From: Acidobacteriaceae bacterium
GTDB lineage: Bacteria > Acidobacteriota > Terriglobia > Terriglobales > Acidobacteriaceae
Length of the DNA: 37,077 bases
Assembly: GCA_025355385.1 (NCBI GenBank)
Contig: JANXZS010000097.1
Coordinates: 1 to 37,077 of the forward strand
Direction of reading: 5' to 3'
The notes under the pieces are model-generated. The model ran no database searches, was not told the DNA's origin, and saw only the letters and a list, made by a program, of their open reading frames with translations. Shown piece by piece: positions 1 through 37,077 of this stretch. Within the stretch, counting starts at the first letter, position 1, and each line of letters begins with the position of its first letter. A program made the translations under genes and the position numbers.

Positions 1-1375
1 GTGCCTTGCCGGCGCGCAGCTCTTCGCGAATGCGTTCAAAAATGAGGACGTTGGAATCGACGCCCATACCAATCGTCAGAATGACGCCGGCGATTCCCGG
101 AAGGGTCAGCACCGAGCGGCTAAAGCCCATAAATCCGAGCAGGATGACGAGGTTGAGAAACAGCGCTAAGTCGGCATTGATGCCCGCGCCACGGTAATAG
201 ACCAGCATGAAGATCATGACGGCCAGCATGCCGATGATCGAGGCCAGAACGCCTTGATGGATGGAATCCGCGCCCAGCGACGGACCGACGGTACGCTCTT
301 CCAGGTAGCGGATCGAGGCGGGCAAAGCACCGGTGCGAAGCAGCAGGGAGAGATCGGCCGACTGCTCTTTGTTGAAGCCGCCGGTAATGCGCCCCTGATC
401 GCGGATGGGCTGCTGAATGTTCGCCACCTCACGCACGCGATTGTCGAGGACGATTCCGAGGGAGCTGCCGATGTTGGCGCTGGTGAACTGGTAGAAGCGT
501 TCGCCGGCTTCCCGCGTAAGGATGAAGGTGACGTCAGGGCGCTGATTCTCGTCAACCGATGGCTGCGCATCGCGGAAGTCGCTCCCAGCCACCTCGGAGA
601 TGCGCTTGAGAACCCATACCTGGTCAGCCGAGTCTCCACCGGAAATAATGCCGGAACCGTGCATCAATACCTGATCCGGGGGAACGACCCCGCCGAGCGA
701 TTGCAAAGCCGATGCCTCGTCGGGAAAGGATTTGCTCAACACATGGTGAATCTCGAGTCGCGCCGTGGATTGGATGATTTCCTTCACACGGCCGGGATCG
801 TCTACCCCGGGCAACTCTACCAGGATTTGATTCGTCCCCAAGCCGTACTCCTGAATGACGGGCTCGCTGACTCCCAGCTTGTCGACTCGTTCGCGAATGG
901 TCTCGATCGCCTGCTGCAGTGCGTGCTTCTGGATCGTCTGCAATTGCGAGAGCTTCATCGTCAACACCCAGGCGTTGTCCCCGCCAGACGACACGTCGTA
1001 CTGGTTCGAGTATTTGGCGTTGAGCGTGCTGCGAACGTCGCCTCCGCGATCCGCGGGAGTGCCGAGAACCTGCACTATCTCGGGGTGCTTCAGGTCGGGC
1101 TTGATGACGGAACTGAAGGTCAGGCCGGCCTGCTGCATATCCTGCTCAATGCGCTTCATGGTGTTGTCGGTTTCGGCATTCACGGCATCATCCACCATTA
1201 CCTGCAGAATGAGGTGAGTGCCGCCGCGAAGATCGAGACCGAGATGGATGTGGTCGGTGAGCGCGGCCTTCCACGCCTTGCCATCTACGCCCTTGGGGAT
1301 ACCAAAGATGCCGAAGATGAAAACAAGCAGGACCGCGACGATCAGAATAGTTTTGGTGCCTAGATTCTTACGCAT
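1..1375 (-). CDS. secD: Protein translocase subunit SecD (3' end cut by window edge)
   Basis: This is the front part of the SecD subunit of the SecDF complex, which uses the proton gradient to help pull proteins across the inner membrane after SecA/SecYEG. The frame is open from an ATG at 1375 down to the window edge, giving about 458 residues without a stop. It starts MRKNLGTKTILI with one hydrophobic segment at about residues 7-27, followed by the SecD P1 signature GLDLRGGTHLILQV at about 48-61. A stretch reading EYGLGTNQILVELPGV(D)DPGRVKE follows in the middle. Near the window edge is the conserved transmembrane motif GMGVDSNVLIFERIREELRAG, whose Asp is the functional acid in SecD. The gene lies 66 nt downstream of yajC on the same strand, the usual yajC-secD order. 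The remaining C-terminus, and probably secF, lie outside the window. Confidence 0.95.
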   Translation of the reverse strand, partial: MRKNLGTKTILIVAVLLVFIFGIFGIPKGVDGKAWKAALTDHIHLGLDLRGGTHLILQVMVDDAVNAETDNTMKRIEQDMQQAGLTFSSVIKPDLKHPEIVQVLGTPADRGGDVRSTLNAKYSNQYDVSSGGDNAWVLTMKLSQLQTIQKHALQQAIETIRERVDKLGVSEPVIQEYGLGTNQILVELPGVDDPGRVKEIIQSTARLEIHHVLSKSFPDEASALQSLGGVVPPDQVLMHGSGIISGGDSADQVWVLKRISEVAGSDFRDAQPSVDENQRPDVTFILTREAGERFYQFTSANIGSSLGIVLDNRVREVANIQQPIRDQGRITGGFNKEQSADLSLLLRTGALPASIRYLEERTVGPSLGADSIHQGVLASIIGMLAVMIFMLVYYRGAGINADLALFLNLVILLGFMGFSRSVLTLPGIAGVILTIGMGVDSNVLIFERIREELRAGKA

Positions 1376-1441
1376 GGGAATCGCAATCAGGGTGACCCAC
1401 CGGCGTCGAGCGGTTCTGGCTCATCGGACGGACGGACACGG

Positions 1442-1753
1442 TTACTTAACTTCCTCTTGTGTGGTGACGGATGCGATGGCGGTCTTCACGACTTCAACCT
1501 TTACATTGTCAGGGGGAATGCGGAGCTGGATGGCATCTTCCTTGATGGAAATGATGGTGCCCCGAAGACCGCCAGTGGTCGTAACCTTATCCCCGGACTT
1601 CAATCCGCCCAGCATCTCCTGCCATTTCTTCTGGCGCTGCTGATTGGGCCGGATGAGCATGAAGTAAAAGACAACAATAATAAGGATGAATGGCAGGAAG
1701 GTCATATATCCCTGCGCAGCGCCGCCGGCTAGAAATAGAGCCATAAAGTCCAA
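1442..1753 (-). CDS. yajC: Preprotein translocase accessory subunit YajC
   Basis: This 103-aa protein is the small single-span partner of SecDF in the inner membrane. A hydrophobic segment at about residues 17-36 (FLPFILIIVVFYFMLIRP) is followed directly by NQQRQKKWQEML and the GDKVTTTGGLRGTI segment, the characteristic YajC pattern of a membrane anchor plus a small cytoplasmic domain. The frame starts at a TTG (1753) with AAGGA 7 nt upstream; the first in-frame ATG (1744) is 16 nt from that site, so the TTG start is preferred. It lies between tgt and secD, a gene order common in many bacteria, and is probably co-transcribed with secD. Confidence 0.93.
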   Translation of the reverse strand: MDFMALFLAGGAAQGYMTFLPFILIIVVFYFMLIRPNQQRQKKWQEMLGGLKSGDKVTTTGGLRGTIISIKEDAIQLRIPPDNVKVEVVKTAIASVTTQEEVK

Positions 1754-2072
1754 AACACGATCCTTCTCTTGAGTGCGCTAAAGTGCCGAATCACTCAAAA
1801 CATCTTCAAGTTTGTCCTGGGGAAGGCCGCACTCGGGAAACCGCCAAACGCGCTCGGCTGGTGCACAGGAGCAACGATTGATTTCCACGGGGGCGGGGAA
1901 GGAGGGCCACTCAAGGTTCGGGGAATCCCCCGGAGGGGCAGAGCCAAGGGTTCCACGCATGAACCGGAATCTCGGTCTGGTGCTACCGTGGCCGAGGCCT
2001 CGATATCTTTTTCCGCTAACTAAACGTGCCCAACTGCCTGCTTGCTTCCTTACGACAGGATACCGCTCACGC
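1754..2072. other. 319-nt spacer between tgt and yajC
   Basis: I recognise no gene here. A GC-rich hairpin, CGGGG-AAT-CCCCCG, lies around 1918-1931. The leftward frame from 2110 to 1778 (110 aa, or 60 aa from an internal Met) is open, but it has an odd Pro/Arg/Cys-rich composition, begins inside tgt and matches no family I know. The yajC ribosome-binding site AAGGA is at 1761-1765. The spacer could hold a yajC-secD promoter or a structured leader RNA, but I see no clear -35/-10 pair. Confidence 0.4.
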
Positions 2073-3227
2073 CTACTGGCCGGAACGCGAATCGTCAAGC
2101 GCGCGTACACGGGCCAGTAATGCTGGAAGGGTGCCTATGGCAATAGCATCACGCACGCGCCGCATCGTGTCAAGATAGAAGGCCAGATTGTGCAACGTAT
2201 TGAGCACTGCCGACAGGGGTTCCTGTGCCGCCATCAGGTGGCGCAGATAGGCGCGGCTGTAGCGTCGGCAGACCATGCAGCCACACTCGGGATCGGCTGG
2301 TCCCTGATCTTCCGCGAAGGCGCGATTCTTGATGTTCAAGCGTCCCTGAGAGGTGAAGAGCAGTCCGTGACGGGCCGCGCGCGTGGGCAGAACGCAATCC
2401 ATCATGTCGACGCCCATGGCGGCATACTCCACTATTTCATCGGGATAGCCCACGCCCATGACGTAACGAGGCTTGTCCGCCGGCAGCAGCGGTAGCGTCT
2501 GCTCAATGATCTCCCGGGTGAGTGGCCGAGGCTCTCCGACACTCAAGCCTCCGATGGCATAGCCGGGAAAATCCATCTCGACCAGGCGTTCGGCGCACTC
2601 GCGGCGAAGATCGGGATACATCCCGCCCTGGACGATGCCGAAGAGGCTCTGCGACTGCCCAGGGAGTTCAGCGGCCCAGGGGGTTTCGTGCTGGTGGGCG
2701 TCAAAGTGGTCTTTGCTGCGACGGGCCCAGCGCAGGGTCAACTCCAGGGAGGCCTGCGCCCGGGAGCGATCTGCGGGGTACTCGGTGCACTCATCGAAGG
2801 CCATGAGGATGTCGGCTCCGAGGGCGATCTGCACATCCATGGAATGCTCAGGCGAGAAGAAGTGGGAGGAGCCATCGAGGTGCGACCGGAAGTGGACGCC
2901 TTCTTCGCTGACCTTTCGTAAATCATTGAGGCTAAACACCTGGAAGCCACCGGAGTCAGTAAGCAGCGCTCGCGGCCAACTCATAAATCGGTGCAGCCCA
3001 CCCAGTCGTTTGACCAGATCGTGGCCCGGTCGCAGGTAGAGATGATAGGTATTGCCCAGGATGATTTCCGCACCCAAATCTTCCAACAGATGCTGGGGGA
3101 CCGCCTTCACCGACCCCACCGTTCCGACGGGCATGAAGACCGGTGTCTCCACCGCCTGGTGAGGGAGGACCATTGTGGCACGGCGGGCGGGGCCTCCCGT
3201 GGCGTGAATGTGAAAACTGAGGGACAT
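2073..3227 (-). CDS. tgt: tRNA-guanine transglycosylase (queuine tRNA-ribosyltransferase)
   Basis: This 384-aa enzyme exchanges guanine 34 in the anticodon of GUN tRNAs for the queuosine precursor preQ1. The catalytic (base-binding) Asp is in LLTDSGGFQVFSL, and the nucleophile Asp is in GVDMMDCVLPTRAARHG. Near the C-terminus are the zinc ligands of the CGCMVCRRYSRAYLRHL segment (C-x-C-x2-C followed by His). The opening IHATGGPARR and the VFMPVGTVGSVKAV segment are also typical, and the length is normal for bacterial Tgt (about 370-390 aa). The ATG at 3227 is preceded by AGGAA. It stands upstream of yajC-secD with 319 nt between, the same neighbourhood as in Escherichia coli. Confidence 0.96.
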   Translation of the reverse strand: MSLSFHIHATGGPARRATMVLPHQAVETPVFMPVGTVGSVKAVPQHLLEDLGAEIILGNTYHLYLRPGHDLVKRLGGLHRFMSWPRALLTDSGGFQVFSLNDLRKVSEEGVHFRSHLDGSSHFFSPEHSMDVQIALGADILMAFDECTEYPADRSRAQASLELTLRWARRSKDHFDAHQHETPWAAELPGQSQSLFGIVQGGMYPDLRRECAERLVEMDFPGYAIGGLSVGEPRPLTREIIEQTLPLLPADKPRYVMGVGYPDEIVEYAAMGVDMMDCVLPTRAARHGLLFTSQGRLNIKNRAFAEDQGPADPECGCMVCRRYSRAYLRHLMAAQEPLSAVLNTLHNLAFYLDTMRRVRDAIAIGTLPALLARVRALDDSRSGQ

Positions 3228-3291
3228 TTCCTGTCATTGTACGGGCATGCCGCAATGGGCCCTAACGGGAGACGAGTAGGAGAGAGACTTT

Positions 3292-5517
3292 CTAACGGCC
3301 TGGGAGCGCCAGGCGCAGGCCTACACGGCCTGTGGCTGGGGTGCCCAGTGTCAAGACCGGGGTGCGGCCTACCTCGATGGCATGATCGAACATGTTTTCT
3401 GCCGCCGCGAAGACTTCAAAGCGGTGGCCGTCGTGGCCGCCGAAGCTGCGCGAGAGGTTGGCGTCAAGACGAAAGAATCCGTGCAGCAGGAAGCGGTTCG
3501 CATCGTCATCGTATTGCTGCCCGGACCCCCGGGCCTGCAGGCTAAGGACGCCGAATCTGGAGGAACGCAACGTTGACTGGAGAGTCGCCATGTTGCGGGG
3601 CACCTGCGGTATCCAGTTGCCCTTGAGCCGAGGCTGCTGCTGCGACCGCGTCACGGTGGCGTCGGCAAATTGGTATCCACCGCCGATCGAAATCCAGCGC
3701 CGCGGAGCTGTCTCGAAATCGATGGCGACACCGCGGCTTTCAATCTGACCGAGATTTTCGCGCTGTTTCAAGATTGACGTGGGAGCGATGGTGAGCGTCA
3801 GGGCGGTGATGGGGCGGTTCACCTGCGTCCAGAAGTAGCTTGCACGCATGGTCGTGGCTGGCAGAGAAATTTGCGAGCCTGCTTCCCATCCCGTGGCGCG
3901 CTCTGTGCGCAGGCCGGGGTTGGCGAGCGTCAGTTCCTGGCCCACCTGACCATTGCGGTAAAGTTCGTTGGCCGTAGGTGCGCGAAAGGCGCGAAAGGCC
4001 GAGGCAGTGAGTGCGAATTGAGGACCGATGCGGCGCACAATACCAAGACGAGGATCGAAGACATCCTCGTTCAATTTCGGCAGGGGAAGAGGGCTGAGCG
4101 GACTCTGGATGGCATCGAAGTTGCGGAAGAGATCCACGCGAGTACCCGCCGTCAGGGTCCATTGTTTTGGACTCCAAAGCGCCTCGACGTATGCGCCGAT
4201 CTGACGCTGACGCGCGCTGATGTCGGTCTGCCGCAAACTGGGAAGGACGCTTTCGTTGTCCTGGGCGCGAATATCCCGCACGTCGCCGCCAGCCACCAGC
4301 ACCAGAATTTTGCCCAGGGTTTGCTGCCAGTGCACCACGGCTCCCAGTTCGCTGGCTGGCGTGAGGGCGACGCGCGTCGGCCTCTCCGAGGAACGGCTGG
4401 GCGAGATGGCCGAAAAAGTCTGCCGATAGTGCTCGGTGCTGCCATACAGGCGAAGGCCCCGCGTCCCGCCACTGTCATCGCTCCAATCCAGGCCGCCTGC
4501 ATACCGCCACAGCCGCGTTCCATTTTTCTGCAACGGAGTTCCGTTGCTGCGCGCCTCGTTGAAGCCATTACCGCGGAGAAATATCCTCGTGGTGGCAGAC
4601 TGCCGCTCAAGGTCTACGAGTCCGTTCTCAGCATGGACGTTCGAAGCAACATCGACCGGTCCGCGCGATCCCGGCGCCACCAGGATGAAACCGTCGGTGC
4701 GAAAGACGCCCGCGCTCGCCAGCCCCGCATAATATTTGTACTTACCCTGGGCAAGCGCTACTGCTTCGCGCGTGTTTTGTCCTCCGTAGCTGGTCAGAAA
4801 CGAAAGACCGTCCAGGCTGGGGCGCACTGGAATCAGGTTGATCACGCCGCCGATGGCGCTCGATCCGTAAAGGTCCGACGCGCCTCCACGCACAACCTCC
4901 ACTGATTGAATGGTGAGGCCGGGCAACTCCTGCCAATGAATCCAGCCTCCGAAGGGATCGTTTTGCGGCACGTCGTCGGTAACTACAAGGGTCCGACTGG
5001 CCGCGGTGGAACCCAGGCCGCGCAGCGAAATTCCCTGCGAGGTTGGATTGGCAACGCGGGAGCTGGACCGCCGGAACAACTCTGCTCCCGCAACCTGCCG
5101 CAGCTTGTCGTCGAGCGAGAATGCAGCAGACTGACGCAATTCATCCTGGGTCAGCACGCGAACACTGGCGGGGCTCTCATCCGATGGCAGCGGCGTGCGA
5201 TAAGCGGTGACGGTGACGACTTGCCTGGACTGGGGCGCATTCAGAACGACGCGTGCCGCTTCTCCCGATTTAAACGTTACAGTGACGGTTGCAAACCGAG
5301 GATCTTCGAATCGCAAGGGGATGGCAGAGGGGGCGACAAAGCTTCCGCTGGCACTGGTGGTAGCTACCGCCCCAGTCGCGCCGGAGATGGATACACCGGC
5401 TACCGGCCTGCCCTGGGCATCGACGACGATGCCGCTGACCGGCTGCTGTGCTGCCAGGGGCATGACGCACGACAGGAAAAGTATCAGCAGGAGATTCGAT
5501 CTTTGCATTGGCATCAT
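3292..5517 (-). CDS. TonB-dependent outer-membrane receptor with N-terminal carboxypeptidase-like domain
   Basis: This 741-aa protein has a signal peptide at residues 1-24 (hydrophobic LLLILFLSCVMPLAAQQ). A short carboxypeptidase-regulatory-like beta domain follows at about 27-95 (VSGIVVDAQGRPVAGVSIS). Next comes a TonB-box-like VVTVTAYRTPL, a plug domain (LDDKLRQVAGAELF, ISLRGLG, VEVVRGGASDLYGSSAIGGVINLIP), and a 22-strand-type barrel to the end. The plug and barrel lengths are those of siderophore/vitamin receptors of the BtuB/FepA kind, much shorter than the two Oar-like receptors in this window. The substrate cannot be read from sequence. The gene starts 6 nt after the folK stop, so it is probably read through from folK; several Met codons (5517, 5514, 5508) could be the start. 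The last residue is Arg rather than the usual Phe. Confidence 0.88.
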   Translation of the reverse strand: MMPMQRSNLLLILFLSCVMPLAAQQPVSGIVVDAQGRPVAGVSISGATGAVATTSASGSFVAPSAIPLRFEDPRFATVTVTFKSGEAARVVLNAPQSRQVVTVTAYRTPLPSDESPASVRVLTQDELRQSAAFSLDDKLRQVAGAELFRRSSSRVANPTSQGISLRGLGSTAASRTLVVTDDVPQNDPFGGWIHWQELPGLTIQSVEVVRGGASDLYGSSAIGGVINLIPVRPSLDGLSFLTSYGGQNTREAVALAQGKYKYYAGLASAGVFRTDGFILVAPGSRGPVDVASNVHAENGLVDLERQSATTRIFLRGNGFNEARSNGTPLQKNGTRLWRYAGGLDWSDDSGGTRGLRLYGSTEHYRQTFSAISPSRSSERPTRVALTPASELGAVVHWQQTLGKILVLVAGGDVRDIRAQDNESVLPSLRQTDISARQRQIGAYVEALWSPKQWTLTAGTRVDLFRNFDAIQSPLSPLPLPKLNEDVFDPRLGIVRRIGPQFALTASAFRAFRAPTANELYRNGQVGQELTLANPGLRTERATGWEAGSQISLPATTMRASYFWTQVNRPITALTLTIAPTSILKQRENLGQIESRGVAIDFETAPRRWISIGGGYQFADATVTRSQQQPRLKGNWIPQVPRNMATLQSTLRSSRFGVLSLQARGSGQQYDDDANRFLLHGFFRLDANLSRSFGGHDGHRFEVFAAAENMFDHAIEVGRTPVLTLGTPATGRVGLRLALPGR

Positions 5518-5523
5518 GGCAAC

Positions 5524-6036
5524 TTAAATTCTGTTCACTGCGCTGATACGATTTGGTCCTGCGTCGGGTAGAACCTCGAGTAATTCGTCAATCGTAACTT
5601 TTAGGATTGGATGGACCAGAGTGGGAGCCAACTCCGCCATCGGCTGCAGTACGAACCTGCGCGCAGCAATCTCTGGATGCGGGAGATTGAGTTCATGGGA
5701 ATCGAGAACGAGGTCGTCGAAGAAGAGCAGGTCAAGGTCGAGATTTCGCGGACCTTTGGGTGTGGTGGTAAGTCGATCCCGACCGAAGGCGCGCTCGAGG
5801 TCCAGCAGATTCTGCATTAGCTGAGGCGCTGTCAGCTGCGTTAGCAGGGACACGGCAGCATTGACAAAGGCTGGTTGATCCATGTTTCCCATCGGTTCGG
5901 TGATGTAGAGCGAAGATATCCCCTCCACCGCGCCCAAGGCCCGCAGTTCCTCTATCGCTCGCCGCACGGTATCGGCGGGAGTACCCCAGCGCGAAGCGAG
6001 GTTGGAACCGAGAGCGATGTAGGCGTGGTGGATCAT
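5524..6036 (-). CDS. folK: 2-amino-4-hydroxy-6-hydroxymethyldihydropteridine diphosphokinase (FolK)
   Basis: This 170-aa enzyme transfers pyrophosphate from ATP to 6-hydroxymethyl-7,8-dihydropterin, the step before dihydropteroate synthase in folate synthesis. It opens with AYIALGSNLASR (family pattern ALGSNLG). It has the ITEPMGNMDQPAFVNAAV segment that corresponds to the substrate-binding loop, and the GPRNLDLDLLFFDD motif whose two Asp bind magnesium. The LPHPEIAARRFVLQPMAELAP block completes the signature. The length is normal. It is divergent from nadD and directly upstream of a TonB-dependent receptor gene. Another folate gene, folC, lies about 12 kb away. Confidence 0.95.
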   Translation of the reverse strand: MIHHAYIALGSNLASRWGTPADTVRRAIEELRALGAVEGISSLYITEPMGNMDQPAFVNAAVSLLTQLTAPQLMQNLLDLERAFGRDRLTTTPKGPRNLDLDLLFFDDLVLDSHELNLPHPEIAARRFVLQPMAELAPTLVHPILKVTIDELLEVLPDAGPNRISAVNRI

Positions 6037-6217
6037 CCTGTGTCTATTGTCTTACGAGTGGAGCAGAAGAGCGAACCGCGCACTTTCACGGACAGCAAAT
6101 AGTGCATAAGCCGGCAACGGTGGGGCCCGTGGGCAGAGTGCCGCCTGGCATCGGGTGGCAAGTGATTACGCGGGCGCCGGTCACACGGCGCTGAGCCATT
6201 CCGATAGGATGATTTCT

Positions 6218-6928
6218 ATGCGCATTGCCTTTTTCGGCGGGAGTTTCGATCCCCCTCACTGCGGTCATCTGGCAATCGCCCGGGCTGCGATCGAGCACAT
6301 GGCACTTGATCGGGTGCTCTTTGCCCCGGTCGGTACACAGCCTTTAAAGCGCGAGTTGCAGCCGGCGGGTTTTGCGGATCGCCTCGCGATGGTGCAGCTT
6401 GCTGTGGCAGGCGACCCCAGGCTGGATGTGTCTATGTTGGACGCGCCCCGCGCCGACGGCCAGTCAAATTACACGCTGCGGACACTGCATGAACTGCGGC
6501 AGGCGCTGGCCCCCGAGGACGAACTATTCTGCCTGGTGGGCGCTGACTCTTTCCTAACGCTGAAGCAGTGGCATGGAGCTGAGGACCTGCTGTTCGCCTG
6601 CGATTTCGTGGTGGCTGGCCGGCCGGGTTTTCTGCTAAACAATTTAGCCGCAGCTCTTCCAGAAGGAGTGCGTGTATCGGGCACGCCCAAACTGCTAGCG
6701 CCGGGCTGCCTATCCGTCCTGCTGGAGAACCCCTCGCGACGTCGATCTCATCTCTTTGTGCTGCCCGATCTGAAAGAGGACATCTCCGCCACCGAGATTC
6801 GCCAGGCTATCCTGGTGGGGGTTGAGGGGGGGCCATGCGACGAGCATTCAGTTCTACCCGCTGCCGTGATCACTTATATTAGGACTCACGGGCTGTACCG
6901 CGGGAGCGGGGAAGAATCCAGACCATAG
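6218..6928 (+). CDS. nadD: Nicotinate-nucleotide adenylyltransferase
   Basis: This 236-aa enzyme adenylates nicotinate mononucleotide to deamido-NAD in NAD synthesis. It begins MRIAFFGGSFDPPHCGHLAI: the nucleotidyltransferase motif GGSFDPPHxGH with His14 and His17. Towards the end DISATEIRQAI corresponds to the second ATP-binding motif (ISxTxIR). The segment VGADSFLTLKQWH is the family's GxDxxxxLxxWH. The frame is open from an ATG at 6155, but the conserved protein starts at 6218, with TAGGAT at about 9 nt upstream, so the longer start is rejected. rsfS follows, the common nadD-rsfS pairing. Confidence 0.95.
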   Translation: MRIAFFGGSFDPPHCGHLAIARAAIEHMALDRVLFAPVGTQPLKRELQPAGFADRLAMVQLAVAGDPRLDVSMLDAPRADGQSNYTLRTLHELRQALAPEDELFCLVGADSFLTLKQWHGAEDLLFACDFVVAGRPGFLLNNLAAALPEGVRVSGTPKLLAPGCLSVLLENPSRRRSHLFVLPDLKEDISATEIRQAILVGVEGGPCDEHSVLPAAVITYIRTHGLYRGSGEESRP

Positions 6929-6990
6929 CTGGCGCCCCTCTCGCCTCACGAGCTACGATGGAAGAGAAGTCAGGAGAACAACCGAACAGA

Positions 6991-7635
6991 ATGGCATCCC
7001 TCGAGACACGCCGCATGGTACTTGCTGCCGCCGCAGCCTGCGAAGACAAAAAGGCAGAAGATACACGCATTCTGGAACTGGACCCGATGGATTCCGGTTT
7101 CACTGACTTCTTCCTCATCGCCAGCGGAACCAATGCCCGGCAGGTAGTCGCGATCGCGGATGAGATTGAAATGCGTATGAAGCGGGAATTCGCCACCTAT
7201 CCCAACTCGGTCGAAGGCCGTAGGCAGGGTGAGTGGGTGTTGATGGACTACGTAGATTTCGTGGTCCACGTATTCCTGACTGAGAAGCGCGCTTTCTATG
7301 ACATTGAGCGGCTGCGTAAGTCGGCAACGCTGGTGGATCTGGCGCAACTGAACGCGGCTCTTAACGAGAAGGTGAAGGCCGTCCGCAAAAAGTCGCCGGC
7401 AAAGAAGGTTGTTCCCTCTAATGCAAAGAGAGCGGCGGGAAAAAAGACTGCTTTAGGAAATAAAGTAACTGCGACAGTTACGAAACCAAAGATTCCAGCG
7501 AGGAAGGGAGCGAAAGCCGCTCCAGTAAAGGCTGCCACAAAGAAAGCGGTAACGACAAAAGTAACCGTGACTGCGATGAAATCGCCCGTAAAGAAAAAAG
7601 TTGCGAGTAAGAAGAAGGCTGCAGACAACGGCTAG
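6991..7635 (+). CDS. rsfS: Ribosomal silencing factor RsfS with Lys/Ala-rich C-terminal tail
   Basis: RsfS (formerly YbeB/Iojap) binds ribosomal protein L14 (uL14) and blocks joining of the ribosomal subunits when nutrients are scarce. Residues 1-115 carry the family pattern: ACEDKKAEDTRILEL, then FTDFFLIASGTNARQVVAIADEI, then EGRRQGEWVLMDYVDFVVHVF and FYDIERL. After about residue 120 the protein continues for roughly 95 residues made mostly of Lys, Ala, Pro, Val and Thr (AKK, KKVV, KAATKKA, VKKKVASKKK), like a histone H1 tail; most RsfS proteins are only about 105-130 aa. Start: an ATG at 6958 is also in frame, but AGGAG at 6972-6976 precedes the ATG at 6991 (14 nt, rather long), so the exact start is uncertain. 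Confidence 0.9.
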   Translation: MASLETRRMVLAAAAACEDKKAEDTRILELDPMDSGFTDFFLIASGTNARQVVAIADEIEMRMKREFATYPNSVEGRRQGEWVLMDYVDFVVHVFLTEKRAFYDIERLRKSATLVDLAQLNAALNEKVKAVRKKSPAKKVVPSNAKRAAGKKTALGNKVTATVTKPKIPARKGAKAAPVKAATKKAVTTKVTVTAMKSPVKKKVASKKKAADNG

Positions 7636-7656
7636 AATCTGCCGAGATAAGCCACG

Positions 7657-7685
7657 CGAAGGGCGCTCGAAGTGAGCGCTCTTCG
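7657..7685 (+). terminator. Hairpin downstream of rsfS
   Basis: A 12-bp stem (CGAAGGGCGCTC / GAGCGCTCTTCG, one G-T wobble) with a 5-nt loop lies 21 nt after the rsfS stop. The following bases (TATTGCTATG) are only weakly T-rich, so it is a candidate terminator or 3'-end stabiliser for nadD-rsfS. Confidence 0.5.
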
Positions 7686-7774
7686 TATTGCTATGAAGAG
7701 GGACTGGTCAGGCTGACGTTTTGTGAGGGTTTCGTTCTTGAATTATGCAGCAAGCTTATCAACAGGCAACAGTA

Positions 7775-7804
7775 CAACGGGCACCCAGCTGTGGGTGCCC
7801 GTTG
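7775..7804 (-). terminator. Perfect 13-bp hairpin after the first Oar-like receptor gene
   Basis: CAACGGGCACCCA pairs perfectly with TGGGTGCCCGTTG across a 4-nt loop. It sits 27 nt beyond the receptor stop codon, between the convergent rsfS and receptor genes, and could act in both directions. No strong T run follows on either side. Confidence 0.6.
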
Positions 7805-7831
7805 GTGATTGATTGCACTGCTACGCTTCGC

Positions 7832-10800
7832 TTAGAACTGAATGGTGCCGAAGACCTGCAGGATACGAGCCGAACCGTTCGCACCCTGGAATGATCCATA
7901 CGGACTGCTGTACGGCACCAGCGTGCCTTGAATGGTGCCGAACGTTCCGCCATCGGCCAGGTTGTTGTCTGGCTGCGCGAAGTTCGGGTGATTGGTAACG
8001 TTAAACGCATTTGCTCCGACTTTGAATGAGGCGCTCTCCCAAATCTTGGTTGTTTTGGCAAGCGTCAGATCCGTATCGAAATAGCGGGGCGCGTTGTTGT
8101 AGCTGTTGCGTGAACGGTTACCAAAGGTGGTCTGGTCCGCGAGCGCTGAGAACTGTGTGGGCAGCAAGCAAGTGCTATTACCATTCACACATTTCCCAAG
8201 ACCGGGGGCGATCTGCTCACCAAATACCGTACCCGTGCTGGTGCTCTTAGTTTTCTTCGAGCTTCCAATGCTGTTTACTACGGAGTAGGGATAGCCATCG
8301 CGCCAAAAAGCAGTGCCCGAAATTGTCCATCCAGCCACGGCCGCATTCAGGAGTCCATTCTGCAGCTTGATTGGTATGTTCCAGATATAGTTTGAGGAGA
8401 ACGAGTGGCGGACATCATAATCTGAGCTGCCATAGTTCAACCGGCTAATAGCGTAGGGGTCAATGACTCCCTGGGGATTGCCTAATCCGCTGCTTCCGTT
8501 GTAAACGAAGTCGAGGAGGCCGCCATTAGAGACCGTGTCAAGCGAGTGGCTGTAGGTGTAGTTCACCGCCCCTTGGAAGCCGTAGGTAAACTGGTGACGG
8601 TAAGACACAGTACCGCCGTTGTAATTGGAGTGGCCCAGGTTGGTGAGACTGGTGACCGCTTTGAAGCGCAGATCCGGTTTGGTGGTCGGCAGACCTCCGA
8701 AACCAGAGGCAGAGGCAGCATTCCTCTGGCCGAATAACTCCACCAGGTTGGAACCGTAGTTGCCGACGTAGGCAACGTCAATGACGTCGTTATGTGAAAG
8801 AGCACGCTGGACTTCGAGGCTCCATTCCAGATATCTGGGCGTCTTGAAAGTTTGGTTGACGTCGTTGAAGTTCGGAGCGCTGAAGAGACCGCCTGTCGCT
8901 GCCTGCAAGTCCGCAAAGGTCGCGCCGTTGGCGAAACCGCTTATGAAAGCGGCCGCCGACTGAGCAGCGATACCGTAAGCGCTTGAAGCTGATCCTGGCA
9001 GAACGGTGAGATTATTGACGCCTGAAGTGGAGCTAATATTGAAGGAGGAGATATTTGGCGCGTTCGTGAGGAAACGATCGACAACTGTTCCCGGGGGTAA
9101 GTCACTGAAGAGGCCGACGCCGCCACGAATTACAGTCTTGCCATCTGGACCAGACGGGGTGTAGGCAAACCCGACGCGCGGCTGGATTACGACCGCGTCT
9201 ATACCCGAAAACGCCTGGTTATTGCTGGAATTGATCGAGGCGTTATATGGAGTCGTGATGTCGTGACTAAGTTCCCCAAACGGACTCTTGAAGCGTGAGA
9301 AGCAGTTCTTGTGGCAGACCGGGTTGGAATTGCGGTCGGCGCGGAGGGCTAGAGTCACATTGAATTGCGGGCTTATCGCGATCTGATCCTGGGCATAGAC
9401 TCCCAGTTGCCAGAATGCGATCGGCACCTGGTGGAAGGGCGAGAAGCGCTGGAAAACCAAGCTGCCGTTGTCGGGGCTCAGATCTCCATTGTAGAAATCG
9501 GATAGGGCATTGATGTCTGTTTCGCCGCTGGTTTCGACGCCTGAACGGTAATCGCTGACGTCGTCACGACGGTAGTTGAAGCCGACCTTGAAGGCGTGAA
9601 TACCGCGAGTGAGTGATAGATCATCCACCAATTGCCACTGCGTTACATTTCGGCCTTGCGGATAACTGTAGTTTGTACCGCCCAGGTTAGCGAAAGAGTA
9701 GTCGGTGGCGAAAACCAACGTTGTGGGGAAGACTGCGAGCGATCCCTTGATGTTCGGTGGGCCGAAGATGGCGCTGTAATGCATGCCGGCACCGACGAAG
9801 CTATTCACCACGGAGGGGCTGAATAGGTGAGTCTCGTTGATCTGCGTCTCCCACTCCGGCTGTACGCTGTTGGCACTGAAGATCGGGTTAATCGGATCTG
9901 TGCTGGTGGCTTGGACACCAGTATCATTGCGATAGCGACCGAAGAGCTTATCCTTCTGGGAAAGGTTCCAGTCGATGCGGACTGAGTAGACCCTCTCTGT
10001 ATTCAGGCTGTTCGCGCTATTGACAAATTGCAGGGAGCAGAGACCGTTTGCCACTCCGGCTACGTCTGAGCAGCTGCCGTTAGGCTGGGTGGCCGGGTCG
10101 GTTACAACTGGGGTAGCCACTTTGGCCGCTCCCGAATTGTTATAGAGATCGGCAATCTGCTTGTAGTAACCCGCTTCTTCGGGGTGAAGTGCAGTCACGT
10201 TGGCAAGAGTGGCTGCCAGAAATGCCGGCGAGGGAAGGTACTGGATATTGCCGCCGCCGGGTAGAACATAGCGGAGCCCCTCATAGTCACCCAGGAAGAA
10301 GAGCTTATCTCTCCAGATTGGACCCCCAACCCTGGTTGCCCAAGCGTTGTTGACGGAATGTGGCCTGACCTGACCGTTATGGTTGGTGAACCAAGAGTTG
10401 GAGTTCATCGCGGTGCCGTTGTAGTAATAGTTGGCGTTGCCGTGGAACTTGTTTCCGCCGGCCATGGTCGTGTAGTTGATCTGCGTTCCTGCGAAGCGAC
10501 CGTACTGACCGGTATATCCATTATTGACGACGGCAACTTCGGCGATTTCGTTGATACCCAGCGACAGGTTGCTGGCTCCGGAGTTGTTCAGGTTGAGATA
10601 GGCATCGACATCATCACTACCATTCAACGTGTAGAGATTGGAAGTTCCGGGCAAACCGAAGGCCGTGAAGCCTCCGTAGCCGCCGCCGAGACTGAAGTTC
10701 ACACCCGGAGCGGTGTTGGGAATGGCCGCGATGTCGCCGCCCGGGATGGGCAACGCGTCAATCTGGCTAGCATCAAAGGTGGTGGAAATATTGGCGTCCT

Positions 10801-11215
10801 GGGTCTGCAGCATGGGCGCGGTGGCATTCACCTCAACAGTTGAGGTGGCTCCCTGAGGCGTCGCTTGCAGGTTTACGGTGACCGCCTGACCAACGTTTAC
10901 GGCCACAGACTTGACTTTGACACTAAGACCACGACTCTCAACGGCAACAGAGTAAGCGCCGGGGCGAAGGAGTGCAAATCGATAGCCGCCATCAGAGCCT
11001 GCAACGACGGACTGCACGGCATCGGTATCGAGACTGGTCAGCTTGACAGTCGCGCCCGCAAGCGCTGCACCCGTCGAATCTGTAACTCTACCTACAATAT
11101 CGCCTGTCGTAATGGTTTGAGCGTAGGCACTCTGGGAAAGAAATGGAACCGCGAATGTTCCAATTGCAAGTCCGGCGCCTAAGAAAAGCACTGCCATGTT
11201 CTTGGTAAAACTCAT
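7832..11215 (-). CDS. Oar-like TonB-dependent receptor (first of two)
   Basis: This 1,127-aa outer-membrane protein has a signal peptide at residues 1-32 (hydrophobic core, then QSAYA-QT). A carboxypeptidase-regulatory-like beta domain follows at about 38-115 (GDIVGRVTDSTGAALAGATVKL, GGYRFALLRPGAYSVAVES). The plug region starts at about 120-290, and a long beta barrel runs to a terminal Phe (FGTIQF), the usual outer-membrane insertion signal. This is the Oar-like layout greatly expanded in Acidobacteriota, often linked to uptake of large or polymeric nutrients; the substrate here is unknown. GAGGAAGG precedes the ATG. There is no SusD-like partner or glycan enzyme next to it. It is a separate unit from the next receptor because 444 nt and a hairpin lie between them. 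Confidence 0.92.
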   Translation of the reverse strand: MSFTKNMAVLFLGAGLAIGTFAVPFLSQSAYAQTITTGDIVGRVTDSTGAALAGATVKLTSLDTDAVQSVVAGSDGGYRFALLRPGAYSVAVESRGLSVKVKSVAVNVGQAVTVNLQATPQGATSTVEVNATAPMLQTQDANISTTFDASQIDALPIPGGDIAAIPNTAPGVNFSLGGGYGGFTAFGLPGTSNLYTLNGSDDVDAYLNLNNSGASNLSLGINEIAEVAVVNNGYTGQYGRFAGTQINYTTMAGGNKFHGNANYYYNGTAMNSNSWFTNHNGQVRPHSVNNAWATRVGGPIWRDKLFFLGDYEGLRYVLPGGGNIQYLPSPAFLAATLANVTALHPEEAGYYKQIADLYNNSGAAKVATPVVTDPATQPNGSCSDVAGVANGLCSLQFVNSANSLNTERVYSVRIDWNLSQKDKLFGRYRNDTGVQATSTDPINPIFSANSVQPEWETQINETHLFSPSVVNSFVGAGMHYSAIFGPPNIKGSLAVFPTTLVFATDYSFANLGGTNYSYPQGRNVTQWQLVDDLSLTRGIHAFKVGFNYRRDDVSDYRSGVETSGETDINALSDFYNGDLSPDNGSLVFQRFSPFHQVPIAFWQLGVYAQDQIAISPQFNVTLALRADRNSNPVCHKNCFSRFKSPFGELSHDITTPYNASINSSNNQAFSGIDAVVIQPRVGFAYTPSGPDGKTVIRGGVGLFSDLPPGTVVDRFLTNAPNISSFNISSTSGVNNLTVLPGSASSAYGIAAQSAAAFISGFANGATFADLQAATGGLFSAPNFNDVNQTFKTPRYLEWSLEVQRALSHNDVIDVAYVGNYGSNLVELFGQRNAASASGFGGLPTTKPDLRFKAVTSLTNLGHSNYNGGTVSYRHQFTYGFQGAVNYTYSHSLDTVSNGGLLDFVYNGSSGLGNPQGVIDPYAISRLNYGSSDYDVRHSFSSNYIWNIPIKLQNGLLNAAVAGWTISGTAFWRDGYPYSVVNSIGSSKKTKSTSTGTVFGEQIAPGLGKCVNGNSTCLLPTQFSALADQTTFGNRSRNSYNNAPRYFDTDLTLAKTTKIWESASFKVGANAFNVTNHPNFAQPDNNLADGGTFGTIQGTLVPYSSPYGSFQGANGSARILQVFGTIQF

Positions 11216-11659
11216 AGTGTGGACCTTCCTCTTGGTTAGTCAAAGAGTCGGGAGTATGGAGAAGGGAATGGTTAGCCGCGTTAAACAGTCCACCTTCGCC
11301 TACTGCCCCAACGATTAGGATACGCAGTAAGTAATGTGCAATTGGCACGCCAAAGGAGTCGGCAGCGTTGGCAGCATCGTAACTATTACAAACCAAACTA
11401 GTAAGCTGACTAACGGCAGCGTAATCGCTTATTTACTTCTAAGTAATACTATGAATTTCCATACCATTGCAAAAAGAGAATATGGAAAGTGCCAGCCATC
11501 ACACAATCTCTTGATTTCCGGCAGAGGCTGCGCCAGGCGCATCCCTCGCCCTGCGCATTGGCGGGAGCCAAAGCACTTGACAGGCTTCGGAATTAAGTCA
11601 AGTTGCAAGAACGACAAGGGGGCCAAAGTGGCCGCCCTTGTCGTCATTCTCAGTTGCCG
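11216..11659. other. 444-nt leader/promoter region of the first Oar-like receptor
   Basis: No coding sequence is seen. It holds the terminator-like hairpin of the next receptor gene at 11611-11643 and a long leader of the receptor at 7832-11215. Two blocks, GTAAGCTGACTAACG (11401-11415) and CTAAGTAATACTATGAAT plus TTCCATA (11439-11463), reappear with small gaps upstream of the second receptor (15231-15248 and 15307-15339). This suggests shared promoter or operator elements. Confidence 0.5.
11611..11643 (-). terminator. Hairpin after the second Oar-like receptor gene
   Basis: ACGACAAGGG plus GGCC pairs with GGCC plus (G)CCCTTGTCGT around the loop AAAGT: a 14-bp stem with one bulged base. It begins 16 nt past the receptor stop codon. 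No clear T run follows in the leftward direction (TCTTGCAACTTGACT), so intrinsic termination may be inefficient. Confidence 0.6.
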
Positions 11660-14600
11660 TTAGAAGGTGAACTTGGCCCATAGGACGATACTTCGACCAG
11701 CCGCGTTGTTCGAGGGAATGTTCGGAGGAGACGCCTGCCGGGCATTCTTCAGATTAAGAAAATTACCGCTGCCGATATCGGCGACGTTGGTATCGAGGAT
11801 GCCGACATCGTTGTGGTTGCCAATGTTTTCCACCTCGGCACGGACTAGGAACGCTCCGCGATCAAGATGCAGATAAGAGGTACCGAAGCCCTTCTCCAAC
11901 GCAATATTGTTGGTGGTGGAGCCCGGGTTGGAAAAGCTGTTGCGTCGGATCTCCTGATGAAGGTTCTGGTTTTTTGGCTGGAAAGGGATGAGCCAATGAA
12001 CTGAGCCGGGGTCGACTGGATTGAGCGAGCCATCGCCATTGACTGCGGTCGCCACGTCATAGTAGGTCCCCCTGGTTCCGCCGACGAAATGTCCGTCAAT
12101 GCCTGCCGTAGCGATCGGAGCTTTGCGGTTTCCGAGAAGTGGGCGATCGTTAGTTAAGCTGCCGTCGCGATTAGTATCGAATCCAATGTTGTCAAAGGTG
12201 CTGTAGCTGCCAGTCTGAAACTGCTCGACGCCGGAGATGGTCCAGTGACGAGAGAGGACACCGAGAGCCGCATTAGCGAAGCCGTTAGCAGACGTAAAGC
12301 CAGCGGGTGCCCAGACGTAGCTGGCCGACACGAACTGGCGATGATCGTAGGCGGACGGTCCCCATTCCTGAGCAAATCCGTTGGGGCCCAGATCGGCTTG
12401 GTAAGAGGTATTTGCTCCGCCCGTGGCAAAGATCTCCGAACTGTTATCGAGACTCTTACTAAATACATAATTCGCGCTGACCAGCAGACCGTGCGCGAAG
12501 CTGTGAGTGAATTCGACCTGGGCCGCGTTGTAATCAGAGGAGGCGAAGTTACCACGCGCGTTGATGACGCCACGCGAAGGGTTCAAGCGCTTCCCAGTGC
12601 CATCCTTGTAATTGAATTGCCGGTTGGCGTAGAGCTTCTTGCCAAGGCTACCGACATAGCGAAGCGCAATGAGGTTGGAGCCGGGGAGCTCTCGTTCGAC
12701 CCCCAGGTTGAACTGGTAGGTTAACGGATTGACCATGTTCTTGACCACGCTGGTCACGGAGGATGTAGGCAGAAGTGTAGGGGTGATGGTTGCGATCAGC
12801 GAGCTTGCGTTTGGCAGGCCGTTGTCATCCGAGGAGGTGAGGGTCCCAGAGACTGCATTAGGAGTTGCCTGCGCCGCGTTCACGACAAAGTTGCTGAAGG
12901 GGCTATCGTAAAACATTCCAAAGCCACCGCGCGCCACAGTCTTACCGTGGCCGAAGAAGCCATCCCCATGCGGAGAGTAAGCGAAGCCAAAGCGGGGTGC
13001 GATGTTTTTGGTGTCGTGTTTTACCTTGATAACGGTATCGATGGCCTGATACGGGTTCGTCGGATCTATAGCGGGGAACTTCAAGGAGTTCTCAGGGTTC
13101 GTGAGGTAGTCGTAGCGGACTCCCAGATTGAGGGTCAGGTCAGGGCTAACTTTGACGTCGTCCTGCGCAAAGACACCGCTGCGATAGCCGTGCGGATCAA
13201 CACGGGTGCTGCCGAAAGTTTTTGTAGCCGTGCCTGAAGAGCCGAGTTGGTTTTGCAGAAAGTTGCCGAGCGCGGTGACACCCGTCCCGCCCGAGGCAAA
13301 GTCAAGTTCTCCCTTGGCGTTCAGGGATATTAAGTCAGATTCGATGGTTCGGCCGATATCGAAGCCGACACGCATAGTTTGGCGGCCGCGGGTAATGGAG
13401 ACCGTATTCTGGATTTGATACAGATCTTGATGCCGACCTTGGGGGAAATTCTGGTCTGGACCGAGCGACGAGTGGCCGGTGTTGTCAACTGCAACATTGG
13501 TGATGCCAATGGTGCCCAAGGCATAGAGTGGATTCGCAAGCGACGCGGCGCTGGGAGAGAAAGTGAAGCCTAGCCGGGTTTCGGAGGCGCGAAGCTCGTT
13601 GACGATATTAGGGCCAAATACGTGGGTCCAGGTGCCAGCCCCAAGTTCGGTGGGGCCACCCTGTTGGGTATCGAAGCCGACCAGCGCGGTTCCATTGCTG
13701 AAGAAGTCAGGGCTAAGACTGTTGCGATCATGGAGATAACGGAAGGAGAAGCTGTCCTCGCTTCTTGGGGTGAAGTCAACGCGGTACATCCATTGCGTGT
13801 CCGGATTCTGCTCGGCCGTATTCTGCCGCTGGAAGAAGCCCGTGGTGACAGTGCAGGGCGCTGGGCAATTGTTTTGTGCGCCGACGTTAATCTGGGTCAC
13901 TACGCCAGCGCTGGGGAAAGCAACGTAGCTCTTCAGGTAATCACCGTTGCTCAGGTACTTGCTGAGCACAGCGACCTGCGGACCACCAATCGCCTGAAGC
14001 TGGGCGAAGCCGGCCGCATCGGGGAGTTCCAGACGAGTTGGCGTCTCTTTGCCATAGAACCGGGAGAGCTGCAGAGCTCCAAAAGCAAAGAGCTTATCCC
14101 TGATGATTGGAACGCCAGCAGTGAATCCGTACTGATGCTGGTTGAAGCGCGCCTTTGAGGGTGGGACATAGCCATCGGGCTTGGGGCCGTGGACTGTGTT
14201 CTGCCGGGTTACGCCGTCGAGTGAGTTGAGGCCAGAGCCGATGTAGCGCTCAAAGGCGGAACCATGAATGGCGTTAGTGCCCGTCTTGGTGACGAGATTG
14301 ACCACGGCGCCACCGGCGCGGCCGTACTCAGCTGTGGCGGAATTGGTGATCACTGTAACGGATTGGAAGAGGTCGGGGATATTGGGCTGGAAGGCCTGTC
14401 CACCGATGCCTACGTCGTTAATCTCCTGACCATCGAGAAGAAAGTTGTTGGCTCGGGGACGCGCGCCATTTACTTCAATGTTGAGGCCGTTGCTGAACCC
14501 GCTATTCTGGCTGACGGGCTGCACGCCAGGAACAGTGAGGGCAAGCTCAACCGGGTTGAGCGTGAAGATGGGCAAGTCACGAAGCTCGCGCGTAGAGATA

Positions 14601-15037
14601 ACGCCGGCAACTTGGCCGTTCTCGGTGTTGATTCCAGAGTTTTCAGCCTGAACTGTAACTGTCTGAGATTCGCCACCGATCGTGAAGCTAATGTCATATG
14701 TCGTCACAACGGACGGATTTACGGTCAGGTTATCGGCCTTGAAGGCGCTAAAACCCCCCTGCGAGGCGGCCAATGAGTACTGGCCGGGCTGCAGGGCGTC
14801 GAGCCGGAACGCACCATCGGACCCGGAGGTGGCTGTGCGAACCTCGTGGTTATCCTGATTGGTGGCGGTAATGCTTGCGCCGGAGACGACAGCGCCCGTG
14901 GAGTCGTGAACTGTGCCCGCGAGGATACCTTTACTTGTCTGAGCAAAGGAAGATGGAGCCGTGATTACCAAGAGTGCCGGGGTCATGGCGGAAATAACGC
15001 CAGTTAAAACGGCAGTCGCCAGTTTCTTTAAATGCAT
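11660..15037 (-). CDS. Oar-like TonB-dependent receptor (second of two)
   Basis: This 1,125-aa protein has the same architecture as the receptor at 7832-11215. It has a signal peptide at residues 1-33 (SSFAQT cleavage region), a carboxypeptidase-regulatory-like domain at about 36-115 (GILAGTVHDSTGAVVSGASI, GAFRLDALQPGQYSLAAS) and a plug region with NNFLLDGQEINDVG. This is followed by the very typical ATAEYGRAGGAVVNLVTKTG segment and a barrel ending in WAKFTF with terminal Phe. The two receptors are clearly different in plug and barrel, so they probably take different substrates; they are not a recent duplication. A GAGGA ribosome-binding site precedes the ATG at 15037. The gene is divergent from rlmH, with 397 nt between. 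Confidence 0.93.
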   Translation of the reverse strand: MHLKKLATAVLTGVISAMTPALLVITAPSSFAQTSKGILAGTVHDSTGAVVSGASITATNQDNHEVRTATSGSDGAFRLDALQPGQYSLAASQGGFSAFKADNLTVNPSVVTTYDISFTIGGESQTVTVQAENSGINTENGQVAGVISTRELRDLPIFTLNPVELALTVPGVQPVSQNSGFSNGLNIEVNGARPRANNFLLDGQEINDVGIGGQAFQPNIPDLFQSVTVITNSATAEYGRAGGAVVNLVTKTGTNAIHGSAFERYIGSGLNSLDGVTRQNTVHGPKPDGYVPPSKARFNQHQYGFTAGVPIIRDKLFAFGALQLSRFYGKETPTRLELPDAAGFAQLQAIGGPQVAVLSKYLSNGDYLKSYVAFPSAGVVTQINVGAQNNCPAPCTVTTGFFQRQNTAEQNPDTQWMYRVDFTPRSEDSFSFRYLHDRNSLSPDFFSNGTALVGFDTQQGGPTELGAGTWTHVFGPNIVNELRASETRLGFTFSPSAASLANPLYALGTIGITNVAVDNTGHSSLGPDQNFPQGRHQDLYQIQNTVSITRGRQTMRVGFDIGRTIESDLISLNAKGELDFASGGTGVTALGNFLQNQLGSSGTATKTFGSTRVDPHGYRSGVFAQDDVKVSPDLTLNLGVRYDYLTNPENSLKFPAIDPTNPYQAIDTVIKVKHDTKNIAPRFGFAYSPHGDGFFGHGKTVARGGFGMFYDSPFSNFVVNAAQATPNAVSGTLTSSDDNGLPNASSLIATITPTLLPTSSVTSVVKNMVNPLTYQFNLGVERELPGSNLIALRYVGSLGKKLYANRQFNYKDGTGKRLNPSRGVINARGNFASSDYNAAQVEFTHSFAHGLLVSANYVFSKSLDNSSEIFATGGANTSYQADLGPNGFAQEWGPSAYDHRQFVSASYVWAPAGFTSANGFANAALGVLSRHWTISGVEQFQTGSYSTFDNIGFDTNRDGSLTNDRPLLGNRKAPIATAGIDGHFVGGTRGTYYDVATAVNGDGSLNPVDPGSVHWLIPFQPKNQNLHQEIRRNSFSNPGSTTNNIALEKGFGTSYLHLDRGAFLVRAEVENIGNHNDVGILDTNVADIGSGNFLNLKNARQASPPNIPSNNAAGRSIVLWAKFTF

Positions 15038-15434
15038 GCTGTGTCCTCATTTATTGCTAACAAAAGAATCGGAGATATTATTTCCACCGCTTAGGTGTGT
15101 TGACCTGAAAGCTTTTGAAAAGGGCCCAGGCTAAAACCGCAGGATCGCAATGGAAAGTAAATTGGAAGCATGTTGTCTGCCACACAAGGGGTAGCAACGC
15201 GTTAAATTTGCACTTGAATGAAAATAACCCGTAAGCTGCTGACTAACGCACGATTTAGTAGGCGAGGGCTAACTACAAGTTTGTCTTTAATGTTATATCT
15301 TAGCCGCTAAGATTCGTAATATGGTATGAATCTTCCATAATATGGATGCACTAATCCCAAGGCCGCCTACGTAAAGCGGGAGATTGAGGGTCCCGGATTC
15401 CAAAAAGGGGGCCCCGCACTAACTTTAGGTCATC
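15038..15434. other. 397-nt divergent regulatory region between receptor and rlmH
   Basis: No ORF is convincing. The stretch is more AT-rich than its surroundings. It contains GTAAGCTGCTGACTAACG (15231-15248) and a palindrome cluster (15299-15345), both described separately. The rlmH ribosome-binding site (AGGT, 15427-15430) is at the right edge and the receptor GAGGA at the left edge. Confidence 0.5.
15299..15345. promoter_or_regulatory. Cluster of palindromes, possible operator
   Basis: Three dyads are packed into 47 nt: CTTAGCCGCTAAG (15299-15311, perfect), AAGATTC...GAATCTT (15309-15315 with 15328-15334) and CCATAATATGG (15335-15345, perfect). It lies about 90 nt upstream of rlmH and 260 nt upstream of the leftward receptor gene. 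A dimeric regulator binding here is an inference; part of the cluster resembles a block upstream of the other receptor. Confidence 0.4.
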
Positions 15435-15881
15435 GTGAAAATCCTTGTCGTATCGTTGTCGAATCGGGCTCGAAACGACGCCTTCTCTGCGTTAGCCAAG
15501 CTGTATCTGGACCGCCTCGCTGCATATGCCAAGGTCGAGGCGACGGTTGTCCGCGATGAGCCGGCTTTCTTCGCCTGGGTCGAGCGTCAGCGGTCCCGGA
15601 CTCCACCCTATCTCGCAATGCTGGAAAGCCGGGGACAGCAAGCATCGTCTGAGCAATTCGCGGAGTGGCTCGGCAGGCAGCGCGACATGGGAACGCAGAC
15701 TCTCGTATTTGCGATCGGGTCGGCAGATGGCTGGACGCCGGAAGGACGGGCCCGGGCCGACTCACTGCTTTCTCTCGGATCCATGACGCTACCGCATGAA
15801 CTCGCTCGCGTGGTATTGGCGGAACAGCTCTACCGTGCATTTACAATTTTGGCGGGGCATCCGTATCACAGCGGTCACTAG
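15435..15881 (+). CDS. rlmH: 23S rRNA (pseudouridine-1915-N3) methyltransferase RlmH
   Basis: This 148-aa SPOUT-class methyltransferase (formerly YbeA) uses SAM to methylate pseudouridine 1915 in helix 69 of 23S rRNA on assembled 70S ribosomes. The SAM-binding knot is seen in LVFAIGSADGW (family FxIGGxxG), and the closing signature is LSLGSMTLPHELARVVLAEQLYRAFTILAGHPYHSGH, where the Y-R-A and YH residues are conserved. The start is a GTG at 15435 with AGGT 4 nt upstream. The usual second Gly of the FxIGG motif is Ser here (IGSADG). It heads a long rightward run of genes to parB. Confidence 0.95.
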   Translation: MKILVVSLSNRARNDAFSALAKLYLDRLAAYAKVEATVVRDEPAFFAWVERQRSRTPPYLAMLESRGQQASSEQFAEWLGRQRDMGTQTLVFAIGSADGWTPEGRARADSLLSLGSMTLPHELARVVLAEQLYRAFTILAGHPYHSGH

Positions 15882-15913
15882 AAGCTGCGCGAAGCCCGGG
15901 AGATGGCAGACAC

Positions 15914-16462
15914 ATGGTGGCAGCGTTAGCGGAGTCGAGGAAGGGCCTGATCCTAATCAACACTGGGCCAGGCAAGGGTAAGACCACCGCCGCCATGGGC
16001 ACGGCTCTGCGCGCGGTGGGCAACGGGATGCGCGTTCTGATGCTGCAATTCCTGAAGGGTTCCTGGCACTACGGAGAGTTGGACGCAGTGAAGGCCTTCG
16101 GTGACAACTTCATTCTGAAGCAGATGGGCCGTGGATTCGTGAAGGTTGGTGGTGCGGAGACCGATCCCGAGGATGTGCGCCTGGTTGAAGAAGCGTGGGA
16201 AGAGGCAAGGGGCGCGATCCTCTCCGGCGAGTGGGACCTGGTGGTGCTGGATGAGATCAACTATGCGATCGGCTACGGCATGCTGGATCCTAGTAGGGTG
16301 GTACAGACTTTGCAGCAGCGGCCGGAGATGGTGCACGTAATCCTGACGGGGCGGAACGCGCATCCTTCCCTGGTCGAAATTGCGGACACGGTAACCGAAA
16401 TGCGCCAAGTAAAGCACGCGTATGAAAGCGGCATTCTGGCCCAGCGCGGAATTGAATATTGA
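15914..16462 (+). CDS. cobO: Corrinoid adenosyltransferase (CobO/BtuR type)
   Basis: This 182-aa P-loop enzyme transfers the adenosyl group of ATP to Co(I) corrinoids, making the adenosylcobalamin form. The Walker A-like motif NTGPGKGKTTAAMG (residues 16-29) is at the N-terminus. The family-specific VLMLQFLKGSWHYGEL, LVVLDEINYAIGYGML (Walker B-like) and VHVILTGRNAHPSLVEIAD segments follow in order, and it ends GILAQRGIEY as CobO proteins do. The length is normal. No other corrin-ring synthesis gene is in the window, so it may serve salvage rather than de novo synthesis. It lies 32 nt after rlmH and 30 nt before accD, probably in the same transcript. Confidence 0.93.
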   Translation: MVAALAESRKGLILINTGPGKGKTTAAMGTALRAVGNGMRVLMLQFLKGSWHYGELDAVKAFGDNFILKQMGRGFVKVGGAETDPEDVRLVEEAWEEARGAILSGEWDLVVLDEINYAIGYGMLDPSRVVQTLQQRPEMVHVILTGRNAHPSLVEIADTVTEMRQVKHAYESGILAQRGIEY

Positions 16463-16492
16463 GAGCTGAGCACAGGCAAGGAAAGGGTGATT

Positions 16493-17413
16493 ATGTCCTG
16501 GTTTAAGCGGCAGGGGTCAGAGGTGGAAGGCGTGGGAGAGGCGTCCTTTGAAAGTTCCGTTGACGCCTCGGGAGAGAAGCGGGTCAAGACCGAGGGCCTC
16601 TGGATCAAATGTGATCGCTGCCGCCAGGTCATCTGGAAGGCCGATCTGGAGGCCAACCTCATGGTCTGCCCCAAGTGCGATCAACACTTTCGCATCGGTT
16701 CCCGGCAGCGCATTGAGATGTTGCTCGATCCTGGCTACGAACTGGTGGACATGGAGTTGCGATCGACGGATCCGCTGAAGTTTGCGGATGTGAAGCCGTA
16801 TGCGGAGCGACTGGAAAAAGCTCGCAAGGCTACAGGCCTAAACGACGCCATAGTCAACGCACTCGGCTCCATAGGGCCGCACAAAGTGGTGCTGAGCGTT
16901 ATGGAGTATGCCTTCATCGGCGGCAGCATGGGCTGCGTAGTGGGCGAGACCATTGCCCGGGCGATTGACCGCTCTCTCAACACCGGTGATCCGCTGATCA
17001 TCGTCGCCTCCTCCGGAGGTGCGCGCATGATGGAGGGTGTAGCGAGCCTGATGCAACTGGCGAAGATCTCCAGCGGGCTGGCGCTGCTGGATGATGCCCG
17101 TGTCCCCTACATCTCAGTCATGACCGATCCCACTACCGGCGGCGTGACCGCAAGTTTCGCCATGCTGGGCGACCTGAATATCGCCGAACCCGGCGCGCTG
17201 ATTGGATTTGCGGGACCGCGCGTAATCGAGCAGACGATTCGCCAAAAGCTTCCAGAGGGTTTCCAGCGTTCGGAGTTTCTGCTGGAGCACGGCATGCTGG
17301 ATGCAGTGGTACAGCGGCGCGACATGAAGAGCTTTATCATTCGTGCGCTGGAGTTTATGCAGCCAGGTAGAACCACGCATGTGGCAGATGCAGTCACTGC
17401 GACCCTGGTTTGA
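16493..17413 (+). CDS. accD: Acetyl-CoA carboxylase carboxyltransferase subunit beta
   Basis: This 306-aa subunit, with AccA, moves the carboxyl group from biotin-BCCP to acetyl-CoA, giving malonyl-CoA for fatty acid synthesis. A four-Cys zinc ribbon is at Cys40, Cys43, Cys59 and Cys62 (CDRC ... CPKC). The crotonase-fold carboxyltransferase core follows: FIGGSMGCVVGETIARA, VASSGGARMMEGVASLMQ, DPTTGGVTASFAMLGD and FAGPRVIEQT. A GTG at 16487 is in frame, but it is part of the AAAGGG ribosome-binding site for the ATG at 16493, so the shorter start is chosen. Its neighbours folC and plsC are also common accD neighbours. Confidence 0.96.
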   Translation: MSWFKRQGSEVEGVGEASFESSVDASGEKRVKTEGLWIKCDRCRQVIWKADLEANLMVCPKCDQHFRIGSRQRIEMLLDPGYELVDMELRSTDPLKFADVKPYAERLEKARKATGLNDAIVNALGSIGPHKVVLSVMEYAFIGGSMGCVVGETIARAIDRSLNTGDPLIIVASSGGARMMEGVASLMQLAKISSGLALLDDARVPYISVMTDPTTGGVTASFAMLGDLNIAEPGALIGFAGPRVIEQTIRQKLPEGFQRSEFLLEHGMLDAVVQRRDMKSFIIRALEFMQPGRTTHVADAVTATLV

Positions 17414-17439
17414 TCTGGACGGAAACACTTGGTGTACCG

Positions 17440-17652
17440 ATGACCTTCTTGAATGCTGCTTCAATCGCTGGAGGTGTGGCAGTCGTACTGAACGGGTTGG
17501 GGGTGAATTTGTGGTGGAAGAACCTCCACAAGCCAGAGCCCCAGCAAAAGACGCAGAACGCCGAGCCGTCTAACCAAACTGCGCGTTGGCTAGACATTGG
17601 GTTCGGGCTGGGACTTCTTGCCTGTAGAGTTTTCGGCTTATTTCACTCTTAG
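17440..17652 (+). CDS. Small hypothetical membrane protein
   Basis: This 70-aa ORF starts at an ATG 26 nt after accD; a TTG at 17410 would overlap the accD stop. It has a hydrophobic first segment (about residues 5-22, ASIAGGVAVVLNGLGVNLWW), a polar Gln/Lys/Pro-rich middle, and a second hydrophobic segment (about 47-68, IGFGLGLLACRVFGLF). I do not recognise the family. Two membrane segments and its place in a same-strand run support a real gene, but it has no strong ribosome-binding site and could be chance. No function is proposed. Confidence 0.45.
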   Translation: MTFLNAASIAGGVAVVLNGLGVNLWWKNLHKPEPQQKTQNAEPSNQTARWLDIGFGLGLLACRVFGLFHS

Positions 17653-17739
17653 CAGGTTGCCTGATAGCCTGCGGGACTCTGCTGCCAGGCAAATGCTGTG
17701 AACGCTCCAAAGCCATACGCGGACGGCTAAAATACAGGT

Positions 17740-19110
17740 ATGTCATACGCAGCGGCGGTTGATCATCTATTCGCGCTGAGTGGTGAGCTTCATTCTGCTC
17801 CCGGCACGCCACGCCGCAAGTTTCGGCTTGAGGACATGCGTGTGCTTATGGCTGCTCTGGGCGATCCGCAGCTTCGCTTCCCTTCTGTGCTGGTCGCGGG
17901 CACGAACGGCAAGGGATCCACCTGCGCCAGCATGGCCAGCATTCTCAAGGCATCCGGATATCGCACCGGCCTGTATACCTCGCCGCACTTATCGCGGGTG
18001 AATGAGCGCATTCAGATCGATGGCCAGACCATCTCCGATGCCAGTTTTGCGGAGCGGTACTTCCGTATGCACGAGGCTGCCACGGTGCTCGTCAACGAGG
18101 GTGAACTCGGCGGCCTGCCTAGCTTCTTCGAGAGCATGACGGCCATTGCGTTTCTGACCTATGCGGAGGAACGGATCGAGATAGCCGTGCTTGAAGTGGG
18201 CATGGGCGGGCGCCTGGACGCGACTAACATCGTCAAACCGATGATCAGCGTTATCACCGACATTTCGCTCGATCACACTGAGTGGCTGGGCTCGACCATA
18301 ACTGCTATCGCACACGAGAAGGCTGGAATTCTGCGGCGCGATGGCGTGCTGGTGACGTTGCCCCAGCATCCCGAGGCAAACCAGGCTATAGGCGAAGCCG
18401 CCATGGCATTGCATGTCCGGGGGGTGAGCGCCACGGACTACATTCCGTCCCGCCCGGCCAGCGCATTGAGAAACAGGTATCCGATCGAGGTGCTTGACGG
18501 CAGGATAGAGGTCGATTCGCCGCTCGCCGGAGTGCATCAGCAACGCAACCTGGCGCTCGCTATCGCGACCGTCGTGGAAATTCGTAACAATCACGGTTAC
18601 AAAATAGAATTGCCCGCAATCGAGGCTGGAATCCGCGCTACGTGCTGGCCCGGACGACTCGAGCGATTTGCCGGATATGGCTTGCGCGCCGACATTCTTG
18701 TGGATGTGGCACACAATGCTGCCGGCATCTGGGCATTGCGTTCGGCGCTCTCGTCCCTTGCCCAGGGAGAGACCGGAGACACGGATCGAACGCTGATCTT
18801 TGGGTGTCTCGCCGACAAAGCAGTGGCTGAGATGGCGCAGATTCTGTTTCCGCTCTTCGATCGGGTGATCCTGATGCCGGTGAACTCGCCGCGAGCCGCG
18901 ACTCTGGCGGAAATGCAGTTGGCGGCTGCGGCAACCGGGGCACAGTATCAGTCGGCGCCCGATGCCGGCACGGCCCTAAGCCTCGCTATAGACCAGGCAC
19001 CAGCGCACGGATTGATCGTTGCGTGCGGCTCGATCTACCTGGTGGGGAAAGTTCGTGAACTGATCCCCGCCCTGGATGCCGCGGCTGCGCCCGCGAGGAC
19101 GATCGCATGA
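17740..19110 (+). CDS. folC: Bifunctional folylpolyglutamate synthase/dihydrofolate synthase
   Basis: This 456-aa Mur-ligase-family enzyme adds glutamate to dihydropteroate and to folates, using ATP. The P-loop VAGTNGKGSTCASM is at about residues 52-65, and the folate-specific TGLYTSPHLSRVNERIQIDG follows it. EVGMGGRLDATNIV, SLDHTEWLG and HEKAGILRRDG give the central domain, and DVAHNAAGIWAL marks the C-terminal glutamate-ligase domain (family DGAHNP, with Val-Ala-His-Asn-Ala here). The length is normal. A TAAAAT hexamer lies about 10 nt upstream of the ATG, so an internal promoter is possible. The stop overlaps the plsC start (ATGA). Confidence 0.95.
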   Translation: MSYAAAVDHLFALSGELHSAPGTPRRKFRLEDMRVLMAALGDPQLRFPSVLVAGTNGKGSTCASMASILKASGYRTGLYTSPHLSRVNERIQIDGQTISDASFAERYFRMHEAATVLVNEGELGGLPSFFESMTAIAFLTYAEERIEIAVLEVGMGGRLDATNIVKPMISVITDISLDHTEWLGSTITAIAHEKAGILRRDGVLVTLPQHPEANQAIGEAAMALHVRGVSATDYIPSRPASALRNRYPIEVLDGRIEVDSPLAGVHQQRNLALAIATVVEIRNNHGYKIELPAIEAGIRATCWPGRLERFAGYGLRADILVDVAHNAAGIWALRSALSSLAQGETGDTDRTLIFGCLADKAVAEMAQILFPLFDRVILMPVNSPRAATLAEMQLAAAATGAQYQSAPDAGTALSLAIDQAPAHGLIVACGSIYLVGKVRELIPALDAAAAPARTIA

Positions 19111-19925
19111 TCCCCCGCCCCTCGCCGCTACCGCGTCGTTACAGCATGTTCTCAAACGTAGTGCAGGCTCCATTATTTGCCTTGGCAACAATCGGGTTCG
19201 GCAGTCTGTCAATCGCCTCCTCTTTCTTGGATAGAGATGGGCGCTTTCAGCATAAAATCGCGCGGATCTGGGCGAGGACCACTATCCGTCTGAGCCTTTC
19301 GCCGGTGACTATGATTGGAGAGGAAAATCTGCGCCGGGCGCCGGTGGCGGTTTACGCGTGCAACCACACTTCTTACATGGATACTCCCGTCCTCTTCAGC
19401 GCATTGCCGTTCCAGTTTCGCATCCTGGCTAAGCAACAACTTTGGAAGATGCCTTTCATCGGCTGGCACCTGGACAGGTCTGGCCAGATTCCTGTGGACA
19501 CCACTACGCAGCGTTCCTCGATAGCTAGTTTGAGCGCGGGGGTCCGGGCCTTGAAGGGCGGGATGCCCCTAGTGGTATTCCCCGAGGGAGGGCGAACGAT
19601 GACGGGTCATCCGCAGACTTTCCTCAGTGGAGCCGCCTATTTGGCGCTTCGCGCACAGGTGCCGCTGGTGCCTATGGCGCTGATCGACGTCTATGGGCTG
19701 TTGCCGATCCATGCCCGGCAGTTCCATCCGCGCCCGCTGAAACTTGTGATTGGCGAGCCTATCCCGACCGAAGGCTACACTACTCGCCAGATCGATGTTC
19801 TCAACGAGCGTCTGCGCCAGGATGTGTGCCGCTTGTACTATGAACACGGTGGAATGGCTGCTTGCCCGACAGCGCCTCCCATAGCAGTGGCGTCGGAGCC
19901 GACTCCCTTGGAGCACAGCCGATGA
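19107..19925 (+). CDS. plsC: 1-acyl-sn-glycerol-3-phosphate acyltransferase
   Basis: This 272-aa protein is of the PlsC/LPLAT family, which acylates lysophosphatidic acid to phosphatidic acid at the inner membrane. The catalytic HxxxxD motif is NHTSYMD (His87, Asp92), and the substrate-binding motif is VVFPEGGRTMTG (about residues 156-167); KQQLWKMPFIGWHLDRSGQIPVD is motif II. A hydrophobic stretch at about 20-42 can anchor it. The ATG overlaps the folC stop by 4 nt (ATGA), and its own stop overlaps the next gene in the same way, which indicates translational coupling. Confidence 0.9.
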   Translation: MIPRPSPLPRRYSMFSNVVQAPLFALATIGFGSLSIASSFLDRDGRFQHKIARIWARTTIRLSLSPVTMIGEENLRRAPVAVYACNHTSYMDTPVLFSALPFQFRILAKQQLWKMPFIGWHLDRSGQIPVDTTTQRSSIASLSAGVRALKGGMPLVVFPEGGRTMTGHPQTFLSGAAYLALRAQVPLVPMALIDVYGLLPIHARQFHPRPLKLVIGEPIPTEGYTTRQIDVLNERLRQDVCRLYYEHGGMAACPTAPPIAVASEPTPLEHSR

Positions 19926-20689
19926 AACCCGCCCGCATTGCGCTGCCTGAGCCTACCTCCACCGCTCCCGCATACAATCAGCGAACCTGGCCGCAGTACG
20001 CTCATGCCATTCGCTCCTGCGGAGGGGTTGCCGTCCCGGTCCCACTGGGTGAGAGCCAAGCCAGCGTGGCGCGGTTGATCAGCGGGTGTTGCGGCATCCT
20101 GCTCCCGGGAAGCCCGGCCGACGTGAATCCCCAAAAATACAACCAGTCACCCGCGGCGGAGACCGCTGCTCCAGACCCGGATCGGGAGGCGGTGGACGAA
20201 TTGCTTCTTCAAGACGCCTTCAACCTGCATAAGCCCATTTTCGGGATCTGTTACGGCCTGCAGGCGCTGAACGTCTGGCGAAACGGAACGCTGCGGCAGC
20301 ATATCAGCGGCGGCCTCCACGCGCAGTCGAAGCTGGAGACGGTACACCCGGTCTTGGTGACTGCGGGCTCGCGCACTGCCTTGGCTCTCGACCGTTCGCA
20401 TGCGCCTGAAGGACCGGTATGGGTCAACTCCAGCCACCATCAATCGGTGCAGATTTCCGGGGATGGCATGGAGATCGTCGCCCTGTCGCCCGACGACGGG
20501 GTAATTGAGGCTCTGGAACTGACGCACGGCTCGCAATTTGTCGTTGGCGTCCAGTGGCACCCCGAGCGAACGTTTGGCACCAATGCACTGTCGAGGGCTC
20601 TCTTCCAATCGTTCGTGGACGCTGCCTCCGCATGGAAACTGGAGCCGATTCAGGAATCGGTGGTTTTGGTGGACGCTTGCAAGAAATGA
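19922..20689 (+). CDS. Class I glutamine amidotransferase-like (peptidase C26) protein
   Basis: This 255-aa protein has the class I amidotransferase triad: nucleophile Cys110 in FGICYGLQALNVW, and His213 and Glu215 in GVQWHPER. The early PGSPADVNPQKY block is the equivalent of the GGxDxxPxxY segment of gamma-glutamyl-gamma-aminobutyrate hydrolase (PuuD) and related peptidase C26 enzymes. The VNSSHHQSV motif also fits that subfamily. It likely hydrolyses a gamma-glutamyl amide, but the substrate is unknown and there is no putrescine pathway nearby. A longer frame opens at 19862, but the ATG at 19922 overlaps the plsC stop (ATGA) and matches the family start. Its stop overlaps the rsmG start. 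Confidence 0.85.
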   Translation: MKPARIALPEPTSTAPAYNQRTWPQYAHAIRSCGGVAVPVPLGESQASVARLISGCCGILLPGSPADVNPQKYNQSPAAETAAPDPDREAVDELLLQDAFNLHKPIFGICYGLQALNVWRNGTLRQHISGGLHAQSKLETVHPVLVTAGSRTALALDRSHAPEGPVWVNSSHHQSVQISGDGMEIVALSPDDGVIEALELTHGSQFVVGVQWHPERTFGTNALSRALFQSFVDAASAWKLEPIQESVVLVDACKK

Positions 20690-21288
20690 GTCGGCTGAAC
20701 GTTTTGCTAACTGCGGCCGGGATGGAACCCGTTTCAGCCGAGCTCAGCGAGAGATTTTCCCGATACTGGCTATTGTTAGCTAAGTGGAACTCTAAATTGA
20801 ACTTGTCCGGGATTCGCTCGGAAGAGGAAGTTTTGCGCCGTCATTTTGTGGAGTGCATCTTTTGCGCTCGGCAGCTGCCCTCCGGAATTTCAACGTTGCT
20901 GGACTTTGGGTCGGGGGCGGGTTTCCCGGGAATACCGATCGCGCTTTGTCGCCCTGAGATCGCTGTCACTCTTGCTGAGTCCCAGATGAAAAAGTCCGCG
21001 TTCCTTCGCGAAGTAATTCGCGAACTGGACGTTGAGGCAAATATCCATGCCGGCCGGGCTGAGGATCTTTCATCGTCATTCGACGCGGTAGCGATGAGGG
21101 CCGTTGACAAGATGAACGAGGCTGTTTCGGCGGCAGTGAAGCTCACCGCTCCAGCAGGGATATTGGTCGTGTTGACAAGCAAATCGAGCGAAGTTCCTGA
21201 GAGATACGCGACACTTAATTGGAGCGATCCTGTAAGCCTGCCCTACTCTAACCAAAATGTCCTGTTAACTGTGAGAATGCGTAGTTAG
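20686..21288 (+). CDS. rsmG: 16S rRNA (guanine-527-N7) methyltransferase RsmG
   Basis: This 200-aa SAM-dependent enzyme (GidB) methylates G527 of 16S rRNA. SAM motif I is LLDFGSGAGFPGIPIALCRP (about residues 71-90), preceded by the family's WNSKLNLSGIRSEEEVLRRHFVE. MKKSAFLREV and AVDKMNEAV complete the pattern. A longer frame opens at 20554 inside the previous gene, but the ATG at 20686 overlaps that gene's stop (ATGA) and gives the normal length. The C-terminal part is a little short. As in many bacteria it lies directly upstream of parA-parB, and a parS site overlaps its stop codon. Confidence 0.94.
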   Translation: MSRLNVLLTAAGMEPVSAELSERFSRYWLLLAKWNSKLNLSGIRSEEEVLRRHFVECIFCARQLPSGISTLLDFGSGAGFPGIPIALCRPEIAVTLAESQMKKSAFLREVIRELDVEANIHAGRAEDLSSSFDAVAMRAVDKMNEAVSAAVKLTAPAGILVVLTSKSSEVPERYATLNWSDPVSLPYSNQNVLLTVRMRS

Positions 21289-21302
21289 TTCCACGTGGAA
21301 CA
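21287..21302. promoter_or_regulatory. parS centromere-like site 1
   Basis: AGTTCCACGTGGAACA matches the bacterial parS consensus TGTTCCACGTGGAACA at 15 of 16 positions and contains a perfect 14-bp palindrome (21288-21301). ParB would load here as a CTP-dependent clamp. The first bases are part of the rsmG TAG stop codon (21286-21288). Confidence 0.9.
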
Positions 21303-21314
21303 CTATCGCTTGGA

Positions 21315-21330
21315 CGTTCCACGTGGAACA
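21315..21330. promoter_or_regulatory. parS centromere-like site 2
   Basis: CGTTCCACGTGGAACA is a second site with 15 of 16 consensus positions and the same perfect 14-bp palindrome core. Its centre is 28 bp from the centre of site 1. Both sites precede parA, so ParB bound here could also affect parAB expression. Confidence 0.9.
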
Positions 21331-21524
21331 TGCTGGCTAATCGCGGAGGTTTTCCACCGACGTCACCAGCCTCTCTCACAAGCCCAAATATTACGAAAGC
21401 CACTAGGGACAGGCGGTTTGGTGTTAGCCCGTAATCGGGCGTTCAAGTTCTCCACAGATCCAGCCTCGTTCTGCACAGCCCGAAGCGTTGCGGAACATCC
21501 TCTCGCCCGATAGTCTGTGGGCTC

Positions 21525-22364
21525 ATGGGTAAAGTACTGGCAATCGTCAATCAAAAAGGCGGGGTGGGAAAAACCACCACCGCGATCAACCTCTCTGCCG
21601 CCCTTGCATTAGAAGGACTGAATTGCCTCCTGCTGGACTGCGACCCGCAAGCAAATTCCACGGGAGGGCTGGGCTTCGCTCGCGACGAGCAACGAGCTTC
21701 CATGTACGACGTGCTGGTAGGCGATTCAACGATGACCGAGATCATCCTGCCCACCGAAATTGAGACCCTCAAAATGGCTCCGGGCAGCAAAAACCTGATC
21801 GGTGCCAATGTCGAGCTTGTGCAGGCGGACCGCCGGTCCGAACGGCTGCGCGACGCGATTGCGCCGATTCGGGATCAGTATGACTTCATTGTCATGGATT
21901 GCCCGCCAGCACTTGACCTGCTGACTCTTAACGCTTTAGTGGCTGCCGATCGATTGCTGGTGCCGATGCAGGCGGAATACTTCGCGCTGGAAGGTATCAG
22001 CGAACTGGTTAGCACACTGGAGCGGGTGCGCTCCGCTTTCAATCCAAATCTCAGCATCGAGGGCGTTCTGCTCACCATGTACGACGACCGGACGAATCTG
22101 GCTCAACAAGTCACAGAAAATCTTCGCGGATTCTTCGGTGAGAAGCTGTTCAACACCGTTATCCCACGTAATGTGAGGTTGGCGGAGGCTCCAAGTCACG
22201 GCAAACCCGTCGCCCTGTATGATCCCCGCTCCCGAGGCGCTGAGAGCTATCGCGCTCTGGCTCTGGAAATTCTGGAACGAAATGGCATAACGAGCCCGAA
22301 ACTCCTAAAGCAGGCTAAGGAGAAGCCGCACGAAGTTACCGTGCGCTTCTGGCCATACGCTTAG
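21525..22364 (+). CDS. parA: Chromosome-partitioning ATPase ParA (Soj)
   Basis: This 279-aa deviant-Walker ATPase moves ParB-parS complexes over the nucleoid. The deviant Walker [13 protein letters not shown], is at about residues 9-20 with the signature Lys before [15 protein letters not shown] and [18 protein letters not shown] (Walker B) follow, then the [17 protein letters not shown] block characteristic of chromosomal Soj-type ParA. There is no N-terminal DNA-binding extension of the plasmid P1 kind, which agrees with a chromosomal system. parB follows 42 nt later, and two parS sites lie 195-240 nt upstream. Confidence 0.96.
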
Positions 22365-22406
22365 ATTTGTAGCCCCAGCATTGATTTTCTGAGAAGGACC
22401 ATCCGA

Positions 22407-23321
22407 ATGAGCACCACGACCGATCATTTGAAACGCCGCGCTTTGGGTAAGGGGCTGGAATCGCTCCTGCCCCGGGTTGATTCCCCAGCACTAGCCACTT
22501 CTCCCCCTTTCCCGCCAGCGCAGGCGCAGGAGAGCGGCAAGCCTCGCGAGATAGCTCTCGACCAGATCGACAAAAATCCCTTTCAGACCCGCAGCCACTT
22601 TGACGAACAGCAACTCGGAGAACTGGCCGCCTCGATCGCGGCCACCGGCGTGGTGCAGCCGATCCTGGTTCGATCGCTGCCCAACGGCAGGTTCCAATTA
22701 ATTGCCGGTGAGCGGCGGTGGCTGGCATCGCAGAAGGCCGGGAAGAGCGTCATTCCTGCCATTCTGCGCCAGGTGTCGGACGAGCAGGCCATGGAGATGA
22801 CCATTGTCGAGAACCTGCAGCGCGCCGATCTGAACCCAATCGAGCAGGCGCGTGCCTACGATCGGCTGAGTCGCGACTTCAAGATGACCCAGGAGCAGAT
22901 GGCCCAGCGCACGGGCAAGGACCGGGCTTCGGTGGCAAATTTCCTGCGCTTGCTTAAGCTACCCGCCGAAGTCCAGGTGCTGGTGGAGAAGGGTGAATTG
23001 ACCTTCGGGCATGCGCGTACGCTGCTGGCGTTGGAGTCGCCGGAGGCTATCTTGAAGGCGGCGAAAAAGGTTGGAGCCCTCTCCATGTCTGTACGGCAGA
23101 CAGAAAGTTACGTGCAGGGGCTTCTGAACCCGGAAAAGAAGAAAGACAGCAAGAATGATCTTCCCCTGGACCCCAATGTGAAAGAGGCGCAGGACAAATT
23201 ACAGCGCTCTCTGGGATTGAAGGTGCGCATTGAAGATAAGAATGGCCGTGGCCGTGTAGTGATCGAGTACGCGCGACTGGAAGACTTCGATGCACTGATG
23301 GAAGCAATCATCGGGCAATAG
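22407..23321 (+). CDS. parB: Chromosome-partitioning protein ParB (Spo0J)
   Basis: This 304-aa CTPase clamp binds parS and spreads along DNA. The N-terminus has the ALGKGLESLLP motif that contacts ParA. The CTP-binding domain covers about residues 48-140, with PFQTR, IAGERRW and ENLQRADLNPIEQARAY. A helix-turn-helix at about 160-185 (MTQEQMAQRTGKDRASVANFLRLL) reads parS, and a C-terminal dimerisation domain ends in RVVIEYARLEDFDALMEAI. The GERRxR box reads GERRWL here (residues 101-106): the last Arg is Leu. It is in an operon with parA. Confidence 0.96.
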   Translation: MSTTTDHLKRRALGKGLESLLPRVDSPALATSPPFPPAQAQESGKPREIALDQIDKNPFQTRSHFDEQQLGELAASIAATGVVQPILVRSLPNGRFQLIAGERRWLASQKAGKSVIPAILRQVSDEQAMEMTIVENLQRADLNPIEQARAYDRLSRDFKMTQEQMAQRTGKDRASVANFLRLLKLPAEVQVLVEKGELTFGHARTLLALESPEAILKAAKKVGALSMSVRQTESYVQGLLNPEKKKDSKNDLPLDPNVKEAQDKLQRSLGLKVRIEDKNGRGRVVIEYARLEDFDALMEAIIGQ

Positions 23322-23431
23322 CAATAGCCTCCATGGTCGGCGGCTATGCGTGCAATAGGGCCTGGCAATTCACCCATACATTTCTTTGTGCTCTGCTACA
23401 CTTTTCCCACTCCGTTGCGAGGATCTTTCGA

Positions 23432-24736
23432 ATGAACGTTCACCCCGCCTTCTATTTGAAACTGTTACTGTTACTAATAGCAACGACCGCTGCTGCGCAA
23501 CAACCGGCCAAGGCGGCGGACCCCCAGCGCACGGTGATTCACGCTGGTCACGTGCTGGATGTTCATACCGGACATACGGCGGCTAATCAGGCAATTGTAA
23601 TCAGTGGTGACAAAATCATTTCCGTGGGCGTGGACGAGCCTGCGCGAGCGGGCGACAAGGAGATCGATCTTCGCACGATGACGGTCCTGCCCGGCCTGAT
23701 CGATGTGCACACGCACATCACCATGGATACGAACTTCGATCCTTATCACGAATTGACCACAACACCGATCAAGGAGGCGCTGATCGGTGTGAGGAATGCG
23801 AGAACCACATTACAGGCCGGCTTTACCACCGTGCGCAACGTGGGCGCCAGTGGCTACGCCGATGTGGCGCTGCGCGATGACATCAATGCTGGAAACCTGG
23901 AGGGGCCGCATATGCAGGTTAGCGGACCAGCACTCGGCATTACCGGCGGACACTGCGACGATAACCTGCTGCCATTTGAGTATCACGTGGTGGCGGATGG
24001 CGTGGCGGACGGCGTCGCGGCTGTGCAGGCGAAGGTTCGGCAGAACATCAAGTATGGAGCAGACCTGATCAAAGTGTGCGCGACCGGCGGCGTGCTCTCA
24101 AAGGGCGACGATCCGCAGGCATCGCAATACACGCTGGAGGAGATGAAAGCGATCGTGGCGGACGCGCATCGCCTGGGGCGAAGGGTTGCGGCGCACGCGC
24201 ATGGGGCGCAGGGCGCTCAGTGGGCCAGTGAGGCGGGAGTGGATTCGGTGGAACACGGCTCCTACATTGACGACGCCACAATAGCCGTGATGAAAAAGAA
24301 TGGAACCTACCTGGTGCCGACAGCGTTCCTTGAAACGTGGCTTCCCGTCTATGGCAACCTGCCGCCGTTCTATCAGCAAAAGGCCAAGGATGTAAGCGCA
24401 GTGGCGTTTCAGAATTATCGCAAGGCTATCAAGAACGGCGTGAAGATTGCGCTGGGCACGGACGCCGCTGTGTATCCACATGGAATGAATGCCCATGAAT
24501 TGGACGTGTACGTCAATGAATTGGGCATGACGCCCCTGGCGGCGATACAGTCGGCTACGCTGAACGCCGCAGACCTTATGGGCTGGTCCGATCGAGTGGG
24601 TTCGCTGGAGCCCGGCAAATGGGCCGACATCATCGCCGTTCCTGGTGATCCGCTGGCCGACGTCAAGATCCTGGAGAACGTTCCATTCGTCATGAAATCG
24701 GGAGTTGTCTACAAGGACGAGGCACATAAGAAGTGA
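23432..24736 (+). CDS. Secreted metal-dependent amidohydrolase
   Basis: This 434-aa protein has a signal peptide at about residues 1-22 (LKLLLLLIATTAAAQQ), so it probably acts in the periplasm. It belongs to the amidohydrolase superfamily close to imidazolonepropionase and Xaa-Pro dipeptidase-like enzymes. Metal ligands can be read as His93 and His95 (DVHTHI), Lys214 (LIKVCATGG, the carboxylated Lys position), His255/His257 (AAHAHG), His275 (SVEHGSYID) and Asp344 (LGTDAAV). The closing ATLNAADLMGWSDRVGSLEPGKWAD block is typical. The substrate is unknown; relatives cleave dipeptides or cyclic amides. An upstream frame from 23333 is rejected because GAGGA lies 8 nt before the ATG at 23432 and the signal peptide starts there. 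Confidence 0.88.
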   Translation: MNVHPAFYLKLLLLLIATTAAAQQPAKAADPQRTVIHAGHVLDVHTGHTAANQAIVISGDKIISVGVDEPARAGDKEIDLRTMTVLPGLIDVHTHITMDTNFDPYHELTTTPIKEALIGVRNARTTLQAGFTTVRNVGASGYADVALRDDINAGNLEGPHMQVSGPALGITGGHCDDNLLPFEYHVVADGVADGVAAVQAKVRQNIKYGADLIKVCATGGVLSKGDDPQASQYTLEEMKAIVADAHRLGRRVAAHAHGAQGAQWASEAGVDSVEHGSYIDDATIAVMKKNGTYLVPTAFLETWLPVYGNLPPFYQQKAKDVSAVAFQNYRKAIKNGVKIALGTDAAVYPHGMNAHELDVYVNELGMTPLAAIQSATLNAADLMGWSDRVGSLEPGKWADIIAVPGDPLADVKILENVPFVMKSGVVYKDEAHKK

Positions 24737-24757
24737 CAGAGGTGCCGACCAGAGGAA

Positions 24758-24778
24758 TTAGAGCAGTTTCGCTTCTAA
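24758..24778. repeat. Short hairpin beginning with TTAGAGCAG
   Basis: TTAGAGCAGTTTCGCTTCTAA is an imperfect dyad 22 nt after the amidohydrolase stop. Its first 9 bases equal the ends of the inverted-repeat elements at 25668 and 33566, so it may be a solo or degenerate end of that family. The rest of 24737-24890 shows no gene or tRNA. Confidence 0.35.
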
Positions 24779-24890
24779 TCTGTACGGGTAGGAGCAGCAA
24801 AGGGCGGCTTCTCTTGAGGAAAAACCGCGCTGAGCCGGGTTGCTTCGTATGCACGGGAAGTGAAAACGATCTAGCCGCAGGTTCGGTTTA

Positions 24891-25616
24891 ATGAGGGCGA
24901 CACGATTTGAATTTCGTTATCGCGTGGCCATCATCGGGGTTATTTATGCCCTTGGTTTCGCGGCTTTCTGGTATTTCCCCCTCGGCCTCGCAACCGGTCA
25001 AACAACGTGGCTCATTCTGTCGTCGCTACTGGCTGGCACCCACTGGCTCACTCTCAATACTGCCACCCTATTTGTAACAATCATTGCGCTTGTTTGTGGA
25101 GTTGCCGGAACAGCTCTACGGGTGTGGGGAACCGCACATCTTGGAGCGACAACGATGACGGGCAGCGAGATGCTCGCTGGACAGATGGTCGTCTCGGGAC
25201 CCTATCGTCACCTTCGCAATCCGCTCTACGTCGGACTGTGGCTATTGTCGGTCCCTATCAGCATTTTGATGCCAGTTGCGGGAGCAATCTTTGTCTTCCT
25301 GATGCTGTCAGTCTTTTTGCTGCGCATCATCGGCGGAGAAGAATCGCACCTCAGCGAGAAACTGGGGGGAACTTATCACTCTTACCGTTCGCGGGTTCCG
25401 CGCCTCTTTCCCACGCCGGTTGCTGCGGTCTCGCATTCAGGCCTGCGACCCCGATGGATACAGGCGCTAATGGCCGAAGCCTTTCCGGTGGGCTTTACTG
25501 TTTGTTTTGCGTTTCTCGCCTGGAGCTACAACGCCCGGCTGCTGACCCGCTACCTGATAGTGTGCTTTGGTTTTTCGCTGGTAGTGAGGGCACTGATGAA
25601 ACCGGGTAAGGAATAG
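24891..25616 (+). CDS. Membrane methyltransferase of the ICMT/PEMT family
   Basis: This 241-aa protein has about five or six membrane segments (for example around residues 12-30, 40-75, 108-150 and 190-230). The signature GPYRHLRNPLYVGLWL (about 104-119) and the following RIIGGEESHLSEKLGGTYHSYRSRVPRLFP are the SAM-binding C-terminal core of isoprenylcysteine carboxyl methyltransferase and phosphatidylethanolamine N-methyltransferase relatives. In bacteria such proteins methylate lipids or unknown small substrates, so no substrate is assigned. An additional pair of hydrophobic segments after the core is unusual for the shortest members. It stands alone, 154 nt after the amidohydrolase gene. 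Confidence 0.8.
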   Translation: MRATRFEFRYRVAIIGVIYALGFAAFWYFPLGLATGQTTWLILSSLLAGTHWLTLNTATLFVTIIALVCGVAGTALRVWGTAHLGATTMTGSEMLAGQMVVSGPYRHLRNPLYVGLWLLSVPISILMPVAGAIFVFLMLSVFLLRIIGGEESHLSEKLGGTYHSYRSRVPRLFPTPVAAVSHSGLRPRWIQALMAEAFPVGFTVCFAFLAWSYNARLLTRYLIVCFGFSLVVRALMKPGKE

Positions 25617-25667
25617 AGGCGGGGACGGCTGAAGCGTTCAGCGACTTCGACGAGATGAGGGCCGATT

Positions 25668-25783
25668 TAGAGCAGAAGCAGGGATGGTTCGATGTATCCA
25701 GCGTCAGCGATGTAGACATTTTCTTGATGAAAATGGCTGCAGGGATCTGTGGCTCACCTTACACTGACCCTGCTTCTGATTTA
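25668..25783. repeat. 116-bp element with terminal inverted repeats, copy A
   Basis: The left end TAGAGCAGAAGCAGGG (25668-25683) and right end CCCTGCTTCTGATTTA (25768-25783) are inverted repeats that match at 14 of 16 positions. Inside are GATGTATCCAGCGTCAGCGATGTAG and a small hairpin (CATTTTC-TTGAT-GAAAATG with one mismatch). Copy B at 33566-33683 is the same element in the opposite direction, clearly similar over its whole length. It lies between the convergent methyltransferase gene and HU gene. It has no coding capacity for a transposase, so it is a MITE- or REP-like element. Confidence 0.75.
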
Positions 25784-25822
25784 GCCGCCTGTTTCAAGAC
25801 GAATACAGAAATTGATGAATTG

Positions 25823-25859
25823 AAAAAAAGCGGGAGAGACGCTTGCCTTCGTCTCCCCC
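25823..25859 (-). terminator. Intrinsic terminator of the HU gene
   Basis: Read leftward, GGGGGAGACG, an 8-nt loop and CGTCTCTCCC form a 10-bp stem with a single G-T wobble. After CGC comes a run of seven T. This is a textbook rho-independent terminator, 70 nt past the HU stop codon. Confidence 0.88.
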
Positions 25860-25928
25860 ATGCATGCTGTTAACGAGCACCTATCCGCAGTGCTTTCGCG
25901 GACTCAGGATATCGCTTATACGGAACGA

Positions 25929-26225
25929 CTACTTCTTTGGTGGAGCGATGACGTCCTTGGCGGCTTTGGCCACGCGGAACTTGACGACTGTCTTCGCCTT
26001 AATCTTGATGGTTTCGCCGGTCTGCGGGTTGCGGCCCAGGCGAGCCTTGCGCTCCGCCTTCACCAACCGGCCGAGTCCGGGGATTACAAATACGCCGTTC
26101 TTTTTGGTTTCCTTCACTGCGGTTTCTGCCAGCAGATCGAGAAAAGCCGCTGTTTGCTTGTTCGTGAGTACGAGCTTCTCGGCCAAATGCCGGACTAGTG
26201 CTGTCTTGGTCATACCTGCTGCCAT
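25929..26225 (-). CDS. HU/IHF-family DNA-binding protein
   Basis: This 98-aa nucleoid protein binds and bends DNA as a dimer. It starts MAAGMTKTALVRHLAEKL (family MTKxELIxxIA), continues with a central VFVIPGLGRLVKAERKARLGRNPQTGETIKI containing the GRNPxTGExIxI signature of the DNA-binding arms, and ends TVVKFRVAKAAKDVIAPPKK. The frame is open up to 26471, but a perfect AGGAGG precedes the ATG at 26225, so the longer version is rejected. The loop IPGLGRL differs from the usual LxGFGxF in keeping Leu-Gly and Leu in place of the Phe residues, a variant common among Acidobacteria-type HU proteins as far as I recall. It is monocistronic, with its own terminator. Confidence 0.93.
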   Translation of the reverse strand: MAAGMTKTALVRHLAEKLVLTNKQTAAFLDLLAETAVKETKKNGVFVIPGLGRLVKAERKARLGRNPQTGETIKIKAKTVVKFRVAKAAKDVIAPPKK

Positions 26226-26530
26226 GTAATCCTCCTGATGATGCGTATCATTCGCCACGCCAGAGTGCGACTGTGCGCTTCGAAATTTTCTCTGGTGCAG
26301 CGTACTGCTGGATTTCCGGGCTCTGGACCAGCATGGAGAGTTTTTTGCGTTTGTTCGGGCCGTGGTCCGATGTGCGCGAAACCCTGTATTCATGCGGGTT
26401 AAAAGAACCCCACCGCCGTTTACGATGCGACTTGCAGAAATCTTTGTCAACGACAAAACGCCTATTTCCACAGGTTTTTTAGGGTTTTGTACCGTTTTTA
26501 ACCACTTTTCCTAGAACTTTGGCATATTTG
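26226..26530 (-). promoter_or_regulatory. 305-nt upstream region of the HU gene
   Basis: No gene is seen here. The leftward strand holds AGGAGG next to the HU start and, further up, a TTGACA hexamer that is half of the dyad TTTGTC-GTT-GACAAA (26443-26457). No good -10 at 17 nt from that TTGACA is visible, so the promoter assignment is weak. The DUF2461 stop is at the right edge, and no terminator-like hairpin with a T run follows it. Confidence 0.35.
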
Positions 26531-27388
26531 CTATCCAAACATGCGCCCGTTCATGGGAAACAGCACTCTCTTCCTGCGCTCGGGACCGCTTAGCAGAGGC
26601 GTGTTCAGCGTCTCCACCAGAGGAGATGCGAGGCGAAAGCGCGTCACGATTTCCCGCACAAGGTTGCGCTCCAACGCGGCGGTTGCGGGCAGCGTAGCAG
26701 CCAGACCCCATTGGCGGCAGAGAATCAGGTCCAATGCTGGGTGGTCTTTAGCAAATCCCTTGGGTGGGCGGGTCAGGGGCAGACCTTCAAACGAGTTCAT
26801 CAGGCGCCGCAGTTTTTTGTCGTGCAGTGCCCGGCGCACCTCCTCATGGTGGTCGAGGAGGAAGCCGCGGATTGCGAGGAGCTGCTCGCGCTCGGGCATG
26901 TAGACGCCCGCGGCGATGACTACTTCCTTCGCGGAGACGTGAAGGTAGAAGCCGCCGCCGGAGGTCTTCTCCAGTCCGGCGCGCGACCACCAGGCAGCGA
27001 TATGGCGTTTGTAGGGGCTCTTGTCACTAGAGAAGCGCGTATCGCGGTAGATGCGCATCATGCATTTTTGCGGCGGACGCATATGCGCGGGGGCGAAATC
27101 TATCATCGCGGCCGTTACCTGCGCGATGATTTCGAGCATCGGGTACTTCAGCTCGCGCTCGAACTCCCCCTTTCGCGGGTCAAACCATTCCCGCCGGTTG
27201 TTGCGTTCCAACCCACGGAGGAACTTCAACGCGGCTGGGGAGAAGTAGGCTCGCGACTCAGTGGACGTGCTTTCTTTGCCGGATTTGCCAGTTGACGGGT
27301 GTCTTGCCGGGGTTTGGGACCGGGCAGGCGTGGCGTTCGGCGTATGCGCCTCTTTATGCAGCGATGTAGTTCCGGATCTCGTTGGCAT
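26531..27388 (-). CDS. DUF2461 (TIGR02453-type) protein
   Basis: This 285-aa protein matches the DUF2461 pattern. AYFSPAALKFLRGLERNNRREWFDPRKGEFE begins the domain at about residue 46. MRIYRDTRFSSDKSPYKRHIAAWW follows, and then GGGFYLHVSAKEVVIAAGVYMPERE, the FEGLPLTRPPKGFAKDHPALDLI segment and a closing helical part. The first 45 residues are Thr/Ser/Pro-rich and look disordered. The molecular function of the family is not known to me. The frame extends up to 27523, but AGGT precedes the ATG at 27388 and the extra part is low-quality sequence, so the shorter start is used. It is divergent from the exported protein gene at 27556. Confidence 0.88.
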   Translation of the reverse strand: MPTRSGTTSLHKEAHTPNATPARSQTPARHPSTGKSGKESTSTESRAYFSPAALKFLRGLERNNRREWFDPRKGEFERELKYPMLEIIAQVTAAMIDFAPAHMRPPQKCMMRIYRDTRFSSDKSPYKRHIAAWWSRAGLEKTSGGGFYLHVSAKEVVIAAGVYMPEREQLLAIRGFLLDHHEEVRRALHDKKLRRLMNSFEGLPLTRPPKGFAKDHPALDLILCRQWGLAATLPATAALERNLVREIVTRFRLASPLVETLNTPLLSGPERRKRVLFPMNGRMFG

Positions 27389-27555
27389 TATCAGACCTGA
27401 TTCTAAAACCCTTTGGACGCAATACTGCCGTGAAGATGCCCTGCTCGCCGGTGGGTTTGATGACACGGAAGCACATTTCCTATGACGTAGCACGATCAAG
27501 CTTCTGCAACCTTCGTGCAGCATCGCAAGATCACGGTTTGCCTCACAATACCGAT

Positions 27556-28077
27556 ATGCCAGGTTTCTTCGCCACCAACGCCGGTCGAATCCTACTCGGA
27601 CTGCTCGCGTTCGCGCTGGCGCTGGGCACCAAAACCAGCGCGGGAATCGAGCAGATCACGTCGGCGCAGGCACGCAGCGTGGCCCTGCTGGTGGCCCGGC
27701 ACGACGCGATCAACGTGGACGACGCCGACACAGTCGTGGACTCGATGGATGGAAACGGACCCTTCGTCGCCGGCTACTTCAGTTTTATTTTCATCGCGGT
27801 GGATCCCCATCAGCCCGGGAAGGACCGCACGCTTGCGATGTACGCGGTGAGCCCGCGCACCGGCGATACCTGGGAATTGAATCTCTGCAAGCACTATGAG
27901 TTCCCTGAGTTGTTGCGCGTGCAGCGATCGATTCGTCGCAAAACCGGTGCGCATCCCGGGGATGAGGCCGCCGCGCCAGGAGCCGTAGGTTGCGCAAAAA
28001 CGCTGGAGCCTGCCAGTGATCAGGGCCATTCCCTGCTGGTGCATCCCAAATGGACTAATCCCATTCCCTCCAGTTAG
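27556..28077 (+). CDS. Hypothetical exported protein
   Basis: This 173-aa protein has a likely signal peptide (residues 1-32, NAGRILLGLLAFALALGTKTSAG), followed by a soluble domain I do not recognise (ITSAQARSVALLVARHDAINVDDADTVVDSM ... GPFVAGYFSFIFIAVDP ... TLAMYAVSPRTGDTWELNLCKHYEF). Two Cys, in NLCKHY and VGCAKT, could form a disulfide. The longer frame from 27382 overlaps the divergent gene and is rejected. Its TAG stop overlaps the convergent ruvA TAA stop by 4 nt. No function is proposed; periplasmic location is an inference. Confidence 0.7.
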   Translation: MPGFFATNAGRILLGLLAFALALGTKTSAGIEQITSAQARSVALLVARHDAINVDDADTVVDSMDGNGPFVAGYFSFIFIAVDPHQPGKDRTLAMYAVSPRTGDTWELNLCKHYEFPELLRVQRSIRRKTGAHPGDEAAAPGAVGCAKTLEPASDQGHSLLVHPKWTNPIPSS

Positions 28078-28661
28078 CGAATGACCAGCATGGCAGCACG
28101 GAAAAGCTCGTCAAAATCCTTTGCGGCAGCCGGATTTCTGGCCACGACGCTCTCGATTGCCTTCTGCGCGGCGGCCCGCTGGTAGCCAAGGTTGGTCAAC
28201 GCGGAGAGAACGTCCTCTGCCGCGGGGCCACCGACTGCGGGGACGGGTGCGGATGCCATGTCCTCAAGCTTGTCTTTGAGTTCGACAACTAACCTTTCTG
28301 CAAGCTTTTTCCCCACGCCTGGGATACGCGTCAACATGGCGTGATCCTGCGCGCGGATGGCAGCAATGGTGCGCTCGGGGTTGAGTCCGCTGAGGATGGT
28401 CACGGCCAGTTTGGGACCAACTCCGTTAACCTTGATGAGGCGCTCAAAGAGGCGCTTTTCGTTGCGCTCAAGGAAGCCATAGAGGGCGAGCACTCCCTCG
28501 GCCACCTGGGTATAGATGAAGAGCGAAACATCTTTACCCTCCGCAGGCAGAGCGGTAAAGGTGGGCACGCTGATGACGACGTCGTAGCCGACGCCTCCCG
28601 CTTCCACAATGGCCTGGCCGGGCTGCTTTGAAAAGAGCTTACCGTTTAGATGTGCGATCAT
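28074..28661 (-). CDS. ruvA: Holliday junction DNA helicase subunit RuvA
   Basis: This 195-aa protein binds four-way DNA junctions as a tetramer and recruits RuvB for branch migration. The OB-fold N-terminus reads MIAHLNGKLF ... VEAGGVGYDVVIS, followed by ALYGFLERNEKRLFERLIKVNGVGPKLAVTILSGL. Two helix-hairpin-helix motifs are VNGVGPKLA (about 78-86) and IPGVGKKLAERLV (about 113-125). The C-terminal RuvB-binding domain has DVLSALTNLGYQRAAAQKAIE. The frame extends to 28736 into the repeat region, but the conserved protein starts at the ATG at 28661. ruvB and ruvC are not adjacent. Confidence 0.96.
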   Translation of the reverse strand: MIAHLNGKLFSKQPGQAIVEAGGVGYDVVISVPTFTALPAEGKDVSLFIYTQVAEGVLALYGFLERNEKRLFERLIKVNGVGPKLAVTILSGLNPERTIAAIRAQDHAMLTRIPGVGKKLAERLVVELKDKLEDMASAPVPAVGGPAAEDVLSALTNLGYQRAAAQKAIESVVARNPAAAKDFDELFRAAMLVIR

Positions 28662-28711
28662 TGCGGCGATTGTATCGCGCGTAGCAATGGAAGGTGGAAG
28701 GGTGCCGAGGT

Positions 28712-28849
28712 GATTGCATTTCAGAGAAAAACCCACGTCTCAAAATCGAGACATGGGGCACCCATTTCGCCCCGAACGGCGAGGTCGGGATTGCATCCTG
28801 AGAGAGAAACACACGTCTCAAAATCGGGACATAGGACACCCATTTCGCC
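28712..28849. repeat. Tandem pair of 60-bp palindromic repeats
   Basis: Unit 1 (28712-28771) and unit 2 (28789-28849) are direct repeats with a 77-nt period and about 50 of 61 bases alike. Both begin GATTGCAT and end CACCCATTTCGCC. Each has a central dyad: CCCACGTCTC-AAAATC-GAGACATGGG in unit 1, weaker in unit 2. Together they fill most of the 205-nt gap between ruvA and the next gene. It looks like a REP-like family; two units without unique spacers are not a CRISPR array. Confidence 0.75.
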
Positions 28850-28866
28850 ACAGGAGCCGAGTCAAT

Positions 28867-29625
28867 CTAGCCTCGACGGCGGTAGAGAATCTGGAAGTCA
28901 TAGCCGGGGTTAGGCGGGAAGAGCCCGGCCACATGGCGAAGCCTCTCTGCCAGGGCGGGAGCGGCCAACAGCGGATACTCCCGTTCCCGTAGGTCGGAAT
29001 AATCGAAGTCCAGCGTAAGCGCGAGCAGGTATACAGCGATTGCGTCGGAGAAGGCCGCCTCCAGGAAGCTGTTGCGGGCCTTTTCGTCCACCGGGCTTTC
29101 AGAGCCGTCTGTGCGACGCCGATCCAGTGCGCGGCGGCGATTCTCGTAAGCATCCTGGCTGGTCTCGCCGCGGACATCTGCCTCGGCTTGCGACCAGATC
29201 AGGTCGGCGAAGCTCTTGGGCACGCCGGCCGCCTCAACAAACTGGTGTCCCGCGTTGATGAAGAACTCAAATGCCAACGCGAAGCGATCCTGCATGAGCC
29301 GCGTCGAGATAAAGACGCAATCCGCGTTCCCGAACTTGATGTTGCGATGGCAGATGGCACGGTCGCCCAGGTCAACTGTGTAGCTGGGTGCGACCATTGG
29401 CTCCTCAGTCTCTCCCAGCGTGAGCGGAACGAAGTAGTAGGCATGGTTTGATAGAGCCGCGGCCATGGACAGGGGGACCGCCTGAAGAATCTGCTCCAAA
29501 TCTGCGGTCACCAGGTTGGTTTCGCCATAAGTGGCATAGCAGATGCCGTTGGTAGCCTGCTGGACTGCGGTCTCCTGCGCCACCTTAGCGGCAGGGAGCA
29601 ACTCGATCTGGGCGGCTTCAGCCAT
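28867..29625 (-). CDS. Conserved-looking hypothetical protein
   Basis: This 252-aa soluble, acidic protein matches no family I recognise. Notable segments are AVQQATNGICYATYGETNLVTADLEQIL, a central NIKFGNADCVFISTRLMQDRFALAFEFFINAGHQFVEAAG, an Arg-rich loop (ENRRRALDRRRTDG) and a C-terminal helical region ending in PNPGYDFQILYRRRG. There are no membrane segments and no signal peptide. The frame extends up to 29871, but that part is antisense to the divergent gene, so the ATG at 29625 is preferred even though it has no clear ribosome-binding site. It is upstream of ruvA on the same strand, separated by the repeat pair. Confidence 0.7.
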   Translation of the reverse strand: MAEAAQIELLPAAKVAQETAVQQATNGICYATYGETNLVTADLEQILQAVPLSMAAALSNHAYYFVPLTLGETEEPMVAPSYTVDLGDRAICHRNIKFGNADCVFISTRLMQDRFALAFEFFINAGHQFVEAAGVPKSFADLIWSQAEADVRGETSQDAYENRRRALDRRRTDGSESPVDEKARNSFLEAAFSDAIAVYLLALTLDFDYSDLREREYPLLAAPALAERLRHVAGLFPPNPGYDFQILYRRRG

Positions 29626-29677
29626 AACGCTGTATTCTAACTGAGGGATGGGCTCGCCGCTCGAGCAAAGGAAATCA

Positions 29678-30019
29678 ATGATGACCTCAAACCGGTCCGG
29701 TGAAGAATCTGCTGTCAGCCCGGCACCCAACAGCGCGTCCCGCCCCAGTCGAGAGGGGAAAGTGTTTGGCTTGAAGCTGGGAAAGTTCGGCTTGTTCGCC
29801 AGCCTGCTAATGGCGTTCTCCTCTGGATTTTTAGCGTTCTTTCTGACGGCCTTTTTTGCCATTTTCGGCATTCTTTTCTACAACTCAGTCGGCCACCACT
29901 CAGTGGACTTTTCTATTGCGTACAAGCTGATTGCCTTGCCGGCTGGCGTGATCGTGCTGGTCGTGGGCCTGTTGGTCCTCGGATTTCTTTGGATTCGGCG
30001 GAAGCTCGCAGGAAATTAG
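29678..30019 (+). CDS. Hypothetical membrane protein next to Kdo hydroxylase
   Basis: This 113-aa protein has a polar Ser/Arg-rich N-terminus and two strong hydrophobic segments: about residues 38-68 (FGLFASLLMAFSSGFLAFFL onward) and 86-106 (LPAGVIVLVVGLLVLGFLWI). Between them is a short His-containing loop (NSVGHHSVDF). AAGGA lies 5 nt before the ATG at 29678 and 8 nt before the adjacent ATG at 29681; either could be the start. The stop is 2 nt before the GTG of the Kdo hydroxylase gene, so the two are co-transcribed. I do not recognise the family; a role in envelope lipid metabolism is only a guess from the neighbour. Confidence 0.7.
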   Translation: MMTSNRSGEESAVSPAPNSASRPSREGKVFGLKLGKFGLFASLLMAFSSGFLAFFLTAFFAIFGILFYNSVGHHSVDFSIAYKLIALPAGVIVLVVGLLVLGFLWIRRKLAGN

Positions 30020-30021
30020 CC

Positions 30022-30957
30022 GTGGCCATCGTATCGATCCCGCCGGACGCGTTACGCGACGAGATCACTCGCGACAGCAGGTCCGCAGAACAGCATCGGG
30101 AGTGGTGTCTGCGCCTCGAAGCGGGCGATATCCTCTACTTCCCTGAGAGCCCCTTGAAGATTCCCGCCGAGGATGTGGCGTTCCTGCTCGGCCAGCACCA
30201 GACCACGAGCGTATTTCACAAAAACATCGCCTACCGGCCGGAAAAAGATCTGTTGACAGGGTTCGACGCCGGGAGCGTGCCGCCGCACGCCGTCAAGCGG
30301 CTCCACTCCATCATGCGCGCCTACTCCAACGCCGCGACGGAGGTCCTGCGCGACATTCTTGCGCCGTACCAGGCACGGTGGGAGCTGGACTACGCCAGTT
30401 TTCGCCCGGTGGAGGAGCAGGGCCGCGACCAAACGCTGCACCGTCGCAATGACCTGCTGCATACCGACGCATTCCCGACGCGGCCGACGCATGGCGCGCG
30501 TATTCTTCGCTTGTTCAATAACATTCATCCCACCCGCACGCGCGACTGGATTACCAGCGATCCCTTCGGGACGATCGTCGGCAGTATTACCCCGCAGCAG
30601 ATTCCGCTTCCCCACTCTAAGAAAATCTGTGCTCGAACCCTGTGTTCGCTGGGGCAGGCCCTGGGGTTGAGCCGCGCCCTGCCGTCAATCAAGCGCTCAC
30701 CCTACGACGAATTCATGCTGCGCTTCCACAACTTCTTGAAGGAGAACTCGATTTATCAGGCGAGCTGTTCGAAGATTCACACGCAATTTCTGCCGGGCTC
30801 GAGTTGGATGCTCTACTCGGATACAGTTCCCCACGCTGTGCTGGCTGGCCAGTTCGCCCTGGAGCAGACGTTCCTAGTATCCCCGGAAGCTCAGTTAGAT
30901 CCGTCCAGTTCGCCGGTCGCGATTCTTGAGCGAATGACAGGGACCCGGCTCCGCTAG
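30022..30957 (+). CDS. Kdo hydroxylase family protein (KdoO-like)
   Basis: This 311-aa protein resembles the Kdo 3-hydroxylase (KdoO) of Burkholderia and Yersinia, an iron/2-oxoglutarate-dependent enzyme that converts Kdo of the LPS inner core to Ko. The likely iron ligands are His147 and Asp149 (LLHTDAFPTRPTHGARILRLFNNIHP) and His271 (DTVPHAVLAGQFALEQTFLV). The ending LDPSSSPVAILERMTG is also characteristic of the family as I recall it. The start is a GTG at 30022 with AGGAA 7 nt upstream; an earlier TTG at 29989 lies inside the preceding gene. The TAG stop is the first three bases of TAGAGCAGAT, which is also the end of the element copy at 33683. Confidence 0.82.
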   Translation: MAIVSIPPDALRDEITRDSRSAEQHREWCLRLEAGDILYFPESPLKIPAEDVAFLLGQHQTTSVFHKNIAYRPEKDLLTGFDAGSVPPHAVKRLHSIMRAYSNAATEVLRDILAPYQARWELDYASFRPVEEQGRDQTLHRRNDLLHTDAFPTRPTHGARILRLFNNIHPTRTRDWITSDPFGTIVGSITPQQIPLPHSKKICARTLCSLGQALGLSRALPSIKRSPYDEFMLRFHNFLKENSIYQASCSKIHTQFLPGSSWMLYSDTVPHAVLAGQFALEQTFLVSPEAQLDPSSSPVAILERMTGTRLR

Positions 30958-31086
30958 AGCAGATTTAATTCAGCTATAGCCGAAGTGCCAGAGTCCGGCA
31001 GGGCTGTCCGTTTAGAAACGAGCACTTCGCTACAGTCTCGTGCGGCAGATCGCGCTGTAGCCACTCATTCAACAGGGAGTGCACCG
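30958..31086. other. Spacer after the Kdo hydroxylase gene
   Basis: It starts with the solo repeat end that includes the preceding stop codon. An 8-bp inverted pair, CGAAGTGC and GCACTTCG, flanks about 35 nt. No gene is seen. The stretch 31359-31448 between the remnant and thrS also shows no gene. Confidence 0.35.
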
Positions 31087-31358
31087 ATGAAAACCACTGA
31101 GCAGCCCGCCCTAACTATTGAAGGCATCTCCGCCAGGACCACAAACACGGCTGAGATGCAGGCAATGGAGAGATCCCACTACTGTGGGCGCGTTGGATAC
31201 AGGAGGACCTTGCCGCGAAGCTCCCCCATCGGACCGATAAAAATCTGCTGGCGGTTTATACCGACTATGAGAGCGATCAACACGGAGCCTATACCTACCT
31301 GGTGGGAGCACTGATAAATGCGGCAGCGTGTCCCCGCTCCCCAAAAACCTCTTTATGA
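31087..31358 (+). pseudogene. GyrI-like/AraC effector-binding domain remnant (frameshifted, truncated)
   Basis: A good start (GGGAG 7 nt before the ATG) opens MKTTEQPALTIEGISARTTNTAEM, the N-terminus of small GyrI-like effector-binding proteins. The same frame then turns into unrelated sequence. One frame over, directly after this point, continues NGEIPLLWARWIQEDLAAKL, then PHRTDKNLLAVYTDYESDQHGAYTYLVGALI. This is the family's next block (NGxIPxLWxRF ... HRxDxxxxAVYTxYESDxxGxYTxxxG). A one-base loss near 31164-31168 would explain it. After VGALI the sequence goes to a stop within 13 codons, so the last roughly 70 residues of the family are missing as well. It is therefore a decayed gene; a sequencing error could explain the frameshift but not the lost C-terminus. 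Confidence 0.75.
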
Positions 31359-31448
31359 ATTCAGCAAATTTCGTCAAAGCGCGAACGCATCTCGACGTAG
31401 CGGTCGCAAGCCAATATTCTGGAAGGAATAACCAACACGGCACAAACT

Positions 31449-33500
31449 ATGAGTTCATTCGAAAATTCGATCCAGAGTACGATTCAGGTTCAACTTCCCG
31501 ACGGAACAGTGAAGAACTTCCCCATCGGGGCGACGGCTTTCGACGTTGCCAACAGCATCTCCCCCCGCCTCGCTGCTGCATCCGTAGTCGCCCGCGTCAA
31601 GCCGCTACAGGCCGCGACCTCAGACGAGGCGACCGAGCAATCGGCCACAGAAGAATCCATGTATTCGACGAACGATCCCAATCGAGAAAGGCTGGTGGAT
31701 TTGAGCGCGCCGCTCAACGTTGACGTGCAGCTCCAGCTCCTTACGGAGAAGGATCCTGAATCACTGCAGGTGGTGCGTCACTCCGCGGCACATGTGCTGG
31801 CTACGGCTGTGCTTGAGCTCTATCCCGAGGCAAAACTAGGCCACGGTCCGGCCACCGAAGCCGGATTCTTCTACGACTTTTACCGCCCCACACCTTTCAC
31901 GCCGGAAGACTTAAAGGCGATCGAAATGAAGATGGCCGAGATCGTTGCGCGGGACGAAAAGTTTGTATCTGAGCAAGAGCCGCGGGAAAAAGGCCTCGAA
32001 GAATTCAAGGCCGATAACGACTTCATGAAAGTGCACTTTGTGGAGAAATTTACCAAGCCCGGGGACGAAATTTCGCTGTATCGCAACGGCAGCTTCGTTG
32101 ACTTCTGCCGCGGGCCGCACGTGCCTTCCACCGGCCGTGTGAAGGCATTCAAAGTGTTGAGCCTGGCCGGGGCCTACTGGCTGGGAGATGAGAAGAATCC
32201 GCAATTGCAGCGCATCTACGGTACGGCCTTCTTTTCGCAGAAGGAGATGGACGCGCACTTCGCGCGACTAGAAGAGGCGGCCAAGCGCGACCACCGCGTG
32301 ATCGGCAAACAGATGGATCTCTTCTCCATCCAAGATCTGGCCGGCCCGGGCCTCATTTTCTGGCACCCTAAAGGAGCGATGATACGCAAGATCATGGAGG
32401 AGTGGATGCGCGAGGAGTGCATCCGGCGGGGCTATTCGCTCGTTTATACCCCCCATGTTGCGCGCGTGAACCTGTGGCAGACCAGCGGTCATGAAGGTTT
32501 CTACGCGGACAACATGTTCACTCCCATGAAATTGGACGATGCAGATTACCGCATGAAGCCGATGAACTGCCCCTTCCACATACTCATCTACAAGAATTCA
32601 CCGAAGAGCTATCGCGACCTGCCGGTGCGTTATGCGGAGCTGGGCAATGTATATCGCTACGAGCGTTCCGGCACCATGCACGGATTGTTGCGAGTACGCG
32701 GCTTCACGCAGGACGACGCACACATTTTCTGTACTCCCGAACAGATTGAAGACGAGGTGGTAGCCTGCATCGACTTTGCGCAGGCTGTGCTCGAAACCTT
32801 TGGCTTCAACGAATTTAAAGTTGAGCTGTCTACCTGGGACCCGAAGGCTCGCGCACACTACGCCGGCACCGATGAGAAGTGGGATCTCGCCACTCACTCG
32901 CTCGAAAACGCGCTCCAGCGCAAGCAGATTCCTTATAAGACGATTCCTGGCGAAGCTGCTTTCTATGGCCCCAAGATCGACGTCAAGCTTGTCGACGTGT
33001 TGGGCCGTCTGTGGCAGCTATCGACGGTGCAGTTCGACTTCACTCTACCCGCGCGCTTTGAAATGGAGTATGCGGGTGAGGACGGCGAACGCCACCAGCC
33101 GGTGATGGTCCACCGCGCACTCTTTGGCTCGGTGGAGCGATTCTTTGGCGTTCTCATCGAGCATTACGCGGGTGCATTTCCGCTTTGGCTGGCGCCGGTG
33201 CAGGTTGGACTGGTGCCCATCAGCGAACGTCATCTTGCCTACGCGGAAAAGATACAGCAGCAGTTACAGAAGGCCGGTATCCGCGTGGAACTGGACGGGC
33301 GCAACGAAAAAATGAACGCAAAGATTCGCGATCTTACGATGCAGAAGATGCCATATGTGCTGGTGATGGGCGACAAGGAAGCAGAGGCAGAAGCAGTCAG
33401 CGTTAGAACCCGTGGCAAAGGCGATGGAGGATCGATGCCTTTTGCGGATTTTCTCAGACACATCGAAGGCCTTATCGCGAGCAAGTCCATGGAGCTGTAG
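31449..33500 (+). CDS. thrS: Threonine-tRNA ligase
   Basis: This 683-aa class II synthetase charges tRNA-Thr. Domains: TGS at about residues 11-100, the zinc-type editing domain with HSAAH (His111, His115) and FVDFCRGPHVPSTG, and the catalytic core with MKPMNCPFHILIYKN (zinc Cys), YRYERSGTMHGLLRVRGFTQDDAHIFC and EAAFYGPKIDVK. The C-terminal anticodon domain has PVQVGLVPISERH, VELDGRNEKMNAKIRDLTMQKMPY and RTRGKGD. The TGS domain carries an extra acidic, Thr/Ser/Glu-rich stretch of about 28 residues (about 52-80) between AAASVVARV and RLVDLSAPL, which makes the protein longer than the usual 640 aa. No clear ribosome-binding site precedes the ATG. Confidence 0.96.
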   Translation: MSSFENSIQSTIQVQLPDGTVKNFPIGATAFDVANSISPRLAAASVVARVKPLQAATSDEATEQSATEESMYSTNDPNRERLVDLSAPLNVDVQLQLLTEKDPESLQVVRHSAAHVLATAVLELYPEAKLGHGPATEAGFFYDFYRPTPFTPEDLKAIEMKMAEIVARDEKFVSEQEPREKGLEEFKADNDFMKVHFVEKFTKPGDEISLYRNGSFVDFCRGPHVPSTGRVKAFKVLSLAGAYWLGDEKNPQLQRIYGTAFFSQKEMDAHFARLEEAAKRDHRVIGKQMDLFSIQDLAGPGLIFWHPKGAMIRKIMEEWMREECIRRGYSLVYTPHVARVNLWQTSGHEGFYADNMFTPMKLDDADYRMKPMNCPFHILIYKNSPKSYRDLPVRYAELGNVYRYERSGTMHGLLRVRGFTQDDAHIFCTPEQIEDEVVACIDFAQAVLETFGFNEFKVELSTWDPKARAHYAGTDEKWDLATHSLENALQRKQIPYKTIPGEAAFYGPKIDVKLVDVLGRLWQLSTVQFDFTLPARFEMEYAGEDGERHQPVMVHRALFGSVERFFGVLIEHYAGAFPLWLAPVQVGLVPISERHLAYAEKIQQQLQKAGIRVELDGRNEKMNAKIRDLTMQKMPYVLVMGDKEAEAEAVSVRTRGKGDGGSMPFADFLRHIEGLIASKSMEL

Positions 33501-33565
33501 GCCGACCGAGAAGAGGCTTCGCGGCTAGCGCCTTCGTGTGGCATTGCTACTCCGCACCGCCGGAC

Positions 33566-33683
33566 TAGAGCAGAAGCAGGGGTTACTGTTAAGCGGAGCC
33601 ACAGATCTCTGCAGGCATTTTCATCAAGAAAATGCCTACATCGCTGACGCTGGATACATCACACGATCCCTGCATCTGCTCTA
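33566..33683. repeat. 118-bp element with terminal inverted repeats, copy B
   Basis: The left end TAGAGCAGAAGCAGGG (33566-33581) and right end CCCTGCATCTGCTCTA (33668-33683) match as inverted repeats at 15 of 16 positions. The body is the reverse complement of copy A (25668-25783), including the GATGTATCCAGCGTCAGCGATGTAG block and the CATTTTC/GAAAATG hairpin. It lies between convergent thrS and rmlB. Its last three bases (33681-33683), read leftward, are the TAG stop codon of rmlB. It may act as a two-way transcription stop. Confidence 0.78.
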
Positions 33684-34772
33684 AAGTTTGGCGCGCTGGC
33701 GCGGAGTGGAGCCGTACTGCTTTTCGATCCAGTGTTTGTAATCGCCGGAGAGGATCTGCTGGGTCCACGCCTGGTTGGCGAGATACCACTCTACCGCCTT
33801 GCGCATCCCCGTCTCAAAAGTCTCGCGGGGATGCCAGGCTAGCTCTTGCGCGATCTTACCCGCGTCAATCGCGTAACGGCGGTCATGGCCGGGCCTGTCC
33901 TTCACAAACGTGATCAACGAACGATAGGAACCCGCCGCTGGGTTTGGCCGCAATTCATCCAGCAGGGAGCAGACAGTCTCCACTACCTGAAGATTCGTCT
34001 TCTCATTATTTCCACCGATGTTGTAGGTCTCTCCGGGCCTTCCCTTTTCGAGCACAACCCGAATCGCCTCGCAATGATCCACAACGAAGAGCCAATCGCG
34101 CACGTTCTGCCCGTCTCCGTAAATGGGCAGCGGTTTACCGGCGAGCGCATTCGAGATTATCAGCGGAATCAATTTCTCAGGGAATTGGAAGGGACCATAG
34201 TTATTCGAGCAATTGGTGGTGAGAGTTTTTAGTCCGTAGGTGTGGTGGTAGGCGCGCACCAGGTGATCTGATCCAGCCTTCGATGCCGAGTAGGGGCTGT
34301 TTGGAGAATAGGGCGTCTGTTCAGAAAAAGCCGGGTTGCCCGACCCAAGCGATCCATAGACCTCATCCGTGGACACGTGCAGAAAACGAAAGCGATCTTG
34401 CTCGCTCGCGTCAAGGGTGCGGCAGTAGGAGAGCGCCTCCTCCAGCAAAGTGAACGTGCCGAAGACGTTGGTCTGAATAAATTCTTCCGGCCCGAGGATG
34501 GAGCGGTCGACATGGCTCTCGGCGGCAAAATGAACGACGGCGCGCGGCCTGTAGTTGGAGAATAGTTCCTTAACGACCGCCCGGTCGCAAATATCTCCCC
34601 TGACGAATAAATGGCGGTCGTTCCCGTCAAGCTCCGCGAGGTTGCCGGGGTTGCCCGCGTAGGTGAGCTTGTCTAGATTGATGACCTGTGACCCGCCGCC
34701 GTCGATCCACTGGCAAACGAAATTAGAGCCGATGAATCCGGCGCCTCCGGTAACGATAATCGAATCGTGCAT
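33681..34772 (-). CDS. rmlB: dTDP-glucose 4,6-dehydratase
   Basis: This 363-aa extended-SDR enzyme converts dTDP-glucose to dTDP-4-keto-6-deoxyglucose, the second step of dTDP-L-rhamnose synthesis. The NAD-binding motif GGAGFIGSN is at about residues 9-17, the [12 protein letters not shown] block follows, and the active-site [10 protein letters not shown] and catalytic [15 protein letters not shown] (YxxxK) are in place. [18 protein letters not shown] and [18 protein letters not shown] are the family's substrate-binding segments. It is the last gene of the rmlACDB run, 22 nt after rmlD. Its stop codon is supplied by the end of repeat copy B. Confidence 0.96.
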
Positions 34773-34794
34773 GGTAGTTATCTCGGGTAGTGCT

Positions 34795-35685
34795 CTAAAT
34801 TTTCACTGGCTGTCGCACTTCGATCTCTCGAAGTACTGCTGCCGTCGCCGTCTTCCAGTCGCTCAAACGGAAACCAAACGTCTGCTCGAACTTGGTGTTG
34901 TCGAGAAGAGAATTCATCGGCCGTCGTGCGGGTGTCGGATACTCCATCGTAGGAACCGGCAGCAACCGTTCGAGTTTACGACCGGGGAGAGAATCGGTGA
35001 TCGCCCTCGCAAAACCAAACCACGAGGTGCTTCCTGCCGCAGTCATATGGTACAGACCGGCCGGAAAGCGATCTTCTGTCACAGCCGCGTACTGTTGAAC
35101 CAGCCGCGCCGTTGCGCGCGCAATCTGCCCTGAGCTGGTGGGCGCTCCAATCTGGTCGGAGACAATCTTCAGCTCTTCCCTCTCCATCGCCAACTTTCTG
35201 ATAGTCAGAAGAAAGTTGCTGCCGTGCGGGCCGTACACCCAACTGGTACGCAGGATAAGGAAGCGTCCTCCTGCCTGACTCACGGCACGTTCGCCTTCTA
35301 ATTTGCTGGAGCCATAGACGTTCAGGGGAGCAGGCTCATCCGTCTCGACATAGGGCCCTTGCTTCTCGCCATTGAAGACGTAGTCTGTTGAGTAGTGGAC
35401 GAACATCGCACCGAGTTTGCCGGCCTCTTCCGCAAGCACCCCGACAGCAGTCTGATTGATCGCACGAGCCAGATCGACCTGCGTCTCTGCCTCGTTTACC
35501 GCGGTGTAGGCAGCAGGATTAATCACCACCGAAGGACGGATCTCCGCCACCAGCGCTCGTACATCCCGGGGCGAAGCGAGGTCGCACTCTGGCCGATCGA
35601 CCGCTACGACGTCCCCTAATTGCCGAAGAAGCGGGGCAAGTTCAGTGCCAACCTGTCCTGCTGCCCCGGTCAGCAATATACGCAT
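34795..35685 (-). CDS. rmlD: dTDP-4-dehydrorhamnose reductase
   Basis: This 296-aa NADPH-dependent SDR enzyme makes dTDP-L-rhamnose in the last step of the pathway. [10 protein letters not shown] (about 7-16) is the nucleotide-binding motif, followed by [51 protein letters not shown] with the YxxxK pair, and [24 protein letters not shown] stands 5 nt before the ATG at 35685; a TTG just before it is in frame but not needed. The stop TAG begins TAGAGCA, like that of rmlB. It is 12 nt downstream of rmlC. Confidence 0.95.
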
Positions 35686-35697
35686 CAAGTCCTCCTC

Positions 35698-36240
35698 TCA
35701 ATCACACACTGGCGCATCCCTCAGCAAGAGTCCAGCCTTGTCTTTGGCGGAGAGGATTGGGTCAATATCGCTCGGCCAGGCGATGTTCAACGCGGGGTCG
35801 TTCCACAACAATGATCGCTCGTGGGCTGGAGCGTAAAAGTCACTCGCCTTGTATAGAACATCGGCCGACTCAGAGAGCACGACGAAGCCGTGAGCGAAGC
35901 CTTCGGGGATCCAGAGAATTCGCTTGTTCTCCGCCGTCAATTCTTGCCCAGTCCATTGGCCAAAGGTCGGAGAACTGCGCCGGATGTCGACGGCTACATC
36001 CCATATGGAACCTGCGACTACGCGGATCAATTTTCCCTGGGGCTGCTTTAACTGGTAGTGAAGTCCGCGCAAAACTCCACGGCAGGAGCGGGAATGATTG
36101 TCCTGTACGAAAGTCCGACCGATTCCGAGATCGCTCAGTACTCGCTGGTTATAACTTTCGAGAAAGAAACCCCGATCGTCCCCAAAGACTGCCGGTTCTA
36201 GGACGATTACATCAGGAATCTTTGTTTGCAAAACCTTCAT
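35698..36240 (-). CDS. rmlC: dTDP-4-dehydrorhamnose 3,5-epimerase
   Basis: This 180-aa cupin-fold enzyme epimerises C3 and C5 of dTDP-4-keto-6-deoxyglucose. It opens with [24 protein letters not shown] (family DxRGxFxE). The catalytic His lies in [23 protein letters not shown], and the [14 protein letters not shown] segment and a Tyr-containing [20 protein letters not shown] follow. The ending is truncated neither in frame nor in length. The start ATG overlaps the rmlA stop (ATGA), showing translational coupling. Confidence 0.96.
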
Positions 36241-37077
36241 GTGGTCCCTGCATGAGCCGAAAACACTTTCTTCTCTTCCATGATTCTCAAGAGGTACTGC
36301 CCGTAGCCGTTCTTTTCATTTTGGACAGCCAACGCAAGCAGCTGGGCGGTATCGATATATCCCAGTCGCCAGGCAATCTCCTCCGGGCAGGCGATCTTGG
36401 TGCCTTGCCGCTTTTCTACCGTCTGGATGAACATCGCAGCGTCCAGCAAAGACTCATGCGTCCCCGTATCCAGCCACGCGTAACCGCGTCCCATCAACTT
36501 CACGCTCAAAGTTCCAGCTTCAAGGTAGAGGCGATTCAGATCGGTGATTTCGAGTTCGCCGCGCGCGGACGGGCGCAGCGATTTGGCGTACTCCACAACC
36601 TTCTCGTCGTAGAAGTATAGCCCGGTCACGGCAAAATTCGAGCGTGGAGCTTTTGGCTTCTCCTCGATGCTGATGGCCTTGCCGTCCTCGTCGAATTCGA
36701 CCACTCCGTAGCGATGGGGATCATTTACCAGGTAGGCGAAGACAGTTGCGCCCTGCTCCCTTTGCACGGCACTGCGGACGAGGCCGGAAAAATCGTGCCC
36801 GTAGAAAATATTGTCGCCCAGCACCAGCGCTGCCCGGTTGCCGTCAAGAAACTCTTCCCCAATCAGGAACGCCTGCGCAAGCCCGTCGGGGCTCGGCTGC
36901 ACGGCGTACTTCAGATTCAGGCCCCACTGCTGTCCGTCGCCTAACAATTGCTCGAAACGAGGCGTATCCTGCGGTGTGGAGATGACTAGGATTTCACGAA
37001 TACCCGCGAGCATCAACGCACTTAATGGGTAATAAATCAAAGGCTTGTCGTATACCGGGAGCAGTTGCTTTGAGACG
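36237..37077 (-). CDS. rmlA: Glucose-1-phosphate thymidylyltransferase (5' end cut by window edge)
   Basis: This is the first enzyme of the dTDP-L-rhamnose pathway, joining dTTP and glucose-1-phosphate. The frame is open to the window end, so the N-terminus with the GGxGTRL motif is missing. The last bases encode [22 protein letters not shown], the conserved start region of RmlA. Also seen are [68 protein letters not shown] and [13 protein letters not shown], all family signatures. About 280 residues are present. A Met start at 37040 seen from the fragment alone is really a Leu codon inside the gene. Confidence 0.95.

Follow-up and report, generated by a model that had tools for sequence, protein, structure and literature searches.

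The window analysed here, a stretch of 37,077 nucleotides from a genome of the Acidobacteriaceae, encodes a ribosomal silencing factor (RsfS) which continues beyond its conserved domain into a long basic tail rich in lysine and alanine. Safe idling of ribosomes during starvation depends in part on RsfS, and many Acidobacteria are soil oligotrophs that grow slowly. The question raised by this locus is what such a tail does on a ribosome factor, and how widely it is shared among relatives.

The gene lies in an uninterrupted open reading frame of 225 codons (6958–7635, plus strand), in which the Met opening the 214-amino acid form (MASLETRRM, at 6991) is residue 12. This Met is preferred as the start since the congener genome (G001, the only other genome of the genus compared) shows no start codon ahead of the equivalent Met in its copy of the gene, and since in most of the relatives compared the similarity begins at residues 10–12 of the 225-amino acid form. 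The congener frame thus upholds the start and the length of 214 amino acids assigned by the first-pass annotation. The features of the locus are collected in Table 1. On contig C253 the window's genome has a second, partial rsfS with a basic-tail end (L002), which was considered and rejected as a second gene copy, being a contig-end fragment; given this position and its identity over 141 bases with L108, a Granulicella MAG, it is probably a binning contaminant.

Table 1. Features at and beside rsfS (positions in the window)
Feature	Position	Strand	Basis
Upstream neighbour, cytidylyltransferase-like protein (which we take to be nadD)	6155..6928	+	PF01467, E 1.4e-17
rsfS, ribosomal silencing factor with C-terminal basic tail, 214 aa	6991..7635	+	PF02410, TIGR00090; start from congener frame
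RsfS core domain, residues 1–109	6991..7317	+	profile end, AlphaFold2, Foldseek
C-terminal tail, residues 110–214	7318..7632	+	29 K/R versus 3 D/E
Extra helix after the core, residues 117–134	7339..7392	+	AlphaFold2 prediction
Low-complexity Lys/Ala/Pro/Thr/Val part, residues 135–214	7393..7632	+	AlphaFold2, no secondary structure predicted

The core is that of an ordinary silencing factor. Matches to PF02410 (E 5.7e-29; 100.7 bits against a cut-off of 21.6) and TIGR00090 (E 1.5e-26; 92.4 bits against 56.9) both stop at residue 119 of the 225-amino acid form. PMC7125091 gives E70, D81 and Y98 of Staphylococcus aureus RsfS as conserved contacts with uL14; counted along the alignment to 6sj6 these correspond to E75, D86 and Y103 of the window protein. 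Among 66 aligned sequences D86 and Y103 never vary, and E75 hardly does. An AlphaFold2 model built with 66 sequences (mean pLDDT 84.2, pTM 0.64) has the known RsfS fold in the core, at a pLDDT of 84–98 per ten-residue block, and a Foldseek search with it returned 4wcw, 2o5a and 6sj6 as the top structures (4wcw_A at E 1.3e-10). The window protein is a normal RsfS with an intact core sequence, and by homology its core would dock on the 50S subunit.

The tail, too, is confirmed. The first-pass annotation had put it at about 95 residues, which is correct when counted from residue 120; from the end of the profile match it is 105. Its first part is predicted to form the extra helix listed in Table 1 (pLDDT 93 for block 111–120 and 94 for block 121–130), and the approximately 80 residues which follow are modelled without structure (pLDDT 60–71 per block from residue 141), so that the distal tail is presumably disordered. 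The description of the tail as histone H1-like holds for its composition and fails at the level of profiles: its Lys/Ala content resembles that of HC2 (PF07382), but a search of the window tail against Pfam returned neither this nor any other family at E 1.

Comparison with the congener disposes of the idea that the tail is a degenerate reading frame. While 85 of 97 core residues are identical between the two proteins, 66 of 101 aligned tail residues are, half of them (33/66) encoded by a different codon, and 28 of the 33 basic tail positions of the congener are also basic in the window protein. Identity maintained through codon changes, together with the retained basic positions, excludes that reading.

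A search for RsfS recovered it from 141 of 150 genomes in the window's family and from 287 of 297 in the phylum sample. Its C-terminal end was examined in 252 of 253 loci, representing a subset of all genomes, and duplicates were then removed; loci from genome contigs were assigned to the family by title and similarity. When a tail is defined as at least 25 amino acids with a net charge of at least +7, it is present in 185 of 186 distinct family sequences and in two (L039 and L040) of 53 outsiders, most of the latter being other Acidobacteriota with a few from other phyla. In the 185 distinct family sequences with a complete 3' end the tail measures 27–273 amino acids (median 71) and has a median net charge of +20 (range +2 to +72; 185 sequences), as opposed to outsider ends of 7–36 amino acids (median 13) with a median net charge of 0 (range -4 to +8). 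The sole family exception, L066, has lost the charge (net +2), and two further members, L076 and L157, have 38-amino acid tails with a net charge of +7. In a FastTree phylogeny of the core domain the family forms a single block (one change). By the same definition the tail is missing from all 20 loci examined in ten further families of the class (f2, f82 to f87, f89, f90 and f92; f81, f88 and f91 were left out). Two loci of f87 end in 20 amino acids with net charges of +6 and +7, and these short basic ends could be a forerunner of the family tail; in f84 the ends reach 49 amino acids and carry no net positive charge.

From this distribution the tail probably dates from near the family's base, and its charge has been retained since then, its length and sequence not. 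The first-pass annotation had asked whether charge and length are conserved across relatives, and the answer is divided: charge is, length is not. It would have counted as refuted had close relatives had short proteins and the tail, in a degenerate frame, occurred only here, which its presence throughout the family contradicts. The tenfold range of lengths, the charge loss in L066 and the minimal tails of L076 and L157 indicate at the same time that the tail is not strictly required.

Such latitude would suit a lineage-specific low-complexity expansion of little specific function, harmless on a ribosome-bound protein and drifting in length. The range of 27–273 amino acids, the poorly conserved sequence and the occasional loss all fit, and C-terminal low-complexity regions are frequent on bacterial ribosomal proteins (PMC6821194). 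We nevertheless regard this explanation as unlikely: the charge is kept in all but one of the family sequences and most basic positions are kept in the congener pair, no DNA tandem repeat underlies the window tail (7300–7640 searched), and ends of this kind are rare in the congener sample.

This last point comes from a comparison of the K+R fraction in the last 60 residues of each protein, using gene lists that are crude ORF calls. Among the 33 crude genes of the window, RsfS (0.28, net +16) ties for the highest K+R with an HU-like protein (0.28, net +13). The latter, a DNA-binding protein encoded at 25929–26468 on the minus strand (PF00216, E 7.3e-23), has an open frame of about 85 residues before its HU domain. 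In the congener sample (400 kb, 282 crude genes) the leading values are 0.37 for RNase R (895 amino acids, with a PF00773 match) and 0.35 for RsfS, the next gene having 0.27. Since only these two reach 0.35, a proteome-wide bias toward Lys/Ala tails is unsupported in the congener sample. RsfS is absent from the 14 listed rows of the G044 sample (290 crude genes), most of which look like spurious ORFs, because its tail there ends in a less basic stretch. In all 31 loci compared, ribosomal protein uL22 ends in a basic Lys/Ala-rich stretch (24–71 amino acids, net +5 to +17); the set lies wholly within the family and comprises 30 of 37 matched genomes (L318–L347) plus L309, and this uL22 end may not be special to the lineage. 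The basic ends seen belong to proteins working on ribosomes, RNA or DNA.

What the tail might do on RsfS can be framed from its docking site. On the 50S subunit RsfS occupies a pocket lined by uL14, bL19 and 23S rRNA helix 95 (PMC7125091), and a long polycation placed there should readily reach rRNA phosphate. We propose that RsfS acquired, close to the root of this family, a disordered polycationic tail that follows a short helix. The core would dock on uL14 and block joining of the 30S subunit, while the tail would anchor the protein, electrostatically and without specificity, to the 23S rRNA around its binding site or to the rRNA of immature 50S subunits; this would raise affinity and slow the release of RsfS, and silenced subunits would thereby remain silenced through long starvation. 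Both the binding and its effect are our inference, and we give this anchor an even chance. The intact core, the family-wide spread, the retention of charge while sequence drifts and the lack of a general bias in the congener speak for it. Against it, the tail has no motif for any particular rRNA element, Lys/Ala tails bind DNA too, and the named lysine-tail precedents, HupB and TopA, are DNA binders (PMC5676037). The first-pass annotation had suggested tethering to rRNA or to DNA, an interpretation which is partly supported overall; the rRNA version is favoured because helix 95 and bL19 adjoin the place where RsfS binds and because uL22 of the family has a comparable basic end.

The high charge of the family tails (median +20, up to +72) would also agree with an action on other polyanions, such as mRNA or polyphosphate, instead of the subunit to which RsfS is bound, for example in gathering silenced 50S subunits into condensates. 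Such action is a general property of disordered polycations. As no direct evidence for it emerged in this analysis, we consider it very improbable.

In a relative genus, g44, the gene may give a second product. RsfS was found in 14 of its 15 genomes, giving 13 distinct sequences, one of them identical to an Acidicapsa dinghuensis record (L063; L264). All 13 tails contain an in-frame GGAG situated 8 nt before an ATG (eight sequences) or a GTG (five), from which a product of 78–209 amino acids with a net charge of +20 to +60 is predicted. Several features indicate selection at the level of nucleotides. The start residue is Met in some sequences and Val in others; all five Val are encoded by GTG, which makes up 54 of the 165 Val codons across these tails. 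At the site, Gly is encoded by GGA in each of the 13 sequences, whereas GGA accounts for 9 of the 59 Gly codons of the core; the residue after it varies between Asp and Gly, with GGAG always preserved. In L120 the peptide motif is lost, yet GGAGG is retained before GTG. On the tree the signal has a single origin.

The g44 sequences are related, and these counts are not independent trials. The seven sequences of subclade B are near synonymous saturation, only 7 of 74 amino-acid-invariant core columns keeping a single codon, and the Gly of the site is GGA in all seven; one of four invariant core Gly columns likewise has the same codon throughout (GGC), which means that little can be concluded from one invariant codon by itself. 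In the six sequences of subclade A the exact Shine-Dalgarno core is four bases only (GGAG), and the columns around the start form an island in which 18 of 19 are codon-invariant, compared with 33 of 91 elsewhere. The same six sequences (L069, L080, L083, L135, L257 and L261) have a second, largely codon-invariant island in the RsfS core, at columns of about 60–90, a stretch whose codons are not kept in this way in three other sets of relatives. This second island undercuts the codon invariance of subclade A as proof of an internal start, and the case leans on subclade B for that reason.

Internal starts were rejected as a general feature of the tails. In 139 tails of at least 40 amino acids, exact Shine-Dalgarno matches of at least 5 bases at the proper spacing numbered 11, against 10.8 expected from codon shuffling, and those of 6 bases numbered 6 against 4.1; five of the 11 come from g44, and the scan leaves out those g44 sites with a four-base core. 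With no overall excess, the case for an internal start rests on conservation inside one genus. The window tail has one ATG and two GTG codons, none of them preceded by a Shine-Dalgarno core of the list used. In the G044 sample 32 of 141 genes have a Shine-Dalgarno match of at least 5 bases before one or other of the candidate starts among their first 40 codons, and 104 of 2910 internal in-frame ATG or GTG codons have such a match; this weak genome-wide usage lessens the weight of any single site. Folding energies at the internal start fell within the codon-shuffle spread in all 13 sequences, giving no sign of unusually open mRNA there. As to where the g44 tail came from, an origin by fusion with a standalone gene found no backing: in a search of 24 family genomes the L087 internal product matched just its own rsfS and, in another genome, one uL22-like end (a call made by eye), in a search so insensitive as to miss the other g44 tails given.

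On conservation of the site, the g44 tail is probably also translated as a free histone H1-like protein. We are inclined, with some reservation, to view g44 rsfS as a two-product gene, yielding tailed RsfS and a free H1-like polycation from a Shine-Dalgarno start gained once, and so combining silencing and nucleic-acid coating in one message. Six g44 tails (L063, L067, L087, L095, L263 and L265) share a short motif, G-A-K/Q-P-P-hydrophobic, either right at the C-terminus or ahead of it; this motif might act as a docking peptide.

A free product of this kind bears on the view that the tail works mainly on the nucleoid, as a DNA-binding module. Bound to RsfS or free, it would cover DNA as lysine-tailed HU or H1-like proteins do, and would tie dormant ribosomes to the nucleoid or compact the DNA of starving cells. 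Its composition recalls the lysine tails of HupB and TopA described in PMC5676037, several HC2 matches found in the 24 family genomes fall in rsfS itself, and the distal tail of L087 alone resembles HC2 weakly (E 6.9e-5), although at 23.5 bits against a cut-off of 40 it failed the profile test. We think a DNA module rather unlikely all the same, as the RsfS core is a ribosome binder, neither the window tail nor the window's genome has an HC2 match, and a likelier nucleoid protein is encoded separately by relatives. This is a gene with an acidic N-terminal part and an AKK-rich C-terminal part, seen in six loci of family genomes (L310 and L313–L317), and its product looks like a standalone nucleoid protein; in four of the six it adjoins a gene with LysM-like repeats, as judged by eye.

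A family-wide polycationic tail suggests that this lineage has altered the way in which it holds or stores silenced 50S subunits. The nested start of g44, if true, would make rsfS a compact example of a single gene giving both a hibernation factor and a histone-like protein. RsfS itself is already known, as are low-complexity ends on ribosomal proteins and lysine tails that stabilise nucleic-acid binding (PMC6821194 and PMC5676037, respectively, for the last two); neither a family-wide polycationic RsfS tail nor a nested H1-like start in rsfS was among the literature matches listed.

The window protein shares its fold, uL14-contact residues and profile match with the RsfS/YbeB/Iojap proteins of known structure, including the S. 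aureus 50S–RsfS complex (6sj6) and the Mycobacterium tuberculosis protein (4wcw). The bacterial RsfS chains aligned have 105–152 amino acids, whereas the window protein has 214, of which 105 lie beyond the core. The mitochondrial RsfS, MALSU1 (5ool, 9e9c), is homologous in its core domain and is likewise long (chains of 228–234 amino acids), but its extra residues, about 96–102, precede the matched core. The tails of HupB and TopA are lysine-rich and C-terminal like that of RsfS, and are reported (PMC5676037) to stabilise nucleic-acid binding; they sit on DNA-binding proteins, whereas the tail described here sits on a ribosome factor.
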